Part shown: in pieces, positions 1 through 64,000 of the stretch | Layout of the letters: each line of letters begins with the position of its first letter | Position numbering within the stretch: position 1 is the first letter of the stretch | NCBI RefSeq assembly: GCF_040703035.1 | Contig: NZ_CP159996.1 | Span: 1,894,001 to 1,958,000 of the forward strand | DNA: 64,000 nt | Direction of reading: 5' to 3' | Source: Terribacillus aidingensis | Lineage (GTDB): Bacteria > Bacillota > Bacilli > Bacillales > Amphibacillaceae | Position numbers and translations under genes: made by a program | Notes under the pieces: model-generated | Seen by the model: only the letters and a program-made list of their open reading frames with translations | What the model was told of the DNA's origin: nothing | Databases searched by the model: none

Positions 1-171
1 CTCAATATAACGGAAATCAGTGAGGAACAGCTGCTTCGATTTAGTGATGATAAGAAGGCCTGCACTTCCGGTAAAGCCTGATATGTATCGGCGGTTCTGT
101 GCACTCGTTACGATGAATGCGTCCAAGTTCTTCTTTTCCATTAAGGCACGTAATTTCTCTAATTTCTCCAT
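1..171 (-). CDS. Xaa-Pro aminopeptidase-like protein (N-terminal 57 residues, runs off the window)
   Basis: Only the first 57 codons are inside the window. They read as the start of a creatinase-type N-terminal domain: MEKLEKLRALMEKK, then a YISGFTGSAG stretch and FLTDFRYIE, the pattern of the M24B proline peptidase family (YqhT/PepP of Bacillus). These enzymes remove N-terminal residues before proline, using two metal ions held by the C-terminal domain, which is outside the window. The ATG is preceded by a GGGAGAGG ribosome-binding site. It lies 18 bases downstream of aroQ on the same strand, as in B. subtilis. The catalytic half cannot be seen, so activity is inferred only. Confidence 0.85.
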   Translation of the reverse strand, partial: MEKLEKLRALMEKKNLDAFIVTSAQNRRYISGFTGSAGLLIITKSKQLFLTDFRYIE

Positions 172-189
172 CTGTTTCTTCCTCTCCCT

Positions 190-618
190 TTATTTCTCCA
201 GCAGCGCTAAAGCCGCATATCGGTATCCTTTAATACCTAAACCGACGATCTGACCCTTACACACGGATGCCAGCATCGAATGATGACGGAATTCCTCCCG
301 CGTATGGATATTCGATATATGCACTTCCAGTACCGGAATAGGGACACTTGCAATCGCATCCCTGATCGCGATGCTTGTATGTGTATATGCTGCGGCATTC
401 AGGATGATTCCGCTGCACGTACGGCCTGCCTCCTGGATCTTATCGACCATCGCACCTTCATGATTGGACTGAAAGTCTTCCAGTTCGTACCCGAAACTGT
501 CTGTCACCTTCTTCACTTCAGCAACTACATCAGCCAGCGTATGGCTTCCATAAATTCCAGGCTCCCTCGTTCCGAGCAAATTTAAATTAGGTCCATTGAT
601 CAACATTAAGCGATTCAC
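190..618 (-). CDS. aroQ: 3-dehydroquinate dehydratase, type II
   Basis: This catalyses dehydration of 3-dehydroquinate to 3-dehydroshikimate, the third step of the shikimate pathway, in the cytoplasm. The protein shows the type II signature: INGPNLNLLG near the N-terminus, the GTREPGIYG loop carrying the catalytic Arg and Tyr, NAAAYTHTS, and EVHISNIHTREEFR with the catalytic His. A GTG start (142 aa) is preferred: AAAGGATGA sits about 6 bases before it. An in-frame ATG three codons upstream (at 627) lies inside that ribosome-binding site. It is followed by the pepP-like gene, probably one transcript. The length is normal for the family. Confidence 0.95.
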   Translation of the reverse strand: MNRLMLINGPNLNLLGTREPGIYGSHTLADVVAEVKKVTDSFGYELEDFQSNHEGAMVDKIQEAGRTCSGIILNAAAYTHTSIAIRDAIASVPIPVLEVHISNIHTREEFRHHSMLASVCKGQIVGLGIKGYRYAALALLEK

Positions 619-702
619 AATCTTCATCCTTTGGTTACATTATTTTAACTTTCACATAGTGTAACATAAGACGGAAGCTTTGTGATTGAAAATTCGAAAT
701 GC

Positions 703-1179
703 TTAATTATCCTGGTATGCTTCGCTTTGCTGGTATTCGAAGCTGATGCTGTATCCGATAAATACAGCATAAAGCAAATACAAGCACATTGTCGTGATAT
801 TTGCATTCCGATCTGCTTGGAATGCACTATCCACGCCATGGATAATCGGGGCCAGCACCAACTGGACAAGAACCCAGAGCACCACACCGAAAATTAAGCT
901 GGGGATGATTCCTTGCTGTTTCTTCAAGAACAGGAAATACAAGTAGGCAATCAAGATGGATAGAATACCGACTATGAAAATGCTGATCAGCTCAGCCACC
1001 CAAGTGTCAGCCCAAGGCATCCAAACCCATGAACGGAGGACGAAATCCGCCACAGACAAGTCGGTAAAATGAAAGAAGTACGCTACCCATGCGATGGCTG
1101 ACCAAAGCACGCCGCCGACGAATCCGGTAGCGACGGCACTTCTATTAAAACGTGATGCGGTTTTACGGTTTTGCTGCAT
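703..1179 (-). CDS. yqhR: YqhR family membrane protein
   Basis: A 158-residue integral membrane protein with about four hydrophobic segments (GFVGGVLWSAIAWVAYFF, ISIFIVGILSILIAYLYFLF, LIFGVVLWVLVQLVLAPI, TTMCLYLLYAVFIGY). Size, topology and place between aroQ and yqhQ match YqhR of Bacillus, whose function is unknown. The start at 1179 is chosen because GAGGTGA lies five bases upstream; an upstream in-frame start at 1203 would place that site inside the coding region. It is transcribed away from yqhQ, from a shared divergent intergenic region of about 120 bases. Confidence 0.8.
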   Translation of the reverse strand: MQQNRKTASRFNRSAVATGFVGGVLWSAIAWVAYFFHFTDLSVADFVLRSWVWMPWADTWVAELISIFIVGILSILIAYLYFLFLKKQQGIIPSLIFGVVLWVLVQLVLAPIIHGVDSAFQADRNANITTMCLYLLYAVFIGYSISFEYQQSEAYQDN

Positions 1180-1298
1180 AAAATTCACCTCAATACGTAG
1201 CATGCCTTAACCAAACGATTTTAATCACAGATGCCATCTAGTGTTATCTGTATTTTTTTAGTAAAATAGAAGGAAATCGAAACGAGGCTGGTGAAATA

Positions 1299-2243
1299 AT
1301 GTCAGATAAACAAACCAATACCTATGGCGGGCAAGCCGTCATTGAAGGTGTCATGTTTGCGGGAAAAAACAGCTTCGTTACTGCCGTTCGCAGAAATGAC
1401 GAGAGCATAGACTACTTAACCGTCGAACGCCAAGACAATCCGAAATTATCCAAGTTGAAAAAGATACCTATACTGCGAGGAATCGCAGCGATCATACACG
1501 CTAGCGCCAATGGCACGAAGCATCTGAACTTTTCTTCAGAACGTTACGGGGTCAATCCTGAGGACGATGCACAGATAGTTCCAGAGGAGAAAAAATCAAA
1601 GCTGGCAATGATCATTGGTATCGGTGCCGTTGGTGTACTATCCTTTATCTTCGGGAAATTAATATTCACACTGACTCCTGCACTCGTCGCGGATTTCTTC
1701 GACAAGTGGCTTCCTTCCAGATTCGAACAAGTTGCACTGGAAGGTTTCCTGAAGCTTATCCTGCTTCTTGCCTATGTTTATCTCGTTTCCCTGACACCAT
1801 TGATCAGGCGTGTATTCCAATATCACGGCGCTGAACATAAGGTGATCAACTGTTACGAAAACGGTCTGCCGCTTACGGTAGAGAATGTACAAAAGCAATC
1901 CAGGCTTCATTATCGATGCGGATCAAGCTTTATGCTGTTCACTGTCATAGTCGGTGTGATTGTGTATATGTTCGTTGCCACAGATCCGCTATGGTGGCGT
2001 ATGGTGAACCGTATCCTGCTTCTGCCGCTTGTTATCGGTCTGTCCTTCGAGGTACTTCAGCTGACGAATAAGGTTCGTGATATCCCTGTTCTTCGCTTCC
2101 TTGGCTATCCAGGCCTATGGCTGCAGCTGGTCACGACAAAAGAGCCAAAGGATGATCAAGTGGAAGTTGCCCTGGCTTCTTTCAAAAAAGTGCTTGAAAA
2201 TGATTCTGTACAGGTGAATAGTGGTATAAAGATAGTAAGATAA
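1299..2243 (+). CDS. yqhQ: DUF1385 membrane protein YqhQ
   Basis: A 314-residue protein of the DUF1385 family. The N-terminal part has the typical GGQAVIEGVMF motif, followed by hydrophobic segments near residues 105-130, 150-170 and 210-250. The conserved YHGAEHK-INCYENG stretch and the FRCGS-like YRCGSSFM segment are present. Biochemical function is unknown; the conserved His and Cys residues suggest metal binding, but this is inference. It lies upstream of yqhP on the plus strand with a 43-base gap to the TTG start of that gene. Confidence 0.85.
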   Translation: MSDKQTNTYGGQAVIEGVMFAGKNSFVTAVRRNDESIDYLTVERQDNPKLSKLKKIPILRGIAAIIHASANGTKHLNFSSERYGVNPEDDAQIVPEEKKSKLAMIIGIGAVGVLSFIFGKLIFTLTPALVADFFDKWLPSRFEQVALEGFLKLILLLAYVYLVSLTPLIRRVFQYHGAEHKVINCYENGLPLTVENVQKQSRLHYRCGSSFMLFTVIVGVIVYMFVATDPLWWRMVNRILLLPLVIGLSFEVLQLTNKVRDIPVLRFLGYPGLWLQLVTTKEPKDDQVEVALASFKKVLENDSVQVNSGIKIVR

Positions 2244-2286
2244 CGAAACCATGTCACCATCAAGGCATGGAAAGGAGGAAAATGGG

Positions 2287-2709
2287 TTGCGTAGATCTGG
2301 GTCTTCCATCATCGTGTTTGTTTTGATTGGTCTTGCTGTCATCGGTGTCAGCATGCAGCTCGTGACAAATCCAGGAGCATTCTTCCAAAACGTGCTCGTT
2401 TGGATTGGAGGTGCCGTCCTCTTTGGTGCATTACTCTACTTCATTCTTACACGCTTGCGTGGCCGCTCCGCTGCAGGCGGCAGTGGCAGCAGCAGTGATA
2501 TGCAGAAATATAAGAAAGCAGTAAAGCAGTCCAAGCAGAAATACAAGCAGCCAAAAGCCCGCCCTGTCAACAAACCAGCTAAACCAGCAGCTAGTATCAA
2601 AAAAGTTTCCGCTGCCAGAAAAAAACGTCCGGTAAAGGATCGCTCACGCGGTCCGCAGCTTCGTGTCATCGAAGGAAACAAACAGAAACGCAAAAAGTCG
2701 AGCATCTGA
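2287..2709 (+). CDS. yqhP: YqhP/SA1362-type small membrane protein
   Basis: A 140-residue protein with two hydrophobic segments near the N-terminus (SIIVFVLIGLAVIGVSMQLV and VLVWIGGAVLFGALLYFIL). A long, very basic, low-complexity C-terminal tail rich in Lys, Arg, Pro and Ala follows, probably cytoplasmic. A TTG start at 2287 is chosen because AAAGGAGG at 2271-2278 is 8 bases upstream; the in-frame ATG at 2251 has no such site. Position after yqhQ matches YqhP of Bacillus and SA1362 of Staphylococcus. No function is known. A bidirectional terminator follows. Confidence 0.75.
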   Translation: MRRSGSSIIVFVLIGLAVIGVSMQLVTNPGAFFQNVLVWIGGAVLFGALLYFILTRLRGRSAAGGSGSSSDMQKYKKAVKQSKQKYKQPKARPVNKPAKPAASIKKVSAARKKRPVKDRSRGPQLRVIEGNKQKRKKSSI

Positions 2710-2724
2710 TGCCCGACTTTTTTT
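2691..2724. terminator. bidirectional terminator between yqhP and yqhO
   Basis: The inverted repeat AAAAAGTCG-aGCATC / GATGC-cCGACTTTTT has runs of A and T on either side, so it can stop transcription from both convergent genes. The left arm lies inside the last codons of yqhP. Confidence 0.8.
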
Positions 2725-3610
2725 ATGGCCAGCGTTTTAGAAAGTGCTCTGCTTTCTCCCTGCCGACTGCTATTAGCTTCTCCTTTTCCAAAGCTGATAT
2801 ATCGAAATCGGCCATTCCGATACCTTCTACCGGAATGAAGATGATGTCCCTTGCTGTTTCCTGATTTATATGACGCATATCATGCGCTACCTTCATCGTC
2901 TTAAAAAGCGCATAAAACAGATCAAAAGATTGATGAACTTTCTGGACCGGAATTTTTTGTACTGCTTCACTCAGCTTCATTCCCAGGATAGGCCGCCTCA
3001 ATAGACGCTCCTCCCCTTCCAGTGTCCAAAGCGGGAAGTTGCTCAGCACTCCGCCGTCGAGCAGCAGACTTCTTTTCCGATTGTTATAGAGAAGTTTTGC
3101 CGGCATGAATATGTACGGAATACCTGCACTCATCCTAATAGCCCGGGCTACCGGGAAACTTCCGCCATCGATTCCATATGTCTCGTTCAAATCATCCGGA
3201 AAAACGATTAATCTGCCTAACGTTACATCTGCTGCGATCACTTTCAATGTTCGAGGCTTCAAATCATGAAAAGTATACACTTGTTTTCTTGCCAATGCCT
3301 CATAAAGCCAGCGTTCCAATGCATTTCCTTTGTACAGTCCCATTTTGAAATATAGCGTTAGCCAATTAGCAAAAGGAATATATCTTGTAAGCTTAATAGG
3401 ATCGGTGAATTTACTGATATCCGTTTCTTGAAGCAATGCTTCCATTTCTTCCCCGCTGTAACCAGCTGCCAGCAAGCCGGCGACAATAGCACCAGCAGAG
3501 GTGCCAGCCACATTCTCAAACTCGTATTTCTCCTTCTCCACAGCCTGTATAGCACCGATGAATGCAAAAGCCTTCACCCCGCCGCCTGAGAAAACACCGT
3601 CTATTTTCAT
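2723..3610 (-). CDS. yqhO: patatin-like phospholipase family protein YqhO
   Basis: A 295-residue member of the bacterial patatin/RssA family. The oxyanion-hole motif SGGGVKAFAFIGA is at the N-terminus, the nucleophile Ser is in GTSAG (about residue 40), and the catalytic Asp is in the DGG of LLLDGGVLSNFPLW. These are the full Ser-Asp dyad elements, so an active acyl hydrolase is expected; the substrate is unknown. The ATG at 3610 is chosen because GGAG lies 7 bases upstream; a GTG two codons earlier overlaps the spacer. It is convergent with yqhP. Confidence 0.85.
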   Translation of the reverse strand: MKIDGVFSGGGVKAFAFIGAIQAVEKEKYEFENVAGTSAGAIVAGLLAAGYSGEEMEALLQETDISKFTDPIKLTRYIPFANWLTLYFKMGLYKGNALERWLYEALARKQVYTFHDLKPRTLKVIAADVTLGRLIVFPDDLNETYGIDGGSFPVARAIRMSAGIPYIFMPAKLLYNNRKRSLLLDGGVLSNFPLWTLEGEERLLRRPILGMKLSEAVQKIPVQKVHQSFDLFYALFKTMKVAHDMRHINQETARDIIFIPVEGIGMADFDISALEKEKLIAVGREKAEHFLKRWP

Positions 3611-3668
3611 AAGCACGCTCCATGATGACTTTTTATTATACCTAATCAGGAAAGTGCTTTTTTAGAAC

Positions 3669-3698
3669 AAAAAAACCATCCAAATTGGATGGTTTCTG
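3669..3698 (-). terminator. terminator after mntR
   Basis: On the minus strand the stem AACCATCC / GGATGGTT has a short loop and is followed by a run of seven T. It sits directly after the mntR stop codon. Confidence 0.8.
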
Positions 3699-4118
3699 TT
3701 AAGACTTCTGTTTTTGCTGTATTTTGATCAATGCTTCTTTCCGTTCATTATCTTCCTGGAAGTACTGAACAAGATTACCGATCCGCTCGATTGAATTCCA
3801 GCTCATATGATGCTCGATACCTTCTACATCCTGATAAATATTCTCTTCCTCGACACCGATGATTCGCAGGAAGTCTTCCAAGAGTTCATGCCGATAGACA
3901 AGCCGTTTGCCGACCTGCTCTCCTTTATCAGTAAGAATCAAGCCACGGTACTTTTCATATTTCAGATATTCATCCTTGTCCAGCTTCTGCACCATTTTCG
4001 TAACAGAAGACGGATGTACCTGCAGATTCTCTGCTATATCGGACACACGGGCATATCCCTTTTTCTCCATTAATATGTAAATTTGTTCAATATAATCTTC
4101 CATGCTCGGTGTAGGCAT
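3699..4118 (-). CDS. mntR: manganese-dependent transcriptional regulator MntR
   Basis: A 139-residue DtxR-family repressor that senses Mn2+ and shuts off manganese uptake genes. An N-terminal winged helix ([22 protein letters not shown]) is followed by a dimerisation/metal domain containing [14 protein letters not shown] and [15 protein letters not shown]. The Glu and His residues match the binuclear Mn site of B. subtilis MntR (E99, E102, H103 region). The ATG is set by GGAGGAG 5 bases upstream, nine codons inside a longer open frame. Length is typical (about 140 aa). It stands alone as its own unit. Confidence 0.95.
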
Positions 4119-4249
4119 AAAACTCCTCCATTCAATCCACTGCAACTTCTACATCTTAATATGATACACCTTTTCCAGCGGACAAACAAGCCAACAAAGT
4201 TGAAGTGGGTCAAAAGTGTTACACTTATATGAACAGCTATAAAAAATCT

Positions 4250-4277
4250 TTGAAAATAAGCGCCTGCTTGCTATAAT
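4250..4277 (+). promoter_or_regulatory. SigA-type promoter of yqhL
   Basis: A TTGAAA box (4250-4255) and a perfect TATAAT (4272-4277) are separated by 16 bases, 34 bases before the yqhL start codon. Confidence 0.6.
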
Positions 4278-4311
4278 GTAAGTTGGAGTATCAGCAGATG
4301 GGGGAAATGAC

Positions 4312-4698
4312 ATGGAAGCAGTACTAGTTATTGGAGTTGCACTGATTGTATTCATCGCATATAGTGTAATCCGCTATTTCATTCAGAAGAAACACCTGAA
4401 AACTCTTACAGAGGAAGAATTCAAAGCTGGATACCGTAAAGCGCAGCTGATTGATGTACGTGAGCCGAAAGAATTCGACGGCGGACACATCCTAGGTGCA
4501 CGGAATATCCCACTTACCCAGCTTCGCTACCGTTTGGCTGAAATCCGCAAGGACAAGCCTGTTTATATGTATGACCAAAACGGTACACGTACTGTACGTA
4601 CTGCAGCAATGCTGCATAAAAAAGGCTATCAGGATCTTAATCAGCTTAAAGGCGGTTTCAAAGCCTGGAGCGGTAAGATCAAACGTAAAGGTGATTAA
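4312..4698 (+). CDS. yqhL: membrane-anchored rhodanese-like protein YqhL
   Basis: A 128-residue protein: an N-terminal transmembrane helix (residues 3-24) followed by a single rhodanese domain with LIDVREPKEFDGGHILGARN and NLKGGFKAWSGKI. The loop that normally carries the catalytic Cys (CxxGxR) reads DQNGTR here, so the sulfur-accepting Cys is replaced by Asp. Sulfurtransferase activity is therefore unlikely and a binding or structural role is more probable. Place next to gcvPB and mntR matches YqhL of Bacillus. It has its own promoter and ends in a strong terminator. Confidence 0.85.
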   Translation: MEAVLVIGVALIVFIAYSVIRYFIQKKHLKTLTEEEFKAGYRKAQLIDVREPKEFDGGHILGARNIPLTQLRYRLAEIRKDKPVYMYDQNGTRTVRTAAMLHKKGYQDLNQLKGGFKAWSGKIKRKGD

Positions 4699-4735
4699 AA
4701 GAGCTTTGCACATTATGTGTGCAAAGCTCTTTTTT
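4697..4735. terminator. bidirectional terminator, yqhL / gcvPB
   Basis: A long stem AAAAGAGCTTTGCACA / TGTGCAAAGCTCTTTT with a short loop, flanked by A and T runs, sits between convergent genes. Confidence 0.9.
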
Positions 4736-6198
4736 CATTCTGGAATATAGCGTAGAATCGGCTTTCTGGCGGCAGTCGTTTCATCCATTCTGCTGACGAC
4801 TGTTGTATGCGGCGCCTCTTGTACAATTTCTGGGTTATGTTCTGCATCTGCAGCAATTTCCAGCATCGTATCAATGAAACTATCCAATGTTTCTTTAGCT
4901 TCTGTTTCGGTTGGCTCGATCATCAGTGCTTCCTCTACATTGAGCGGGAAGTAAATAGTCGGCGGATGGTACCCGAAATCAAGCAATCGTTTCGCAATAT
5001 CAAGCGTACGGACACCCAGCTTTTTCTGTCTGCGCCCGGAAAGAACGAATTCATGCTTACAATGCTGTGTGTATGGCAGATCGAATGCTTCACTCAAGCG
5101 ACGCATCATGTAATTCGCATTCAGGACCGCATATTCACTTACACGTTTCAGTCCTTCTGGTCCCAGCGTCCGGATATACGTGTACGCACGTACGTTGATA
5201 CCGAAGTTTCCGTAATATGGCTTCACTCGTCCGATAGAATCTGGACGATCTTCGTCAAGGATGATTTCTTCCCCTTGTCTGCGGACAACCGGCTTCGGCA
5301 GGAATGCTGCAAGCTCCTCCGAAACGCCGACAGGACCCGATCCTGGTCCCCCGCCGCCATGCGGGCCGGTGAATGTTTTATGCAAATTCAAGTGCACAAC
5401 ATCAAAGCCCATATCTCCAGGTCTTGTATAACCCATGATGGCATTCAGATTTGCACCATCATAATACAATTTGCCGCCTGCTTCATGGACAATCTTGGCC
5501 ATTTCCAAAATATCCTTTTCGAACAGACCGAGTGTATTCGGATTCGTAAGCATCAGCGCTGCTGTATCTTCTCCAACGACGCGACGCAAATCCTCCAAGT
5601 CAACTAGTCCTTCATCATTTGATTTAACTGTTACTGATTCGAATCCAGCAACAGTTGCCGAAGCAGGGTTTGTTCCATGCGCCGAATCCGGCACGATAAC
5701 CTTCGTACGCTGCGTCTCGCCATTTTTCTCATGCAAGGCACGGATCATCATCAGTCCAGTCCATTCTCCATGAGCTCCTGCTGCAGGCTGCAAACTAACC
5801 TCGTGCATACCGGTAATTTCCTTCAGCTGCTCTTGCAGATCGAACATAAGCTCCAGTGCACCTTGTGCCGTTTTCGGATCTTGATACGGATGAACGTGGC
5901 TGAATCCATCCATTCTGATGACATCTTCATTGATTTTCGGATTATACTTCATCGTACAAGAGCCGAGCGGATAGAATCCGGAATCAACGCCATAATTTCT
6001 TCTTGAAAGGGCTGTGTAATGCCGGATGATCTGCAGCTCGCTCAATTCTGGAAGCGCTGCTGGTTCGCTTCGAATATATTCTGACTCGAAAACTTCTGAA
6101 AGATCCGTTTCCGGAACATCCAGCGGCGGCAAGCTGTATCCTGTCCTGCCTGCTTTCGTTTGTTCGAATAACAATGGGAAATCAGTATTGTTTTGCAT
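4735..6198 (-). CDS. gcvPB: glycine dehydrogenase (decarboxylating) subunit 2
   Basis: The PLP-carrying subunit of the two-part P protein of the glycine cleavage system. It decarboxylates glycine and passes the aminomethyl group to lipoylated H protein. At 487 residues it has the usual size for the split form. The PLP lysine is K274 in [16 protein letters not shown], with the glycine-rich [12 protein letters not shown] loop after it. The start codon overlaps the 3' end of gcvPA by 17 bases, implying translational coupling. It is the last gene of gcvT-gcvPA-gcvPB. Confidence 0.97.
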
Positions 6199-7540
6199 GG
6201 ACTGCCGCCACCTCTCTTACAAATGTATCAATCTGTTCTTTTGTGCGCTGCTCCGTCACAGCTACAAGTATGTGGTTCTTCAAACGATCATCAATCCGTC
6301 CCAAGTGATACCCCCCGATAAACCCTTGTGTAACCAGATGATCATTCAGTGCATCCGCATCATCTTCTACTTTAATTACTAATTCATTAAAGAAGGCGCC
6401 TTGGAAGATGACTTGCAACCCGTGTGCTTCAAGCTGCTTTTTCATATAAAGTGCTTTTTGGATATTCAAGTGAGCCATCTCAGCTACACCTTTTTTACCT
6501 AATGCACTCATGGCAACTGAAGAAGCCAAAGCATTCAATGCCTGATTGGAGCAAATATTCGATGTCGCCTTGTCTCGGCGGATATGCTGCTCACGTGCTT
6601 GGAGTGTCAGAACGAAACCACGTCTACCTTCCTCATCTTTCGTCTGTCCGACAAGTCTTCCTGGCAGCTTGCGCATTAATTTCGCTGAGCTTGCGAAATA
6701 GCCGCAGTGAGGACCGCCGAACTGTGCCGGGATACCGAATACTTGTGTATCCCCAACAACAATATCTGCACCGAAGCTGCCTGGCGGAGTCAAGAATCCT
6801 AAAGCCAACGGATTGCTGGAGACAACCATCATCGCTTTCGGCTGTGCATCAATGATTTTGCGAATAGCAGCTAACGGTTCGACCTGTCCGAAGAAATTCG
6901 GATATTGCACGATGACACTAGCCGTATCCTCATCTACTGCTTCTTCCAGTGCTTCTAAATCGGTCAATCCATCCTTATGAGGAACTGTGACAATTTCCAA
7001 ATGCTGTCCTCTTCCATAAGAATCGATCACTTGTCGAGATTCTGGATGAACCGCTTCTGATACAATGATTTTCTTCTTCCGCGTATGGCCAGCGCTTAAT
7101 GTCGCTGCTTCTGCAAGTGCTGTTCCGCCATCATACATGGAGCTATTCGCAACATCCATTCCAGTCAGCTCAGCAATCATCGTCTGGAACTCAAAGATTG
7201 CCTGCAGTTCTCCTTGGGAAATTTCAGGCTGATACGGCGTATAAGCTGTATAGAATTCAGATCTGGATATAACATGATCCACAATTGAAGGAATGTAATG
7301 ATCGTACACACCAGCTCCAAGGAAGGAAGCATGTGTTTTCATCGTCACGTTACGACTTGCCAAAGCTGCCAGTTCAGCTTTCAATTCCCCTTCACTTTTC
7401 GGCTCCTTGATCTGGAGCGGTCCCTTCAAGCGAACTTCCTCGGGGATATCAGAGAACAGTTCCTCCGTGTCTTTCACGCCTATCGTTTGAAGCATTTCTT
7501 CTTTGTCTTGCTCTGTCATCGGTAAGTACCTGAAATCCAT
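6182..7540 (-). CDS. gcvPA: glycine dehydrogenase (decarboxylating) subunit 1
   Basis: The N-terminal-half subunit of the split P protein, 452 residues, which pairs with GcvPB to form the decarboxylase. Recognised by [47 protein letters not shown] and SNICSNQAL, all characteristic of the family. It does not itself hold the PLP lysine. GGGAGG lies 7 bases before the ATG. It follows gcvT after a 14-base gap and overlaps gcvPB, forming one operon controlled by the glycine riboswitch upstream of gcvT. Confidence 0.97.
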
Positions 7541-7554
7541 GCTGTATCCTCCCT

Positions 7555-8658
7555 CTATTTCCGTTTATAGAATGGTGTTGCAACTACCTTGGCTTGCAGC
7601 CGTTTCTTTCGTATCTGCACTTCAACCAGACTGCCTTCTTCGACAGCATCCGCTTGTACGAGTGCAAGGCCGATATAACTGTCCAGTGTCGGTGACTTTG
7701 TTCCTGTCGTAACCTCACCGATTTGTTCGTCACCACTGAAAATTGGATAACCATGGCGCGGTATCCCTTTTTCCTGCATTTCAATGCCGACGAGCTTCCG
7801 ATTCGCTCCGTTCTCTTTTTGCTTCTTCAAGGTTTCTTTTCCGATGAAGTCGGCAGACTTATTCGTTTTCACTGCAAATCCAATACCTGCCTCGATCGGC
7901 GTAATGTCCTTCGACAACTCATTGCCATACAGCGGCAGATTCGCTTCAAAGCGTAAGGTGTCCCTTGCACCCAATCCAACTGGCTGAAGATTGTATGCTT
8001 GACCATTTTCCAGCAAAAGTTCCCAGACAGCTTGCCCGCTTGCAGCCGGTCCGTAGATTTCAAAGCCATCTTCGCCAGTGTAGCCTGTGCGTGAGATTAG
8101 GAAATCTCCTTCCGCCCCTTCCAGCTGCACTGGATAAGCGAATCGGAAAAATGAAATTTCCGACAATTTTTCATCTGTCAGCTTCTGCAGTATTTGCTCT
8201 GCATGAGGTCCTTGCAGGGCAACTTGCATATAAGCATCTGATTGATCTTCGATACTGACACCATCTCGTTTATGAGAAAGCAGCCACTCCAAGTCCTTTG
8301 CTGTATTGCTGGCATTCACAACTAGCAGATAACGGTTCTCTTCCAGCATATAAACGATTAAATCGTCTACTGTTCCGCCATTTTCATAACACATGACACT
8401 GTATTGCGCTTTATTCGGAACGAGCAATTCAATGTCATTTGTCAGGACAAACTGCAGAAAGTCTTTGCTAGCTGGCCCTTCAACCAGAATCTCACCCATA
8501 TGGGAAACATCGAACAAACCGGCCGCCTGCCGCACTGCATGATGTTCTTCCTGGATGCTGCTGAAATGGACTGGCAGTTCCCATCCCCCGAAATCGATCG
8601 TCTTGCTGTTTGCCTCGTAAGCAGGATAAAGCGGGGTTCTTCTCAACTCACTCATCAT
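7555..8658 (-). CDS. gcvT: aminomethyltransferase (glycine cleavage T protein)
   Basis: The T protein transfers the one-carbon unit from aminomethyl-lipoyl H protein to tetrahydrofolate, releasing ammonia and giving 5,10-methylene-THF. Family marks are [10 protein letters not shown] near residue 23, [45 protein letters not shown] (with the conserved Asp/Arg) and a C-terminal GCV_T beta domain. Length 367 is normal. Two adjacent ATG codons lie behind GAGGAG; either could start. It is the first gene of the operon, preceded by a tandem glycine riboswitch and terminator. Confidence 0.97.
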
Positions 8659-8685
8659 CTTGCTCCTCTCTTATGTACCTCGCAA

Positions 8686-8730
8686 CAAAAAACAGAGCCA
8701 CCTCGAAAAAGCTTTGAGGGGCTCTGTCCA
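8686..8730 (-). terminator. riboswitch-controlled terminator upstream of gcvT
   Basis: Read on the minus strand, ACAGAGCC-CCTC pairs with GAGG-GGCTCTGT and is followed by six T. Its 5' arm overlaps the GGACAGAG that closes the second glycine aptamer (8722-8729), so aptamer folding and terminator folding are mutually exclusive, as expected for an ON switch. Confidence 0.85.
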
Positions 8731-8910
8731 TTTACCAGAAAGTTTCTTATCGTCCTTGGACCATAGTTGCTTCTTGGGTGGCTTCTACTATGGAAGCACT
8801 CTCCAGAGTTGCGTCGTGCTGGAGTTCTTTTGCCTGAGAGATTCACTCAATATTTGCTCCTTCGGCGCCGCTGTACAGCGGTCTCTCCTCCAACATTCAC
8901 TCGCGGTTTA
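8722..8910 (-). promoter_or_regulatory. tandem glycine riboswitch upstream of gcvT
   Basis: On the minus strand the first aptamer shows the consensus elements GGAGAGACC, GCGCCGAAGGAGCAA and ATCTCTCAGGCAAAAG. A second unit follows immediately: CTGGAGAGTG, CACCCAAGAAGCAA, ACTTTCTGGTAAA and GGACAGAG. The order and spacing are those of the two-aptamer gcvT riboswitch, in which glycine binding prevents termination and turns on the cleavage operon. The second unit differs from consensus (CCCAAG for CCGAAG, TTCTGG for CTCAGG). A TATAAT (minus strand, 9013-9018) about 100 bases upstream is a possible -10 element. Confidence 0.92.
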
Positions 8911-9095
8911 TGAAATTGGAAAACGCGGGCATACTAACAGACAATCAACCTATAAAAAAGCAAAATCCAAACATTTTAATAAAAAATATTGATAATGTCT
9001 GGTTTCAGCCTCATTATAACATAACATTTTTACAATGTGTCTACCTTTTTAAGCTTTTTAAACGAAACTCCGAAGAATAAGGAGATGAAATCACA

Positions 9096-10751
9096 ATGCG
9101 GGTGCATATAAAAGATGATAAACCTTTCCTCGACATGATGGATGATAAATTGCAGCATGAAGGAGAAACAGCATCATGGGAGCATTTCAAGATGGCTTAT
9201 ACAGCCGCCAAGGAAACAAATATCGATACATTTACCGGGTTGGTTGCACCTGGCTATCTGCCGCATATGACCTTCCATCCCCATCAGCTGGAAGCAAGCC
9301 GGCGAGTTGTGGAAGAAATGAATGGACGCGCCATCCTGGCTGATGAAGTTGGTCTGGGGAAAACGATTGAAGCGGGTCTCGTATTGAAAGAATTGATGAT
9401 TCGAGGCTTGGTGAAAAAGGTACTTCTGCTCGTGCCGGCATCTTTAGTGAACCAATGGGTGAACGAATTGAACTCAAAATTTCATATTCCTGCAGCCTCC
9501 CAGCGAAAGCAATATGTATGGGAACATTATGATGTGATCGTCTCCTCCATCGACTTGGCAAAGCGCTCTCCTCACCGGGAGATCATTTTGGAGCAGGACT
9601 ATGATTTCGTGCTTATCGATGAGGCACATAAACTGAAAAACAACCGGACAAAGAACTATGCTTTCATCCAATCGCTCAAAAAGAAATATTGTCTGCTGCT
9701 GACTGCAACACCTGTCCAAAACAAGCTAAGTGATATTTACAATCTTGTATCCTTGCTAAAGCCTGGCTACCTTGGCAGCTACAAGCAATTCAAAGATACA
9801 TATGGAGATGACCGCAGAGATGCAGAAGAGCATCATTACTTGAAGGAGCTTATCCGAAAAGTGATGGTCCGCAACCGACGGGAAGAAACGGGACTTCAAT
9901 GGACAAAGCGGAAAGTGGAGACAATTTGGATTGATTTTACCGAACAAGAGCGGCAGGTATATGAAAATATGCAAGATTCCACCAGTGCTGCAGCAACCTT
10001 TGCAAAAATAACCCTGCTCCGCGAGCTGTGCAGCTCCAGGGAAGCAGCATATTTGTCCATGAAAAAGATGGTCGAGGAAAATCCGGAAACAAGTAATGTG
10101 TATTTGCCTGTTATGAAAGAGATTGAAAAGCTGCCGCAGCATAGCAAGGCACTGAAAGTGGTAGAGCTGATCAAGGCTGCTCCTCCAGGAGAAAAGTTCA
10201 TCATCTTTACCGAGTACCGGGCTACGCAATTTTACTTGCAATGGACGCTCAAGCAGCACGACATATCCTCCGTTCCTTTCCGAGGCGGCTTCAAGGCCGG
10301 TAAAAAGGATTGGATGCGCGAGCTGTTCGAAAAGCATGCACAAGTTCTGATTGCAACCGAAGCTGGCGGCGAAGGTATCAACCTCCAATTTTGCAGCAAT
10401 ATGATCAATTATGATTTGCCATGGAATCCAATGCGGCTGGAGCAGCGCATCGGCAGGATCCATCGTTTTGGTCAGCAGAAGGATGTGCAAATCTATAATT
10501 TCGCCGTACGGAACACGCTTGAAGCACACATATTGGAATTGCTTTATAAGAAAATCAACTTATTCGAGCGGGTAATCGGCAATCTCGATCATATCCTTGC
10601 CGAACTGCAGGTTTCCGATGTGGAAAAAGAGATTAAGCGGATATTCGCCGATTCTCGTTCCGAAGGAGAAATAAAAGTAAAGCTGGATAATTTGACTGCG
10701 GTAATCACCGAGACGGGTGAACAGCTGGAAAGGGCTAAATTACATGGATAG
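9096..10751 (+). CDS. yqhH: SNF2-type DEAD/DEAH helicase YqhH
   Basis: A 551-residue superfamily 2 ATPase of the SNF2/RapA type. Walker A is ADEVGLGKT (about residue 84), the DEAH box is in VLIDEAHKLKNN, motif III is LLLTATPVQN, and the C-terminal RecA domain has TEAGGEGINLQFCS and QRIGRIHRFGQ. It has no additional DNA-binding domain. The family remodels protein-DNA or RNA polymerase complexes, but the precise role of YqhH is unknown. AAGGAGATG precedes the ATG. It is coupled to yqhG by an 8-base overlap and transcribed divergently from gcvT. Confidence 0.9.
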   Translation: MRVHIKDDKPFLDMMDDKLQHEGETASWEHFKMAYTAAKETNIDTFTGLVAPGYLPHMTFHPHQLEASRRVVEEMNGRAILADEVGLGKTIEAGLVLKELMIRGLVKKVLLLVPASLVNQWVNELNSKFHIPAASQRKQYVWEHYDVIVSSIDLAKRSPHREIILEQDYDFVLIDEAHKLKNNRTKNYAFIQSLKKKYCLLLTATPVQNKLSDIYNLVSLLKPGYLGSYKQFKDTYGDDRRDAEEHHYLKELIRKVMVRNRREETGLQWTKRKVETIWIDFTEQERQVYENMQDSTSAAATFAKITLLRELCSSREAAYLSMKKMVEENPETSNVYLPVMKEIEKLPQHSKALKVVELIKAAPPGEKFIIFTEYRATQFYLQWTLKQHDISSVPFRGGFKAGKKDWMRELFEKHAQVLIATEAGGEGINLQFCSNMINYDLPWNPMRLEQRIGRIHRFGQQKDVQIYNFAVRNTLEAHILELLYKKINLFERVIGNLDHILAELQVSDVEKEIKRIFADSRSEGEIKVKLDNLTAVITETGEQLERAKLHG

Positions 10752-11583
10752 ACAAACACTCCACCAGTTTCTGCGGAAATTTTTCCTATCAAACGGCTGT
10801 CAGCTTCTAGAGGAAAAAGAGGGGCTGCTTCGGTTCCTTTTGACTCCAGAACTGGATGAAGAATTGATGAATCGGCCGTTTTATTGGCGCTATAAGAAAA
10901 GACTTGGCCAAGAAGGCGATCCCATGGAGCTCACCCTTCTGACCGACCCAAACGAGACAGCTGAGAAAGCAGAGCATATTCATTTCGGCAGCCCTCGCCT
11001 GCACAAGATTTTCCGTCTGATCCGCGACTCCGCCCAAGTAGCTCGTCTTTATGAAAAGGTAGATACAGCTTCCCGGACACCGCTGTACCCGTGGCTAATC
11101 CGCAACATGAGCGTCCACTTTTCCGGTAAACGCAAACGTACGGAAACACATTCTGTTGGATTACAGTTACTGAATGGCCAGCTCGCAACCGATTGGATGG
11201 AGAACTTCTCTCAGGTGGAATTCAGACAGCAAATCAGCGATCAATGCTATTGCCTCTCCCCTATCATCCGATACCAAAGCGGCTACCAGCGGATAAGCAG
11301 CTATATGCATACCTATCTGGATACTATCGATGACAGCTGGGTGAAGGAGACAAAAGAGACACTTAAACAAGAAGAAAATTTACTGGCGCATTTTTTCGAT
11401 CAAAGCGCTCAGGAAGAGCTCGAAGAAGAAATCCGCGAAGAAAGAGCTGCACTATATAAGAACGAGCTGGATGCAGTGCATAAAAGACTAGTCCCATCCA
11501 TTCAAATGGAGACAATCAATGCCGGCATCTTCTATCTATCTGAAGAAACCGCACAAAAACTGCTCCATAAAAAAGAGGCCTGA
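10744..11583 (+). CDS. yqhG: YqhG family protein
   Basis: A 279-residue soluble protein that always seems to accompany the YqhH helicase in Bacillus. The first 100 residues include LRKFFLSNGCQLLEEKEGLLRF and NRPFYWRYKKRLGQ; the C-terminal half has an acidic, Glu-rich helical region (SAQEELEEEIREERAALYKNEL), probably a coiled coil. No catalytic motif is seen and no function is known; partnership with the helicase is inferred from the overlap. The ATG at 10744 is used because GGAAAGGG lies upstream; the longer frame begins inside yqhH. Confidence 0.8.
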   Translation: MDRQTLHQFLRKFFLSNGCQLLEEKEGLLRFLLTPELDEELMNRPFYWRYKKRLGQEGDPMELTLLTDPNETAEKAEHIHFGSPRLHKIFRLIRDSAQVARLYEKVDTASRTPLYPWLIRNMSVHFSGKRKRTETHSVGLQLLNGQLATDWMENFSQVEFRQQISDQCYCLSPIIRYQSGYQRISSYMHTYLDTIDDSWVKETKETLKQEENLLAHFFDQSAQEELEEEIREERAALYKNELDAVHKRLVPSIQMETINAGIFYLSEETAQKLLHKKEA

Positions 11584-11606
11584 ATCATGTTCAGGCCTCT
11601 TACTTT
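11572..11606. terminator. bidirectional terminator, yqhG / yqzE
   Basis: The stem GAGGCCTGAA / TTCAGGCCTC with a small loop is flanked by AAAA on the left and a T-rich tract on the right, between convergent genes. Confidence 0.85.
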
Positions 11607-11770
11607 TTACGACTACGGAAGAACAGCTTGAAAGCAAATGGCAGAACACCAAACCACTTTCCGTGCAGCTGGTGTTTTTCTTTTTCCTTCTGTTTCTTCT
11701 CCTGCTTCGGTGCATCCATCTTTTTCACCAGCTCCTGGGTTACGAATCGGAAATAATCATTGGAAGACAT
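11600..11770 (-). CDS. yqzE: YqzE family small protein
   Basis: A 56-residue protein, MSSNDYFRFVTQELVKKMD at the N-terminus, then a highly charged Lys/Glu segment and a C-terminal WFGVLPFAFKLFF hydrophobic patch. This matches the small YqzE family found beside comG in Bacillus; function unknown. The start at 11770 is supported by AGAGGGGG about 9 bases upstream. A longer in-frame reading (to 11947) would run through the comG promoter region and is rejected. Confidence 0.75.
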   Translation of the reverse strand: MSSNDYFRFVTQELVKKMDAPKQEKKQKEKEKHQLHGKWFGVLPFAFKLFFRSRKK

Positions 11771-11961
11771 GTGCTTAGCCCCCTCTACTTTTACTAGTAG
11801 CGTGACCAATTTCATTTCGTTCCATACAACATACGTGAAGTTCTCTTTCTTAATTAGCAGAAATGAATTTTGTGCTCCAATGAACTGATGTTTCCTGTAT
11901 TTTTTCAATATGACCGCTGCCATGACTTTGTAGTATTGTAACTGCAAAGGAGGTGATATAA

Positions 11962-13035
11962 GTGCTGGATAGCCCTTCAGTTTTTGCGGCTAGTTTGATG
12001 GAAGAAGCGATACAGCAGCAGGCGTCAGACATTCATTTCACACCGGAAGAAGATGAAACAAGCGTATTCATACGGATACACGGAAAGCGTGTCCTGCATA
12101 GTCGCTTATCGACTCCGAGTTTTCGCAAGCTGATTGCTTACTATAAATTTGTCAGCGGTATGGATATCGGAGAGATGCAAAAACCTCAGGATGGGGCAAT
12201 GCCATTTTCGTATAAGGGACAAAAGCAATATTCTCTTCGTCTATCTACCCTGCCGCTGAAACAAACAGAAAGCTTGGCAATTCGTATACTTCCCCAAAGT
12301 GATGCACCCTTGCTCGACCAGTTGTTTTTATTTCCGTTCCAAATAAGTTCATTGCGGCAACTATTGCTGGAAAGTACAGGAATTCTCCTGTTCACAGGTC
12401 CGACAGGCAGCGGGAAAACGACGACAATGTATAGCATCCTGCAGGATTTATTGCGAATCAAAGCATGTCAGGCTATCACATTGGAGGATCCGATTGAGAA
12501 ACGAATGGAAAACATGCTGCAGGTGCAAGTGAATGAGAAGGCAGGCCTTACGTATCAAGCAGGATTAAAAGCAGCGCTGCGGCATGATCCAGATGTGCTG
12601 ATGATCGGAGAAATCCGCGATGAATCCACAGCCCGCTTCGCCTTCGAAACGGCAAGGACTGGACATCTTGTCATCAGCACGCTGCATGCCAAAAATGCAG
12701 CAGGTGCTATTCACCGCTTGAAGGAAATGGGAATTCCAATAGCTGACTTGCATCATACGTTAATTGGTGTCGCTTCGTTGGAACTTCTTCCTATCACAAC
12801 GCCCCATCCTTCACGTGCGGCCATTATGGAGCTGGCCGACTCTTCACAAATCAGCCGCATGCTGAAAACTAATAAAACATCTTTCCTGACATTCGCAAAA
12901 CTTAGGAGGAAAGCCTATGCATATGGTTTTATCACGAAAGAAAATTATCAACTTCAAGAAGGAAGACAAACTGTCTATGGAACAGCAGATGCTTTTCCTC
13001 CAACAGCTTCATCGACTCAGAACACAAGGATATGA
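11962..13035 (+). CDS. comGA: competence pseudopilus assembly ATPase ComGA
   Basis: The traffic ATPase that powers assembly of the ComG pseudopilus needed for DNA binding during transformation; it acts at the inner face of the membrane. At 357 residues it is a short GspE-type ATPase. Walker A is FTGPTGSGKTT (about residue 147), the Asp box is ITLEDPIEK, Walker B is DPDVLMIGEIRD and the His box is GHLVISTLHA. The GTG start is set by a perfect AAAGGAGGTGA. It overlaps comGB by 119 bases, so all seven comG genes are tightly coupled. Confidence 0.95.
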   Translation: MLDSPSVFAASLMEEAIQQQASDIHFTPEEDETSVFIRIHGKRVLHSRLSTPSFRKLIAYYKFVSGMDIGEMQKPQDGAMPFSYKGQKQYSLRLSTLPLKQTESLAIRILPQSDAPLLDQLFLFPFQISSLRQLLLESTGILLFTGPTGSGKTTTMYSILQDLLRIKACQAITLEDPIEKRMENMLQVQVNEKAGLTYQAGLKAALRHDPDVLMIGEIRDESTARFAFETARTGHLVISTLHAKNAAGAIHRLKEMGIPIADLHHTLIGVASLELLPITTPHPSRAAIMELADSSQISRMLKTNKTSFLTFAKLRRKAYAYGFITKENYQLQEGRQTVYGTADAFPPTASSTQNTRI

Positions 13036-13978
13036 TATGGCTCGCTCGCTGGATTTCCTTCACTGGCAGCCGCAATGGCGAACGGCTACACAGACTCTAC
13101 AGGAAGATCTTAAGCAAGGTTTGCGACTGGACGAAGCCTTTTCACACGCTCGTTTTTCATCGTTAATCGTCATTCACTTTTATGTGGCACATCATGACGG
13201 AAACTTGGAAGATGCATTGGCAAGAAGCTACACTACTATGCAAAAACAAATGCAGCAGCTTGCTAAGTTCAAGAAAGTCACCCGTTACCCCATTTTTCTT
13301 CTATTGAGTATTCTGCTGCTGCTTCTTTTTGTTAAGCTTTATGTCTATCCTTCTTTTCTATCTCTTTTTGCTTATTCCGCAGAATCAGCAAACCTTCTCC
13401 GCTTTTTCTCCAATCTGGTGAATTTACTTTTGTATGCAAGCTTACTCCTCGGTGTGATAGGAATCAGTCTATATTTCCTTCAAGGATCCTTTAAGAAACG
13501 CTGGCCATCCGCAAAGAAACGCTATTACTTGGAGCGCATACCTGTTATTCACAAAATAGCCCGCACAAGGACAAGCTTCCAGTTCGCCATTCAGCTTGGT
13601 AATCTTCTTTCAGCGGGACTTTCCCTGTATGAAAGTCTCCAGCTTTTATCAAAACAGCAATATCATGACATGCTTCAATTGTACAGCAGTGTCTTACTAT
13701 ACCAGCTGACCTCAGGTAATACATTGAAGGAATGTCTGCCAAGTTTTCCACTGCTTGATGCCCAGCTTCAGAGTATTTTGGTGAAAGAAAATGATGTTTC
13801 ATCACAATCGAAAGATTTGCTGATGTATGCAGAGATCATGACAACTAAAATGGAAGATCGAACAAAAACTGCCCTCTATCTGCTCCAGCCTATTCTGCTT
13901 TGCATCATGGCACTATGCATCATTATTGTCTATCTATCTTTGCTTCTCCCTATGTTTCAGATGGTTCATACACTTTAG
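12917..13978 (+). CDS. comGB: competence pseudopilus platform protein ComGB
   Basis: A polytopic membrane protein of the type II secretion F / PilC family, 353 residues, with three long hydrophobic segments (near residues 118-140, 165-190 and 320-350) and two cytoplasmic four-helix domains, e.g. FLQQLHRLRTQGYDMARSL and FQFAIQLGNLLSAGLSLYESL. It forms the platform on which ComGA acts. TAGGAGG lies 7 bases before the ATG at 12917, inside comGA. If that start is used the overlap is 119 bases; later in-frame starts such as the ATG at 12977 (codon 21) also lie inside comGA. Confidence 0.92.
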   Translation: MHMVLSRKKIINFKKEDKLSMEQQMLFLQQLHRLRTQGYDMARSLDFLHWQPQWRTATQTLQEDLKQGLRLDEAFSHARFSSLIVIHFYVAHHDGNLEDALARSYTTMQKQMQQLAKFKKVTRYPIFLLLSILLLLLFVKLYVYPSFLSLFAYSAESANLLRFFSNLVNLLLYASLLLGVIGISLYFLQGSFKKRWPSAKKRYYLERIPVIHKIARTRTSFQFAIQLGNLLSAGLSLYESLQLLSKQQYHDMLQLYSSVLLYQLTSGNTLKECLPSFPLLDAQLQSILVKENDVSSQSKDLLMYAEIMTTKMEDRTKTALYLLQPILLCIMALCIIIVYLSLLLPMFQMVHTL

Positions 13979-13992
13979 AAAGAGGTTAACTG

Positions 13993-14304
13993 ATGCGAAA
14001 TGAAAAAGGATTCACATTAATAGAAATGCTTATAGTTTTGCTTGTTATCTCCGTGTTGATGATTCTTGTCGTGCCGAACTTAGCTGATAAAAATGACCGG
14101 GTCCAAACGCAGGGCTGTGAGGCACTATTAAAATTAGCTGAAAGCCAAGTACAAACGTATAAGATAGACAACGGGACCGCCCCAACCTCGATTGCACAGC
14201 TCCAAGATGGCTACTTGACTGAAACAACATGTCAGGGTGGTAAGCGTTCCTTGGTACTAAGCCCTGGAGGCGAGGTTTCTTTAACGAATGCATCAGGTTC
14301 ATAA
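13993..14304 (+). CDS. comGC: major pseudopilin ComGC
   Basis: The main subunit of the competence pseudopilus, 103 residues. It has a short basic leader ending in the prepilin peptidase site KG|FTLIEMLIVLLVISVLMI, with Glu at +5 and a single long hydrophobic helix. Two cysteines (in TQGCEALL and ETTCQGG) can form the internal disulfide known in B. subtilis ComGC. AGAGG precedes the ATG, 14 bases after comGB. The end overlaps comGD by 17 bases. Confidence 0.95.
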   Translation: MRNEKGFTLIEMLIVLLVISVLMILVVPNLADKNDRVQTQGCEALLKLAESQVQTYKIDNGTAPTSIAQLQDGYLTETTCQGGKRSLVLSPGGEVSLTNASGS

Positions 14305-14728
14305 ACAAAAAGGTTTCAGTTTGCTTGAATTGATTATAGTACTCGGCCTCGCTTCTTTACTGATTAGCATCGGAACAGGTGTGTATTCCCACTTACTTGT
14401 AGAAGCAGAAGCAAAACAATTCAAAAATCGGCTGGAACAAGATTTGCTTTATTTGCAGCAATACACGCAATTCGACAGGTCAGCTAAGCTATACCTAGAT
14501 AATGGTAAATATGAAATCTATTCAAGCAGATTGAAGAAAGTTCTGTTAGTCCAGGAAATACCTGAAGGCTACGCGATCAATATATATCCCAGTGCATTGT
14601 CATTCGGGTTCAATCAAACAGGTACAGCACTTGCTCCTGGCAATTTCACTATACGTACTCCTGCTGGAACCGATAAGCTTGTATTTCCGCTTGGGAAAGG
14701 AAGAGGGCGCTATGAAGACAGCAGATAA
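14288..14728 (+). CDS. comGD: minor pseudopilin ComGD
   Basis: A 146-residue minor pseudopilin with leader MHQVHKQKG and cleavage before FSLLELIIVLGLASLLI, Glu at +5. The C-terminal globular part ends with the GKGRGRYEDSR tail, where GKGxGR resembles a conserved ComGD motif. The start overlaps comGC; GGCGAGG lies 12 bases upstream. It forms part of the minor pseudopilin set with ComGE and ComGF that initiates pilus assembly. Overlaps comGE by 17 bases. Confidence 0.9.
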   Translation: MHQVHKQKGFSLLELIIVLGLASLLISIGTGVYSHLLVEAEAKQFKNRLEQDLLYLQQYTQFDRSAKLYLDNGKYEIYSSRLKKVLLVQEIPEGYAINIYPSALSFGFNQTGTALAPGNFTIRTPAGTDKLVFPLGKGRGRYEDSR

Positions 14729-15035
14729 TCAAAATGGTTTTCTGCTTCTGGAAGCATTGTTCAGTTTCGCGATGTTTCTGCTGCTATGTACGCTTCTGCT
14801 TCCGTTATGGATTGACGTGAAAAAGGAACATTACATTCAGGAAAAACGTACGTTTTATTATAGTCTTCTCCAAAATGAACTCGCAAAAGCCGAACCAAAA
14901 GATCAGTATTTTAGAGACGATAAGCTATTTATCGCATTAAGATTCAGTATCGAGGATGGACTCAAAAAAGGCTGCATTGACCTAAGAGGAGAAGGGCGAA
15001 AGGAGAATCGCTGCCTATATGGTTATCTCGAATAA
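14712..15035 (+). CDS. comGE: minor pseudopilin ComGE
   Basis: A 107-residue protein with the prepilin site NG|FLLLEALFSFAMFLLLCTLLLPL (Glu at +5) after an eight-residue leader and a short C-terminal domain. The ATG at 14712 is the one placed correctly before the leader and has AGAGGG just upstream; the frame is open 120 bases further back, inside comGD. Sequence outside the leader is poorly conserved in this family, so assignment rests on order and signal type. Confidence 0.85.
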   Translation: MKTADNQNGFLLLEALFSFAMFLLLCTLLLPLWIDVKKEHYIQEKRTFYYSLLQNELAKAEPKDQYFRDDKLFIALRFSIEDGLKKGCIDLRGEGRKENRCLYGYLE

Positions 15036-15429
15036 TAAAGGTTTCACGCTTCTTGAAGCAATAATTGCATTGGGCATATTGATTCTGATTCTCGTTTCAG
15101 TCCCTCCCCTTCTGACTCCCTTGGTTCAAGACACAAAATCAGAAGCTGTGTCTGTCAGGCAGGCACTTCACTTCATATCAATGGAAGTGCACAAAGGCGT
15201 CGCTGTAAATACCGCGGAAGATAAGCTTTACATTCAGGATCAGCAAGGTCGAACAGCAGTTTTTGAGCAATATAAAGATATGATTCGAAGACAAGTTGAT
15301 GAGAAAGGACATGAAATCTACTTGCACCATATTGAGGATTTAGAATTCATCCAGGATGACAGCTCGATTGTCATAACTGTCAAAGGAAAAGAGGGATTGT
15401 CATATGAGAAGTGGATTGATATGGAATGA
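15019..15429 (+). CDS. comGF: minor pseudopilin ComGF
   Basis: A 136-residue pseudopilin-like protein with KG|FTLLEAIIALGILILILV at the N-terminus. The C-terminal half (YKDMIRRQVDEKGHEIYLHHI, then SIVITVKGKEG) fits the ComGF domain. It overlaps comGE by 17 bases and comGG by 26, continuing the coupled operon. It acts in the membrane as part of the minor pilin complex. Confidence 0.9.
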   Translation: MVISNNKGFTLLEAIIALGILILILVSVPPLLTPLVQDTKSEAVSVRQALHFISMEVHKGVAVNTAEDKLYIQDQQGRTAVFEQYKDMIRRQVDEKGHEIYLHHIEDLEFIQDDSSIVITVKGKEGLSYEKWIDME

Positions 15430-15772
15430 ACAAGGGTTCCTTCACCCATTCCTCTTGTTTCTGACAGCTTTCTTTCTGCTCCTACTCACTTCAGGCAGTA
15501 TGCTTCTTCAAACGAAAGTACAATCGACTGACATGCTTTTCGAACAGTATAAATTAGAGCAAGCTGCATCACTCGCTTTCAAAACAGTTGAAAACCACTA
15601 TCTTCCGAATCTAAAACCAGATGACGATGATCAAACCATTAAAATCCATAACAAAGCTTTGGATGCTCATATCACGATTAATAGAGAAGAACAACACCTA
15701 CTTGTACGATACGAAATCAATACAGATGGAAGCCTGGAGTCGGTCACTTATTATAAAAAATATCCTTCTTGA
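15404..15772 (+). CDS. comGG: pseudopilus protein ComGG
   Basis: The last comG gene, 122 residues: a short N-terminus (MRSGLIWNEQG), a long hydrophobic helix (FLHPFLLFLTAFFLLLLTSG) and a hydrophilic C-terminal region. The peptidase site is atypical: the QG|F step is present but the usual Glu at +5 is replaced (FLHPF), as is often seen in ComGG. It starts inside comGF. A tRNA-Gln begins 42 bases downstream with no obvious terminator between. Confidence 0.85.
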   Translation: MRSGLIWNEQGFLHPFLLFLTAFFLLLLTSGSMLLQTKVQSTDMLFEQYKLEQAASLAFKTVENHYLPNLKPDDDDQTIKIHNKALDAHITINREEQHLLVRYEINTDGSLESVTYYKKYPS

Positions 15773-15814
15773 TGTATAAGATACGAAATCTCGTGCAAAA
15801 TAGTCTATGTACGA

Positions 15815-15885
15815 TGGGCTATAGCCAAGTGGTAAGGCAGCGGGTTTTGGTCCCGTTATCGTTGGTTCGAACCCAGCTAGCCCAG
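15815..15885 (+). tRNA. tRNA-Gln (anticodon TTG)
   Basis: The cloverleaf is clear: acceptor TGGGCTA pairs with TAGCCCA, D arm AGCCAAGTGGTAAGGC, anticodon loop GTTTTGGTC with TTG, and T arm GTTGGTTCGAACCCAGC. No encoded CCA. It sits between comGG and a strong terminator. Confidence 0.93.
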
Positions 15886-15886
15886 T

Positions 15887-15922
15887 AAGAAGATCCCGCC
15901 AAAATGGCGGGATCTTCTTTTA
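15887..15922. terminator. bidirectional terminator, tRNA-Gln / yqgX
   Basis: A 12-base-pair stem GAAGATCCCGCC / GGCGGGATCTTC with loop AAAAT and a T tract on the plus strand. The right arm adjoins the stop codon of the convergent MBL-fold gene. Confidence 0.9.
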
Positions 15923-16549
15923 TATAAGGAAAGGATTCTTCGCCTGTTCTTCCCCTATCGTCGTTTTTGGACCATGACCCGGGTACACTTCATAGAAGTC
16001 AGGCAGTGACAATAATTGATCGGTAATACTTTGCATCAAGGTCGGCAGATCACCTCGATAAAGATCTGTTCGTCCAATGCCACGCTGAAACAGCGCATCA
16101 CCGACGATTGCATACTTTTCTTTATGGAAGACAAGGCTCACACTTCCAGGAGAATGCCCTGGTGTATGACGTACTTCAAATTCGAAATGTCCAAACCCCA
16201 TATTACCTGGCTTTAGATTCTCATCCGCATCTCTCGCTGTTATCTGCTTGACCGGAAACATTTTTGAACCATTCTTACCTGGATCACCTAGCCAATCAGC
16301 TTCCTCTTCATGCAGATACACAGGAATATGATAAATGTCCCGCGCATCATCGACCGCTCCGATATGATCGAAATGAGCATGTGTCAGGAGAATTGCCTGC
16401 GGTCGCAGTTCTTTCTGTTTGATCCATTCAATCAGTTTGACGCTATCTCCGCCTGGGTCAACAATCAGGCAGTCGTTCTTTGATTCCAGTATGTAACAAT
16501 TTGTTCCCATCGGTCCAAGACTTAATGTATGTATTTTCATTTTATTCAT
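15920..16549 (-). CDS. yqgX: MBL-fold metallo-hydrolase (YqgX, glyoxalase II-like)
   Basis: A 209-residue metallo-beta-lactamase-fold hydrolase. The metal motif is THAHFDHIG (about residue 56), with further ligands in HTPGHSPGS, VGDALFQRGIGR and YPGHGPKT, the glyoxalase II subgroup pattern. In B. subtilis YqgX has been linked to bacillithiol-dependent methylglyoxal handling, but the true substrate here is not shown by sequence. The ATG at 16549 follows GGGAGGAG directly; the open frame upstream has no ribosome-binding site. Confidence 0.88.
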   Translation of the reverse strand: MNKMKIHTLSLGPMGTNCYILESKNDCLIVDPGGDSVKLIEWIKQKELRPQAILLTHAHFDHIGAVDDARDIYHIPVYLHEEEADWLGDPGKNGSKMFPVKQITARDADENLKPGNMGFGHFEFEVRHTPGHSPGSVSLVFHKEKYAIVGDALFQRGIGRTDLYRGDLPTLMQSITDQLLSLPDFYEVYPGHGPKTTIGEEQAKNPFLI

Positions 16550-16689
16550 CTGCTCCTCCCTGCGATTTCTTTTAAAAAAGGCTCGACAAGCATATATGTG
16601 TGTACTACTATATAGTATGTATTTGCCAAGCATTCTTTACCACAAGTATAGCAGGTAACCAACTATTTTGCTCATGGGAGGGCAAGCAA

Positions 16690-16839
16690 GTGATTCTTTC
16701 GATCATCTTGTTTTTTATTGCATTTCTTTGTGTTTGCACACTAATTACAGAATGTAAAAAAAGACAAGTGAAACAGGCGATCTTCACATTTATTTCTGTG
16801 GTCGTCATCACATTAGTTTCTATTACGAACTTATTATAA
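16690..16839 (+). CDS. small two-helix membrane protein (DUF2759-like)
   Basis: A 49-residue hydrophobic protein: two predicted membrane helices (ILSIILFFIAFLCVCTLI and AIFTFISVVVITLVSITNL) joined by a basic loop ECKKRQVKQ. The GTG start follows GGGAGGG with an 8-base gap, and a strong terminator lies right after the stop, which supports a real gene. Bacillus genomes carry a small DUF2759 gene at this place beside the MBL hydrolase; the resemblance is in size and topology more than in sequence, so the family call is tentative. Confidence 0.55.
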   Translation: MILSIILFFIAFLCVCTLITECKKRQVKQAIFTFISVVVITLVSITNLL

Positions 16840-16845
16840 TTCATT

Positions 16846-16882
16846 AAAAAAGGATCGCTACTTATGCAGCGATCCTTTTGTT
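16846..16882. terminator. bidirectional terminator, small membrane gene / ltaS-like
   Basis: The stem AAAAAGGATCGCT / AGCGATCCTTTT with loop region ACTTATGC lies between convergent genes and has T tracts both ways. Confidence 0.85.
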
Positions 16883-18815
16883 AACTTGCTTTTTCCTTAC
16901 CTTCTTGGAAATCGTAGAACCGGAGCAAGTCACCATAGATAATCCGATCGGAGTAATTCAGTTCTTTCGTTACTTGTTCCTGAATCGGTTCACAGACGCT
17001 TTCTATCTGTTCACCGGTCTCACCGGATATCTCTGCTTCTTCTCCTTCTATATTGTCAGCTGGCTCACCCGTCAGCCTGTCGTAGCACATATCATTGGTG
17101 AACACATACTCATCACTGATGAAATCTCCATTTCGCAAGGCAGTGAAGTCTTTGCGGTCTTCTGCGAACACATCATTCCCAAATTGGATATCATGTTCAG
17201 CTTCGATTCCCAACAAACTCAGGATCGTTGGTTTTACATCAATTTGACCTGCTACTTTTTCCATCACCTGTCCCTTTCCGTCACCCGGAATGTGGATGAA
17301 GAACGGAACGCGCTGGTTCTGCACTTGCTGATATGGTGTGATGTCTTTGCCCAAGTATTGGCTCATCGCTTTATTATGATATTCACTGATGCCATAGTGA
17401 TCTCCCATCATCACGATGATGGAATCTTCATATTCACCGGATTCCTTCAGCTGCTCAAAGAATTTCTGTACTGCTTCGTCTGTGTAGCGCGCTGTTTGGA
17501 AATACTTATTCAGTGTCTGGGAGTTGGAGTCAAACTGATCAATAGTCGCTTCTTCTTCTGGCAAATCGAACGGATGGTGGTTCGTCAAGGTGATGAACTT
17601 CGAATAATACGGTTTATCCATTTCCTGAAGGTATGGAATCGACTGTTCGAAGAATGGTTTATCCATCAAGCCCCATCCAACTGTATTTTGGTCTTCTCCT
17701 TCGGTGATGACGTCATAGCTGTTTTCATCATAGAAGGTGTCATAGCCCAGGCTGTCATACATGACATCACGATTCCAGAAGCTGGAGTTGTTCGAATGGA
17801 ATACCGCTGTTGTGTAATCGCTTTGTCCTAAAATTTCAGGTGTTCCGTTGTATTCATTCTGACCGTGAGTGAAAAATACTGCTCCCCGAGGTAACGGATA
17901 TAAGGAGTTTTCAACTAAGAATTCAGAGTCAGATGTTTTGCCCTGTTCTGTCTGATGATAGAAATTCTCGAAGTAATACGTGTCTTTGTCTTCTGTCAGG
18001 CTGTTGAGGAATGGTGTGACTTCTTCCCCGTTCAGCTCATTGTTGATCAGGAAGCTCTGCATGGATTCAAGGGAGATGAAAATGACATTCTTTCCTTCTG
18101 CCTGCCCGAATTTAGCTGACTTCTCTGTTTCCACTTCTTCATTTACATAAGAAAGAATCTCAGGAAGCTCATTTCCGTCCGCAAACACGCGCTGTGCTTC
18201 CGTCTTTGATTGCATGACTGCATCATATACATGGAAGTTGAACAAACCGATATTCTTGACCAGATATTCCCGGTCAAATCCGCGTGTAAACAGCTGCGGG
18301 CGTTCTGCTTCCGCAAGTCCGATGTTTATTACGACAACCGCGGCTATAGCCGCCATTGTTGATACTTTCTTTCTGCGAAGGTATTCAACCGTCATTGTTT
18401 CTTTAAAACGATAGCTGAGGAACCAGATGATAGCCAAATCCAAGAACAGCAGAATGTCCTGTGGATAAATGAGGCTTAATACACTGCCGCCAAGGTCAGC
18501 GGCATTGCTTCCTTGCATGAGGACCGGCACTGTAAGGAAATCACTGAAGTGTCGGTAAAAAATCAAGTTGATGTACAAGATGATAGAACCCACGAGGCTG
18601 ATGATCCGGATATACCGCATCTGCCATTTTCGTGAGAATAAAACGCTGAGACCAAAAGCTAAAAAGGCACTGACAAACGGATTCAGCAGCAGAATGAATT
18701 CCTGCATCGCATTATCCAAGCTGATGTTGAATAAGAAACGATAAATGATATACGTCTTCAGTCCAAACAAAACTGTCGCCAAAATATATAATGGTGCAGT
18801 GAATGTTCGTTTCAA
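16881..18815 (-). CDS. LTA synthase family protein (YqgS/LtaS-like)
   Basis: A 644-residue glycerophosphate transferase of the lipoteichoic acid synthase family. Five membrane helices occupy roughly residues 5-200; the extracellular sulfatase-like domain follows. Active-site marks are IFISLESMQSF (metal Glu), the nucleophilic Thr in QGKTSDSEF, HSNNSSFWNRD, and MGDHYGIS. It polymerises or primes glycerol phosphate from phosphatidylglycerol. A TTG start is chosen because GAGGAGG lies 8 bases upstream. In B. subtilis the gene here is yqgS, one of four paralogs, so which paralog this is remains open. Confidence 0.92.
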   Translation of the reverse strand: MKRTFTAPLYILATVLFGLKTYIIYRFLFNISLDNAMQEFILLLNPFVSAFLAFGLSVLFSRKWQMRYIRIISLVGSIILYINLIFYRHFSDFLTVPVLMQGSNAADLGGSVLSLIYPQDILLFLDLAIIWFLSYRFKETMTVEYLRRKKVSTMAAIAAVVVINIGLAEAERPQLFTRGFDREYLVKNIGLFNFHVYDAVMQSKTEAQRVFADGNELPEILSYVNEEVETEKSAKFGQAEGKNVIFISLESMQSFLINNELNGEEVTPFLNSLTEDKDTYYFENFYHQTEQGKTSDSEFLVENSLYPLPRGAVFFTHGQNEYNGTPEILGQSDYTTAVFHSNNSSFWNRDVMYDSLGYDTFYDENSYDVITEGEDQNTVGWGLMDKPFFEQSIPYLQEMDKPYYSKFITLTNHHPFDLPEEEATIDQFDSNSQTLNKYFQTARYTDEAVQKFFEQLKESGEYEDSIIVMMGDHYGISEYHNKAMSQYLGKDITPYQQVQNQRVPFFIHIPGDGKGQVMEKVAGQIDVKPTILSLLGIEAEHDIQFGNDVFAEDRKDFTALRNGDFISDEYVFTNDMCYDRLTGEPADNIEGEEAEISGETGEQIESVCEPIQEQVTKELNYSDRIIYGDLLRFYDFQEGKEKAS

Positions 18816-18852
18816 GTAAAAATCCTCCTCATTATAGAACCAAGCGTAAAAC

Positions 18853-18882
18853 AGATGGCAGCAACTTGCGCTGCTGCCATGC
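18853..18882 (-). terminator. hairpin between glcK and the ltaS-like gene
   Basis: ATGGCAGCA pairs with TGCTGCCAT; on the minus strand it is followed by an imperfect T tract (CTGTTTTA). It is probably a partial terminator after glcK. Confidence 0.5.
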
Positions 18883-18896
18883 ACGCATTTCTTTAT

Positions 18897-19874
18897 TTAT
18901 TTTGCGGGCTCTTCCAAGTGCTGTTTGACTAAGTAAGCAGCACCGTAGACACCTGCATCATTGCCGAGCTGTGCCGGCACGATTTCACATTCATATGTTG
19001 TACGCGGCAGGGCAGCTTTCACGAACGCTTCCCTGATAGGTTCCATCAAAGCATCCCCTGCTTTGGATACGCCTCCCCCGATGATGATGCGGGAAGGGTT
19101 GGTAAGGATAGCAGCGTTAGCTAACGTTTTTGCCAGGACGCTGGTGGATCTGTCCACAATCTTTTGCGCTTCTGCATCATTTTCGGCAGCCAGCTCGAAG
19201 ACGTCTTTGGAAGAAACGCGACCGTTTTCTGCAAACCTTCTTCCCAAGCCGCTCTCTGGATGCGCAGCAGCAGCCTCTGTTGCCAAACGGCTGATACCTG
19301 TCGCAGAGGAGATAGTTTCTAAACAGCCTTTTCGCCCGCAATTGCACGGGGCACCATTCTCTTCGACGGTGACATGGCCGATTTCTCCTGCCGTACCATT
19401 TATTCCATTCACGATATGGCCATTAGCAATGATACCTGCTCCAACACCAGTGCCAAGTGTGATGGCAATGATATTATCCTGCTGTGCACCTGCACCTTTC
19501 CACACTTCGCCGAGCGCAGCCAAGTTAGCATCATTGTCGATGAAAACAGGCAATCCGGATAGTACGCCAAGCTCAGCAGAAAGAGGGAAATCACGCCAGC
19601 CGACATTGACTGCTTCTGCGATGACACCGTTACGCGGGACAACGAACCCTGGTGCTCCTACACCGATGCCTTGGATTGTTTCCTTTGCAATGCCACGTTC
19701 TGTTAGCTTTGCCTGGATTGTTTCCCAGATCTGCTTCGGTATGTGCAGACCTTGCTCATATTTATCCGTCTTGATCTCCCATTTTTCAACTAGTTCGCTC
19801 GTTCCATCGATGATGGCGAGCTTAATTGTTGTGCCGCCGATATCGACACCGACCAATAGTCCGTCCTTACTCAT
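18897..19874 (-). CDS. glcK: glucokinase, ROK family
   Basis: A 325-residue ATP-dependent glucose kinase. The N-terminal phosphate loop is VGVDIGGTTIKLAI, the sugar site includes FIDNDANLAALGE, ALGTGVGAGII and EIGH, and the ROK zinc motif is CNCGRKGCLE. It phosphorylates free glucose in the cytoplasm. The ATG at 19874 is set by GAAGGAG; the longer frame begins inside yqgQ. The first codons overlap the end of yqgQ by 8 bases, so the two are co-translated, as in B. subtilis. Confidence 0.95.
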   Translation of the reverse strand: MSKDGLLVGVDIGGTTIKLAIIDGTSELVEKWEIKTDKYEQGLHIPKQIWETIQAKLTERGIAKETIQGIGVGAPGFVVPRNGVIAEAVNVGWRDFPLSAELGVLSGLPVFIDNDANLAALGEVWKGAGAQQDNIIAITLGTGVGAGIIANGHIVNGINGTAGEIGHVTVEENGAPCNCGRKGCLETISSATGISRLATEAAAAHPESGLGRRFAENGRVSSKDVFELAAENDAEAQKIVDRSTSVLAKTLANAAILTNPSRIIIGGGVSKAGDALMEPIREAFVKAALPRTTYECEIVPAQLGNDAGVYGAAYLVKQHLEEPAK

Positions 19875-20088
19875 TGTTTCCCGCTCCTTCTCGACTATCC
19901 GATAAAGCACTTATCTCTTTTCTAAGAATCAAATTTGCTTGTCCATATTCCTCTAATGACAATAGGTTATTGTCATACAGCTCCCGCAGCTCTTCCAGCA
20001 TCATCGTCAAATCGAGCTTGCGGTCTCCGATGTATACGAAAATACCATACGTCTTCAATAGCTGCATCACATCATAAACCGTTTTCAT
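19867..20088 (-). CDS. yqgQ: YqgQ family protein (DUF910)
   Basis: A 73-residue soluble helical protein, MKTVYDVMQLLKTYGIFVYIGDRKLDL at the start (shown here as separate motifs KTVYDVMQLL and YIGDRKLDLTMM), then LEELRELYDNNLL. It is the conserved small partner of glucokinase in Bacillus, function unknown. TTAGGTGA lies just before the ATG at 20088, which is preferred over an ATG two codons earlier and a GTG three codons earlier. Confidence 0.85.
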   Translation of the reverse strand: MKTVYDVMQLLKTYGIFVYIGDRKLDLTMMLEELRELYDNNLLSLEEYGQANLILRKEISALSDSREGAGNNE

Positions 20089-20180
20089 ACACATCACCTA
20101 AGTTATTATAACAACCTTCACGTAAAATTGAAAATGATTTAAGACTACGTTCACACCTTCTTAACAATATGCCTTAATGT

Positions 20181-20216
20181 AAAAAAAATAACCTGAAGCC
20201 GGTTGACTTCAGGTCA
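20181..20216 (-). terminator. terminator after the M42 peptidase gene
   Basis: ACCTGAAG / CTTCAGGT stem on the minus strand followed by eight T with one A. Confidence 0.85.
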
Positions 20217-20227
20217 ATTCTTTACAA

Positions 20228-21265
20228 TTAAAACATATCGCTCTTCAAATAAGCATCCAGCAAAGTATAAGTAGCAGTCAAAGCACTTTCATGTGTGCGT
20301 TCAAATGCATGGGATGCAGCAATACCAGGTCCGATAAGACCGTGGCGGATATCGTATCCTGCACGTATCGCGGCTGATGCATCCGATCCGTAGTATGGAT
20401 ATATATCCAGCTTATATGGCAGACCATTGGATTGAGCGAGCTCTGCAAGCTGTTCTCTCAATGCATAATGGTAAGGTCCGCTTGAATCTTTTACACAGAT
20501 GGATACATCATATTCTGTGGTGGCTTGACCGTCTCCGATCGCTCCCATATCGACTGCGATATATTCCACTACCTCCGATGGAATGCTTGAATTTCCTCCA
20601 TAACCAATCTCCTCATTATTAGAAATAAGCATATGTGTGGTGTATGGCAGCTGGAGGTTTTCTTCCTTCAGTCCTCTTAGCAATTCAAGCAGAATTGCGA
20701 CACTTGCCTTGTCATCCAAATGTCTTGATTTAATGAATCCTGAGTCAGTACGAACAAAACGCGGATCGAACGACACGAAATCTCCTACACGAATCCCGAG
20801 AGCTTCCGTTTCGTCACGAGATGTTGTTTGTTCATCGATGCGGACCTCGATGTTCTTCTCGTCCCGTTTTGCTTCTCCAGCTTCCTTATAAACATGAACA
20901 GATGTTTGATGCATCAGTATTGTGCCAGTGAAGGCATTATCTTTGCTATGTATCGTACAATATTCCCCTTCGACACTGTTCCAGCGGAATCCCCCAATCA
21001 TTGCCAAGGACAATGTACCATCTGCTTTTATCCCTCTGACCATGGCGCCTAATGTGTCAACATGCGCAGTCAGCAGTCGGTGGTGAGCTGTATCTTTACC
21101 TGGTACCGTAATAAGCAGACTGCCTTTATTCGTCACCTTTGAATGGTATCCAAGTGAATCTGCCACACTGCGGCAAAAGTCAATCGCCTGTTCCGTATAA
21201 CCTGAAGGACTTGGTATATGCACTAGATTTTCCAATGTTTCTGATATTCGATCAATTCGCTTCAT
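20228..21265 (-). CDS. M42 family metallopeptidase
   Basis: A 345-residue aminopeptidase or deblocking peptidase of the M42 family (YtoP/YsdC/FrvX type), cytoplasmic, with two metal ions. Metal ligands are visible in TAHVDTLGAMV, SRHLDDKASVA, SNNEEIGYGG (base and ligand Glu), VDMGAI and the C-terminal ASHAFERTH. The ATG at 21265 is chosen because AAAGAGGGG lies upstream. Size is normal for the family. A strong terminator follows. The natural substrate is unknown. Confidence 0.9.
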   Translation of the reverse strand: MKRIDRISETLENLVHIPSPSGYTEQAIDFCRSVADSLGYHSKVTNKGSLLITVPGKDTAHHRLLTAHVDTLGAMVRGIKADGTLSLAMIGGFRWNSVEGEYCTIHSKDNAFTGTILMHQTSVHVYKEAGEAKRDEKNIEVRIDEQTTSRDETEALGIRVGDFVSFDPRFVRTDSGFIKSRHLDDKASVAILLELLRGLKEENLQLPYTTHMLISNNEEIGYGGNSSIPSEVVEYIAVDMGAIGDGQATTEYDVSICVKDSSGPYHYALREQLAELAQSNGLPYKLDIYPYYGSDASAAIRAGYDIRHGLIGPGIAASHAFERTHESALTATYTLLDAYLKSDMF

Positions 21266-21345
21266 TCGTATCCCCTCTTTCATAACATATCGGTCTATTA
21301 CATAGTATCAATTAGCGAGAGTTTGTCCAATGAGGAGGAAAACAA

Positions 21346-22173
21346 ATGCGAAAATGGCTTATACTTGGATGCGTCTTTTTTTCCATCGTCCTGATCTCCA
21401 CTTATATTATTCGTATGCAGCAGCCGCAGCCTGTCATTCAGCACTTTCCGCTTGATGGCTCTGCTGCTTTTATCGATACATCGACTTCCATGAAGAAAGT
21501 CGATTTCCGGCGCATCCATTGGCGTCTGACAAGCACACTCGATACCGAAGCATACTTACGGCAAGATGTCGGCCTCTTATACGAAAATGGCCGATTGGTT
21601 GGTGTAATGAATAAATGGCAGCACCCCGCCAGCCGGCTTACACAGGAGAAGACACATAGACTTCAGCCGAATAAACAGCTTGATGCAGTTTCTTTTCATT
21701 TTGCTGAACTACATAAGGATCAAATTACCAGCACATTTAAAATATCCGGTGTTCGCTCCTACACATCTGGTGCACATGAACTTTTCTCATTTCCAAAAAA
21801 TGAAAAAGAAATACAGTCCCGTCAGATCGCGAAAACAGAAACGAGTCGGACACTTCAGCAAGTCTGGAACAATGCGAAACAACAATTATCCATTCCAGCA
21901 AGTCAATATACCGAGTTACCACTCACCGCTCTTCCGACAGCCGACTTAACGAAAATCCCTGGACTTTCAGAAGATAAGGAAAGACAGGAAATTATCAGCC
22001 GGCTATGGGAAGGACTGTATCGAAATTATATACTGCCGATTGGTCCAGCAGTGGAAAAAAGCACAGCAGCTACGTATATCCCGCTTTTGCTGTTTGATAA
22101 ATCAGGAAAGCATCTGCGCGTCCTCTATCAGGATGAGACAGGTCAGCACAGAGAACTGCTGCAATATTATTGA
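21346..22173 (+). CDS. hypothetical protein with N-terminal membrane anchor
   Basis: I do not recognise this 275-residue protein. It has a basic start and one hydrophobic segment (residues 4-23, WLILGCVFFSIVLISTYI), so it is probably anchored with the rest outside the cell. The outer part is polar with beta-type stretches (VGLLYENGRLVGVMNKW, AATYIPLLLFDKSGKHLRVLY) that recall secreted domains of unknown function. A Cys at position 9 in LILGC resembles a lipobox but the leader would be too short. GAGGAGG lies 7 bases before the ATG. It is divergent from the peptidase gene, and its 3' end overlaps that of the rhomboid gene by 7 bases. Confidence 0.75.
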   Translation: MRKWLILGCVFFSIVLISTYIIRMQQPQPVIQHFPLDGSAAFIDTSTSMKKVDFRRIHWRLTSTLDTEAYLRQDVGLLYENGRLVGVMNKWQHPASRLTQEKTHRLQPNKQLDAVSFHFAELHKDQITSTFKISGVRSYTSGAHELFSFPKNEKEIQSRQIAKTETSRTLQQVWNNAKQQLSIPASQYTELPLTALPTADLTKIPGLSEDKERQEIISRLWEGLYRNYILPIGPAVEKSTAATYIPLLLFDKSGKHLRVLYQDETGQHRELLQYY

Positions 22174-23699
22174 GAGAGATTCTGTTGGAGCTGTTCATAC
22201 TGGCTGTTATCAGGCTTAAGCTCGACTGCTCTCTTTGCATGCTTCATAGCTTCCTCCAATTTTCCTTCTGCCTGGAGGACAAGCGCCAAATTATAATGAG
22301 CAGCATGATCCTCCGGGGTTAATGTCACCAGTCGCTCATAGTCCTTTGCACTTTTATCCATGTCACCAGTCTTGTAGTAAGCTAAACCGCGATTGAATAA
22401 AAGCATCGGTTCATATGCAGATTCCCCTTCGCTCAAAGCTAGGGTCGCATCGGAAATCACAGAAGAATAATCGTTTTGTCTTAGTGCATCTTCCACGTTA
22501 AGTACGTGACGCAGTGCATCATTTACTGGTCCAGTAAATCCATACCAAATGAGACCAGCAATAAATGCAATGGACAAAAGTGTACCGCCAATGCGCGCTC
22601 TTGTATTTCTTTTACCAGACAAGCCAACGAGCAAAGCACTGGCAAAGCCTCCTGCCAAGCCGCCGAGATGCGCGAATACATCAATCACATGACTAGCAGA
22701 GAAACTGATGACTAAGTTAATAAGCAGGATGACGATCAAAACGTTCCCGATCGTACGCCAGAACAGTTTCGGATAAACAACACCAAAATATATCAGCGCT
22801 CCAAACAACCCGAAAATCGCACCTGATGCTCCTGCACTAAGACTATCTGAGAAAGCAAAGCTTCCCAGCCCGCCTATGATTCCTCCTAAAATGTAGATGA
22901 AGAAGAAACGACGATGACCGAATATCTGCTCTGTCAGTGTACCGAGATAATATAATGACAGCATATTTGTCAAAAGATGCAAGGCCCCGATATGTAAAAA
23001 CATCGAGGAGATGATTCGCCACCATTCATTTTCGGCTAGAATCAATGGATTGTATTTCGCTCCGAGCTCAATAAGCACTGCAGAGTCAGTCGAGCCTCCA
23101 AGCAGTGTTTCCAAGAGGAACATTACGACACAAATTCCGATAAGTATATAGACCAAAAGCGGCTTTTTTCGATGAAAGACGGCTTGGTCTGCCTGCTGCT
23201 GCTGAACAAGCAAGCTGCGGAGTCTGCTCTTCTCCACCTCTAGCTCATGTTCATCAGCAGAAGTCAAAGAAATCTTGTCATCAAGCTTCAAATGACGAAA
23301 TAGCTTCTCCGACTCTTTTTCATATGAGCTGCCATCTAAATAATAAAGCTGCATCGGGATAGGACGCTTACTTTTGATAATCATAGGTTTTTTTAGCTTC
23401 GACCAATCATCCGCAGGTTCCTGTTCACCAAAATAGACATTATAGATACGCGTCTTCCTGGCGAACAATCCTTTGCTCATATTCTGTATCTGATTCGCCG
23501 TTTTCAAAATATCCTGTTTTAAATGATTTGCCCAAGTAAAGGTTCTATAATTAAGTTTCACAACATGGGTGATACCATTCTGCTTCTTCTCGAGCCAACA
23601 AACTCTTAAGTCGTCTTCAGCTCTCACTAATGTAAAACCATGAACGGCTAACAAATGATTGATCATCTTATAATAGGCCGTTTCTTCGTTGTAGGTCAT
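22167..23699 (-). CDS. gluP: rhomboid intramembrane serine protease with TPR tail (GluP/YqgP)
   Basis: A 510-residue protein: cytoplasmic N-terminal domain (residues 1-175), a rhomboid core of six to seven membrane helices, and C-terminal tetratricopeptide repeats (from about residue 400, e.g. LFNRGLAYYKTGDMDKSAKDY and AHYNLALVLQAEGKLEEAM). Catalytic Ser is in SAGASGAIFGLFGAL, catalytic His in HVIDVFAHLGGLAGG; the MFLHIGALHLLTNM motif is also typical. In B. subtilis YqgP cuts the magnesium transporter MgtE with FtsH under manganese stress; the same role here is inference. Confidence 0.93.
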   Translation of the reverse strand: MTYNEETAYYKMINHLLAVHGFTLVRAEDDLRVCWLEKKQNGITHVVKLNYRTFTWANHLKQDILKTANQIQNMSKGLFARKTRIYNVYFGEQEPADDWSKLKKPMIIKSKRPIPMQLYYLDGSSYEKESEKLFRHLKLDDKISLTSADEHELEVEKSRLRSLLVQQQQADQAVFHRKKPLLVYILIGICVVMFLLETLLGGSTDSAVLIELGAKYNPLILAENEWWRIISSMFLHIGALHLLTNMLSLYYLGTLTEQIFGHRRFFFIYILGGIIGGLGSFAFSDSLSAGASGAIFGLFGALIYFGVVYPKLFWRTIGNVLIVILLINLVISFSASHVIDVFAHLGGLAGGFASALLVGLSGKRNTRARIGGTLLSIAFIAGLIWYGFTGPVNDALRHVLNVEDALRQNDYSSVISDATLALSEGESAYEPMLLFNRGLAYYKTGDMDKSAKDYERLVTLTPEDHAAHYNLALVLQAEGKLEEAMKHAKRAVELKPDNSQYEQLQQNLSQ

Positions 23700-23741
23700 A
23701 CCTCTCCCCCTCTTGCCTACAGTTTATCAAAAAAGTCATGG

Positions 23742-23770
23742 AAAAACGCCCAGTTTACACTGAGCGTTTA
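23742..23770 (-). terminator. terminator overlapping the end of yqgO-like gene
   Basis: On the minus strand, AACGCTCAGT / ACTGGGCGTT with loop GTAA and a following T run. The stem covers the last codons and the stop. Confidence 0.75.
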
Positions 23771-23943
23771 AATAAAATCGGGAGCATACGGGAACGTAGG
23801 GGCTCAAATCCCATTGAAAGCCGTATAAGACCTTTGCGAAGAACCGTTACGGCTAAAAGTGCATTCAGCACTCGATACCGCTCTCGTATCAAAAATACGA
23901 CACTTGCTGCCAACGTTAACGTTGTGATGAGGGATTTCCACAT
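23755..23943 (-). CDS. yqgO: small protein YqgO
   Basis: A 62-residue basic protein with one hydrophobic helix at the N-terminus (SLITTLTLAASVVFLI) followed by RERYRVLNALLA. Position between the rhomboid gene and yqgN and size match YqgO of Bacillus, function unknown. AAAGGAAG lies about 9 bases before the ATG; a GTG two codons earlier is possible. Sequence similarity was judged by eye only. Confidence 0.6.
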   Translation of the reverse strand: MWKSLITTLTLAASVVFLIRERYRVLNALLAVTVLRKGLIRLSMGFEPLRSRMLPILFKRSV

Positions 23944-24006
23944 CTGCACTCTTCCTTTCCTCTGGGATAAGCCTAGTTTAACCCTAAGCCGAATACTCCT
24001 ATTCGG

Positions 24007-24564
24007 TTATAACAGAAAACCATCATCTGTCAAAAGATGGTCCACCGGAAGATCTAATGGTCCAACTGGCAGTGACTGCTTAATCTGCCGGCTGCTTGCA
24101 AGAGACAACGACTTATGTTGATAATCGGTTAGATAACGATCATAATATCCGCCGCCATAACCAATCCTATAACCTAATGTATCGAAAAGAAGGCCGGGCA
24201 CTATCAGAAGATCCAGTTCATCCTTCGAAGCTGGTTCGCAACGTTCGGCGATCGGTTCTTTAATGCCAAACGCTCCGTCCGTTAATTGATTGTAGCTTTC
24301 GATGTGGTAAAACTGCATACCTCGGTTTTCAATAGTAAGTGGGACACATATTCTCTTCTTCTCGAGCCATGCTTGCTGGATAAGCTTGGTTGTATCCCAC
24401 TCATGCGGCAGGGCCATTGTCAGGCCGATGCTTTTTGCATCTTTCCAGATGGAAGAAGCAAAGAGGAGGTCTGCAAGCCGATGCTCAACATGCAGCTTAT
24501 CTGTAAGCGGCATTTCCTTCAGCAAACGAAGTCCTTCCTGTCGAAGTTTTTCTTTTTCTCCCAT
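24007..24564 (-). CDS. yqgN: 5-formyltetrahydrofolate cyclo-ligase
   Basis: A 185-residue cytoplasmic enzyme converting 5-formyl-THF to 5,10-methenyl-THF with ATP, a salvage step in one-carbon metabolism. Family marks are LTMALPHEWDT, DLLIVPGLLFD, and the phosphate/folate loop YRIGYGGGYYDRYL. AAGGAGG lies 9 bases before the ATG at 24564; the open frame upstream crosses a terminator and is rejected. It links functionally with the glycine cleavage operon, which also feeds the folate pool. Confidence 0.94.
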   Translation of the reverse strand: MGEKEKLRQEGLRLLKEMPLTDKLHVEHRLADLLFASSIWKDAKSIGLTMALPHEWDTTKLIQQAWLEKKRICVPLTIENRGMQFYHIESYNQLTDGAFGIKEPIAERCEPASKDELDLLIVPGLLFDTLGYRIGYGGGYYDRYLTDYQHKSLSLASSRQIKQSLPVGPLDLPVDHLLTDDGFLL

Positions 24565-24585
24565 CTTCCCTGCCTCCTTATTATG

Positions 24586-24622
24586 TAAAAAAACTCCCGC
24601 CAAATGAAGGGGGAGTCTTTTA
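24586..24622 (-). terminator. terminator after rpmG
   Basis: GACTCCC / GGGAGTT stem on the minus strand with seven T following, in the 65-base gap between rpmG and yqgN. Confidence 0.7.
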
Positions 24623-24629
24623 GTCGAGC

Positions 24630-24779
24630 TTATTTTGTTTCGCGGTGCAGCGTATACTTTTTCAAGCGTGGGCTATATTTTCTAAGCTCCATGCGTTCTG
24701 GATGTTTACGCTTATTTTTTGTTGTAATGTAGTTACGATCTCCTGTTTCTGTGCAGGCGAGAGTAATGTTTACACGCAT
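24630..24779 (-). CDS. rpmG: 50S ribosomal protein L33 (zinc-independent type)
   Basis: A 49-residue L33, [39 protein letters not shown] (given here in part as [16 protein letters not shown] and [14 protein letters not shown]). Zinc-type L33 proteins carry two CxxC pairs; here only one of the four cysteines remains (CTET in place of CxxC, and YSPRL in place of YCPxC), so this is the C-minus form that does not need zinc. GGGAGGG lies before the ATG. It is the only ribosomal protein gene in the window. Confidence 0.95.
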
Positions 24780-24984
24780 GTATAATCCCTCCCAACAATC
24801 TTAAATAAGTGTATGAAAACTTAACGATCTTCAGACCATCTAATAATAGCAGAATTATGTAAGGTAAGCAACCGTTAACGATAACTATTTCAGAAGAAAA
24901 GTGAAAATTGTCGAAAACTATATATCCTGCATCTGCTTGATATGGTATAACTAGGTTAGCAATAAGTAGGAGGTTTATACTAAC

Positions 24985-25335
24985 ATGTTAATTGCTGCTA
25001 TCGCTTTTGTTGCAGCCGGTATCATTTTATGGATTTTCTCTTTTTTCATGCAAGATAAATTCAAACAACTGGATCAACAAATTGAACAATTGACCCTTTC
25101 GACTATGCAAGAAACATATACGTTGAATAAGAAAGTCAAGATTCTGGAAGAAGAGCTGCTGCCGACTGTGCAGCATGAGCCCAAACAAAATAAGGCGTCA
25201 CAAAAACCCGCTATCTTTCAGCAAATTTTGAAGCTTCAGCAGCAAGGATATTCCATCAAGGAAATTGCCACGCAGACAAGTCTGGCTGAGGAAGATGTAT
25301 ACCGCATAGCTAAACAGGCAGGAGTTCAGCTATGA
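24985..25335 (+). CDS. small membrane protein, YqzD-like
   Basis: A 116-residue protein with an N-terminal membrane helix (residues 2-22), a coiled-coil stretch (LDQQIEQLTLSTMQ then LNKKVKILEEELL) and a C-terminal helix-turn-helix-like segment (LQQQGYSIKEIATQTSLAEEDVYRIAKQAG). Such a layout resembles SwrB and DUF6115 proteins. Size and position next to the pst operon, with a 153-residue partner, suggest YqzD of B. subtilis; function unknown. It overlaps the next gene by 4 bases. Confidence 0.65.
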   Translation: MLIAAIAFVAAGIILWIFSFFMQDKFKQLDQQIEQLTLSTMQETYTLNKKVKILEEELLPTVQHEPKQNKASQKPAIFQQILKLQQQGYSIKEIATQTSLAEEDVYRIAKQAGVQL

Positions 25336-25793
25336 AGCAAGTGATCCGAGGGTTCGCAACTGCTCTTCTCTTAGCAGGCATTTGTATGCTTGCGTTTCAC
25401 TTTACTGAAAATCCTAAAACGGAAGAAACAGCAACAGCTTCAGCTGCAGTCGAAACGGTAAAGCCTAGTATAGATAACATGAAAAAAGAGCTTGAAGAAA
25501 ACGACTACCATGTGCTGACTAAAAAAGACTATGATCAGCTTAAGGATGCACAAGAGAAAACACCGGAACAGCCAGAAAAAGAAGAGCAAAAAACATTTAC
25601 TCTTAAGCTGGAAACTGGCATGACTAGCGAAGACGTAGCATCTGCACTTCAAAAAGCCAGTATTATCGAGGATGCATCCGCATTCCGTACGTATTTGGAC
25701 ATTACAGAAGCAAGTGAATCACTGCAAGTCGGCAACTATCAATTAAGTTCCGATATGGGATACGATGACATTGCTAAATTGATGACAAAATAA
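25332..25793 (+). CDS. YceG/MltG-like N-terminal domain protein, YqzC-like
   Basis: A 153-residue protein with one N-terminal membrane helix and an acidic linker (residues 45-95). The C-terminal domain resembles the LysM-like first domain of MltG/YceG: LETGMTSEDVASALQKASI, AFRTYL, and SLQVGNYQLSSDMGYDDIAKLM. The catalytic lytic transglycosylase domain of MltG is absent, so it cannot cut glycan strands; a peptidoglycan-binding or partner role is possible. Order with the previous gene fits YqzD-YqzC in B. subtilis. Confidence 0.7.
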   Translation: MKQVIRGFATALLLAGICMLAFHFTENPKTEETATASAAVETVKPSIDNMKKELEENDYHVLTKKDYDQLKDAQEKTPEQPEKEEQKTFTLKLETGMTSEDVASALQKASIIEDASAFRTYLDITEASESLQVGNYQLSSDMGYDDIAKLMTK

Positions 25794-25826
25794 GAAGCAG
25801 CGGCATATGCCGCTGCTTCTTATTTA
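25788..25826. terminator. bidirectional terminator, perfect 19-bp palindrome
   Basis: AAATAAGAAGCAGCGGCAT is followed at once by its exact reverse complement, with A/T tracts at both ends, between the yqzC-like gene and phoU. Confidence 0.85.
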
Positions 25827-26479
25827 TTTAAATCAACTGCAGTACCTTTAACAAGATATAGGATACTTTCTCCAATATTCGTTATATGGTCTCCTACACG
25901 CTCAACAAAGCGCCCAACAAAGACAAGCTGCATCGTCTGTTGATGTTTCCCAGACTGCGCCTTACGCTCATCCAGCATGTCACGGAATAGTTCACCGTAC
26001 ATACTGTCTACCACATTATCCAAATCAGCCAACTTTTTCGCTTTAGTGATATCTTCTTCTTCAAAGGCTTGTACAGCACTATGAATCATTTTACTGACAA
26101 CTTCCTGCATATCACGGATTGCCGGTGGAATGTCATACGGGCTTAATACATTCAATCGGTTTACGCTTTTCGCGATATTTTTTGCATGGTCACCCATCCG
26201 CTCCAAGTCGGAAGATACACGAAGGAAAGCAACCAAGCGTCGCAAATCTGTCGCAACAGGCTGCTGCATCGCAATTAATTGGATCGTAGCTTCATTTATT
26301 TCCTGATCGCGTTCATTCAATAAATCATCATTTTCAATTACTTTATAAGCTAGATCACTGTCTCGCTCATATAATGCGTCTATAGCTTGCTTCAAAGCTG
26401 TGTCTACTTCATATGCAAAAGAAATAATTGATTTCTGGATTGATTCCAAATCTGCTGAAAATTGCTCTCTCGCTACCAT
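25820..26479 (-). CDS. phoU: phosphate transport regulator PhoU
   Basis: A 219-residue all-helical protein with two PhoU repeats, each with the metal-binding pattern DLRRLVAFLRVSSDLERMGDHAKNI and VFVGRFVERVGDHITNIGE (cited in parts). PhoU binds the Pst transporter and the phosphate sensor kinase to damp Pi uptake and Pho signalling. It is the last gene of the pst operon, 21 bases after pstBB. The B. subtilis pst operon lacks a phoU gene, whereas many other Bacillaceae keep it. Confidence 0.95.
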   Translation of the reverse strand: MVAREQFSADLESIQKSIISFAYEVDTALKQAIDALYERDSDLAYKVIENDDLLNERDQEINEATIQLIAMQQPVATDLRRLVAFLRVSSDLERMGDHAKNIAKSVNRLNVLSPYDIPPAIRDMQEVVSKMIHSAVQAFEEEDITKAKKLADLDNVVDSMYGELFRDMLDERKAQSGKHQQTMQLVFVGRFVERVGDHITNIGESILYLVKGTAVDLNK

Positions 26480-26500
26480 ACGTTCTCCTCCAATACGTAA

Positions 26501-27274
26501 TTAACCGAAACGTCCGCTAATATAATCTTCAGTCCGCTTATCTTCCGGGTTAGAGAATATCTTACCCGTTTCTGCTGACTCCACAACACGACCATGCAGG
26601 AAGAAGGCTGTTTTATCTGAAATACGGGAAGCCTGCTGCATATTATGTGTCACGATGACGATACAATACTTTTTCTTAAGCTCCGTCATAAGCTCCTCAA
26701 TTTTCAAAGTGGAAATCGGATCCAATGCAGATGTTGGTTCATCCATCAAGACGACATCCGGTTTCGTTGCAAGCGCACGCGCAATACACAAACGCTGCTG
26801 CTGACCACCGGAAAGACCCATTGCAGAAGACTTTAGGCGATCCTTTACTTCATCCCAAAGCGCAACATCCTTCAAAGTTGTTTCTACGATTTCATCCAAT
26901 TCACTTTTCTTCTTAATACCGTGAATTTTTGGTCCATACACTATATTATCGTAAATTGACTGCGGGAAAGGGTTACCTTTTTGGAAAATCATCCCTACTT
27001 TACGACGTAAATCCACCAAGTCAACTCTGGAATCAAGAATGTTTTTGTTCTTGTAATTAATTTCACCAGTCATACGGACACCTGGCTCCATATTGATCAT
27101 TAGATTAAGTGTCTTGATGAAAGTGGATTTACCACAACCGGATGGACCGATAATAGCATAAATCTCATTATTCAACGCTTCCAGGCTAACATCCTTCAAT
27201 GCATGGAAGTCGTCATACCATAGGTTCAAATCATTCACTTGGAAAATTGTCTCTTTCTCTGCTGCCACTTGCAT
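26501..27274 (-). CDS. pstB: phosphate ABC transporter ATP-binding protein (second PstB)
   Basis: A 257-residue ABC ATPase. Walker A is [10 protein letters not shown] (about residue 42), the signature is [15 protein letters not shown], Walker B is [12 protein letters not shown] and the switch His is in IVTHNMQQA; the PstB-specific [21 protein letters not shown] is present. It energises phosphate import through PstC-PstA. It is the second of two adjacent PstB genes, equivalent to pstBB in B. subtilis. AGGAGG lies 9-10 bases before the ATG; 14 bases separate it from the first PstB gene. Confidence 0.95.
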
Positions 27275-27288
27275 AGCTGTCGTTCCTC

Positions 27289-28122
27289 CTACCCGAATCT
27301 ACCGGAAATATATTCTTCTGTTTTCGTTTCAGAAGGATTAGTGAAGATTTTTTTCGTATCATCGTATTCTACGACATCCCCATTTAAGAAGAAGGCGGTC
27401 TTATCAGATACACGAGATGCCTGTGACATGTTATGTGTAACGATAACAATACTATAATCTTCTTTCAGCTGAAGGATAAGTTCTTCAATCTTGGAATTGG
27501 ATACTGGATCAAGCGCAGATGCAGGTTCATCCAATAGGAGAATCTGCGGTTGCATTGCCAACGTACGTGCGATACACAGACGCTGCTGCTGACCACCGGA
27601 TAAAGACAAAGCTGATTGATGCAGACGGTCTTTCACTTCATCCCATAAAGCAGCCTTGCGCAAGCTTTCCTCAACAATTTCGTCTAGGACCTTCTTATTT
27701 TTCTGACCATTGTATTTCAATGCATGTGTAATGTTGTTGTAGATGGATTTAGGGAATGGGTTCGGTTTTTGGAACACCATGCCGATTTCAGAACGCAATG
27801 CAACAACATTGATATCATCACGAAGAATATTGATTCCGTCATAAATGATCTCACCTTCTGCTCGGCTGGAAGGGATCAAGTCATTCATCCGATTGATGGA
27901 GCGGATGAACGTAGATTTTCCACAGCCGGAAGGTCCGATTAGTGCTGTTACTGCGTTCTTTTCGATACCCATATTTGCCCGTTTCACCGCTTCATTATTA
28001 CCGTAGAAAATGCTGAGATCCTTTACATCAAGTACGACTTCTTTCTTGGAAGCTCTTGTAGTGGATGCAGCCATATCATCTTCTGTTTTCGTTTCTGTTG
28101 GTTTATCTGCTGTATAGTTCAT
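27289..28122 (-). CDS. pstB: phosphate ABC transporter ATP-binding protein (first PstB)
   Basis: A 277-residue ABC ATPase with an N-terminal extension of about 30 residues rich in Thr, Lys and Glu. Walker A is [10 protein letters not shown], signature [15 protein letters not shown], Walker [13 protein letters not shown], and the Q-loop is [15 protein letters not shown]. Equivalent to pstBA of B. subtilis. The ATG at 28122 is chosen because GAGAGGAG lies upstream; the longer frame overlaps pstA. Together with its neighbour it may form a PstBA-PstBB heterodimer, which is inference. Confidence 0.95.
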
Positions 28123-28142
28123 GTCACGAACTCCTCTCTTCA

Positions 28143-29030
28143 TCATTTACCTGCTGTTAGCTTCTTATGGATGACACTGCCCAACCATCTAGCGAGGAGA
28201 TTGAACACAAGTACAGCAATGACTAGAACCGCTGATGCTCCATTAGCTACTTCACGTACATCTGGAATAAGTCCTTGTGTATTAACAGACCAGATGTGAA
28301 CGGCAAGTGTTTCAGCTGGTCGGAAAATGTTCAGCGGAGAATTCTCTGCGAATGGATTCCAGTTTCCATAATCAAGTGTCGGTGTTGAAAGGCCTGCTGT
28401 ATAAAGCAATGCCGCTGCTTCTCCAAATACACGGCCGGAAGCTAGAATTGCACCTGTTAGAATACCTGGGAAAGCATAGGGAAGTATAACTGTCTTAATT
28501 GTATGCCATCTTGTAATACCTAAAGCTAAGCTCGCTTCTTTCTGTTCTTTCGGTACGCTCCGGATCGCATCCTCTGTTACTCGCACCATTACTGGAATAT
28601 TAAAGATAGTAAGTGCCAAAGCACCGCCGATGATTGTGTAGCCCCAGCCAGTGATGTTTACAAAGATCAAAAGACCAAACAAACCTACGACGATAGAAGG
28701 TAAAGAAGCCAGCATCTCGATACACGTACGGATAAAATTCGTGATTTTGCCTGGTTTTGCGTATTCTGCCATGTAAATCCCGCCACATACCCCTAGTGGT
28801 ACTGTGATGACCATTGTGATAAACAGGATATACAAGGAGTTGAATAATTGGTCACGGATACCGCCGCCAGCTTGATAGGAGCTGGAAGGAGACGTCAAGA
28901 AATCCCATGTCACCTGTGGCAATCCATTAGATAATATGAAATAGAATAGGTAAAGCAGCAATGCAACCATGATTGCTGCGATCGTGTAAAATACACCTGT
29001 TGCGATACGATCTGTGATTCTGCTGTTCAT
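28143..29030 (-). CDS. pstA: phosphate ABC transporter permease PstA
   Basis: A 295-residue permease with six predicted membrane helices. The EAA loop for contact with PstB reads [20 protein letters not shown], and the conserved [15 protein letters not shown] is present. The ATG overlaps the pstC stop by one base (TAATG), with AGGAGG upstream inside pstC, so it is translationally coupled. It forms the membrane channel with PstC for high-affinity phosphate import. Confidence 0.96.
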
Positions 29031-29959
29031 TAGATTTTCCTCCTACCGGACAAGTAACGGACAATAAAGATAAATACGAACGAAATGATCAGCAAGATGA
29101 GACCCATAGACCAAAGTGTATTATTCTCAATGCTGCCATATGTCGTATGTCCGATATTCAATGTAACAATTGTTGTCAATGTTCCAGCTGTGTCAAAAAT
29201 GCTGCCCGGAATATCTCGTGTATTACCGATAACCATTTGTACAGCCAATGCTTCGCCGAATGCACGTGCCATTCCCAATACGATGGCTGTAAGCAGTGAT
29301 GGTAATGCTGCCGGAATCAATACTTTACGAATTGTCTGCCAGCGTGTCGCGCCTAGCGCAAGTGAACCTTGCCGTAAGCTGTTCGGCAATGAGCGCATGG
29401 CATCTGTTGCTATAGTAGTAACCGTAGGGAGAATCATAACTGTAAGGACGATGACACCTGCAAACAAACTAAACCCGATACCTGGAAAATGATCTCTCAA
29501 TAATGGCACTAGGACAACTAGTCCGATGAAACCATATACTACAGAAGGTATACCTACTAATAATTCAATAACCGGCTGCAGTACTTTTTTACCAAATTTC
29601 GGTGCGATTTCAGACATGAATATCGCTGCCCCGATGCCTAGTGGTGCTGCAATTAGAGCTGATAGGAAAGTAACGGCTAATGAGCCGAAAATAAATGGAA
29701 ATATACCGAATGATGCATTCTCGCCACCTGTTGGGTTCCAGTTCGCACTAGTTAAATATGCGATTGGATTAATATTATTGACAGTAAATGACTGAAGTCC
29801 TTTTTGCGCAAGGAAAACAGTAACTGCAATGGTAGCAGCAATCATAATTACTGCACATATAGTAACGAGGGAACGTCCGCGTACTTCGTCCCACCGTCTG
29901 TTTTTCTTAGTTAGTATCAGCCGTTCTTCAGCTGATGGAGATACTGATGCTTTTGCCAA
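29030..29959 (-). CDS. pstC: phosphate ABC transporter permease PstC
   Basis: A 309-residue permease with six helices after a basic N-terminus. Characteristic segments are GIGAAIFMSEIAP, LVGIPSVVYGFIGLVVLVP, the EAA loop QGSLALGATRWQTIRKVLIP and ARAFGEALAVQMVIGN. It pairs with PstA in the Pst transporter. It is separated from pstS by a 132-base gap that holds a stable hairpin, so PstS and the rest of the transporter may be made at different levels. Confidence 0.96.
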   Translation of the reverse strand: MAKASVSPSAEERLILTKKNRRWDEVRGRSLVTICAVIMIAATIAVTVFLAQKGLQSFTVNNINPIAYLTSANWNPTGGENASFGIFPFIFGSLAVTFLSALIAAPLGIGAAIFMSEIAPKFGKKVLQPVIELLVGIPSVVYGFIGLVVLVPLLRDHFPGIGFSLFAGVIVLTVMILPTVTTIATDAMRSLPNSLRQGSLALGATRWQTIRKVLIPAALPSLLTAIVLGMARAFGEALAVQMVIGNTRDIPGSIFDTAGTLTTIVTLNIGHTTYGSIENNTLWSMGLILLIISFVFIFIVRYLSGRRKI

Positions 29960-30045
29960 CTTCTACAACTCCTCATGAAAACAGCGGAAAGGAACACCCT
30001 AAAAAAGGCCTCCCGCTGTCTGTGATAGCTAATTTATAACCACAG

Positions 30046-30080
30046 TAAGGTAAATGCAGTATGTCACTGCATCTACCTTA
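30046..30080 (-). other. stable hairpin between pstS and pstC
   Basis: Arms 30046-30060 and 30066-30080 pair over 14 of 15 positions with a five-base loop. On the minus strand it is not followed by a T tract (CTGTGG instead), so it is unlikely to be a full terminator and more likely a stabiliser or processing element at the 3' end of pstS mRNA. Confidence 0.6.
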
Positions 30081-30091
30081 TGTTTTAGATA

Positions 30092-31018
30092 TTATTTTTC
30101 AGTAATGTTTCCTTCTGCGTCGCGTTCAACCTTCATGTCAGTCATTGGAACGTAGCCTTGTTCAGGTACGATTGTAGTTTGAACTTCGTCGCTTAGCATA
30201 TAATCTAGGAATTCTTTCGCTAGGCCTTCAGGCTCTCCGTTTGTATAAGAGTGCTGATAAGCCCAGATTGGGAAGTCACCAGATCCGATTGTTTCGTTTG
30301 TAGCTTCAACACCATCGATTTTAGCTTTTACGATAGTATCGTCATCGAAGTAAGATAGTGCCAAGTAGCCAATTGCTCCATCTGTATCAGCAACGATTTG
30401 CTTAACAGTGTTGGAAGAATCCTCTGTAATACCTTCTGCCGGCGTTTCGCCATCAAGTGCGTATTTCACGAAAGTATCACGTGTACCAGAAGAATCAGGA
30501 CGGTTAACAAGTGTGATTTCTTGATCTTCTCCGCCTACTTCAGACCAGTTCGTAACCTTACCAGTGAAGATATCGATTAGCTGCTGTTTTGTAAGATCAT
30601 CTACACCTGCTTTAGGGTTGATAGCTGCAGTCATACCAACTACTGCTACTTGATGATCAACAAGAGTTCCAGCGTCAATGCCTTCTTTCTCTTCAGCGAA
30701 TACATCAGAGTTACCGATGTCGATAGAACCTTCCTGAACTTGGCTTAGTCCAGCACCTGAACCACCTGCTTGAACTTGAATGTCTGCATCAGCGTTATCA
30801 GCTTTGTATTGTTCAGCTGCTGCTGCTACTAGAGGCTGCATCGCACTGGAACCTGCTACAACGATGGAAGTTTCAGAAGCTTCTCCGCCGCCGCTATTGC
30901 TGTTCCCGCTTGTGTTTCCTTCTGTTTCTTCGCCGCCAGCGTTACCGCCACATGCTGCAAGTACACCGATAACTAGTGCGAACATTGCAAGCAATACAGA
31001 TAGTTTCATCTTCTTCAT
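30092..31018 (-). CDS. pstS: phosphate-binding lipoprotein PstS
   Basis: A 308-residue extracellular solute-binding lipoprotein. The signal peptide ends in the lipobox VLAAC with Cys at about residue 22, followed by a Gly/Ser/Asn-rich linker. The phosphate-binding motifs VVAGSSAMQPL, AGGSGAGLSQV and NRPDSSGTRDTF are all present. It captures Pi and delivers it to PstC-PstA. It is the first gene of the operon, behind a four-repeat Pho box, so it should be induced strongly on phosphate starvation. Confidence 0.97.
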   Translation of the reverse strand: MKKMKLSVLLAMFALVIGVLAACGGNAGGEETEGNTSGNSNSGGGEASETSIVVAGSSAMQPLVAAAAEQYKADNADADIQVQAGGSGAGLSQVQEGSIDIGNSDVFAEEKEGIDAGTLVDHQVAVVGMTAAINPKAGVDDLTKQQLIDIFTGKVTNWSEVGGEDQEITLVNRPDSSGTRDTFVKYALDGETPAEGITEDSSNTVKQIVADTDGAIGYLALSYFDDDTIVKAKIDGVEATNETIGSGDFPIWAYQHSYTNGEPEGLAKEFLDYMLSDEVQTTIVPEQGYVPMTDMKVERDAEGNITEK

Positions 31019-31070
31019 GTTTAATTTTCCCCCTAAGTGATTCGATTAGTTCATTTGCCTTACAAGTACA

Positions 31071-31124
31071 ATATTAACTTGTCTCTATTAAGGAAAAATA
31101 AACGGAATGTAAAGGTTGTGTAAA
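31071..31124 (-). promoter_or_regulatory. Pho box and -10 element of the pst operon
   Basis: On the minus strand four TTnACA-like hexamers occur at exact 11-base spacing: TTTACA (31119-31124), TTTACA (31108-31113), TTTATT (31097-31102) and TTAATA (31086-31091). A TAATAT at 31071-31076 serves as -10, 9 bases downstream. This is the PhoP-binding pattern of Bacillus Pho promoters, which lack a good -35. Confidence 0.88.
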
Positions 31125-31142
31125 TTTAAGTATTAATTTGTT

Positions 31143-31184
31143 GAAAAAAAAAGAACCACCCCGTTTATTGGAGTGGTTCTTTGG
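31143..31184 (-). terminator. terminator after pbpA
   Basis: AGAACCACTCC / GGGTGGTTCT stem followed by nine T on the minus strand, 10 bases after the pbpA stop. Confidence 0.85.
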
Positions 31185-31193
31185 GTATAATTA

Positions 31194-33260
31194 TTATTCG
31201 TTTTTGTCTTCATCGTCCGGAGCTGTATGCTCATAATAGTATTCAAGTGCGCGGTTGGCTATATTGTAGGTAATAGGATATTGTCCACCGCCATTAATTA
31301 CGCCAGTGTTTGGCACCATGATAGCGAAGGCAATATCAGGGTTCTCAGAATCTGCATATCCAATCAATGTAAGGTTTTCTAATTCTGTGCCATTGATACT
31401 AGTCTGAGCCGTACCTGTCTTACCGGAAATATCATAAGTCTTTGCTTTCTCACTCAAATGACTATAGGCAGTTCCGTTTTGCGTCTGAAACACCATCTTG
31501 AACCCTTTTTTTACTTGTTCGATTTGTTCATCAGTTGCCGTTATTTTATTCAGTACTTCGGGTGACTTTGTTTCAGCTAATGGACCTAGTTTATCCTTCT
31601 CATTCGAAGGTTCATGAATCTCACTTACAAAATGCGGTTTTATACGATATCCGCCATTTGCGATGGTAGAAACATATTGGGCCAGCTGCATAGTTGTGTA
31701 CGTGTCGAACTGCCCAATCGAGAAGTCAAGCAGGTTACCCGCCTGTCCTGTTGTACCAACGTAACCAGTTGATTCAGATGGCAAATCAATACCTGTTTCA
31801 ACACCTAAACCTACTTGGTTATAATAGTTCCGTAATTTCCGGAATGCATCATGATCGAAATTTACAGATTGATTCGCCTTGTAATTATATTCTCCCCCGA
31901 TTCGCAATGCTACATTGAACATATAAACGTTGGAAGACATTTGCAATGCCTGTAAATCATTGATTGACCCCATATTCTTATAAGAAGATTTTACTGGAGT
32001 ACCTTTAATCTTCATCGGTGTATCATAGAATCTGTCTCCCATATCGATAACACCTTCTTGATAACCCGCAAGCAATGTCGCTCCCTTAACAGTGGAACCA
32101 ACTGCATTTGCGCTGAAGACGGTATTCATATCAGCAGATTCATACTTATTATCTTCCCGGTTATAATGCTGACCGCTTGCGGCGTAAATTTCACCTGTAT
32201 TCGGATTAAGCATTACCGCCATTGCATCTTCCATATAGCGATTTGCACCAGGATGCTTGTTTATTGCACCTTTTAACTCTTCACGCACAATCTTGTCCAG
32301 TTCTTTCTGGAAGTCCATATTGATGGACAATTGAAGATCCTGACCGCGCTGCCCTTCAGAGATTACCTCCTGGGACACGATGTTGTTGCTGTTATCCGTT
32401 ACGTAGCGGACACGCTTTTTGTCACCTTTCAGGAGACTTTCATATTCCTTCTCAAGTCCGCTCGTACCAATCCGGTCATTAAGCTGGTAGTTGCGGGACT
32501 TGTAATAATCCTCTTCCCCTTCTGGGATACCGGTTTTGATGCCGCCAAGGATGCCGCTTAGAGAACCATCATACGGATAATAACGCTCCCAATCGGTTGC
32601 AACATTGATGCCGGACAATTCGCCCATGTTTTCGGCTATCGTCGCATATTCCTCTTCGGTGACATTTTTATTCTTGATTACATGCGGCACAAGCTCTGTA
32701 GCGCTGTCGATTTCACGTTTGATAGCGATAATTTGTTTGGCATGATCATCACTCTCAAGTTCTTTATAGTCATCCTCCGTTATCCGATCTAAAGTAAGAT
32801 CGTAAACTTCTGAGTCATCAAGGGTCTCTTTTTCTGAAGCAGTGATCCTGCCGTTTGCTTCGTCTGAGTTCAATACGTACCAATACTCTTTGTACTCACG
32901 CTCGGTAATCTTGTCGATTGCCTTATCATCCATCTTGATGATATCGGCAAGCTTAGTGGCAATCTCCAAACGTTTTTCAGAAGAATCTCCGTTTTTTGGC
33001 GGAGTATATGTGATCGAATAGACTGGCTCATTCCCGACAATCACATTTCCTTCGCTATCATAAATCATTCCGCGCGGAACAGAAATTTCAGCGATATCAT
33101 TTGTCGTCTCTTCCAATACTGCCTGGTGCTCTTCCCCTTTGATTATCTGCACAACTCCGAGCTGCAGAATCAAGGCTGAGAACAGCAGGAAAACAATCGC
33201 AAACAAAATATTGAGACGGAAAGGAAGCAGTGCACGCTTCTTCTTCCTTTTTTTAGACAT
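31194..33260 (-). CDS. pbpA: class B penicillin-binding protein (PBP2A type)
   Basis: A 688-residue peptidoglycan transpeptidase. A very basic N-terminus and one membrane anchor (residues 14-40) are followed by the dimerisation domain (VPRGMIYDSEGNVIVGNEP) and the transpeptidase domain with SxxK in AVGSTVKGATL, SxN in MSSNVYMF and KTG in ISGKTGTAQ. Place beside yqgE and sodA matches pbpA of B. subtilis, which acts in lateral wall synthesis of rods. The C-terminal tail is acidic. Confidence 0.94.
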   Translation of the reverse strand: MSKKRKKKRALLPFRLNILFAIVFLLFSALILQLGVVQIIKGEEHQAVLEETTNDIAEISVPRGMIYDSEGNVIVGNEPVYSITYTPPKNGDSSEKRLEIATKLADIIKMDDKAIDKITEREYKEYWYVLNSDEANGRITASEKETLDDSEVYDLTLDRITEDDYKELESDDHAKQIIAIKREIDSATELVPHVIKNKNVTEEEYATIAENMGELSGINVATDWERYYPYDGSLSGILGGIKTGIPEGEEDYYKSRNYQLNDRIGTSGLEKEYESLLKGDKKRVRYVTDNSNNIVSQEVISEGQRGQDLQLSINMDFQKELDKIVREELKGAINKHPGANRYMEDAMAVMLNPNTGEIYAASGQHYNREDNKYESADMNTVFSANAVGSTVKGATLLAGYQEGVIDMGDRFYDTPMKIKGTPVKSSYKNMGSINDLQALQMSSNVYMFNVALRIGGEYNYKANQSVNFDHDAFRKLRNYYNQVGLGVETGIDLPSESTGYVGTTGQAGNLLDFSIGQFDTYTTMQLAQYVSTIANGGYRIKPHFVSEIHEPSNEKDKLGPLAETKSPEVLNKITATDEQIEQVKKGFKMVFQTQNGTAYSHLSEKAKTYDISGKTGTAQTSINGTELENLTLIGYADSENPDIAFAIMVPNTGVINGGGQYPITYNIANRALEYYYEHTAPDDEDKNE

Positions 33261-33329
33261 AATGTTCCCCCATTCTTACATACTGGTCCCATTATATCAT
33301 CATCCTCGATCCGCTTCTACTATAGAATG

Positions 33330-34592
33330 TCAGCGATTGTCGTCTCCTGCAATTTCATTTTTCGGAAGCTTCTTAACCGAAGCAGCTGGTGCGAAGCTCT
33401 TGATATGCCTCGTGAAAAAGTAGATGAAAAATGGTCCTGTTCCAAGAATGAACATCAGGTAAGGAATGGAAGCATCTGCCCAGATCCCTACCCCGATAAG
33501 CAAAAGCACAACAGATACAATCCTGCCTATGTTTGTTGCTGCATCGCTAAGGACTATATACTCCACCCGCAGTTTTGCAGCATCCCTCGCCTTACCGATC
33601 ACATCATACGAAAGGGACAAATAAGGCACATAGAGAATCGGATAGAAAACACCGATGATAGCAGCATAAATCAGCAAAGTAGTAAAATTAAGCTCAACCA
33701 ATAGAAGCACGACACTAAGTGAAAGCGCAACACCACTAAGGAAGATAGCCGTCTTTCTTTGCCGGCTTTTAATATAACGGGTTGCTATATAATAGAAGAT
33801 AAACGAAAATGCGGAATAGACAAGATTAAACGTACCAAGCGAAAGCTCACTATTTGTAACGATAAAAACCCAGACGGAGATGATGAATGTATAGATACCT
33901 TCTCTCACACCTTGGAACACATGTGCAAGCACTGTATTGCGCCAAGCCGCATCATGTTTGACTTCCTTCCATGCTTGCATCAGCCCGAATTTACCTTCTG
34001 CTCCTCTTCTTTTGATACCTGCTGTACATATGACGGCCAAAAGGAACAAAAAGAACGATACAGCGAAAATCAGTGTGTAGCCATGAGAATTATTCATTCT
34101 GGTAATGATATAACCGGCAACAAACGGACCGATCATACCTGTTAAAGATTGCAATAGTCCTGATACACCATTGAAAAAGTCTCTTGTTTCTGGTTCTGTC
34201 ACTTCGAAAGTAAGCACAGAATAAGCCAGCCAGTACATCCCATAGCCTATTCCAAGCACCGCCCCAAGAAGCAAGTTATAAGAAGCTGCTTTTTCCCCCG
34301 TGAATAAAACAAGAAGGAAAAACACACTAAGGAAAAATACCCCTATGCGGAGTATGATGACTCGGTCGATTCGTTTTGCCCAGCTCCCAGATAATGTGAA
34401 GAGAATTGTTTGAGCAACATAAATCGCTAAATTGTACACCGCAATATTGATTAGATCATTGGTCTGTTTCCATAAGTAAATATTGACGAACGTATTCGAC
34501 AGAAAGATACCGAGAGAGTAAAGGGCCCCGATAATTAGCAGCACATGCAGCTCTTTCCTGGCAGAATCCGCGGTAAATAAGTTCGGCTTCAT
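33330..34592 (-). CDS. yqgE: MFS transporter YqgE
   Basis: A 420-residue integral membrane protein with twelve predicted helices, in the major facilitator superfamily. Between helices 2 and 3 is SGSWAKRIDRVIILRIG, the usual MFS loop; the middle loop (IKRRGAEGKFGLMQAWKEVKHD) is hydrophilic. Substrate unknown. AAAGGAG lies before the ATG. It lies between sodA and pbpA as in B. subtilis. Confidence 0.85.
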   Translation of the reverse strand: MKPNLFTADSARKELHVLLIIGALYSLGIFLSNTFVNIYLWKQTNDLINIAVYNLAIYVAQTILFTLSGSWAKRIDRVIILRIGVFFLSVFFLLVLFTGEKAASYNLLLGAVLGIGYGMYWLAYSVLTFEVTEPETRDFFNGVSGLLQSLTGMIGPFVAGYIITRMNNSHGYTLIFAVSFFLFLLAVICTAGIKRRGAEGKFGLMQAWKEVKHDAAWRNTVLAHVFQGVREGIYTFIISVWVFIVTNSELSLGTFNLVYSAFSFIFYYIATRYIKSRQRKTAIFLSGVALSLSVVLLLVELNFTTLLIYAAIIGVFYPILYVPYLSLSYDVIGKARDAAKLRVEYIVLSDAATNIGRIVSVVLLLIGVGIWADASIPYLMFILGTGPFFIYFFTRHIKSFAPAASVKKLPKNEIAGDDNR

Positions 34593-34647
34593 AATGCCAT
34601 CTCCTTTTACTGCTACTTAGTATCTGCCATCCGAAAAGAGATATGCA

Positions 34648-34688
34648 CAAAAAAAAGACACCAGCTAAAAGCTGATATCTTTTTGAAT
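34648..34688 (-). terminator. terminator after sodA
   Basis: On the minus strand AAAGATATCAGCT / AGCTGGTGTCTTT with loop TTT, followed by a T run. Confidence 0.8.
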
Positions 34689-34695
34689 AACCGTC

Positions 34696-35307
34696 TTATT
34701 TTGCTTCTCTGTAAAGACGCTCTACTTCATCCCAGTTTACAACGTTCCAGAAAGCACTGATGTAATCAGGACGTTTGTTTTGATATTTCAAGTAGTATGC
34801 ATGCTCCCATACATCAAGGCCAAGAATTGGTGTCTTGCCTTCCATTACAGGGTTGTCTTGGTTTGGAGTAGATACGATATCTACTTCACCGTTTTCTACA
34901 ATAAGCCAAGCCCAGCCAGAACCGAAACGGCCTGCTGCTGCAGCTGCGAATTCTTCTTTGAATTTATCTAGTGTACCGTATTTGTTTGCAATGGCACTAG
35001 CTACTTCGCCAGTTGGCTCACCGCCGCCATTTGGAGAAAGAAGCTTCCAGAATAGGCTGTGGTTGTAATGGCCGCCACCATTGTTGCGTACAGCTGTCTG
35101 TACGTCAGAAGGAAGTTCGTTAACACCTGCAACAAGCTCTTCCAAGGATTTGCTTTCCAAGTCAGCTTTTCCTGCGATTGCGTCGTTTAGCTTCGTCACA
35201 TATGTGTTGTGATGTTTTGTGTGGTGGATGTTCATTGTTTCCTTATCGATATGAGGCTCAAGTGCGTCGTATGCATAAGGCAATTCTGGTAGTTCAAATT
35301 TAGCCAT
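34696..35307 (-). CDS. sodA: superoxide dismutase (Mn)
   Basis: A 203-residue Fe/Mn superoxide dismutase. Metal ligands are H28 (NIHHTKHH), H83 (GHYNHSLFW), D165 and H169 ([12 protein letters not shown]). [11 protein letters not shown] and the NQD near residue 150 fit the manganese type. It removes superoxide in the cytoplasm. A single gene with its own terminator; AAGGAGG lies before the ATG. The 130 bases upstream show no promoter I can name with confidence. Confidence 0.97.
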
Positions 35308-35442
35308 GATTATTCCTCCTTAAATGATATGTAATTCAAAGGTGATTACCTTTTCGTAAAGCGTACCAAAGCTTGTCTGAAACGGCAAGCATTTTGCTTC
35401 AAGAGCCTTGTATATTCTTCCCAGCTTCCTGTTTTTAACGCA

Positions 35443-35478
35443 CAAAAAAACAGCCATTCATCTGAACAGCTGTTTAGG
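35443..35478 (-). terminator. terminator of the tRNA cluster
   Basis: On the minus strand AACAGC / GCTGTT with an inner TTCA / TGAA pairing, then seven T, directly after tRNA-Phe. Confidence 0.75.
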
Positions 35479-35480
35479 AG

Positions 35481-35553
<73 letters not shown>

Positions 35554-35559
35554 AAGATA

Positions 35560-35652
35560 TGGCGGAGGAAGAGGGATTCGAACCCCCGCGAGCCGTTAAG
35601 CTCCTGTCGGTTTTCAAGACCGATCCCTTCAGCCAAACTTGGGTATTCCTCC
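35560..35652 (-). tRNA. tRNA-Ser (anticodon TGA)
   Basis: A long class II tRNA: acceptor GGAGGAA / TTCCTCC, anticodon loop CTTGAAA with TGA, and a long variable arm (AGGAGCTTAACGGCTCGC). CCA is encoded at 35560-35562. Confidence 0.95.
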
Positions 35653-35680
35653 GCGATGTTTCATATTAAATTCTTGTAAA

Positions 35681-35757
35681 TGGTGGACCCTGCAGGACTC
35701 GAACCTGCGACCGATCGGTTATGAGCCGATAGCTCTAACCAACTGAGCTAAGGGTCC
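35681..35757 (-). tRNA. tRNA-Ile2 (anticodon CAT, lysidine type)
   Basis: Acceptor GGACCCT / AGGGTCC and anticodon loop CTCATAA. The CTCATAA loop with this acceptor resembles tRNA-Ile2, whose CAT is changed to lysidine-AT by TilS, and not elongator or initiator Met. CCA is encoded. Confidence 0.85.
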
Positions 35758-35773
35758 GGTTTAAGTATGAAAG

Positions 35774-35847
35774 GGCGATTGATGGGGATTGAACCCACGA
35801 ATGCCGGAGCCACAATCCGGTGCGTTAACCACTTCGCCACAACCGCC
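35774..35847 (-). tRNA. tRNA-His (anticodon GTG)
   Basis: The extra 5' G pairs with C73, acceptor GCGGTTG / CAATCGC, anticodon loop TTGTGGC with GTG. No encoded CCA. Confidence 0.95.
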
Positions 35848-35867
35848 ATGACTTAAATGAAATTATA

Positions 35868-35944
35868 TGGTAGCGGCGGAGGGGATCGAACCCCCGACCT
35901 CACGGGTATGAACCGTACGCTCTAGCCAGCTGAGCTACACCGCC
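35868..35944 (-). tRNA. tRNA-Met (elongator, anticodon CAT)
   Basis: Begins GGCGGTGTAGCTCAGCTGG, anticodon loop TTCATAC, ends CCGCCGCT-A-CCA with the CCA encoded. G1 faces T72 as in Bacillus elongator tRNA-Met. Confidence 0.92.
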
Positions 35945-35945
35945 A

Positions 35946-36020
35946 TGGCTCCACAGGCAGGATTCGAACCTGCGACCGATCGGTTAACAGCCGATAGCTC
36001 TACCACTGAGCTACTGTGGA
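35946..36020 (-). tRNA. tRNA-Asn (anticodon GTT)
   Basis: Acceptor TCCACAG / CTGTGGA, anticodon loop CTGTTAA with GTT, CCA encoded at 35946-35948. First gene of the cluster. Confidence 0.95.
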
Positions 36021-36074
36021 ATAATGTGATAAGTTATGTATTCGCAACTACTTTACTTATTAGCGACGTTATAT

Positions 36075-36103
36075 AATTTATCATGCATTTAAAAACTTGT
36101 CAA
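36075..36103 (-). promoter_or_regulatory. SigA-type promoter of the tRNA cluster
   Basis: On the minus strand a perfect TTGACA (36098-36103) and TAAATT (36075-36080) are 17 bases apart, 54 bases before tRNA-Asn. Confidence 0.7.
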
Positions 36104-36195
36104 TTGTTTTTACATAAGTTTTTATTATGTTTTTTAGTTCTTGTTAACTGACAGGAATACTATAGCATGTCTGCTCATATTTGTGCAAGCAAAAA

Positions 36196-36228
36196 ATAAA
36201 AGACAGGAGATTATTCCTCCTGTCTACT
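36196..36228 (-). terminator. terminator after the Na/Pi cotransporter gene
   Basis: AGACAGGAG / CTCCTGTCT with a seven-base loop and a T-rich tail on the minus strand; the first arm abuts the stop codon. Confidence 0.85.
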
Positions 36229-37855
36229 CACCTAAAATCAGCTGGGCTATATTCACAGAGTGATCGCCGATCCGCTCCAGATTACTGATAATATCTACGA
36301 ATACTATTCCCGCGGAACCGGCGCATTTCCCTTCATTCAGACGAATAAGATGCGACTTCCGGTAAGCACGTTCCATTTTATCAATTTTATCTTCTTTTTG
36401 AAGGACTGCCAGCGCTGTTTCCCTATCCTGCTTGTCCAATGCCTCGAGGGCCTGTTTCACTGTCATGATCGTTAAATCAAACATGCTGTTCAGTTCTTGC
36501 TGTGCTTCTCTCGTCAGCTTAATGTTACTTGAAATTTGAAAATCGACGAACTCGACAACATTCTCAAAATGGTCTCCGATACGTTCGATATCCCGAATTG
36601 CATCCAGGAGAGCTGCGTGCATGATACTCTCTTCCTCAGATAACGTGTTAGTGGAAATCTTCGAAAGATAATCGGTGATCTCCCGATCCTTTCGGTTCAC
36701 TTCCTTTTCCAGCTGCATAGCCAAATCAGCGAACTGCCTTTCATGATTATTCGCATATGTACTTGCTTGTTCCAATCCATCTACCGCAAGTCTGCCCATA
36801 TGCAGCACCTCCAGCTTCGCTTGCTCCAATGCAAGAACAGGAGATTGCTGAATGAATAACGGATCAAGATGGTTATTCAATGCCATCGGCTTCTCTTCCT
36901 CACCAGGAATTATTTTTGTGATAAGCCAGACGAATGAACCGAGAAACGGGAGCAAAAGTAATGTGCTCGCAACGTTATAGAATCCATGCGCGCTTGCGAT
37001 TGTCAGCTTATCATTCAGTTCGAATGCCTGCTGCATCCACGCTACAATATCTACAAATAAAGGCAAAATCAAGAGAAAAGCAACCATACCAATGGCATTG
37101 AACATAACATGACTGAGCGCAGCCCGTTTTGCCTGAACTGTGGCACCAATCGCGGCAAGCATAGCCGTTAGAGTCGTCCCCAGATTATCTCCGAGGAGAA
37201 CAGGCATAGCTCCCTTCAAATCGATTCCATTCTGTGCATAGAGCTCCTGCAGGATCGCAACTGTAGCGCCACTGCTTTGCACTACAATAGTTGTGAATGT
37301 CCCGATCGCAACTCCGGTTATCGGATTCGAGTGCATACTTGCAGCTAACGACTGGAATGCTTCCATGTCCAGGACAGGATGCAGCCCCTCGCCTATCAAA
37401 GTCAGTCCGTAGAATATACCCCCGGCTCCAAATAACACTTTCCCAATTTGCTGTGTACGCTGATTGACAAAGAAATAAATCAGGAACGCTCCAAGCGCCA
37501 TGATCGGCAGGCCGAATTTAATCAAATCGATTCCGATAAAAAACGCCGTCAAAGTCGTTCCGATATTCGCTCCCATGAGGACAGAAACAGCCTGTCTTAA
37601 TGTGAGATAACCGGCGTTGACCAGTCCGACAACTAGTATGCTAGTTGCAGTGCTGCTTTGGATAAGAACTGTTACGACAAGGCCTGACAGCACTCCCACA
37701 AGCGGATGGACAGTGAATCTGTGCATGGCTAGCTGCAGCTGTTTGCCATAAGCCCGCTGCAGCCCATCCCCAAGATAACGGATAGAAAAGAGAAACAGGC
37801 CCAAACCGCCGATAAATTCAAAGATGATAAATTCCCAATTAGACAAAGCAAGCAT
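36224..37855 (-). CDS. Na/Pi cotransporter family protein with PhoU domain
   Basis: A 543-residue protein: about eight membrane helices holding two copies of the Na_Pi_cotrans repeat, each with a QSS motif (VLIQSSTATSILVVG and IVVQSSGATVAILQ) and a GANIGTTLTA / GDNLGTTLTA partner. A cytoplasmic C-terminal domain of PhoU type follows (residues 340-543, with AIRDIERIGDHFENVV and SNLERIGDHSVNIAQ). It probably moves phosphate with sodium, either as low-affinity import or export. Equivalent genes are called nptA or yjbB elsewhere. It lies 8 kb from the pst operon. Confidence 0.92.
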   Translation of the reverse strand: MLALSNWEFIIFEFIGGLGLFLFSIRYLGDGLQRAYGKQLQLAMHRFTVHPLVGVLSGLVVTVLIQSSTATSILVVGLVNAGYLTLRQAVSVLMGANIGTTLTAFFIGIDLIKFGLPIMALGAFLIYFFVNQRTQQIGKVLFGAGGIFYGLTLIGEGLHPVLDMEAFQSLAASMHSNPITGVAIGTFTTIVVQSSGATVAILQELYAQNGIDLKGAMPVLLGDNLGTTLTAMLAAIGATVQAKRAALSHVMFNAIGMVAFLLILPLFVDIVAWMQQAFELNDKLTIASAHGFYNVASTLLLLPFLGSFVWLITKIIPGEEEKPMALNNHLDPLFIQQSPVLALEQAKLEVLHMGRLAVDGLEQASTYANNHERQFADLAMQLEKEVNRKDREITDYLSKISTNTLSEEESIMHAALLDAIRDIERIGDHFENVVEFVDFQISSNIKLTREAQQELNSMFDLTIMTVKQALEALDKQDRETALAVLQKEDKIDKMERAYRKSHLIRLNEGKCAGSAGIVFVDIISNLERIGDHSVNIAQLILGE

Positions 37856-37956
37856 TCCTTCCCTTCACATTGTTTCCTACTCAATTATTGAATTTGTCAG
37901 AAGGCTTGTAAAGGTCTTGTATGGAAATTTACAATTTATTTAGCTGTTTTTGTAAA

Positions 37957-38592
37957 TTATTCTGTATTCTCTTCCAGTTTCTCTACCATAATCCTTGCGC
38001 CGGTTACATTTGTTACTTTAATTCGGCTTCCTCGATCCAGCCATTTTCCATCTGTGATAGCACTTAACTCACGGCCATCCACCCGCACTGTGCCCGAGGG
38101 ACGCATCGGGGTTATCGCTTCTCCCTCTTGTCCTACAAGGGCAGCGTACGTCTCATTCATCGAGTTATATCCCTTTTCGGAACTCAGTGTATCAAGCAAA
38201 GCTATTTTCCCCCACATATCCCGTTTTGGGAATGCCTTTAGGAAAACGAAGGAACCAACTGCTCCGACAATGACTCCAATAATTGCATAGATACCTGCTG
38301 TCCAATTCGGTGCTGTGAATCCAACTGTTAAAAGCATCGTCAGTAAACCGATGACGCTGAGCGTACCGTCATTCAAAAGTTTTCCGTCGATTACGATCAA
38401 TAGCATCCCGATAAAATACAACGGAAGCATATACCATATAGCGGAGGGATCCAAATAACTTATAAAGAATGTACTGATAAAGCCTGCCCCTAATAAAAAG
38501 AGGATACCTTTGGTTTTCACTAAAATTTCACCTATAAGAAACATCGTACCGAGTCCAGTCATGAAGACCGGGATCCAATTATAATCAAGCAT
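37957..38592 (-). CDS. NfeD family membrane protein
   Basis: A 211-residue protein with four to five membrane helices at the N-terminus (residues 8-130) and a C-terminal OB-fold NfeD domain (residues 145-205: GQEGEAITPMRPSGTVRVDG, SRIKVTNVTGARIMVEKL). The ClpP-like protease domain of long NfeD proteins is missing. Such proteins usually pair with a flotillin (FloA/FloT), but no flotillin gene is adjacent. AAAGGAG sets the ATG at 38592. Function is unclear, perhaps membrane organisation. Confidence 0.88.
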   Translation of the reverse strand: MLDYNWIPVFMTGLGTMFLIGEILVKTKGILFLLGAGFISTFFISYLDPSAIWYMLPLYFIGMLLIVIDGKLLNDGTLSVIGLLTMLLTVGFTAPNWTAGIYAIIGVIVGAVGSFVFLKAFPKRDMWGKIALLDTLSSEKGYNSMNETYAALVGQEGEAITPMRPSGTVRVDGRELSAITDGKWLDRGSRIKVTNVTGARIMVEKLEENTE

Positions 38593-38714
38593 GCACATAC
38601 TCCTTTCTCCTACTATCTATATACGAGCAAAGATCCTTTTTGTTTCATCCTAAAGGTATTTTCCTTCCTATGCCTAATACTTAACATACAAGTACCCAGA
38701 GCGGAGGAGAATAT

Positions 38715-39059
38715 ATGTGGAAACGGATCGGTATTTTTCTGTTTTGCTGTGCGTTATTCATGAGCATTTGGAAGGATCTCACAATAGGCAGTCCGGTACC
38801 TGCCACACCGGCAGAACCAAACGTGGAGGAGCCGGTACAAGATAAAAAGCAGGAATCGACGCAAGAGACGTTTCAGCCAGTGCTTCTGCAGGTAAAACAA
38901 GGAGACACACTACTTTCTGTAGCAAATGAGTTGAACAATAACGACTTGCGCGTTACGATGGAACAGGTGATCGTGGATTTCGAGGAATTGAATCCCGGGA
39001 AGGATCCGTATGCACTGGATGCAGGATCTGCCTATTATTTCCCCCATTATCTTAGATGA
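38715..39059 (+). CDS. yqfZ: LysM domain protein YqfZ
   Basis: A 114-residue protein with an N-terminal membrane anchor or signal (IGIFLFCCALFMSIW), a Pro/Glu-rich linker (residues 28-55) and a C-terminal LysM-like domain (LLQVKQGDTLLSVANELN ... YYFPHYL). It probably binds peptidoglycan outside the membrane. Position before ispG fits YqfZ of Bacillus. GGAGGAG lies 5 bases before the ATG. Confidence 0.75.
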   Translation: MWKRIGIFLFCCALFMSIWKDLTIGSPVPATPAEPNVEEPVQDKKQESTQETFQPVLLQVKQGDTLLSVANELNNNDLRVTMEQVIVDFEELNPGKDPYALDAGSAYYFPHYLR

Positions 39060-39175
39060 AGATTTTATTAAAGTTGAGCCTAGTTACTTCTAATTTAGCA
39101 GTATTAGCATTATAATGGGAAAATATAAGGATATATCCCTGTTTTCCTCGCGATAATCAAAGGAGCGATATATAA

Positions 39176-40288
39176 ATGGCATTAATACACAGACAAGATA
39201 CCCGTCAGGTCAATGTTGGCAACATCACGATCGGCGGTAAAAACGAGGTTGTCATCCAGTCTATGACAACAACAAAAACGCATGATGTGGAAGCTACTGT
39301 AGCGGAAATACTGCGTCTTGAGGAAGCAGGCTGCCAAGTAGTGCGGGTAGCATGTCCGGATCAGCGTGCAGCTGATGCGATTCCTGAAATCAAAAAACGC
39401 ATCAATATCCCACTAGTTGTAGATATTCATTTCAACTATAAATTGGCTCTGGCAGCAATTGAGGGCGGAGCGGACAAAATCAGGATCAACCCTGGTAACA
39501 TTGGAAAACGGGAGAAAGTCGAAGCTGTCGTAAACGCAGCCAAAGCCAAAGGTATCCCGATTCGTATCGGTGTTAACGCCGGTTCCCTGGAGCGTCATAT
39601 CCTAGAAAAATATGGCTACCCAACTGCTGATGGAATGGTAGAAAGTGCATTGCATCATATTAAGATTCTCGAAGAGCTTGATTTCCACGATATCATCGTT
39701 TCCCTTAAGGCATCTGATGTATCATTGGCTATCGAAGCATATGAAAAAGCGGCTGAAGTAATTCCTTATCCGCTGCACCTTGGTATTACAGAATCCGGAA
39801 CACTATTTGCCGGTACGGTGAAAAGTGCTGCCGGTTTGGGAGCTATCTTAAGCAAAGGTATCGGAAGTACGATGCGTATCTCCTTAAGTGCAGATCCAGT
39901 TGAAGAAGTTAAAGTAGCTCGTGAGCTTCTTAAAATATTCAACCTTTCATCCAATGCTGCTACTCTAATCTCCTGCCCTACTTGCGGCCGTATTGAGATT
40001 GACTTGATCAGTATTGCAAATGAAGTCGAAGAGTACATCAGCACTATTAAAGCACCAATCAAAGTAGCTGTACTCGGTTGTGCAGTAAACGGTCCTGGTG
40101 AGGCTCGTGAAGCGGATATCGGCATTGCTGGTGCACGTGGAGAGGGTCTTCTGTTCCGCCATGGTGAAATCATCCGTAAAGTACCTGAGGAAACAATGGT
40201 AGATGAACTGAAAATTGAAATTGATAAGCTTGCTGAAGAATATTTCGCTGAACAAGCAGCAAAAGAAAAAGAAGCAGCTGAAGCATAA
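39176..40288 (+). CDS. ispG: 4-hydroxy-3-methylbut-2-en-1-yl diphosphate synthase
   Basis: A 370-residue iron-sulfur enzyme of the non-mevalonate isoprenoid pathway, converting methylerythritol cyclodiphosphate to HMBPP. The [4Fe-4S] ligands are the two Cys of ISCPTCGR and the Cys of [17 protein letters not shown], with the fourth-position Glu typical of IspG. TIM-barrel marks include [11 protein letters not shown] and [10 protein letters not shown]. Length fits the short bacterial form. AAAGGAG lies 10 bases before the ATG. The next step, ispH, is 3 kb downstream on the same strand. Confidence 0.97.
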
Positions 40289-40325
40289 GAAAAAGCTGAC
40301 TCCAGAAGGAGTCAGCTTTTTTTAT
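40289..40325. terminator. bidirectional terminator, ispG / yqfX
   Basis: AAAAAGCTGACTCC / GGAGTCAGCTTTTT with loop AGAA between convergent genes. Confidence 0.9.
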
Positions 40326-40645
40326 ACATAAGGTGCTGTAAATAAAGAGATGACAATTGCTATAATACTTATGATCAAGGCGATATTCCCTAATACATCT
40401 GCGCCCTTTCTCTTTGCCAATACGCCAAAGACGATACCAGCTGCTCCGACAAGAATCGGTGCAAAAAAGAAAGACGCAACAGATAAGATCAAGGCGATAT
40501 AGCCAAACATTTTTTCGGAATCAGTCGTTTGCTGACCGCCTTCTTTTTCAGAGCGTCGATAACGTTCTTCGGAAGGAGAAATCTCTGCTGCCGTCTCGAC
40601 ATCACGTTTACTGTTTACATCCTGATCAAATTGTTCCTTATCCAT
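40322..40645 (-). CDS. yqfX: YqfX-like DUF4190 membrane protein
   Basis: A 107-residue protein: a hydrophilic N-terminal half (residues 1-45) with many charged residues, then two membrane helices (MFGYIALILSVASFFFAPIL and VLGNIALIISIIAIVISLF) joined by GIVFGVLAKRKGAD, the typical DUF4190-type hairpin. Location next to ispG matches YqfX of Bacillus. Function unknown. AAGGAGG lies 6 bases before the ATG. Confidence 0.8.
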   Translation of the reverse strand: MDKEQFDQDVNSKRDVETAAEISPSEERYRRSEKEGGQQTTDSEKMFGYIALILSVASFFFAPILVGAAGIVFGVLAKRKGADVLGNIALIISIIAIVISLFTAPYV

Positions 40646-40764
40646 GTGAAACCTCCTTATCTGGGGTAAGGTATGGTTCTATTTTGTGTGGATCCGGCAT
40701 AAACTTACCAGGTAGATAAAGGAATTAGCACGCTTCATCCACATCTTAGAGCTGGAGGTTTCAA

Positions 40765-41040
40765 ATGAATTTCATTGTTCATAAACTAGTGCTGAATAAG
40801 CTGCGAAATTTGACCGTTGACGAAATCCTGGAGCAAAGTCAAGAATACCAAGTGCCTCTTACACCCCTGCAAGCATCCCAGATAGTTCAATTTTTGCGGC
40901 AGAACAAGTTAGATCCATTTAAGGAATCTGATCGACTGCAGATGCTAAAAGCACTCGCACAGATCACCGATACACAAACCGCCCAAAAAACCCATCAAAT
41001 CTTTCTGCAGCTGGCAAAAGAACACGGCATCAAATTGTAA
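40765..41040 (+). CDS. yqfT: DUF2624 protein YqfT
   Basis: A 91-residue soluble helical protein (VLNKLRNLTVDEILEQSQ, PLTPLQASQIVQFLRQNKLD), matching the small YqfT family that sits beside nfo in Bacillus. Function unknown. GGAGG lies 6 bases before the ATG. It is divergent from yqfX and convergent with nfo. Confidence 0.8.
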   Translation: MNFIVHKLVLNKLRNLTVDEILEQSQEYQVPLTPLQASQIVQFLRQNKLDPFKESDRLQMLKALAQITDTQTAQKTHQIFLQLAKEHGIKL

Positions 41041-41082
41041 AAATACCCCGAAGCAGCACATGCTGCTTCGGGGTATTTCATT
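41039..41082. terminator. bidirectional terminator, yqfT / nfo
   Basis: AAATACCCCGAAGCAGCA / TGCTGCTTCGGGGTATTT forms an 18-base-pair stem with a two-base centre. Confidence 0.9.
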
Positions 41083-41968
41083 AAGCCATGATATTTTCTT
41101 TTAAATTCGGATTAAAGCTGTTGTTCATGAGCATATCGATTTCATGCGCATACGGTGCTTTCTTGTTCTTTTTATCTTCTCCAACGAATGGCGTTTCCAG
41201 TATCTTCGGCAGCTGCTGGAGCTGGTCATGATGAACAATATACCGCAAAGCATCGAAGCCGATATGACCAAATCCAATATTCTCATGACGGTCTTTTCTG
41301 GCTCCTCGTTCATTTTTACTGTCGTTGACATGGAGAACTTTCAACCTGTCCAGACCAATCACTCTGTCGAATTGATCCAATACACCATCGAAATCATTCA
41401 CGATATCGTAGCCTGCATCATGCGTATGGCAAGTATCGAAGCAGATGGAAAGCTTGTCATTATGTGTGACGCCATCGATGATACGTGCCAATTCCTCAAA
41501 GTTGGATCCTACTTCAGATCCTTTTCCAGCCATTGTTTCCAAGGCAATCTGAACATTCTGGTCCTTTACGAGTACTTCATTCAGACCCTCAATAATCTTT
41601 TGGATACCCGCCGCGACTCCTTCGCCAACATGCGCACCTGGGTGCAACACAATCTGCTTCGCTCCAATAGCTTCTGTCCGTTCTATTTCACTGCGGAGGA
41701 AGTTCACACCCAATTCGAATGTCTCCGGCTTGATCGAGTTGCCGACATTAATGATATAAGGAGCGTGTACAACGATATCTGTAATGCCATGCTCTTTCAT
41801 ATGCACCCGGCCAGCTTCTATATTAAGCTCCTCAATCGCTTTTCTTCTTGTGTTTTGCGGTGCCCCTGTGTAAATCATCATGGCGTTAGCGCCATAAGAA
41901 TAAGCTTCTTCACTTGATCCCAAGAGCATTTTCTTACCACTCATACTAACATGTGATCCAATTATCAT
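41081..41968 (-). CDS. nfo: deoxyribonuclease IV (AP endonuclease)
   Basis: A 295-residue zinc-dependent AP endonuclease of base excision repair. Trinuclear zinc ligands are seen in [58 protein letters not shown] and LETPFVG. The N-terminus [10 protein letters not shown] is standard. It nicks at abasic sites and removes 3' blocking groups; in Bacillus it also protects spores. AAGGAG lies before the ATG; 15 bases follow cshB, so the two may share a transcript. Confidence 0.97.
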
Positions 41969-41983
41969 AAATCCACTTTCTCC

Positions 41984-43300
41984 TTACTTTCGCTTAAAAC
42001 GATCTTGTCGGTCCAGCTTCTTCTTGATTTTATTTTTCTGATACTGCATTTTCCGTTTGTAGCCCGGTTTTACTTTCTTCGGTTTACGTACTTGCTTCCA
42101 AGCTTGGGATTCATTATCAGATTCAGTTTTCTTACGTGTAACCCGTTCGTTCCACGCTTTCAGTTCTTTCCATTCTCCATTGGCAATGTCATAGGTCGTA
42201 AATTCAAGACCTTTCTTATCCAGTTTCTGAATCAGTTCTAAGTCATAATCATTATACAGACTGATTGCAGTCCCTTCCATACCAGCACGTGCAGTTCTTC
42301 CTACACGGTGTACATAGAATGGTTCTTCTTTCGGAAGCTGGGCGTTAATGACATGGCTGACACCTTTGATGTCGATGCCGCGTGCGGCCAAATCCGTCGC
42401 AACAAGATACTGGAAACGCAGTTCCTGAATATCGCGAAGTACGCGTTTTCGTTCCCTAGGTGTAAGTCCGCCGTGAAGAAGACCGACCTGCAAGCCTTTA
42501 TCCGTAAGCTCTGCTGCAAGGACATTGGCTGCGTCCTTTCCATTCACGAAAATAATGGCCATGTATGGCTGGATGACACTAGCTATTTTCATGATCATTT
42601 CTGCTTCATCACGGTGCCGCATCGGAACTAAGCGATGCTCCATCGTTTCTGGAGATAGATGACCGCCAATTTCAAAGTGCTTTGGATTTTCCAAGTACTT
42701 TTTCAAGAACGGCTGCAAACGCTCTGGAATTGTCGCTGAGAAGACAAGCAGTTGTACATCCTGACGCATACGTGTCAAAATCTGATCTACCTCTTTAATA
42801 AAGCCTAAATCAAGCATCAAATCTGCTTCATCAAGAACAAAGCTGGTAGCTGGATATAAGTCCAGTGCCTGCTCCTCCATCAGATCCAGGATTCTTCCTG
42901 GGGTACCGATGACGATCTGCGGCTGTGTTTTCAATTTCTCGATTGATCTTTTCTTGTCTGTTCCGCCAATGAATAGCTTCGCATGCCAATCATTCTCTTT
43001 ACCGGCAAGTTTTATGAAATGACGGGCTTCCTCATAAATCTGGATAGCAAGTTCGCGTGTCGGTGCTGTGACAACGAATTGTGCATGCTGCTCGGCTTCC
43101 TTCAATTTACTGAACAACGGGATCAAATAAGAATGTGTCTTACCAGATCCAGTATGAGATTGGCCGATAACACTGTCGCCCCGCAGAACTGCCGGGATGA
43201 CTTTTTCCTGGATCGGTGTTGGGTTGGCAAAGCCTAGTTTATCAATCGCTTCATTGACTGTTGGCTGAAGCGCGTATTGTTTAAATTGGTGATTTTTCAT
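41984..43300 (-). CDS. cshB: DEAD-box RNA helicase CshB
   Basis: A 438-residue ATP-dependent RNA helicase. Motifs in order: Q motif FANPTPIQEKVIP, Walker A SHTGSGKT, PTRELA, GTPGR, DEAD in FVLDEADLMLD, SAT, ATDLAARGID and HRVGRTARAG. The C-terminal 60 residues are very basic and unstructured. In B. subtilis CshB helps cold adaptation and ribosome assembly. AAAGGAG lies 6 bases before the ATG. Confidence 0.95.
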   Translation of the reverse strand: MKNHQFKQYALQPTVNEAIDKLGFANPTPIQEKVIPAVLRGDSVIGQSHTGSGKTHSYLIPLFSKLKEAEQHAQFVVTAPTRELAIQIYEEARHFIKLAGKENDWHAKLFIGGTDKKRSIEKLKTQPQIVIGTPGRILDLMEEQALDLYPATSFVLDEADLMLDLGFIKEVDQILTRMRQDVQLLVFSATIPERLQPFLKKYLENPKHFEIGGHLSPETMEHRLVPMRHRDEAEMIMKIASVIQPYMAIIFVNGKDAANVLAAELTDKGLQVGLLHGGLTPRERKRVLRDIQELRFQYLVATDLAARGIDIKGVSHVINAQLPKEEPFYVHRVGRTARAGMEGTAISLYNDYDLELIQKLDKKGLEFTTYDIANGEWKELKAWNERVTRKKTESDNESQAWKQVRKPKKVKPGYKRKMQYQKNKIKKKLDRQDRFKRK

Positions 43301-43389
43301 GTGTAACTCCTTTTGGTCATTCTGTTCCTTTTATATTATAGAGGACTTTGTCATATTTTGCACGATTACTCGAAGATAATAAACAATCT

Positions 43390-43418
43390 TTGTCATATTC
43401 CTTAATAGCCTTTATAAT
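43390..43418 (+). promoter_or_regulatory. SigA-type promoter of ispH
   Basis: TTGTCA (43390-43395) and a perfect TATAAT (43413-43418) with a 17-base spacer, 57 bases before the ispH start. Confidence 0.8.
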
Positions 43419-43474
43419 GGAGAAGACCCAGAAATAGATGTCCCGTGCAAACGGAGAAGGGGGAAACACAGCGA

Positions 43475-44422
43475 ATGAACGTAATTAAAATAGCGCCACG
43501 AGGTTACTGCTACGGTGTGGTAGATGCCATGGTGATAGCGCAGAATGCCGTACGGGATGAGAATCTTCCCCGGCCGATCTATATTCTCGGCATGATCGTG
43601 CATAATGCCCATGTGACCAATGCATTTGAAACGGAAGGCGTCATCACACTCGATGGTTCGGACCGAATGGAGCTTTTAGAACAAATAGACAGCGGTACCG
43701 TTGTATTCACTGCTCATGGTGTCTCTCCTGAAGTGAAACAGCGCGCACATGAAAAAGGTCTGACTGTCCTTGATGCTACATGCCCGGATGTGACACGTAC
43801 ACATGATCTGATCCGCGAAAAAGTAGCAGAAGGCTATGAAGTCGTCTATATCGGTAAAAAAGGACACCCGGAACCAGAAGGTGCTATCGGCGTCGCTCCT
43901 GGTAAAGTTCACCTTGTCCAGACCGAAGAAGACGTCCAAGCACTTGAATTGGATGCACCGAAACTTATTGTTACCAATCAGACGACAATGAGTCAGTGGG
44001 ACGTCTACGATGTCATGCAGCTTGTGAAAGAGAAATTCCCGCAAACAGAAATGATTCAAGAAATTTGCATGGCGACACAGGTGCGCCAGGAAGCAGTTGC
44101 CGAACAGGCGAAAGATGCTGATCTTACACTGGTTGTCGGCGATCCGCGAAGCAACAACTCCAATCGCCTCGCACAAGTATCTCAAGAGATTGCTGGTACG
44201 AAAGCATACCGTATCGAAGATCTTTCCCAGTTGAAGCTGGAATGGCTGGAGGGAGTCGAAACAGTTGCTATTACTGCTGGTGCCTCTACTCCTACTCCTG
44301 TGACAAAGGAAGTTATCAATTTTATCGAGAAATTTGATCCAGCGAACCTGGAAGATGTGAAGCTGGAATTCAATGTTGATCCGAAGAAGATCCTTCCGAA
44401 GGTAAAAGTTAAGAAAGCGTAA
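43475..44422 (+). CDS. ispH: 4-hydroxy-3-methylbut-2-enyl diphosphate reductase
   Basis: A 315-residue iron-sulfur enzyme that makes IPP and DMAPP from HMBPP, the last step of the non-mevalonate pathway. Three cluster Cys are in [23 protein letters not shown] and [12 protein letters not shown]; the catalytic Glu/Thr region is TNQTTMS and the substrate loop is [14 protein letters not shown]. The ATG at 43475 is preferred, with GAAGGGGG 11 bases upstream; an in-frame GTG ten codons earlier would place that site inside the coding region. Confidence 0.96.
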
Positions 44423-44457
44423 GAAAACCGAGTCCGGCTGGACTCGGTTTTTTATAT
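44419..44457. terminator. bidirectional terminator, ispH / yqfO
   Basis: AAAACCGAGTCC / GGACTCGGTTTT with a four-base loop and T tracts, between convergent genes. Confidence 0.9.
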
Positions 44458-45561
44458 AGCTTGAAATGGATCCGTGTTTACTTGCGACACACGTATTGGC
44501 ACATTTGTAAATGCAGGCTGTAGATAATCAGCCACTTTTTGCTTCATAATCTTCTCTGCATAATGACCGGGATCAATAAGACAAAGACCCGCTAGCATTG
44601 CATCCTGTGTTTCATGAAAAGTTAAATCACCTGTTATATATACATCAGCTTGCTGCATTGCCTGATCAATATAATCCCGGCCGCTTCCTCCGAGTACAGC
44701 TACTGTTTCTACTGAGGCAGAAGCATCACCCGTGAATCGTATATGCTGGACATCATACCGCTGTTTCACCAGTTGAGCCAATTCCTGCAAGGTCATGGGA
44801 GAAGGCAGTTTACCGGTTCTTCCTAATCCATAAGCCTTCCCTTTCATTTCAACAGGGTAAACATCGTAAGCGACTTCCTCATAAGGATGTGCTTCTATCA
44901 TAGCAGCTACTGCCTTACTTATATTCTCTTCAGGCACAAGCATTTCGATACGAACCTCTTCTACGCGTTCTATTTCTCCTGCTTGACCGATGAATGGCTG
45001 TGCTTCCGCATTCGGCTGAAAATACCCGCTGCCTTCTGAAACAAAACTGACCTTCTCATAGTTACCTACGTTTCCGGCTCCGTTCGTATGCAATGCATCC
45101 TTCACGTTTTGTTCATGTGTTTTCGGAACAAACACAATCAATTTTTTGAAAATTTGATGTCCCAAAGGAAGGAACACGCGCTTTTGTTCAAGCCCCAATG
45201 CATCTGCCATCAAATCATTGACACCACCTTCAACAATGTCGAGATTCGTATGCGCTGCATACACAGTTATATCATGCTTCAGAAGCTTCTGAATGACGCG
45301 TCCTTTAGGAGTGTCGATATCCAATTTCTTTGGAGGTGCAAATAATAATGGGTGATGTGCAATAATCAGATTGGCATTATGCATGATAGCCTCGTCTACA
45401 ACGGCTTCGGTTACATCCAATGTCGTCAGCACACCCGAAACAGCTTGATCAAGCGTTCCCACTTGCAACCCGACATTATCCCACTTTTCTGCAAGCGAAG
45501 GCGGGCACCATGACTCGAAATACGCAATCACGTCTGCTATACGCTTCTGCTTATCAGTCAT
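44452..45561 (-). CDS. yqfO: Nif3-like dinuclear metal protein YqfO
   Basis: A 369-residue NIF3/DUF34 family protein. Metal ligands lie in IIAHHPLLF (about residue 67), YAAHTNLD and the C-terminal GDLTFHETQDAM. A PII-like domain of about 100 residues is inserted in the middle (residues 130-230), as in other Bacillales. Catalytic activity is unproven; the family has been annotated as GTP cyclohydrolase type 2-like. Its start overlaps the end of trmK by 8 bases, so the two are coupled. Confidence 0.92.
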   Translation of the reverse strand: MTDKQKRIADVIAYFESWCPPSLAEKWDNVGLQVGTLDQAVSGVLTTLDVTEAVVDEAIMHNANLIIAHHPLLFAPPKKLDIDTPKGRVIQKLLKHDITVYAAHTNLDIVEGGVNDLMADALGLEQKRVFLPLGHQIFKKLIVFVPKTHEQNVKDALHTNGAGNVGNYEKVSFVSEGSGYFQPNAEAQPFIGQAGEIERVEEVRIEMLVPEENISKAVAAMIEAHPYEEVAYDVYPVEMKGKAYGLGRTGKLPSPMTLQELAQLVKQRYDVQHIRFTGDASASVETVAVLGGSGRDYIDQAMQQADVYITGDLTFHETQDAMLAGLCLIDPGHYAEKIMKQKVADYLQPAFTNVPIRVSQVNTDPFQAI

Positions 45562-46264
45562 TTAATTCCTCCTCCAGCCATCTAAGCTCTGTTTTGAAAG
45601 ATGCAAGCTTAGCTTCATCAACTTGCTGAGCATGCTGCATGTTCGCCACATTACGCTCCAGCTTCCGCTTGTAGTCCAGCCATTTTGCCCGGAAAGCTTC
45701 ATTTTTTTCCTTCAATAAGACAGGACCAAACAAAAGCTCCTTCTCACGTACATCTGCATCCTCGTGATAAATACTCTTTCCCTCACGAACAGCTACCAAC
45801 ACCTCATAAATATGGCCGGCTTCTTCTAAGATTTGTTCCTTCTGCAGGATGAATCCATTTTTCTGGAACCATTTGCGCAGAGCTCTGGCATCTATATTGG
45901 GCTGAACAATAAGCTGTTCTACACGACCAAGCTTTTCTTTGCCTTGTTCTAAAATTGATGCAATCAATGGACCGCCCATACCTGCGACAACGACTTGTTT
46001 TACCTCGTCTGGTTGAACAACTGCAAGTCCATCTCCTTTTCGTACATCTATTTGATCTGTTAAGCCTTGTAGCTTCACCTGTTTCTGAGCACTGCGATAT
46101 GGTCCCTCATTAATTTCTCCTGCTACAGCTTTGCTGGATGGATCCTGCAAACATACATAGCAAGGTAGATAAGCATGATCAGATCCAACATCGACAAAAT
46201 GCGCAGATTTCGGCAAATGGGCAGCGACTGCTGAAAGCCGCTCTGACAATGATAAAACGTTCAT
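45554..46264 (-). CDS. trmK: tRNA (adenine-22-N1) methyltransferase TrmK
   Basis: A 236-residue SAM-dependent enzyme that makes m1A22 in tRNA. The SAM-binding domain has HFVDVGSDHAYLPCYV, AGEINEGPYRSAQKQV, RKGDGLAVV and VVAGMGGPLIASIL; a C-terminal coiled coil (KRKLERNVANMQHAQQ) completes the family pattern. AAAGGAG lies 9 bases before the ATG at 46264, seven codons inside the open frame. Followed by yqfO as in B. subtilis. Confidence 0.94.
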   Translation of the reverse strand: MNVLSLSERLSAVAAHLPKSAHFVDVGSDHAYLPCYVCLQDPSSKAVAGEINEGPYRSAQKQVKLQGLTDQIDVRKGDGLAVVQPDEVKQVVVAGMGGPLIASILEQGKEKLGRVEQLIVQPNIDARALRKWFQKNGFILQKEQILEEAGHIYEVLVAVREGKSIYHEDADVREKELLFGPVLLKEKNEAFRAKWLDYKRKLERNVANMQHAQQVDEAKLASFKTELRWLEEELND

Positions 46265-46374
46265 TATATCCAACTCCTTTGTCAAATATACGTGTTTTTT
46301 GTAAAAAATCCTCCCACACTTTTTGCTGAGAGAATTTGCATTCGGCTTTCAATTTTTGTAAAATGTATGTATTC

Positions 46375-46441
46375 CTAAGGGCAATAAGAAAGCCCAGCCA
46401 CATGCGGTTACACACATGATAGCTGAGCGAAAGCCTTCTTA
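46375..46441. other. long imperfect hairpin between sigA and trmK
   Basis: On the minus strand AATAAGAAGGC pairs with the far GCTTTCTTATT, then CTCAGC with GCTGGG, and CATGTG with CATGTG by G-T pairs. No T tract follows on the minus strand. The first arm starts at the sigA stop codon. On the plus strand a TTGCAT-17-TAAAAT promoter-like pair (46337-46365) lies just upstream of it. Confidence 0.5.
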
Positions 46442-47560
46442 TTCCAGGAAATCTTTCAAGCGTTTGCTACGGCTTGGATGGCGAAGCTTGCGCAATGCTT
46501 TAGCTTCGATTTGACGGATACGCTCTCTGGTTACGCCGAATACCCGGCCGACTTCTTCAAGTGTTCTTGTTCTTCCGTCATCAAGTCCGAAACGCAGACG
46601 AAGCACATTCTCTTCCCGGTCAGTTAATGTATCAAGTACATCTTCCAACTGTTCTTTCAGCAATTCGTATGCTGCATGGTCAGAAGGAGAAGTTGCTTCC
46701 TGATCCTCAATAAAGTCCCCAAGATGGGAGTCATCTTCCTCACCAATTGGTGTTTCAAGGGATACAGGTTCTTGAGCAATTTTCAAGATTTCACGTACTT
46801 TTTCCGGTGTAAGCTCCATCTCTTCACCAATCTCTTCTGGAGACGGCTCACGCCCTAGATCCTGCAGGAGCTGACGCTGCACACGGATCAACTTATTGAT
46901 CGTTTCGACCATATGCACAGGAATACGAATTGTACGCGCTTGGTCAGCAATTGCACGAGTGATTGCCTGACGGATCCACCAAGTAGCATACGTACTGAAT
47001 TTGAAACCTTTACGATAATCAAATTTTTCAACTGCTTTAATGAGACCCATGTTACCTTCCTGGATTAAATCCAAGAACAGCATTCCACGTCCTACATAAC
47101 GTTTTGCAATACTTACTACTAGACGTAAGTTCGCTTCCGCCAATCGGCGTTTTGCCACTTCATCTCCAGCTTCGATACGTTCAGCCAGCGCAATTTCCTC
47201 TTTTGCTGACAATAAATCGACGCGGCCAATTTCTTTCAAGTACATGCGGACAGGGTCATTGATCTTGATGCCCAGTGGTACACTTAGGTCATTCAAGTCG
47301 AATTCTTCCTCTTTCGCAATTTGTTTCATATTCGGGTCCTGGTCGGATTCACCAATCACTTCCACATTTTGTTCGTTCAAGTGCTCGTAGATCTCATCCA
47401 TCTGATCGGAATCCAATTCAAAGCTTGCAAGACGCTCACTTACCTCTTCATAAGCAAGGACTCCACGCTTTTTACCCATTTCAACAAGGAGTTCTTTTGC
47501 TTGCTCCAATGTCATTTCAGTCTCATTCACTTTAGAACCTGCTGGCTTATTCTCTGCCAT
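46439..47560 (-). CDS. sigA: RNA polymerase housekeeping sigma factor SigA
   Basis: A 373-residue primary sigma factor. Region 1.1 is acidic (residues 1-90), region 1.2 is [13 protein letters not shown], region 2 contains [20 protein letters not shown] and [19 protein letters not shown], and region 4 ends in [21 protein letters not shown]. It directs transcription from TTGACA/TATAAT promoters, which are visible elsewhere in the window. The ATG at 47560 follows GGAAGGAGGAGG; an in-frame start six codons upstream lies in that site. It forms the operon dnaG-sigA. Confidence 0.97.
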
Positions 47561-47597
47561 AAGTCCTCCTCCTTCCAAAACATCAAGCTATCTATTG

Positions 47598-49424
47598 TTA
47601 CAGAGAACTTTTTAAAGTTCTTCGTATTTCCATGATTTTCATGGCTATCTGTGCTGCCCGAATGGGATCATTTTCCTGTTCGGCTTGCCTCTGTTCGGCC
47701 AGCAGCTGGCTAATATCCGTCTTATTCACTTGCTCGCGTTTAATGGTGCGGATATAATCGCTGATTTCCTGATCACTGATATCCTCGACTACCGGCAGCA
47801 TAGCTGCCTGGATGACCAGCTGCTGCAAGGAAGGATCCTCCAGCGATGATACGAACTGGCTCACATCCGCATCATTGCCCTCTTCGTAAAAAGCATACAG
47901 ATGAGTGGCGATCACCTGGACCTGATCCGTTATAAATGAAGCCCCTAACTCTTCTTGCACTTTATCCGCAATTGCCGCTGTTCTAAGCATATGCGCCAAC
48001 AGCTGTTTTTCTGCCGTCTGAAAAGCAGTTGGTATTTTTTTTTCATAATTTCGACGGGATTGCTGCTTTGGAGCCGGTGCTTTAGCCGAATTGCTGGCTC
48101 CTCTCTTGCTTTCCCGTTTACGGAGTCTGGGCTCAAGATCGGCGACAAGCGTATCCAAGGAAAGGTCCATTGCGTTAGACAGCTCCCGCAGATAGTGTTC
48201 CCGTTCTACAGAGCTTTCAATCTGCGCAATCTCATCCAATACTTTTTCTACATACTGCAGGCGATCTCCTTCAAGTGAAAGGTTGAAGTCCTGCTTCAAG
48301 TAGTGCATCATGAAGGACATAGCCGTCAGTGCTGCATCGATGATGGATCGTTTGAACTTCTCTGCTCCATGCTCACGGATGTAGTCATCTGGATCCAAAC
48401 CGTCCCGAAGCATAGCAACACGCACATGATTGCCAGTTTTTTGCAGTATTTGCAAAGCTCGGTAAGTCGCTTCAAACCCCGCCTTATCGCCGTCATAACA
48501 AATGACAACCTGCTCTGCATACCGCTTTAAAAGCCTTGCCTGGGTCTCTGTCAGAGATGTCCCAAGCGTTGCAACCCCGTTTCTGACACCTGCTTGATGC
48601 GCTGCAATCACATCATTGTAACCCTCGAATACAACGACCTGACCCGTCTTACGAATTTCACTTCTGGCTAAGTCGAAATTGAACAGCATTCTTCCTTTTT
48701 GGAAAAGCTCACTTTCGGAACTGTTCAAGTACTTCGGTTCCTGACCTCCACCTAGTGTACGGCCACCGAAGCCTACTGTCTTACCGAGATGGTTCCGTAT
48801 CGGGAAAATAACGCGCCCCCGGAAGCGATCCTGAGGCTTATTTTCTTTATCGGTTGAAAAAAGACCTGTATGAAGCAGTTCTTGCGGCTTGTATCCTTTT
48901 CCTTCAAGGAATTTTACAGTAAAGTCTCTGCTGTTTGGTGCAAAGCCTAGCTGGAAGGTGTCAATCGTCTCATCCGTCAAACCGCGGCCGAGAAGATATT
49001 CATAACCAGTCTTACCTTCTTTCGTGTTGCGCAGCAAGTTATGGTAGAGCTTGACGACCCATTCGTTCGCCTCAAGTGCAGTCTGCTCTTCCCTGGATTG
49101 CCCGCGTTCCTGCTGTGCTGCTACAGAAGCAGGCACCTCTGTCCCGCTTCTCTCTGCAAGCTTTTGAACAGCCTGGGAAAAGGAAAGGCCTTCTAATTCC
49201 ATTAGAAAGGTAAATACATTTCCTCCCTTTCCACAACCGAAACAATGAAAAATCTGCTTTTCCTGGGTCACGGAGAATGATGGTGATTTTTCACCATGGA
49301 ATGGACAAAGCCCGAAGTAGTTCCGGCCTTGTTTCTTTAATTGGACATGCTCGCCGACCACATCGACGATATCATTTGACTTGCGGACTTCCTCGACTAT
49401 TTCTTCTGGTATTGCACCAGCCAT
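47598..49424 (-). CDS. dnaG: DNA primase
   Basis: A 608-residue primase that lays RNA primers at the replication fork. The CHC2 zinc site is C40, H43, C61, C64. The TOPRIM core has VVVFEGYNDVIAAHQAG and VICYDGDKAG with DGLDPDDY. The C-terminal part (from about residue 445) should bind the replicative helicase. The start has only a weak ribosome-binding site (GGTGATG), in keeping with low DnaG levels. It lies upstream of sigA, the macromolecular synthesis operon arrangement without rpsU. Confidence 0.97.
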   Translation of the reverse strand: MAGAIPEEIVEEVRKSNDIVDVVGEHVQLKKQGRNYFGLCPFHGEKSPSFSVTQEKQIFHCFGCGKGGNVFTFLMELEGLSFSQAVQKLAERSGTEVPASVAAQQERGQSREEQTALEANEWVVKLYHNLLRNTKEGKTGYEYLLGRGLTDETIDTFQLGFAPNSRDFTVKFLEGKGYKPQELLHTGLFSTDKENKPQDRFRGRVIFPIRNHLGKTVGFGGRTLGGGQEPKYLNSSESELFQKGRMLFNFDLARSEIRKTGQVVVFEGYNDVIAAHQAGVRNGVATLGTSLTETQARLLKRYAEQVVICYDGDKAGFEATYRALQILQKTGNHVRVAMLRDGLDPDDYIREHGAEKFKRSIIDAALTAMSFMMHYLKQDFNLSLEGDRLQYVEKVLDEIAQIESSVEREHYLRELSNAMDLSLDTLVADLEPRLRKRESKRGASNSAKAPAPKQQSRRNYEKKIPTAFQTAEKQLLAHMLRTAAIADKVQEELGASFITDQVQVIATHLYAFYEEGNDADVSQFVSSLEDPSLQQLVIQAAMLPVVEDISDQEISDYIRTIKREQVNKTDISQLLAEQRQAEQENDPIRAAQIAMKIMEIRRTLKSSL

Positions 49425-49447
49425 TTCACATCACCAACCTATATAAT

Positions 49448-49918
49448 TCAACAACTTCCGTCTGATTCCTGCATTTTTCGACAAAAAGACGAAAAAATAG
49501 TAAGGAATCTTCTTCTGTCGGCAGCTGTCAGCTTGGAAGGTCCCTTAATTCGTTTGCCCTGTCGTTGATTTTGGATTCGCATATGCTTTCTTAGAAGGAT
49601 CTCATCGGCATCGTCCTCCGTAATCAGCTCTCCGCGAGGTGTGATGACTGTTACGTCCTTGGCTGTGAGCAAAGTAGCCAAAGCTAGGTCTTGAGTTACA
49701 ACACAAGCTCCAGACGTTATATGGTTCAGAATATACCAATCCACCGCCTGATCCACTGGATCAAGAACCACCCAGGAGGCATCTGAATCACTGCTCAGAT
49801 GATTGATTGTGGTTACGAATCGGACAGGAACGTGATAGGCTGCACATGCAGAAACAATCTCCTTCTTGACAGGACAGCTATCTGCATCCACATAGACAAT
49901 AGGGTTATGTGATTTCAT
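49448..49918 (-). CDS. yqxD: UPF0178 (DUF188) protein YqxD
   Basis: A 156-residue protein of the YaiI/YqxD family, a PIN-like nuclease fold by homology. Conserved acidic residues are in VYVDADSCPVKKEI and VVTQDLALATLL. The C-terminal KRIKGPSKLTAADRRRF is basic and may bind nucleic acid. It is the first gene of yqxD-dnaG-sigA, as in B. subtilis. Function is unproven. Confidence 0.9.
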   Translation of the reverse strand: MKSHNPIVYVDADSCPVKKEIVSACAAYHVPVRFVTTINHLSSDSDASWVVLDPVDQAVDWYILNHITSGACVVTQDLALATLLTAKDVTVITPRGELITEDDADEILLRKHMRIQNQRQGKRIKGPSKLTAADRRRFLTIFSSFCRKMQESDGSC

Positions 49919-50061
49919 GTCTCACTAATTCTACAATAAAATGCGGAATCCTTCCTTTTTCGTAAAATTTTTATAAAGCTTTTTACCTCAAGGGTTACCA
50001 ATTAAACTTTTTTCATACTAACAACATTTTTTCACAAAAACTAATTATAATACAAAGTATT
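49919..50061. other. non-coding stretch upstream of yqxD
   Basis: An AT-rich region, presumably holding the yqxD-dnaG-sigA promoter. No convincing -35/-10 pair or other element could be named. Confidence 0.4.
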
Positions 50062-50088
50062 TAAAAAAGCCATTATTTTAACTGGCGT
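50060..50088 (-). terminator. terminator after the acyltransferase remnant
   Basis: On the minus strand GCCAgTTA / TAATGGC with loop AAA, then TTTTTT. It sits right after the TGA at 50089-50091 that would end the unbroken acyltransferase frame. Confidence 0.6.
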
Positions 50089-50229
50089 TCAGGAAGCCTT
50101 TGATTGCTTCGGCAGACTGCTGTTTCTTGGTAATTTACCAAAGAATAACGAAGCAAAAGGCACAAAGCGATGACAGAGATAAATGATCAAAAAACAAAGT
50201 CCCATTACAGCGAGATAACGGAGCATTAT
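50089..50229 (-). pseudogene. detached last membrane helix of the acyltransferase (same frame after TAG)
   Basis: Directly after the TAG at 50230-50232 the same frame stays open for 46 codons to a TGA at 50089-50091. The translation (LRYLAVMGLCFLIIYLCHRF, then VPFASLFFGKLPR) is a hydrophobic helix with basic tail, as expected for the final helix of an acyltransferase-3 protein. No ribosome-binding site precedes it, so it is unlikely to be made on its own. Confidence 0.7.
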
Positions 50230-51192
50230 CTATATATGAAATAAATAGTTGCTGTATGCAGGGATTGTTCTGGTTACATAATCCAGAATGAGCGGATGCA
50301 GCAGATAGTAACCGAAGGAATAGCTCGCAATTTGCTGTAATCTGGCTAATGTTGACGGCGAAAGCTTGTCTGCCAAAGATTCAGTAATCCGGAATATGCT
50401 GTAACAGCCTGTTATAAGGAAAACATAATTTACACTCTCATATAAAATGTTGTTCCATTCAAATGCACCGAGAGTTCCGGAGAAATAATAATAAACCGCT
50501 ATGGCTGATCCTGCTATACCACTGATCAGCAGCCATCCCCAGGTAGTCCAGCGTCTGCTTTTCGCTTTTTCCCTATCATAGTGTATGCCTATCCATCCTC
50601 CGAGCAATAACGTACCCATTAATTGCAGAAATAACGGAAAAGGGCTCAATGGCACGAACGTCTGCAGGGCAATATAGCCTAATTGCAGCAAGCCGCCGAA
50701 CACAAACATATATTTTCTAAAGATAGCAACTTTATGATCCAGCCAAATCAGCAAAGGCAAAACGACATATATTTGAACAATGAGAAATATAAAGTGCAGC
50801 TGATAGTAGCTTTCTCCAAAGAGTATCCGCTTGGCGATAGCTGCTGGATGGAGATCTCCAAAGCCGAGAATCACTTTATGCACTTCGTACACAAGAGCCC
50901 AAATGATGTAAGGAATCAGGATAAAGCTGACTCGCTTCTTGTAATAATCTTTCCATAAGGACTTTGTCAGTTTTTTGTGCTTGTATTGATAAAAGAAAAC
51001 CAGACCGGTAATAGCTATAAACAACCCTGCTTCTATCCGGATGATCCTATTCAAAAAATGATATTTCTCGTACGCATCGCCTGCAAATGGAAGAACTGTT
51101 GCATATGCACCTGTCACATGGACGAGCACGACAAGTGACATTGCCAAGAGTCTCATCAGATAGATCGATTGGATCTGCTGTTGTTTTTTCAT
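50230..51192 (-). CDS. acyltransferase family 3 membrane protein, cut short by an in-frame TAG
   Basis: A 320-residue integral membrane O-acyltransferase of the acyltransferase-3/OafA-IcaC type: QSIYLMRLLAMSLVVLVHVTG with the catalytic His in the first helix, LQLHF-like YQLHFIFLIVQIYVVLP, and about nine further helices. Such enzymes acetylate or succinylate wall and surface polysaccharides. The ATG at 51192 follows AAGGAG. The protein ends at YLFHI before the last expected helix, which continues in frame after the TAG, so the gene looks recently truncated. It sits between yqfL and yqxD and is not part of the B. subtilis order. Confidence 0.8.
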   Translation of the reverse strand: MKKQQQIQSIYLMRLLAMSLVVLVHVTGAYATVLPFAGDAYEKYHFLNRIIRIEAGLFIAITGLVFFYQYKHKKLTKSLWKDYYKKRVSFILIPYIIWALVYEVHKVILGFGDLHPAAIAKRILFGESYYQLHFIFLIVQIYVVLPLLIWLDHKVAIFRKYMFVFGGLLQLGYIALQTFVPLSPFPLFLQLMGTLLLGGWIGIHYDREKAKSRRWTTWGWLLISGIAGSAIAVYYYFSGTLGAFEWNNILYESVNYVFLITGCYSIFRITESLADKLSPSTLARLQQIASYSFGYYLLHPLILDYVTRTIPAYSNYLFHI

Positions 51193-51221
51193 GTTAGGTC
51201 TCCTTGTAGACGTCATTTACG

Positions 51222-51270
51222 AAACAGAAGAGGCAACAACAGATGCCTGCCGTTACCTCTTCTGTTTTTA
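51222..51270. terminator. inverted repeat between yqfL and the acyltransferase
   Basis: AAACAGAAGAGG (51222-51233) pairs with CCTCTTCTGTTT (51256-51267). A T run follows on the plus strand but only TTTC on the minus strand, so termination after yqfL may be incomplete. Confidence 0.5.
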
Positions 51271-51337
51271 TCGTAAAGATTTTACCGGAGGACCGTCAAC
51301 ATGATAAACAGAATCTTAACACTAACTTTGTATTAAC

Positions 51338-52147
51338 TTAATCCTGTTGGTTGCGGACAGTCAAGATACTATTGGCAGTTTCTTCAACTGCTTTATTGGA
51401 AACATCAATTACACGACAGCCGATACGTTCGGCAATCTTATCAAAATGTTCCAGTTCATGATTGATTCGGTCGATATTGGCATAGCTCGCTTGATCCCCC
51501 AGACCGAGCGCTTTTAGACGTTCCTTGCGGATATCGTTTAGCTTCTCTGGACTGATGCGTAGACCGATACATTTAGAAGGATCCACTTGGAAAAGTTCCC
51601 GAGGCGGATCTACTTCCGGGACAATCGGTACATTGGCGACTTTCAGACGTTTATGCGCCAGATACTGTGATAATGGCGTTTTGGATGTGCGCGATACACC
51701 AATGAGTACAATATCAGCCCTTGCAATACCACGTGGATCACGTCCATCGTCATAACGAACCGCAAATTCGATCGCTTCAATTCTGCGGAAATAATCTTCA
51801 TCAAGACGATGGACAAGGCCTGGCTGAAGCTTTGGTTTCTGATGGAACATATCAGCCATCGCATCCATAAGCGGACCCATCAGGTCGATGCAAGGTATAC
51901 CGTGCCTTTGTGCTTCGCTAGTAAGGAAAGCCCGGAAATCCGGATTGACCATCGTGAAGGCGATGATTGATGGACGTTCGTTTGCTTGTTTCAGCGTTTC
52001 TTCCAATATAGCTGTGTTCTCTACGTAGGGAACTCGCTGCAAAGCAAACGGCTCTTCCAAATTAAACTGACTTAATGCTGCTTTAACGACTAGCTCTGCT
52101 GTTTCCCCTACAGAATCTGATACAACATAGACGATAGGTTTCTCCAT
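51338..52147 (-). CDS. yqfL: pyruvate, phosphate dikinase regulatory-type protein YqfL
   Basis: A 269-residue DUF299/PSRP family bifunctional kinase-phosphorylase. The P-loop is [12 protein letters not shown] (about residue 148), with ISDSVG-like [11 protein letters not shown] at the N-terminus and [11 protein letters not shown] after the P-loop. In other bacteria it controls PPDK or PEP synthase by ADP-dependent phosphorylation; in B. subtilis YqfL modulates CcpN, the gene just upstream. It follows ccpN after 21 bases, one operon. CAGGAGGGG precedes the ATG. Confidence 0.94.
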
Positions 52148-52168
52148 CGGTTCCCCTCCTGGATATAT

Positions 52169-52801
52169 TTACATAAGTTCATTTCGAGCAAGTTCCACAA
52201 AAGCCTTTGTGATCGTTGTCTTTGTAATACGTCCAACTACTTTGGCACCTGCCTCAGTTGATCTTTCTATGACCGGAAGACTGTCGATTTGTTTATCAAT
52301 CAACCGATTGGCCGCTTCCACCAGCAATTCATCCGGATAACAAACGGCTACGTTCGGCATCCTCGTCATGATGATATGAACTGGAATTTCCTGCAGTACC
52401 TGATTGCCGATACTTGCTCGCAGCAGATCCTTACGAGAAACGACTCCAACGAGATTGTTGTCTTGATCGACTGCAAAAAGCGTTCCGACATCACTCAGGA
52501 ACATTGCACTGATCGCGTCATAAGCTGAATCATCCTCTTTGACGACAATCGGCATCGATTGGAAGGTCTCTACTTTGTATTTCATCAGTTTTTCTGTAAT
52601 GATTTCTGAACCTGTTTTACCCGTATAGAAGTAACCAACACGCGGTCTTGCATCCAGGAAACCTACCATTGTCAGGATCGCCAAATCCGGACGCAAAGTC
52701 GCCCGTGTCAGATTAAGCCGCTCCGCGATCTGTTCTCCTGTAATCGGACCCGCTTCTTTCACAATCGCGATAATCTGCTGTTGTCTTTTAGACAAATCCA
52801 T
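52169..52801 (-). CDS. ccpN: transcriptional repressor CcpN
   Basis: A 210-residue regulator: an N-terminal helix-turn-helix (QIIAIVKEAGPITGEQIAER ... ATLRPDLAILTMVG) and two CBS domains (residues 80-200, e.g. VGTLFAVDQDNNLVGVVSRKDLL). CcpN represses gluconeogenic genes gapB and pckA in B. subtilis during glycolysis, sensing nucleotides through the CBS pair. The ATG at 52801 is set by AGAGGTGA; upstream in-frame starts lie inside that site. It forms an operon with yqfL. Confidence 0.93.
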   Translation of the reverse strand: MDLSKRQQQIIAIVKEAGPITGEQIAERLNLTRATLRPDLAILTMVGFLDARPRVGYFYTGKTGSEIITEKLMKYKVETFQSMPIVVKEDDSAYDAISAMFLSDVGTLFAVDQDNNLVGVVSRKDLLRASIGNQVLQEIPVHIIMTRMPNVAVCYPDELLVEAANRLIDKQIDSLPVIERSTEAGAKVVGRITKTTITKAFVELARNELM

Positions 52802-52829
52802 GTTCATCACCTCTATCCAAGAACTGCCC

Positions 52830-54917
52830 TCATTGGACCTGTTTCCACTGTACTTTTGTCACATCTGCATAGCTGAGAATCAGTGCAGCCAATTGGTTCA
52901 ATAATGATAAGCGGTTCGTTTTTAATTTTTCATCCTCTGCCATGACCATTGTATGGTCGAAGAATGCATGGATAGTGTCAGCGAACGCTGCCAGCGTATC
53001 CAGAGCTTCTTTCGCTTGACGGTTGCTTGCAGCTTCCATATAAGCTTTTTTGTTCTCATCGAGCTTGCTGTAGAGCTGCTTCTCGTATTCATTTTCGAAT
53101 AACGCTTCCTCTACCCCATGATCAGCACCTTTTTTAGCAAGGTTGATGACGCGTCCCAATGCTTCCTGAGTTGGTTTGAAGCTCTCATCCTGACGCAATA
53201 CTTGCAATGTTTTCGCTTTAGCAAGTGTGTACGGATAGTTACCGATTTGTACAGAAAGAACGGCTTCCACAACATCATGAGAGATACCTTCTTCTTTCAG
53301 CAATTGAGAAGCACGCTGGTGGAAGAAATTGCGAATATCTTCTGTATAGGTATCCTTTTCAACAGTCGGCAAAGCTTGCTGCTCAAACAATTCCACTGTG
53401 CGATCGACTATCTCTTCTACCGTGATCTGCCAGTCTGTCTTCAACAGCATTTGGATGATACCAATTGCCTGACGGCGTAAACCATAAGGATCCTGTGAAC
53501 CAGTCGGAACATTGCCGATTACCATGCTTCCAACGATTGTGTCCAGTTTATCGGCAATGCTGACAATCGTACCTTCCACAGACTCAGGAAGCTCTCCATG
53601 AGAGGAAAGCGGCATATACTGTTCGCGAATTGCTTGGGCTACTTCTTCAGCTTCGCCGAAGTGGCGTGCATATTTCTCACCCATGATACCTTGAAGTTCA
53701 GTGAATTCGTTCACCATATTCGTCACAAGGTCAAATTTGGCGATGCTTGCAGCGCGCTCTGCTCGAGCTGACGTTTCCGAATCGATAGCTGCAGCTTCAC
53801 TAATCATCTTCGCAATCTTCGTTACTCGGTCCACTTTATCCTGCAAGGTACCGAGTTCTACTTGATACACCATTTTAGACAGCTTTTCTTGCGCTTTCTC
53901 AATCGGCTGCGCTTTATCCTCCGCATAGAAGAATTCGGCATCCTGAAGTCTGGCACGAAGCACCTTTTCGTTTCCGCGTGCTACATTCTCCAAATGATCG
54001 CTGTTTCCGTTACGTACACCGATGAAATGCGGTAACAGCTGCCCAGACGTGTCTGTAACTGGGAAGTAACGCTGATGTTCCTTCATGCTCGTAATCAGCA
54101 CTTCTTGCGGCAAATCCAGGAAGCTGGCAGCAAAATCGCCATGGAATACAGTCGGGTATTCCACCAAATACAGCACTTCCTCCAAAAGATCTTCATCAAT
54201 TGGAATTTGCCAGCCGTTTGCAGTTTCCAATTGACGAATACCATCGATGATCATCTGTTGACGCTTCTCCTGATCCACAATAACAAATTGCTCTTCCAGT
54301 ACAGATGCATAAACAGAAGGATTATCAATTGTAGCTGTTTTTCCAAGGAATCGATGACCGTAAGTAAGATTTGATGATGCTGTTCCCGCTATCTCCATTG
54401 GAATGACCGCTTCACCATACAATGCTACGATCCAGCGAATTGGTCGTGCATAACGCAAGCTGCCGGATCCCCAGCGCATATTCTTAGGGAAATGCAGACT
54501 GAGCAGCACATCTTTGAAAGCTGGAAGCAAGTCTGTAGCATGCTGACCTTTGACAAACTTCTTCACAAAGATATATTCTGTTCCATCCACGTCTTTCGTA
54601 TAGATATCATCAACTGAAGCACCTTGACCGCGCGTGAAACCTTGTGCTGCCTTCGACCATTGTCCTGCTTCATCTTTTGCGATTCGAAGTGCAGGTCCTT
54701 TCACTTCTTCTTCGATGTCAGGCTGCTTATCGGAAAGTGCTAGGATTGAAACAGCCACACGTCTCGGTGTTGCTTGTACAAGTACCTTTTCAAAGGAGAG
54801 ACCCAGCTCATTCAGCCATGCTGTCGTTTTGGTTTCTAACTGCTCAATCGTGCCAGGCAAAAACCGTGCTGGCATTTCTTCTAAGCCAATTTCGAAAAGT
54901 ACATCCTTATTTTGCAT
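52830..54917 (-). CDS. glyS: glycine-tRNA ligase beta subunit
   Basis: A 695-residue subunit of the alpha2-beta2 glycyl-tRNA synthetase, responsible for tRNA recognition. It begins [17 protein letters not shown] and has the family stretches [20 protein letters not shown] and the C-terminal anticodon-binding domain ([22 protein letters not shown] in part). The second ATG (54917) is placed 9 bases from AAGGAG; the first (54923) is only 3 bases away. It overlaps the end of glyQ by 11 bases, so it is coupled. Confidence 0.95.
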
Positions 54918-55797
54918 GCTCATCCGCTCCTTCTTTCAGCATTGGGAAGCCAAGTCGTTCCCGTTCTGCTACATAGCTCTTCGCAATGGATCTGGCCAAG
55001 TTACGTACTCTGCCGATATAACCAGTTCGCTCTGTCACTGAGATGGCGCCTTTGGCATCGAGCAAGTTGAATGTGTGGGAACATTTCAACACGTAATCAT
55101 ACGCAGGGAAGACAAGCCCTTGATCCATGATCCGCTTCGCTTCTTTTTCGTACATATCAAACAGCTGGAACAGCATGTCTGTATCAGATTCTTTAAAAGT
55201 ATATGTGCTATGCTCAAACTCCGGCTGCTTGAAGATATCAGCTACTGTAACGCCATCTGTCCATTCGAGCTCGAAAACATTCTCTTTATCTTGAATGTAA
55301 GAAGCAAGTCGTTCCAGACCATATGTAATCTCAACGGAAACGGGTTTTGCTTCCAAGCCGCCGATTTGCTGGAAATACGTGAACTGCGTGATTTCCATAC
55401 CATCAAGCCAAACCTCCCAGCCAAGTCCAGCGGCACCAAGTGTCGGGTTCTCCCAGTTATCCTCAACAAAACGGATATCATGCTTCAATGGATCGATGCC
55501 CAACTTGCGAAGAGAGTCCAAGTATAGTTCCTGGATATTGTCTGGTGAAGGCTTCATGATCACCTGGAATTGATGATGCTGGTATAAACGGTTCGGGTTT
55601 TCCCCGTATCGGCCATCAGCTGGGCGTCGGGAAGGCTCTACATAAGCTACGTTCCACGGTTCAGGTCCAAGGCTGCGCAATAAAGTCATAGGGCTCATTG
55701 TTCCTGCCCCTTTTTCTACATCATACGCCTGCATCAATAGACAGCCCTGGTCTGACCAATGCTTTTGTAACGTCAAAATCATATTTTGGATATTCAT
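54907..55797 (-). CDS. glyQ: glycine-tRNA ligase alpha subunit
   Basis: A 296-residue catalytic alpha subunit that activates glycine. Class II motifs are seen in [41 protein letters not shown] (in parts), [10 protein letters not shown] and [11 protein letters not shown]. It forms the synthetase with GlyS. GGAGGG lies before the ATG. The operon is controlled by a T-box leader that senses uncharged tRNA-Gly. Confidence 0.97.
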
Positions 55798-55843
55798 CGG
55801 ATTCCCTCCATCTTCTTTTCATCAACGTCTGGATGGACAAAGA

Positions 55844-55888
55844 AAAATCCCGTCCTTATGCTGCTTAAACAGCATAGGGACGGGATTA
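55844..55888 (-). terminator. T-box terminator of the glyQS leader
   Basis: AATCCCGTCCCTATGCTG / CAGCATAAGGACGGGATT with a six-base loop, followed by a T run on the minus strand. It competes with the antiterminator containing the T-box. Confidence 0.9.
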
Positions 55889-56046
55889 CCGCGGTTCCAC
55901 CCTAATTGCTCCCAAATGGAAGCCACTCTTTTTTCCTTTTGCTCCAAAGCGCCTTCTCCGTCTGTCTTTGTTCTGGCTCCCACTATCCCAGATTCGCTAT
56001 GCAAAGGACCGGACGGATACTACTCTTCTTCAACGCAAGCCGTCGA
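55844..56046 (-). promoter_or_regulatory. T-box riboswitch upstream of glyQS
   Basis: The minus strand carries the T-box AGGGTGGAACCGCGG (around 55889-55904), an upstream Stem I with an AGCGAATC ... GGGAGCCAG distal loop region, and a terminator. Uncharged tRNA-Gly should stabilise the antiterminator and allow glyQS expression. A GGC triplet at 55951-55953 (minus strand), just before TTTGGAGC, is the candidate specifier; I could not fold Stem I to prove it. The rest of the 296-base gap to recO holds nothing else visible. Confidence 0.92.
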
Positions 56047-56093
56047 TTTTGTTACTATCATACTAAATGGCCGCACTAATTGTCAACAAACCT

Positions 56094-56837
56094 TTATTGA
56101 AGTTTATCTAATTGTGCAAGGAACTTCTTGCTTTTCAGGAAATAACCACCGTACCGATCATAATAAGTATCAAGCAGCTCGTTTAGAAGCCGTTTAGTTT
56201 CTGGCTTCACCGAAATATTGCCAATCCTGGAAATATCGATACTCGAAAATAGCTGCAGAAGCTTCGTTACTTTTTCTGATAATACATATGCATCCGGGTC
56301 AAGATGCATACAGCGTCTGCAAAGCATACCGCCTTCCGGTACGGAAAACCGGAAAGGCAGCTCCGTATTTCCGCAATTAACGCATTGATGCACTGTCGGC
56401 GCAAAACCACCGCGGCGGAACATCTTCAATTCATAAATGATTCGCAAAACATCTGCATCCTTGCCGTCATTGATCCACTCCATCACCTGCAGCAGCTGGC
56501 GGAATAAATCAGGATCAGGCTTATTATTATCTGTCAGCTTGTCTGTCATTTCCGCTATATAAGACGCATAAGCTGTTTTGACGATATCTTCACGGATCGA
56601 CCGGAAGCTTTGCAGAGGTTCTCCTTGCTGCATGGCTCCCATGCCCGAGCCAAGCTGTACTAGAAATGACCCAAAGATGAATGGCTGCGCAATGGCAGCC
56701 ATCCTGCTTTTCGGTTTCTTTGCACCTCTTGCCATCACAGCGATCTTGCCGCGATCTTCTGTGAATATGGTAATGATTTTATGTGTTTCCCCATAATCCT
56801 GTGTGCGCAGGATTATTCCTTCTACGTTTTGGAGCAA
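56094..56837 (-). CDS. recO: DNA repair protein RecO
   Basis: A 247-residue recombination mediator that anneals single strands and loads RecA with RecR. The N-terminal OB fold begins VEGIILRTQDYGETHKII and ITIFTEDRGKIAVMARGAKK (short forms), and the zinc motif is CVNCGN ... CRRCM near residues 150-180. A TTG start is used (GGGGAGAG 4-8 bases upstream), which gives the family N-terminus exactly. It follows yqzL after 23 bases; era lies further upstream. Confidence 0.95.
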   Translation of the reverse strand: MLQNVEGIILRTQDYGETHKIITIFTEDRGKIAVMARGAKKPKSRMAAIAQPFIFGSFLVQLGSGMGAMQQGEPLQSFRSIREDIVKTAYASYIAEMTDKLTDNNKPDPDLFRQLLQVMEWINDGKDADVLRIIYELKMFRRGGFAPTVHQCVNCGNTELPFRFSVPEGGMLCRRCMHLDPDAYVLSEKVTKLLQLFSSIDISRIGNISVKPETKRLLNELLDTYYDRYGGYFLKSKKFLAQLDKLQ

Positions 56838-56860
56838 CGCTCTCTCCCCAGTCCAGTTGC

Positions 56861-57019
56861 TTACATTTTAGATTGAAGCCGATTATAAGTCGGGAGCTCA
56901 ATGATGTTATTTTGCTCCGGAGGTAATAGTGAATTGTACATTGTTTCGATTTCTTTCATCAATAAGTAGGTTTCGATACTCCCGGTCTTGCTAAAGATTT
57001 GCCAATGGAAATCAATCAC
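56861..57019 (-). CDS. yqzL: YqzL family small protein
   Basis: A 52-residue protein starting with GTG: MIDFHWQIFSKTGSIETYLL, then MKEIETMYN and a polar tail. AAAGGTGG lies 7 bases upstream. The N-terminal motif (IDFxWxxFSxTGxIETYLLxKE) is that of YqzL, which sits between era and recO in Bacillus. Function unknown. It is easy to miss because of its size and GTG start. Confidence 0.85.
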   Translation of the reverse strand: MIDFHWQIFSKTGSIETYLLMKEIETMYNSLLPPEQNNIIELPTYNRLQSKM

Positions 57020-57127
57020 AGGAAGTCCACCTTTCTATGCTTTTTTTAAGAAATGAATATACAAAACATTCTCCTAGTTAGGATGACACCTTCTCCTCAA
57101 TCCATGTGCTTCAAATATTACCAGCTA

Positions 57128-58036
57128 TCAATATTCTTCACGGCTGAAACCGTAATCATTGAGCTGCGCTTGCTTATTACGCCAATCAGGCTGTACTTTA
57201 ACCCAAAGTTCGAGAAATACCTTACTGCCAAGCAGCATCTCTATATCTCTACGCGCCAGCTTACCGACTTGTTTGAGCATACTGCCCTGCTTTCCGATGA
57301 TGATCCCTTTTTGGGATTTTCGTTCCGTGATGATCGTAGCTTGGATAAATACCTTCTCCGTCGTGCTGTGGCGATTCTCGATTGCTTCAATGACAACAGC
57401 GATCGAATGCGGTATCTCCTCCCGTGTCAAATGCAGTACCTTCTCACGAATGAGCTCACTTATAACGAAGCGCTCCGGGTGATCCGTCACTTGGTCTTCC
57501 GGGTAATATTGCGGCCCCTCTGGCAGATAACCTTTTAACGTTTCAAGTAAATGCGCCGTATTATTGCCTTCCAGCGCACTGATTGGGACAATTTCTGTGA
57601 AGTCCAACTTGTCCTTATACAGCTCGATAAGTTCGAGCAGCTTATCCGGATGGACCTTATCAATTTTATTCAGTACCAGGAAAACTGGGTTGTTGACTTT
57701 CTGCAGTCGTTCAAGGATGAATTGATCCCCTCTGCCATAGCCTTCCTCGGCATTGACCATGAACATGACAGCGTCCACTTCATTCATTGTGTTCTCTGCT
57801 GTCTTCACCATAAAATCTCCGAGCTTATGCTTCGGTTTGTGGATACCAGGCGTATCAATAAAGATGAATTGTGCATCATCCTGCGTGAGCACCCCTTGAA
57901 TCCGGTTACGCGTCGTCTGCGGCTTATCACTCATAATAGAGATCTTCTGACCGACAAAACGATTTAATAAAGTTGATTTCCCAACATTGGGTCTCCCGAT
58001 GATGGAAATGAAACCTGAGCGAAATTCTTTCTCCAT
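57128..58036 (-). CDS. era: GTPase Era
   Basis: A 302-residue GTPase that binds 16S rRNA and helps 30S assembly. G1 is [14 protein letters not shown]2 TTRNRIQG, G3 DTPGIH, G4 LNKIDKV, G5 ISALEG; the C-terminal KH domain has IKEKG-like [17 protein letters not shown]. The ATG at 58036 follows GGAGGAAT. In B. subtilis the order is dgkA-cdd-era; here cdd is absent and a repeat array lies upstream. Confidence 0.97.
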
Positions 58037-58160
58037 GCTGTTATATTCCTCCAAGTACTAGTACGACAAAAACCTCGAGTACTATAAAAATGTTGTATCT
58101 CTATCTTACTACAAATCCCCCGCCACTTCACCCATTCGACAAAAGGGGTTAAAAAAAACC

Positions 58161-58280
58161 AAAAGCGGAGAAGACCGGTTAGAAACGAAGTGGTAAGTGA
58201 GAAGGCCCGGAGGAAGGTGAACTCTCCTTCCGCAGGGACTTATCGCTTACAACGCAGTTTCTGGTCTTCGCAGCTAGACG
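58161..58280 (+). repeat. palindromic repeat, copy 1 of 4 (120 bp)
   Basis: Starts AAAAGCGGAG and ends CAGCTAGACG. Arms GAAGACC / GGTCTTC, AGAAAC / GTTTCT, GTAAG / CTTAC and inner GGAAGG / CCTTCC pair to give one long hairpin. Confidence 0.85.
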
Positions 58281-58287
58281 GCTATCC

Positions 58288-58407
58288 AAAAGCGGAAAAG
58301 GCCGTTTAGAAACGGAGGAATAAGTGAGAAGGCCCGGAGGGAGGTGAACTCTCCTTCCGCAGGGACTTATCGCTTATGGCGCAGTTTCTGGCCTTTGCAG
58401 CTAGATG
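58288..58407 (+). repeat. palindromic repeat, copy 2 of 4 (120 bp)
   Basis: Same ends as copy 1 (last bases CTAGATG). Arms are AAAGGCC / GGCCTTT, AGAAAC / GTTTCT, ATAAG / CTTAT, and inner GGAGG / CCTTCC. The outer arms differ from copy 1 on both sides, keeping the pairing. Confidence 0.85.
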
Positions 58408-58412
58408 AAATC

Positions 58413-58532
58413 AAAAGCGGAAAAGGCCGTTTAGAAACGAAGAAGTAAGGGAGAAAGCCCAGAGCAAGGCGTTATTTCCTTGCGCAGGGACTTATCACTT
58501 ATGGCGCAGTTTCTGGCCTTCGCAGCTAGACG
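58413..58532 (+). repeat. palindromic repeat, copy 3 of 4 (120 bp)
   Basis: Arms AAGGCC / GGCCTT, AGAAAC / GTTTCT, and a changed inner hairpin GCAAGG / CCTTGC that keeps pairing. Confidence 0.85.
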
Positions 58533-58536
58533 AAAT

Positions 58537-58653
58537 AAAAGCGGAGGGAACCGTTAAGAAACGAAGTGGTAAGCAAGGGAGCCCAGAGTGGGTGATTTCC
58601 CCACGGCAGGATTCATTGCTTACAACGCAGTTTCTGGTTCCCGCAGCTAGACG
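58537..58653 (+). repeat. palindromic repeat, copy 4 of 4 (117 bp)
   Basis: Arms GGGAACC / GGTTCCC, AGAAAC / GTTTCT, GTAAGCAA / TTGCTTAC and inner GTGGG / CCCAC. Nearly all stems are paired despite many base changes from copy 1. Confidence 0.85.
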
Positions 58654-58668
58654 ACGCTCCAATGGAGT

Positions 58669-58698
58669 AAAAAACCGCCCATCTACATGGACGGTTTT
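58669..58698 (-). terminator. terminator after dgkA
   Basis: On the minus strand AAAACCGTCCAT / ATGGGCGGTTTT with a short loop and six T. Confidence 0.85.
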
Positions 58699-58700
58699 CC

Positions 58701-59081
58701 TCACAATACAGAAATGATTTCCGGAACGAAAACGACAAGACCGACACAAATGGCAGTGATAGCCGCAATGAGGACGGCACCTGCTGCAATATCCTTGATG
58801 AGACCTGCTGCCTTGCTTTGTTCGGGCGATAGGTGATCCATCATAAGTTCGACGACTGTATTAATCATTTCCGTCACAATGACGAAACCGATACTTAAAA
58901 GGATAGCCGCCCATTCCGCTGGGTCGATCCGGAGAATCAAGCCTGTTATCAGCGCGATGATTGCTGCGATTGTATGAATACGGAAATTCCTCTCCTCGAG
59001 GAAAGTCCAGCGTATCCCATTCCACGCATAGCGGAATCCGATGCCAGACTTAGTTTTCTTCCCGTTTGAGTCCGAAGCCAT
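58701..59081 (-). CDS. dgkA: diacylglycerol kinase family protein (undecaprenol kinase)
   Basis: A 126-residue membrane kinase of the DagK family with three helices after a basic N-terminus. Conserved parts are FRYAWNGIRWTFLEERNFRIH (in part), GFVIVTEMINTVVELMMD with the catalytic Glu, and KAAGLIKDIAAGAVLIAAI (in part). In Gram-positives it phosphorylates undecaprenol. AGGAG lies 8 bases before the ATG, inside ybeY, and the two overlap by 32 bases. Confidence 0.93.
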   Translation of the reverse strand: MASDSNGKKTKSGIGFRYAWNGIRWTFLEERNFRIHTIAAIIALITGLILRIDPAEWAAILLSIGFVIVTEMINTVVELMMDHLSPEQSKAAGLIKDIAAGAVLIAAITAICVGLVVFVPEIISVL

Positions 59082-59523
59082 TCAAAATCTCCTCTTGTCG
59101 ACCGAACATCTTCTTCTCATCTGCCTCATTCATATGATCATATCCTAAAAGATGCAGGAAGCCATGCAAAGCGAGAAAACCAAGTTCCCTATCCACACTG
59201 TGCTGATACTCTTCTGCCTGTTCTTTTGCTTTGTCGACAGAGATGATGATATCACCGTAAACAATCGGGATTTCTTCTCCGATTATTTGCTGTTCGCCTT
59301 CCCCTTCTTCTTGCATGGCAAAGGAGATGACGTCTGTCGGTACATCCTTTTGACGATAATTACGATTGATCACCTGTATTTCAGCATTGTCCACAAATGT
59401 GATGGACATCTCCGCTTCTTCTGTTATTTTCTCTGCTTCCGCTGCGTATTGGATAAGCCGATCAATCAAATCTACATAATCTGCTGTCACGCTATTCGTT
59501 TTATCATGGAAATCAATATGCAT
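59050..59523 (-). CDS. ybeY: endoribonuclease YbeY
   Basis: A 157-residue zinc-dependent RNase needed for 16S rRNA 3' end maturation and ribosome quality control. The metal motif is FLALHGFLHLLGYDHMNE (three His), with ITFVDNAEIQVINRNYRQKD and PTDVISFAM before it. It starts one base inside the pgpH stop (overlap), and overlaps dgkA at its end. The string pgpH-ybeY-dgkA-era is conserved in Bacillaceae. Confidence 0.96.
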   Translation of the reverse strand: MHIDFHDKTNSVTADYVDLIDRLIQYAAEAEKITEEAEMSITFVDNAEIQVINRNYRQKDVPTDVISFAMQEEGEGEQQIIGEEIPIVYGDIIISVDKAKEQAEEYQHSVDRELGFLALHGFLHLLGYDHMNEADEKKMFGRQEEILNGFGLKREEN

Positions 59524-61637
59524 TAGTTTGCCTCCTTCACTTTTTCTTCATCCGGGTATTCGATCCGGGAATGAAATATTCCCGTAAGCGCCTGACAAAT
59601 CGCTTCTTTGATTACTTGCAAATCCTGTAAAGTCAACGGCGCACAATCCAGTTGGCCATCCATTAGCTTATCCTTGATGATATTATCTACCAAGGTGCCG
59701 ATTTTTTCCTGAGTCGGCTCTTTCATGGATCGAACTGCTGCTTCGACAGAATCACAAATCGATAGGACCGCTGTCTCTTTCGTTGAAGGCTTTGGACCTG
59801 GATAGCGATAAGTTTCTTCCTTTACGTCTTTATTATATTCCTTTTCCTTGTAGTAAAAAAACTTCAAAAGCGATGTCCCATGATGCTGTTTGGCCATATC
59901 AACAATTTCCTTAGGAAAATGGTTGTTTTGCAGCATTTGTGCCCCATCAAATGGATGGCGAATGATAATTTCAGCACTTTGCCGCGGGGATAACTTGTCA
60001 TGTGGATTCTTTCGACCCATTTGGTTTTCAATGAAAAGCTGCGGCTGTCGTGTTTTGCCAAGATCATGGTAATATGCACCGACTCTGGCTAGCAGGCCAT
60101 CTGCTCCGATTGCTTCACATGCAGCTTCACACAAATTAGCTACCATGATGCTGTGATGATATGTCCCAGGAGCATCAGTAAGGATCTTTTTCAGTAATGG
60201 GTGATTCGGTTTCGATAATGCTAAAAGCTTCGTTTCGGAAAGGACACCGAATCCAGCTTCGACGAACGGCAGAATACCAGCTACAAGTACGACTGACAAT
60301 ATAGCAGACAAAACGGCAAAACCTACATAAAGCAGCACCGCATCCCAAGCATATTTTTCGAATGCGAAGAATAAGAATAACAATACACTAATCACTTGCA
60401 CACTTGCCAGCAAAAGAAGCGCTTTTGCCATCGCTGCTTTATCCTTTACATTTCGAATGGAATAGACGGCTGCCAGCTGGGCGAACAGGAAGTAAAGTGT
60501 CGCCTCCATGTTTAAAGATCCAGGTATTTCATCGTTCAAAATGATCCCAGCCAATATACTGTACACGATGGCATATCCGATAGCGAACCGTTCGCTCAGT
60601 AAATGCCTGAACAAAACTGCCGCAAACGCAGCAGGAAGCAGTAAATAATAATGCTGATCAGTTGTTCCAAGAGCACTGACCAACTTCAACAATAGGGCAG
60701 ACATACAAATAAGCAAAAACGAAAACAAAAGGACAGACTTACTCGGTCTAGTCCGTTTTTTTAATGTATGTATTGTTTCATATGCCAGAACACCGGTTAA
60801 AAGAGCCACGAATAGTACCAGACCGACAAGCGGCAGGACATTCCTAGTATTGTTTAATAGACCTACGAGCTTCAGTTCTTCATAAACATCGTTCGTGATC
60901 GTCTGTCCTTCCTGGACGATGATCTGGCCTGCACGAATCATGACAGGTGCTACGCTCTGCTGGGCTTCTGCTCTTGCTGAGGCTGTATCCTGTGCGTCAA
61001 AGGATGCATTCTGTACAATAGCAAAGTTAGTCAGCGAACGGAGTGCTTGCTTAGCGCCAGCAGACACATCTGCATAACCGATTCTTTCTCCCATCTCTTC
61101 CTTCGTCTGCTGTACTTCATCGCGTTTTACCCCATCTTCAAGATATCCAGTCATCGTGTCGACGAATACTTTTTCACTGATTTCTCTTTCGTCTGACGGT
61201 ATTTGGAGCAGCTGTTCCAGCTGTCTGTCCGTCAAATCTTCCTTAACAGATTCGGAAAGCAGATCCTTGACTGACTCGACTCTTTGGTCGATAGGCTGAT
61301 CGGCTTCATCTGCTTGTCCGATTGCAGAGAAAATCTCTTCAACCGCATCTGTTTTCGCTTCTGTTATTTCAGAGGATACAGTATAGCGGTCATCTATTTG
61401 CTGGCTGGCTTCCTGTCTTTGTCTTTCCGTCTGGGCTTCATTCTCGATGGTAATCGGTGAACGGATCGTTTCTTTTGCTGCATCATAAATCTGGACGTCA
61501 TAATTCTTCGTTGTCACATTGGAAGCTGTCGTAACAAAGAAGAAGCACCCGAGCAATATTGCTCCAATCAAAATGAATGCACGTTCACCAGCTTCTGATT
61601 TCCTTCTAAACAGTTCCCTGAACTTCTTTCTAGCCAC
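59523..61637 (-). CDS. pgpH: cyclic di-AMP phosphodiesterase PgpH (7TM-HD)
   Basis: A 704-residue membrane enzyme that hydrolyses c-di-AMP, controlling potassium and wall homeostasis. One N-terminal membrane helix is followed by an extracellular 7TMR-HDED domain (residues 50-270), seven helices (residues 275-460) and a cytoplasmic HD domain with PGTYHHSIMVANL, VGAYYHDLGKT, IIRHPFDGAQML and MAKQHHGTSL. A GTG start at 61637 follows TAGGAGGG; the open frame upstream crosses the phoH terminator and is rejected. Confidence 0.94.
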   Translation of the reverse strand: MARKKFRELFRRKSEAGERAFILIGAILLGCFFFVTTASNVTTKNYDVQIYDAAKETIRSPITIENEAQTERQRQEASQQIDDRYTVSSEITEAKTDAVEEIFSAIGQADEADQPIDQRVESVKDLLSESVKEDLTDRQLEQLLQIPSDEREISEKVFVDTMTGYLEDGVKRDEVQQTKEEMGERIGYADVSAGAKQALRSLTNFAIVQNASFDAQDTASARAEAQQSVAPVMIRAGQIIVQEGQTITNDVYEELKLVGLLNNTRNVLPLVGLVLFVALLTGVLAYETIHTLKKRTRPSKSVLLFSFLLICMSALLLKLVSALGTTDQHYYLLLPAAFAAVLFRHLLSERFAIGYAIVYSILAGIILNDEIPGSLNMEATLYFLFAQLAAVYSIRNVKDKAAMAKALLLLASVQVISVLLFLFFAFEKYAWDAVLLYVGFAVLSAILSVVLVAGILPFVEAGFGVLSETKLLALSKPNHPLLKKILTDAPGTYHHSIMVANLCEAACEAIGADGLLARVGAYYHDLGKTRQPQLFIENQMGRKNPHDKLSPRQSAEIIIRHPFDGAQMLQNNHFPKEIVDMAKQHHGTSLLKFFYYKEKEYNKDVKEETYRYPGPKPSTKETAVLSICDSVEAAVRSMKEPTQEKIGTLVDNIIKDKLMDGQLDCAPLTLQDLQVIKEAICQALTGIFHSRIEYPDEEKVKEAN

Positions 61638-61663
61638 TCTCTGCCCTCCTATCCGCTTAAACC

Positions 61664-61692
61664 GAAAAAGACCCGAAGCCGGGCCTCTTTCC
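61664..61692 (-). terminator. terminator after phoH
   Basis: On the minus strand AAAGAGGCCCG / CGGGTCTTTTT with loop GCTT. pgpH then needs its own start of transcription or read-through. Confidence 0.8.
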
Positions 61693-61695
61693 TTT

Positions 61696-62652
61696 TTATT
61701 CTGATTCGTAAGCTTCGATAATTCGTTGCACAAGCGGGTGACGCACTACGTCTGTCTGCTTTAAGTAGGTAAAATAGATACCTTTTACATTACTGAGCTT
61801 TGTCTCAATAGAACGCAGACCAGATAGAGCACCTTTCGGCAAGTCGATCTGAGTCAAATCGCCTGTGATGACCATCTTGGACCCGAAACCGAGTCTTGTA
61901 AGGAACATCTTCATCTGGGCGTTTGTTGTGTTTTGGGCTTCATCTAGGATAACGAAAGCATCATCCAGTGTACGTCCGCGCATATAAGCAAGCGGAGCGA
62001 TTTCGATCGTTCCACGCTCAATCAGACGAGTCGTCTGTTCTAAGCCGAGTACATCATGCAAGGCATCGTACAACGGGCGCAAATACGGATCTACCTTTTC
62101 CTTCAAGTCTCCTGGAAGGAATCCTAAGCTTTCGCCTGCTTCCACTGCCGGCCGTGTCAAAATGATACGCTTTACGATACCTTTTTTCAAAGCATTGACG
62201 GCCATTACAACTGCCAAATAGGTTTTACCTGTACCGGCAGGTCCAATACCAAAGACCAAGTCATTGGACTTGATACCATTGATATAATTCCGCTGGCCGA
62301 GTGTTTTGACACGAATTGACTTGCCTTTTGCATTTTTCGTTATTTCATCATCAAATAATGTTTCGAATTGATCCAGTTTATCTTTTTTGGCTAACTCAAT
62401 AGCGTACACCACATCGCGTTCTCCAATCGGAATGCCGCGCCGAATGACAGCAGCCAACGCTTGCAGCAGCTCCTCTGTCGTGCGGACTTCTTCTTCTGGT
62501 CCAGTTACGCGAACTTCTTCCCCACGCGTGACAATGGAAACACGGAAATGTTCTTCGATCTGCTTCAGATGGCGATCCTCCGTGCCGAACAGAGCTAATG
62601 TTTCATTAGTATCTTTTAATTGCAAATTCACACGTTTTACGTCTTCGGGCAT
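61696..62652 (-). CDS. phoH: PhoH family ATPase
   Basis: A 318-residue protein with an N-terminal KH-like domain (residues 10-95) and the PhoH ATPase domain: Walker A GIGPAGTGKTYLAVVMAV, ILTRPAVEAGE, GFLPGDL, Walker B FVILDEAQNTT and the sensor TGDLTQIDLP. It is probably an RNA-linked helicase or ATPase; function unresolved. The ATG at 62652 is placed 7 bases after AAGGAG, only two bases after the yqfD stop, so the two are coupled. Confidence 0.93.
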   Translation of the reverse strand: MPEDVKRVNLQLKDTNETLALFGTEDRHLKQIEEHFRVSIVTRGEEVRVTGPEEEVRTTEELLQALAAVIRRGIPIGERDVVYAIELAKKDKLDQFETLFDDEITKNAKGKSIRVKTLGQRNYINGIKSNDLVFGIGPAGTGKTYLAVVMAVNALKKGIVKRIILTRPAVEAGESLGFLPGDLKEKVDPYLRPLYDALHDVLGLEQTTRLIERGTIEIAPLAYMRGRTLDDAFVILDEAQNTTNAQMKMFLTRLGFGSKMVITGDLTQIDLPKGALSGLRSIETKLSNVKGIYFTYLKQTDVVRHPLVQRIIEAYESE

Positions 62653-62654
62653 AA

Positions 62655-63893
62655 TCAATCTCCTTGAGATATAGGTTGAGATATTGCGATATCTTCATTT
62701 ACTTGAAAGTATAAGATTAATTTAACTTTACCATTCTCGACAGTCTCATGTAAAATTTTTTGAGAAATAATGTCAGCATCAGCACCAACTTGGAGCTGTA
62801 AATCCTGTTTGGCTAATTTTTCAGCCTGTTTACTCGCTTCCTCTTTTGTCCGTTTCACTTGTTTCGTGACCCGTTCGTATTCTGTAGTTTTACTCATCCC
62901 GATCGGCAGCTCCCAGCGGAGGAACCGGAGATGGCGTACAGCAGTCTGTTCCTGGGAATCCTTGAACTCAGTTTCCCCGAACCCCCAAACCGGAAACTGG
63001 AAATTGTCTCCAATCCGAATTGCATATTTATTTTCCTGTTTACCGCTAAGAACAGTATATGTTTCTTCCAGCGGAACTGCTGCAGACACATTATACCACG
63101 TCCGTGCGATGACATTACCAGTCGCTGCAACATGCTTACGTGTATCTTTCTGCTTTGTCTTATCCTTTTGATCCTTGTCAATAGGAGGAGGTTCATTCCC
63201 GATCAAACCGGAAACGAGCACATCTCCAGGCTCTACGTAATCATGCACCCCAACTTGCGGCACTCCTTCTGATACAAACATGTCGACGATAACACCTTTT
63301 TTCTTTGCCACAAGGTGCCGAGGTCCTGGTTGTGCTTCTTCTTTAACGATTGTTTTCGGTACACCTTCCAATGCATAGGTTGTCCCTTTCTCTTGCACTC
63401 CTATCCATAGAAGATCCGGAATATCCTGTAACAAACGCTGCTGGATATCAACTGGAGCGCCAAGCGTCAGCTTGAAGGCACCTAAACGCACGCCGTACTC
63501 ATCCAGCTGTGTTTCGATTTGATGCTCTAACTCCGGGCTTACGCCTTTCACTTCAATTTTCCAGACTGTATTGGAGAGAAAGAAAATAGACAGGATGCTG
63601 ATGGCTATACCGAGCAGCAACGGTTTCTTATGCAGCAATGCAGTGAAGAGGAAAGGAAACCCATGCTTGCTGCGGAACTGAATTTTGTAGCCTGTCCCTC
63701 TTCGCTGCATGCGAAGCTTGCTTATATCCTGCTTCCTTATCTTCGCTTCACATGTCTGACTGTCTTTTTTGATGATATCCCAGACAAGAACCTTCTCCTG
63801 TACAAGCTGATTAAAAAATAGCTCCGGTCTGTCCCCTTTTATCAGTACGGTCACATATCCAGTAAAATAAATATCCTGTGTGTGCTTCTTCAT
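62655..63893 (-). CDS. yqfD: sporulation protein YqfD
   Basis: A 412-residue sporulation membrane protein. A cytoplasmic N-terminal domain (residues 1-90) is followed by one membrane helix (LLLGIAISILSIFFLSNTVW), an external POTRA-like domain (WKIEVKGVSPELEHQIETQL, in part) and a C-terminal Glu/Lys-rich region (KRTKEEASKQAEKLAKQDLQ). YqfD is made in the mother cell under SigE in B. subtilis. GGGGAGG lies before the ATG, 24 bases after yqfC. Confidence 0.93.
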   Translation of the reverse strand: MKKHTQDIYFTGYVTVLIKGDRPELFFNQLVQEKVLVWDIIKKDSQTCEAKIRKQDISKLRMQRRGTGYKIQFRSKHGFPFLFTALLHKKPLLLGIAISILSIFFLSNTVWKIEVKGVSPELEHQIETQLDEYGVRLGAFKLTLGAPVDIQQRLLQDIPDLLWIGVQEKGTTYALEGVPKTIVKEEAQPGPRHLVAKKKGVIVDMFVSEGVPQVGVHDYVEPGDVLVSGLIGNEPPPIDKDQKDKTKQKDTRKHVAATGNVIARTWYNVSAAVPLEETYTVLSGKQENKYAIRIGDNFQFPVWGFGETEFKDSQEQTAVRHLRFLRWELPIGMSKTTEYERVTKQVKRTKEEASKQAEKLAKQDLQLQVGADADIISQKILHETVENGKVKLILYFQVNEDIAISQPISQGD

Positions 63894-63917
63894 ACGTACC
63901 TCCCCGATCCGCTTGCC

Positions 63918-64000
63918 TTATGATTCAATGAATTTGAATTCCTTCATTTTGCCTTCGAGCAGGATTTCCTCTGGAAGCATGACTTTCAGTACGAATGATT
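63918..64000 (-). CDS. yqfC: sporulation protein YqfC (C-terminal 26 residues)
   Basis: Only the last 26 codons are inside the window: LKVMLPEEILLEGKMKEFKF and a short end. PEEILLEGK is typical of the YqfC end, and the gene is just upstream of yqfD as in all Bacillaceae. It is an essential-for-sporulation partner gene of yqfD in the SigE regulon. Confidence 0.85.
   Translation of the reverse strand, partial: SFVLKVMLPEEILLEGKMKEFKFIES

Follow-up and report, generated by a model that had tools for sequence, protein, structure and literature searches.

The window analysed here, a stretch of 64,000 nucleotides of Terribacillus aidingensis DNA, holds four tandem copies of a palindromic repeat in the gap between era and dgkA; ybeY and recO lie beyond these two genes. 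The features of the locus are as follows.

57128..58054, minus strand: era (GTPase Era), the left neighbour, to which the array is antisense
58055..58160, minus strand: 106-base region 5' of era, alike across the genus, forming the left flank of the era-dgkA arrays
58161..58279, plus strand: repeat copy 1, with the ends AAAAGCGGA...GCTAGAC
58280..58287, plus strand: spacer 1, GGCTATCC, 8 bases
58288..58406, plus strand: repeat copy 2
58407..58412, plus strand: spacer 2, GAAATC, 6 bases
58413..58531, plus strand: repeat copy 3
58532..58536, plus strand: spacer 3, GAAAT, 5 bases
58537..58652, plus strand: repeat copy 4, its inner hairpin 3 bases shorter
58679..58694, minus strand: terminator-like hairpin 3' of dgkA, in the gap that separates it from the array; a weak call (1 found versus 1.1 expected in shuffles)
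58701..59081, minus strand: dgkA (prokaryotic diacylglycerol kinase), the right neighbour, to which the array is antisense

The copies run in the same direction at the positions given in the original prediction, with spacers of 8, 6 and 5 bases between them. They measure 116-119 bases and share the ends AAAAGCGGA and GCTAGAC/T. With at most one mismatch, GCAGCTAGACG occurs four times in the window, every time inside the array, against 0.72 occurrences expected. Near the array, a consensus scan gave no promoter-like sites (0 versus 0.9 expected). Rfam placed no family in the array at gathering score; allowing E up to 10 gave only matches far below that score, and on 13 further element loci Rfam reported rRNA and tRNA only. 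A CRISPR array was ruled out, as the repeats are diverged and ~120 bases long and the spacers only 5-8 bases. The array had also been described as standing in the place of cdd; gene order agrees with this, but each of the 10 genus genomes searched has a cytidine deaminase gene at another locus, the window's own genome at C1:1740952-1741329. The neighbourhood (window 57128-59523) sets the array between era and dgkA and next to ybeY. YbeY serves rRNA maturation, and Era has a role in the same process. This company is probably a coincidence, though the array is kept there in 10/10 genus genomes searched.

The plus strand of copies 1-4 folds better than dinucleotide shuffles (z -4.9, -4.0, -3.6 and -5.1). 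The minus strand also beats its shuffles (z -4.7, -3.2, -3.4 and -4.5), 1 of 200 shuffles reaching copy 3. The arm sequences named in advance were located, except that the inner arm of copy 2 reads GGGAGG/CCTTCC and that the outer arm of copy 3 contains one A-C cell. The differences between arms are indeed compensatory: both sides change in 11 of 37 predicted pairs among the four window copies, and in 24 of 38 pairs among 66 genus copies in a structure-blind alignment (A3). A3 comprises 66 of the 74 distinct genus copies, leaving out six rRNA copies, L002, whose inner hairpin is short, and the degenerate L032. When covariation was tested in this wider alignment it exceeded background, as anticipated, scoring 0.355 versus 0.201 +/- 0.006 for shuffled controls (0/500 reach the score) and at most 0.158 when the partner was slid. 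Of five measures, four put the A3 structure above shuffled controls and all put it above slid controls; further pair types were not above the shuffles (52 versus 52.5), and basal helix 1 showed no both-side change among the 66 copies. The copies are related and recombine, so these counts are not independent events. A further alignment (A2) was built from the best 150 of 199 matches, which gave 102 distinct places.

All seven outer-arm pairs are Watson-Crick in 41 of the 66 distinct dispersed copies. In 15 copies three or more of the seven are broken, and since these copies persist, an individual copy can do without the outer helix. For 8 of the 15, both arms occur intact in other copies, for 5 one arm does, and for 2 neither. 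Judged from sequence, recombination between copies would explain about half of the broken outer arms, and recombination or decay the rest. We considered an asymmetry between G.U and A.C cells as proof of RNA. It stood at 158 to 56 initially, but was carried by three pairs; once the three G.U-rich pairs and the mismatched rows are removed it falls to 24 versus 15. Because the asymmetry is nearly gone without the three pairs and the mosaic rows, it was dropped as evidence.

A covariance model of the four window copies (R1) was searched against the 3.58-Mb own genome (G000) with E up to 10. Of 41 matches, 11 fall on the opposite strand of copies already matched and 3 are weak (E 0.014, 3.65 and 4.08). 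The remaining 27 clear elements bear out the prediction of a dispersed family: 20 lie at 10 non-rRNA intergenic sites, as arrays of 4, 4, 3, 2 and 2 copies and five single copies, and 7 lie directly behind 23S rRNA. The dispersed sites fall between long ORFs. Among the matches listed, R1 finds the element at E up to 0.001 in 24 of 41 genomes (own plus 40 relatives), including 9/9 genomes of the genus with 13-46 matches each, both strands counted; G014, G033 and G040 have 85, 61 and 87.

The era-dgkA array occurs in 10/10 genus genomes in constant orientation and with 1-6 copies: six in G003, four in G000, G005, G006 and G008, three in G007, two in G001, G002 and G004, and one in G041, where the single copy may be an assembly collapse (580-contig draft). 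The site L013 is likewise occupied in 10/10 genus genomes by blast coverage, among the matches listed. A gene-end site (own C1:2842561-2842853) varies: among the matches listed for the 10 genus genomes, G000, G041, G007, G001, G005 and G006 hold at least one copy, G008 a remnant, and G002, G003 and G004 are cleanly empty. This occupancy could reflect an ancestral insertion or clean loss in one clade; at each polymorphic site we read insertion rather than loss, as an inference. At the same site four genomes (G000, G007, G001 and G041) have the neighbouring frame closed by TAG/TAA directly before the element; in G005, G006 and the G008 remnant the frame runs on to a TGA within the element. In G005 and G006 (L266, L265) this element-internal stop swaps out the last residues of the neighbour protein. 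Several sites are common to different species, so moves look rare.

We examined how arrays grow on 42 spacers from 16 arrays at four sites, setting the last four bases of each spacer against the four immediately to the left of the first copy in its array. Spacers matched the left flank of their own array identically in 27/42 cases (mean 3.60 of 4 bases), versus 0/386 comparisons with the left flanks found at other sites (mean 1.52). The era-dgkA flank is AATC in G003, G004, G001, G002 and G006, AACC in G000, G005 and G008, and ACCC in G007. The spacers there copy it fully in G003, G004, G001, G002 and G005, and partly in G006 (1/3), G007 (1/2) and G008 (1/3). In the window's own array 0/3 spacers equal the flank exactly, 2-3 of 4 bases matching. 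The repeating unit thus usually includes flank, which points to arrays duplicating at their site, with drift or exchange afterwards, and not to repeated insertion. The original prediction had foreseen neither this duplication in place nor the mosaic copies, nor the residence behind 23S rRNA described below.

The repeat is a real, structured, recombining and occasionally mobile hairpin element of Bacillales. The reading we favour, and consider probable, is that the window's array arose by local amplification of this small non-coding, hairpin-forming interspersed element, whose plus strand folds as a single strand. Arrays within a site would grow and shrink by tandem duplication and recombination of the element plus a few flank bases, a process that would also homogenise them and yield mosaic copies. 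The element would occasionally enter new places, namely intergenic gaps and, in many genera, the position just behind 23S rRNA.

In the window's genome 7 of 8 23S 3' ends carry the element, the one at C1:86774 being without it. It begins a few bases behind the 23S 3' end. The Rfam LSU match reaches the model's last position in all 6 loci showing such a match; insertion within the mature 23S sequence is not the case at the loci examined. A pattern of 23S end plus element ends was found in at least 120 stretches of the species collection, from at least 18 named Bacillales genera. Among the matches listed these are Cytobacillus, Neobacillus, Mesobacillus, Rossellomorea, Virgibacillus, Sporosarcina, Anoxybacillus, Metabacillus, Terribacillus, Amphibacillus, Aquibacillus, Filibacter, Thalassobacillus, Niallia, Priestia, Heyndrickxia, Litchfieldia and Salinibacillus, together with strains named only Bacillus. 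Re-scanning gave 121 such places in 119 of the 120 listed stretches (not L078); a 5S core lies at most 700 bases away in 115 of the 121, and of the remaining 6, 3 are truncated where their stretch ends. One record, L076 (JAGGRA010000074.1), is titled Pseudomonas sp. ISL-84 and has a Bacillaceae-type 23S end with the element; it is probably a mislabelled or contaminated assembly.

Within single genomes the element is present behind some 23S ends and missing from others. Among the matches listed it stands at 7/7 ends in G003, 4/4 in G068, 1/1 in G136, 5/10 in G106, 2/10 in G125, 1/4 in G120, 2/4 in G043, 1/4 in G078, 1/2 in G119 and 0/9 in G033. The ten G106 operons comprise 5 with the full element, 3 with a shortened hairpin and 2 without. 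Two of the ten in G125 are full and 8 are without, other sequence occupying the spot; G120 has 1 full and 3 without (n=4), and G043 2 full and 2 with a shortened hairpin (n=4). Three of the nine unmatched G033 operons were read, and none has the element. Operons with and without it in one genome indicate that the element comes and goes. In G120 the form without the element is ACTTAACCACAATATTTACCC, and the filled form differs by the element flanked by ACAA on both sides. This flanking, seen in G120 only, could stem from a short duplication of the target, or the element may have inserted where the sequence already matched its own end, since ACAA also matches a common end of the element. Three G003 operons (L222, L223 and L224) carry behind the element a short remnant with the end GCAGCTAGA, which seems to be the tail left by deletion of a second copy.

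The rRNA copies resemble the dispersed ones. A midpoint-rooted tree of 207 distinct elements joins 81 Terribacillus copies (68 dispersed, 13 rRNA) in one clade with support 0.64, and the named Terribacillus rRNA copies group with those of the window. The best identity of rRNA copies is 0.65-0.87 to dispersed copies and at most 0.64 to other genera; for the rRNA copies of the window's own genome the gap is small (0.65-0.68 versus 0.55-0.60). By sequence likeness, common descent is probable for the genus's rRNA copies and its dispersed ones, in either direction.

Residence behind 23S in many genera invites another explanation, that the element is an RNA serving its host: a normal processing element of the 23S-5S spacer (an RNase III-type cutting site), inherited vertically and sporadically lost, with the dispersed copies as rRNA spin-offs. 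The single Terribacillus clade agrees with this, as do the orientation, which is rRNA sense only (the element reversed behind 23S in 0/120 genomes of an even sample of the order), and the shortened G043 copies, which by eye retain the basal stem. Yet the strict pattern is found in just 12 of those 120 genomes (letters-reversed control 0/120). A second exact pattern, for the 23S end alone, finds 54/120 genomes, and among the matches listed 10 of the 54 have the element; these figures leave the 23S end uncounted in more than half of the 120 genomes, so that they do not show absence there, and miss copies with mutated ends. Operons of one genome are, moreover, often without the element, and G033 combines its 61 family matches with none behind its nine 23S ends. 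We regard a host-serving role as unlikely, though it is the strongest of the alternatives. Under the favoured reading, an interspersed element lodged behind 23S would be transcribed with the pre-rRNA as a double-stranded stalk and possibly excised like other hairpin inserts of rRNA. Among such inserts, intervening sequences (IVS) take the form of hairpins and are excised by RNase III.

The original prediction had offered a folded RNA or a mobile palindrome with cruciform as the source of the compensatory changes. Both were apt to consider, but the choice is narrowed by unpaired loops found on one strand only. The plus strand contains three symmetrical 3x3 internal loops with G.A and A.G partners around a variable middle. 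Among 66 copies these partners are kept in 64/62 (loop A), 63/59 (loop B) and 48/58 (loop C). Mean column conservation in the loops (0.835) is barely above that of the helices (0.823), the middle loop letters being variable. We scored 2x2 GA/GA and 3x3 GNA/GNA loops in predicted folds, with five shuffles per element. Predicted folds hold 1.84 loops per element in dispersed copies (0.04 in their shuffles), 2.83 in the genome's own rRNA copies (6 distinct) and 1.96 in 26 other-family matches. The figure for the 103 rRNA copies, drawn from many genera, is 1.96 versus 0.08 in shuffles; shuffles overall hold 0.03-0.08. At least one loop is predicted in 60/68, 6/6, 25/26 and 100/103 elements of these sets, respectively. 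Because the search pattern behind the set of 103 fixed AAAGCG.A and AGCT.GA, part of the basal loop is a given in that set; the G standing two positions ahead of AGCT was left free by the pattern and is present in 96/103. The minus strand has no GA/GA or GNA/GNA loops because of its purine make-up. The restriction of GNA/GNA internal loops, up to three of them, to a single strand is a feature new in this analysis.

Predicted RNA folding energies are lower for the plus strand in 68/68 dispersed Terribacillus copies, 6/6 own rRNA copies and 102/103 distinct rRNA-operon copies, and in 37/37 genus or strain labels. In the other-family matches the plus strand is more stable in 23/26, a figure open to bias as the strand was picked by the model's own score. 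Greater plus-strand stability does not come from G.U pairs, a cause we rejected since only 18/37 labels have more G.U in the plus strand; in the folding model the purine loops are its likely cause. Together, the one-strand G.A loops and the greater plus-strand stability make a folded single strand more likely than a strand-symmetric cruciform.

These loops also bear on the idea that the repeat is a palindrome at the DNA level, its arms kept matching by hairpin template switching or by the need of a protein or cruciform for dyad DNA, with no selected single-strand fold. Some of the data fit: outer-arm changes are mostly A/G transitions, A.C and G.U cells are about equal (31 to 22 in helix 2), and both strands fold. 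The bulge and the GNA/GNA loops, however, stay unpaired instead of being corrected to the palindrome, with their purines on one strand, and the consistent plus-strand advantage points the same way; this idea seems to us slightly less probable than a host-serving RNA. If instead an interspersed element folds as a single strand, as we favour, its plus strand, most likely as RNA, would form a long stem with up to three GNA/GNA loops and one four-base bulge, the helices drifting by compensatory change and the loop purines being retained. G.A pairs can form in single-stranded DNA too, so RNA as the folded form is inferred; folded single-stranded DNA would account for the loop data as well.

The rare moves of the element would call for an enzyme acting in trans. 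Enzymes of the Y1 type use strand-specific folded hairpins with fixed ends, and a REP/RAYT-type or IS200/IS605-type system, in which a Y1 transposase moves a folded single DNA strand, would suit the element in this respect. Y1_Tnp genes exist in 8 of the 16 genomes checked (G006, G008, G014, G033, G040, G043, G120 and G125). They are absent from the other eight, namely the window's own genome G000, G001-G005, G007 and G106, all of which carry the element, and the unit is far longer than REPs. We thus rejected RAYT or IS200 as the present mover; a lost or extinct mover is possible, and we hold a Y1 system as a whole to be improbable. Among the genus genomes checked, G008 (L293) has seven Y1 transposase genes of equal score with a 161-aa frame, which we take to be IS200-like, G006 has one and the other seven none. 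Window copy 2 had no match among plasmids and phages, nor one Cytobacillus rRNA copy among plasmids.

Some copies sit where an mRNA would end. Three own copies (L002, L007 and L013) start at most 6 bases 3' of a stop codon, in sense, as if copies right behind genes stabilised or ended transcripts. The element is, however, seen antisense to its neighbours at 5/10 own sites (L001 judged on one neighbour), and the window copies have no T tract directly 3' of them; an mRNA-end element appears about as improbable as a Y1 system, or slightly more so. Last in likelihood, and very improbable, is a putative bacterial SINE-like element resident in the 23S-5S spacer, whose folded RNA, excised from the rRNA precursor, would itself be what spreads, being recopied into the chromosome and seeding the dispersed arrays.

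Our favoured reading, a mobile hairpin element amplified in place, has parallels among known repeats. ERIC, NEMIS (Correia), RUP and bcr1, as far as the sections of the sources consulted describe them (bcr1 and ERIC are treated in PMC2267715), share with the element a short non-coding intergenic hairpin in multiple dispersed copies. Bacterial MITE-like palindromic repeats are given in the relevant section of PMC3733652 as 70-300 bp, non-coding, located beside genes and forming a robust hairpin. Like them, the element varies between presence and empty sites, in rRNA operons within one genome and at one intergenic site across the genus. Unlike them, the element has regular tandem arrays, flank-derived spacers, a preference for 23S-adjacent positions and one-strand GNA/GNA loops, and neither a partner transposon (the search covered the Y1_Tnp family only) nor a clear target duplication was found for it. 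REPs are 20-40 bp long, many tagged GTAG or CGTC, in the same section of that 2013 paper (PMC3733652). REP/BIME with RAYT share with the element a palindromic, intergenic and sometimes tandemly clustered nature, whereas the element is ~120 bp without the GTAG/CGTC tag of that description, and half of the genomes checked are without Y1_Tnp. IVS, named as rRNA operon inserts in an excerpt of PMC8708148, share with the element their carriage in rRNA operons; the element lies behind, not inside, mature 23S and is also dispersed elsewhere in the genome.

A further description concerns Bacillus halodurans. There Bhal-1 is an intergenic stem-loop repeat family with a 74 bp model and 36 copies (Cozzuto et al. 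2008, PMC2267715, in part). Like the element it is an intergenic stem-loop family of a Bacillaceae genome; compared by description only, it may be a first sighting or a relative of the element family. In Table 2 of the same paper one B. halodurans group is marked as located inside rRNA and omitted, and the text examined draws no link between that group and Bhal-1. In the portions of open-licence PubMed Central literature seen, we found neither a dispersed repeat reported to occur in the 23S-5S spacer as well nor the family described by sequence.

If our reading is true, an intergenic repeat of many Bacillales is tied to rRNA operons and has a conserved, RNA-like architecture on one strand, and one could then test directly the old question of whether repeats of this kind work as RNA or at the DNA level only. 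Genomes that combine operons carrying the insert with operons lacking it would provide a natural experiment on how a mobile hairpin is tolerated in an rRNA precursor and how it is processed there. The one-strand loop pattern and the rRNA residence are the parts worth following. Elsewhere in the window Rfam identifies a glycine riboswitch aptamer (8812-8900, minus strand) and a cluster of six tRNA genes (35481-36020, minus strand).
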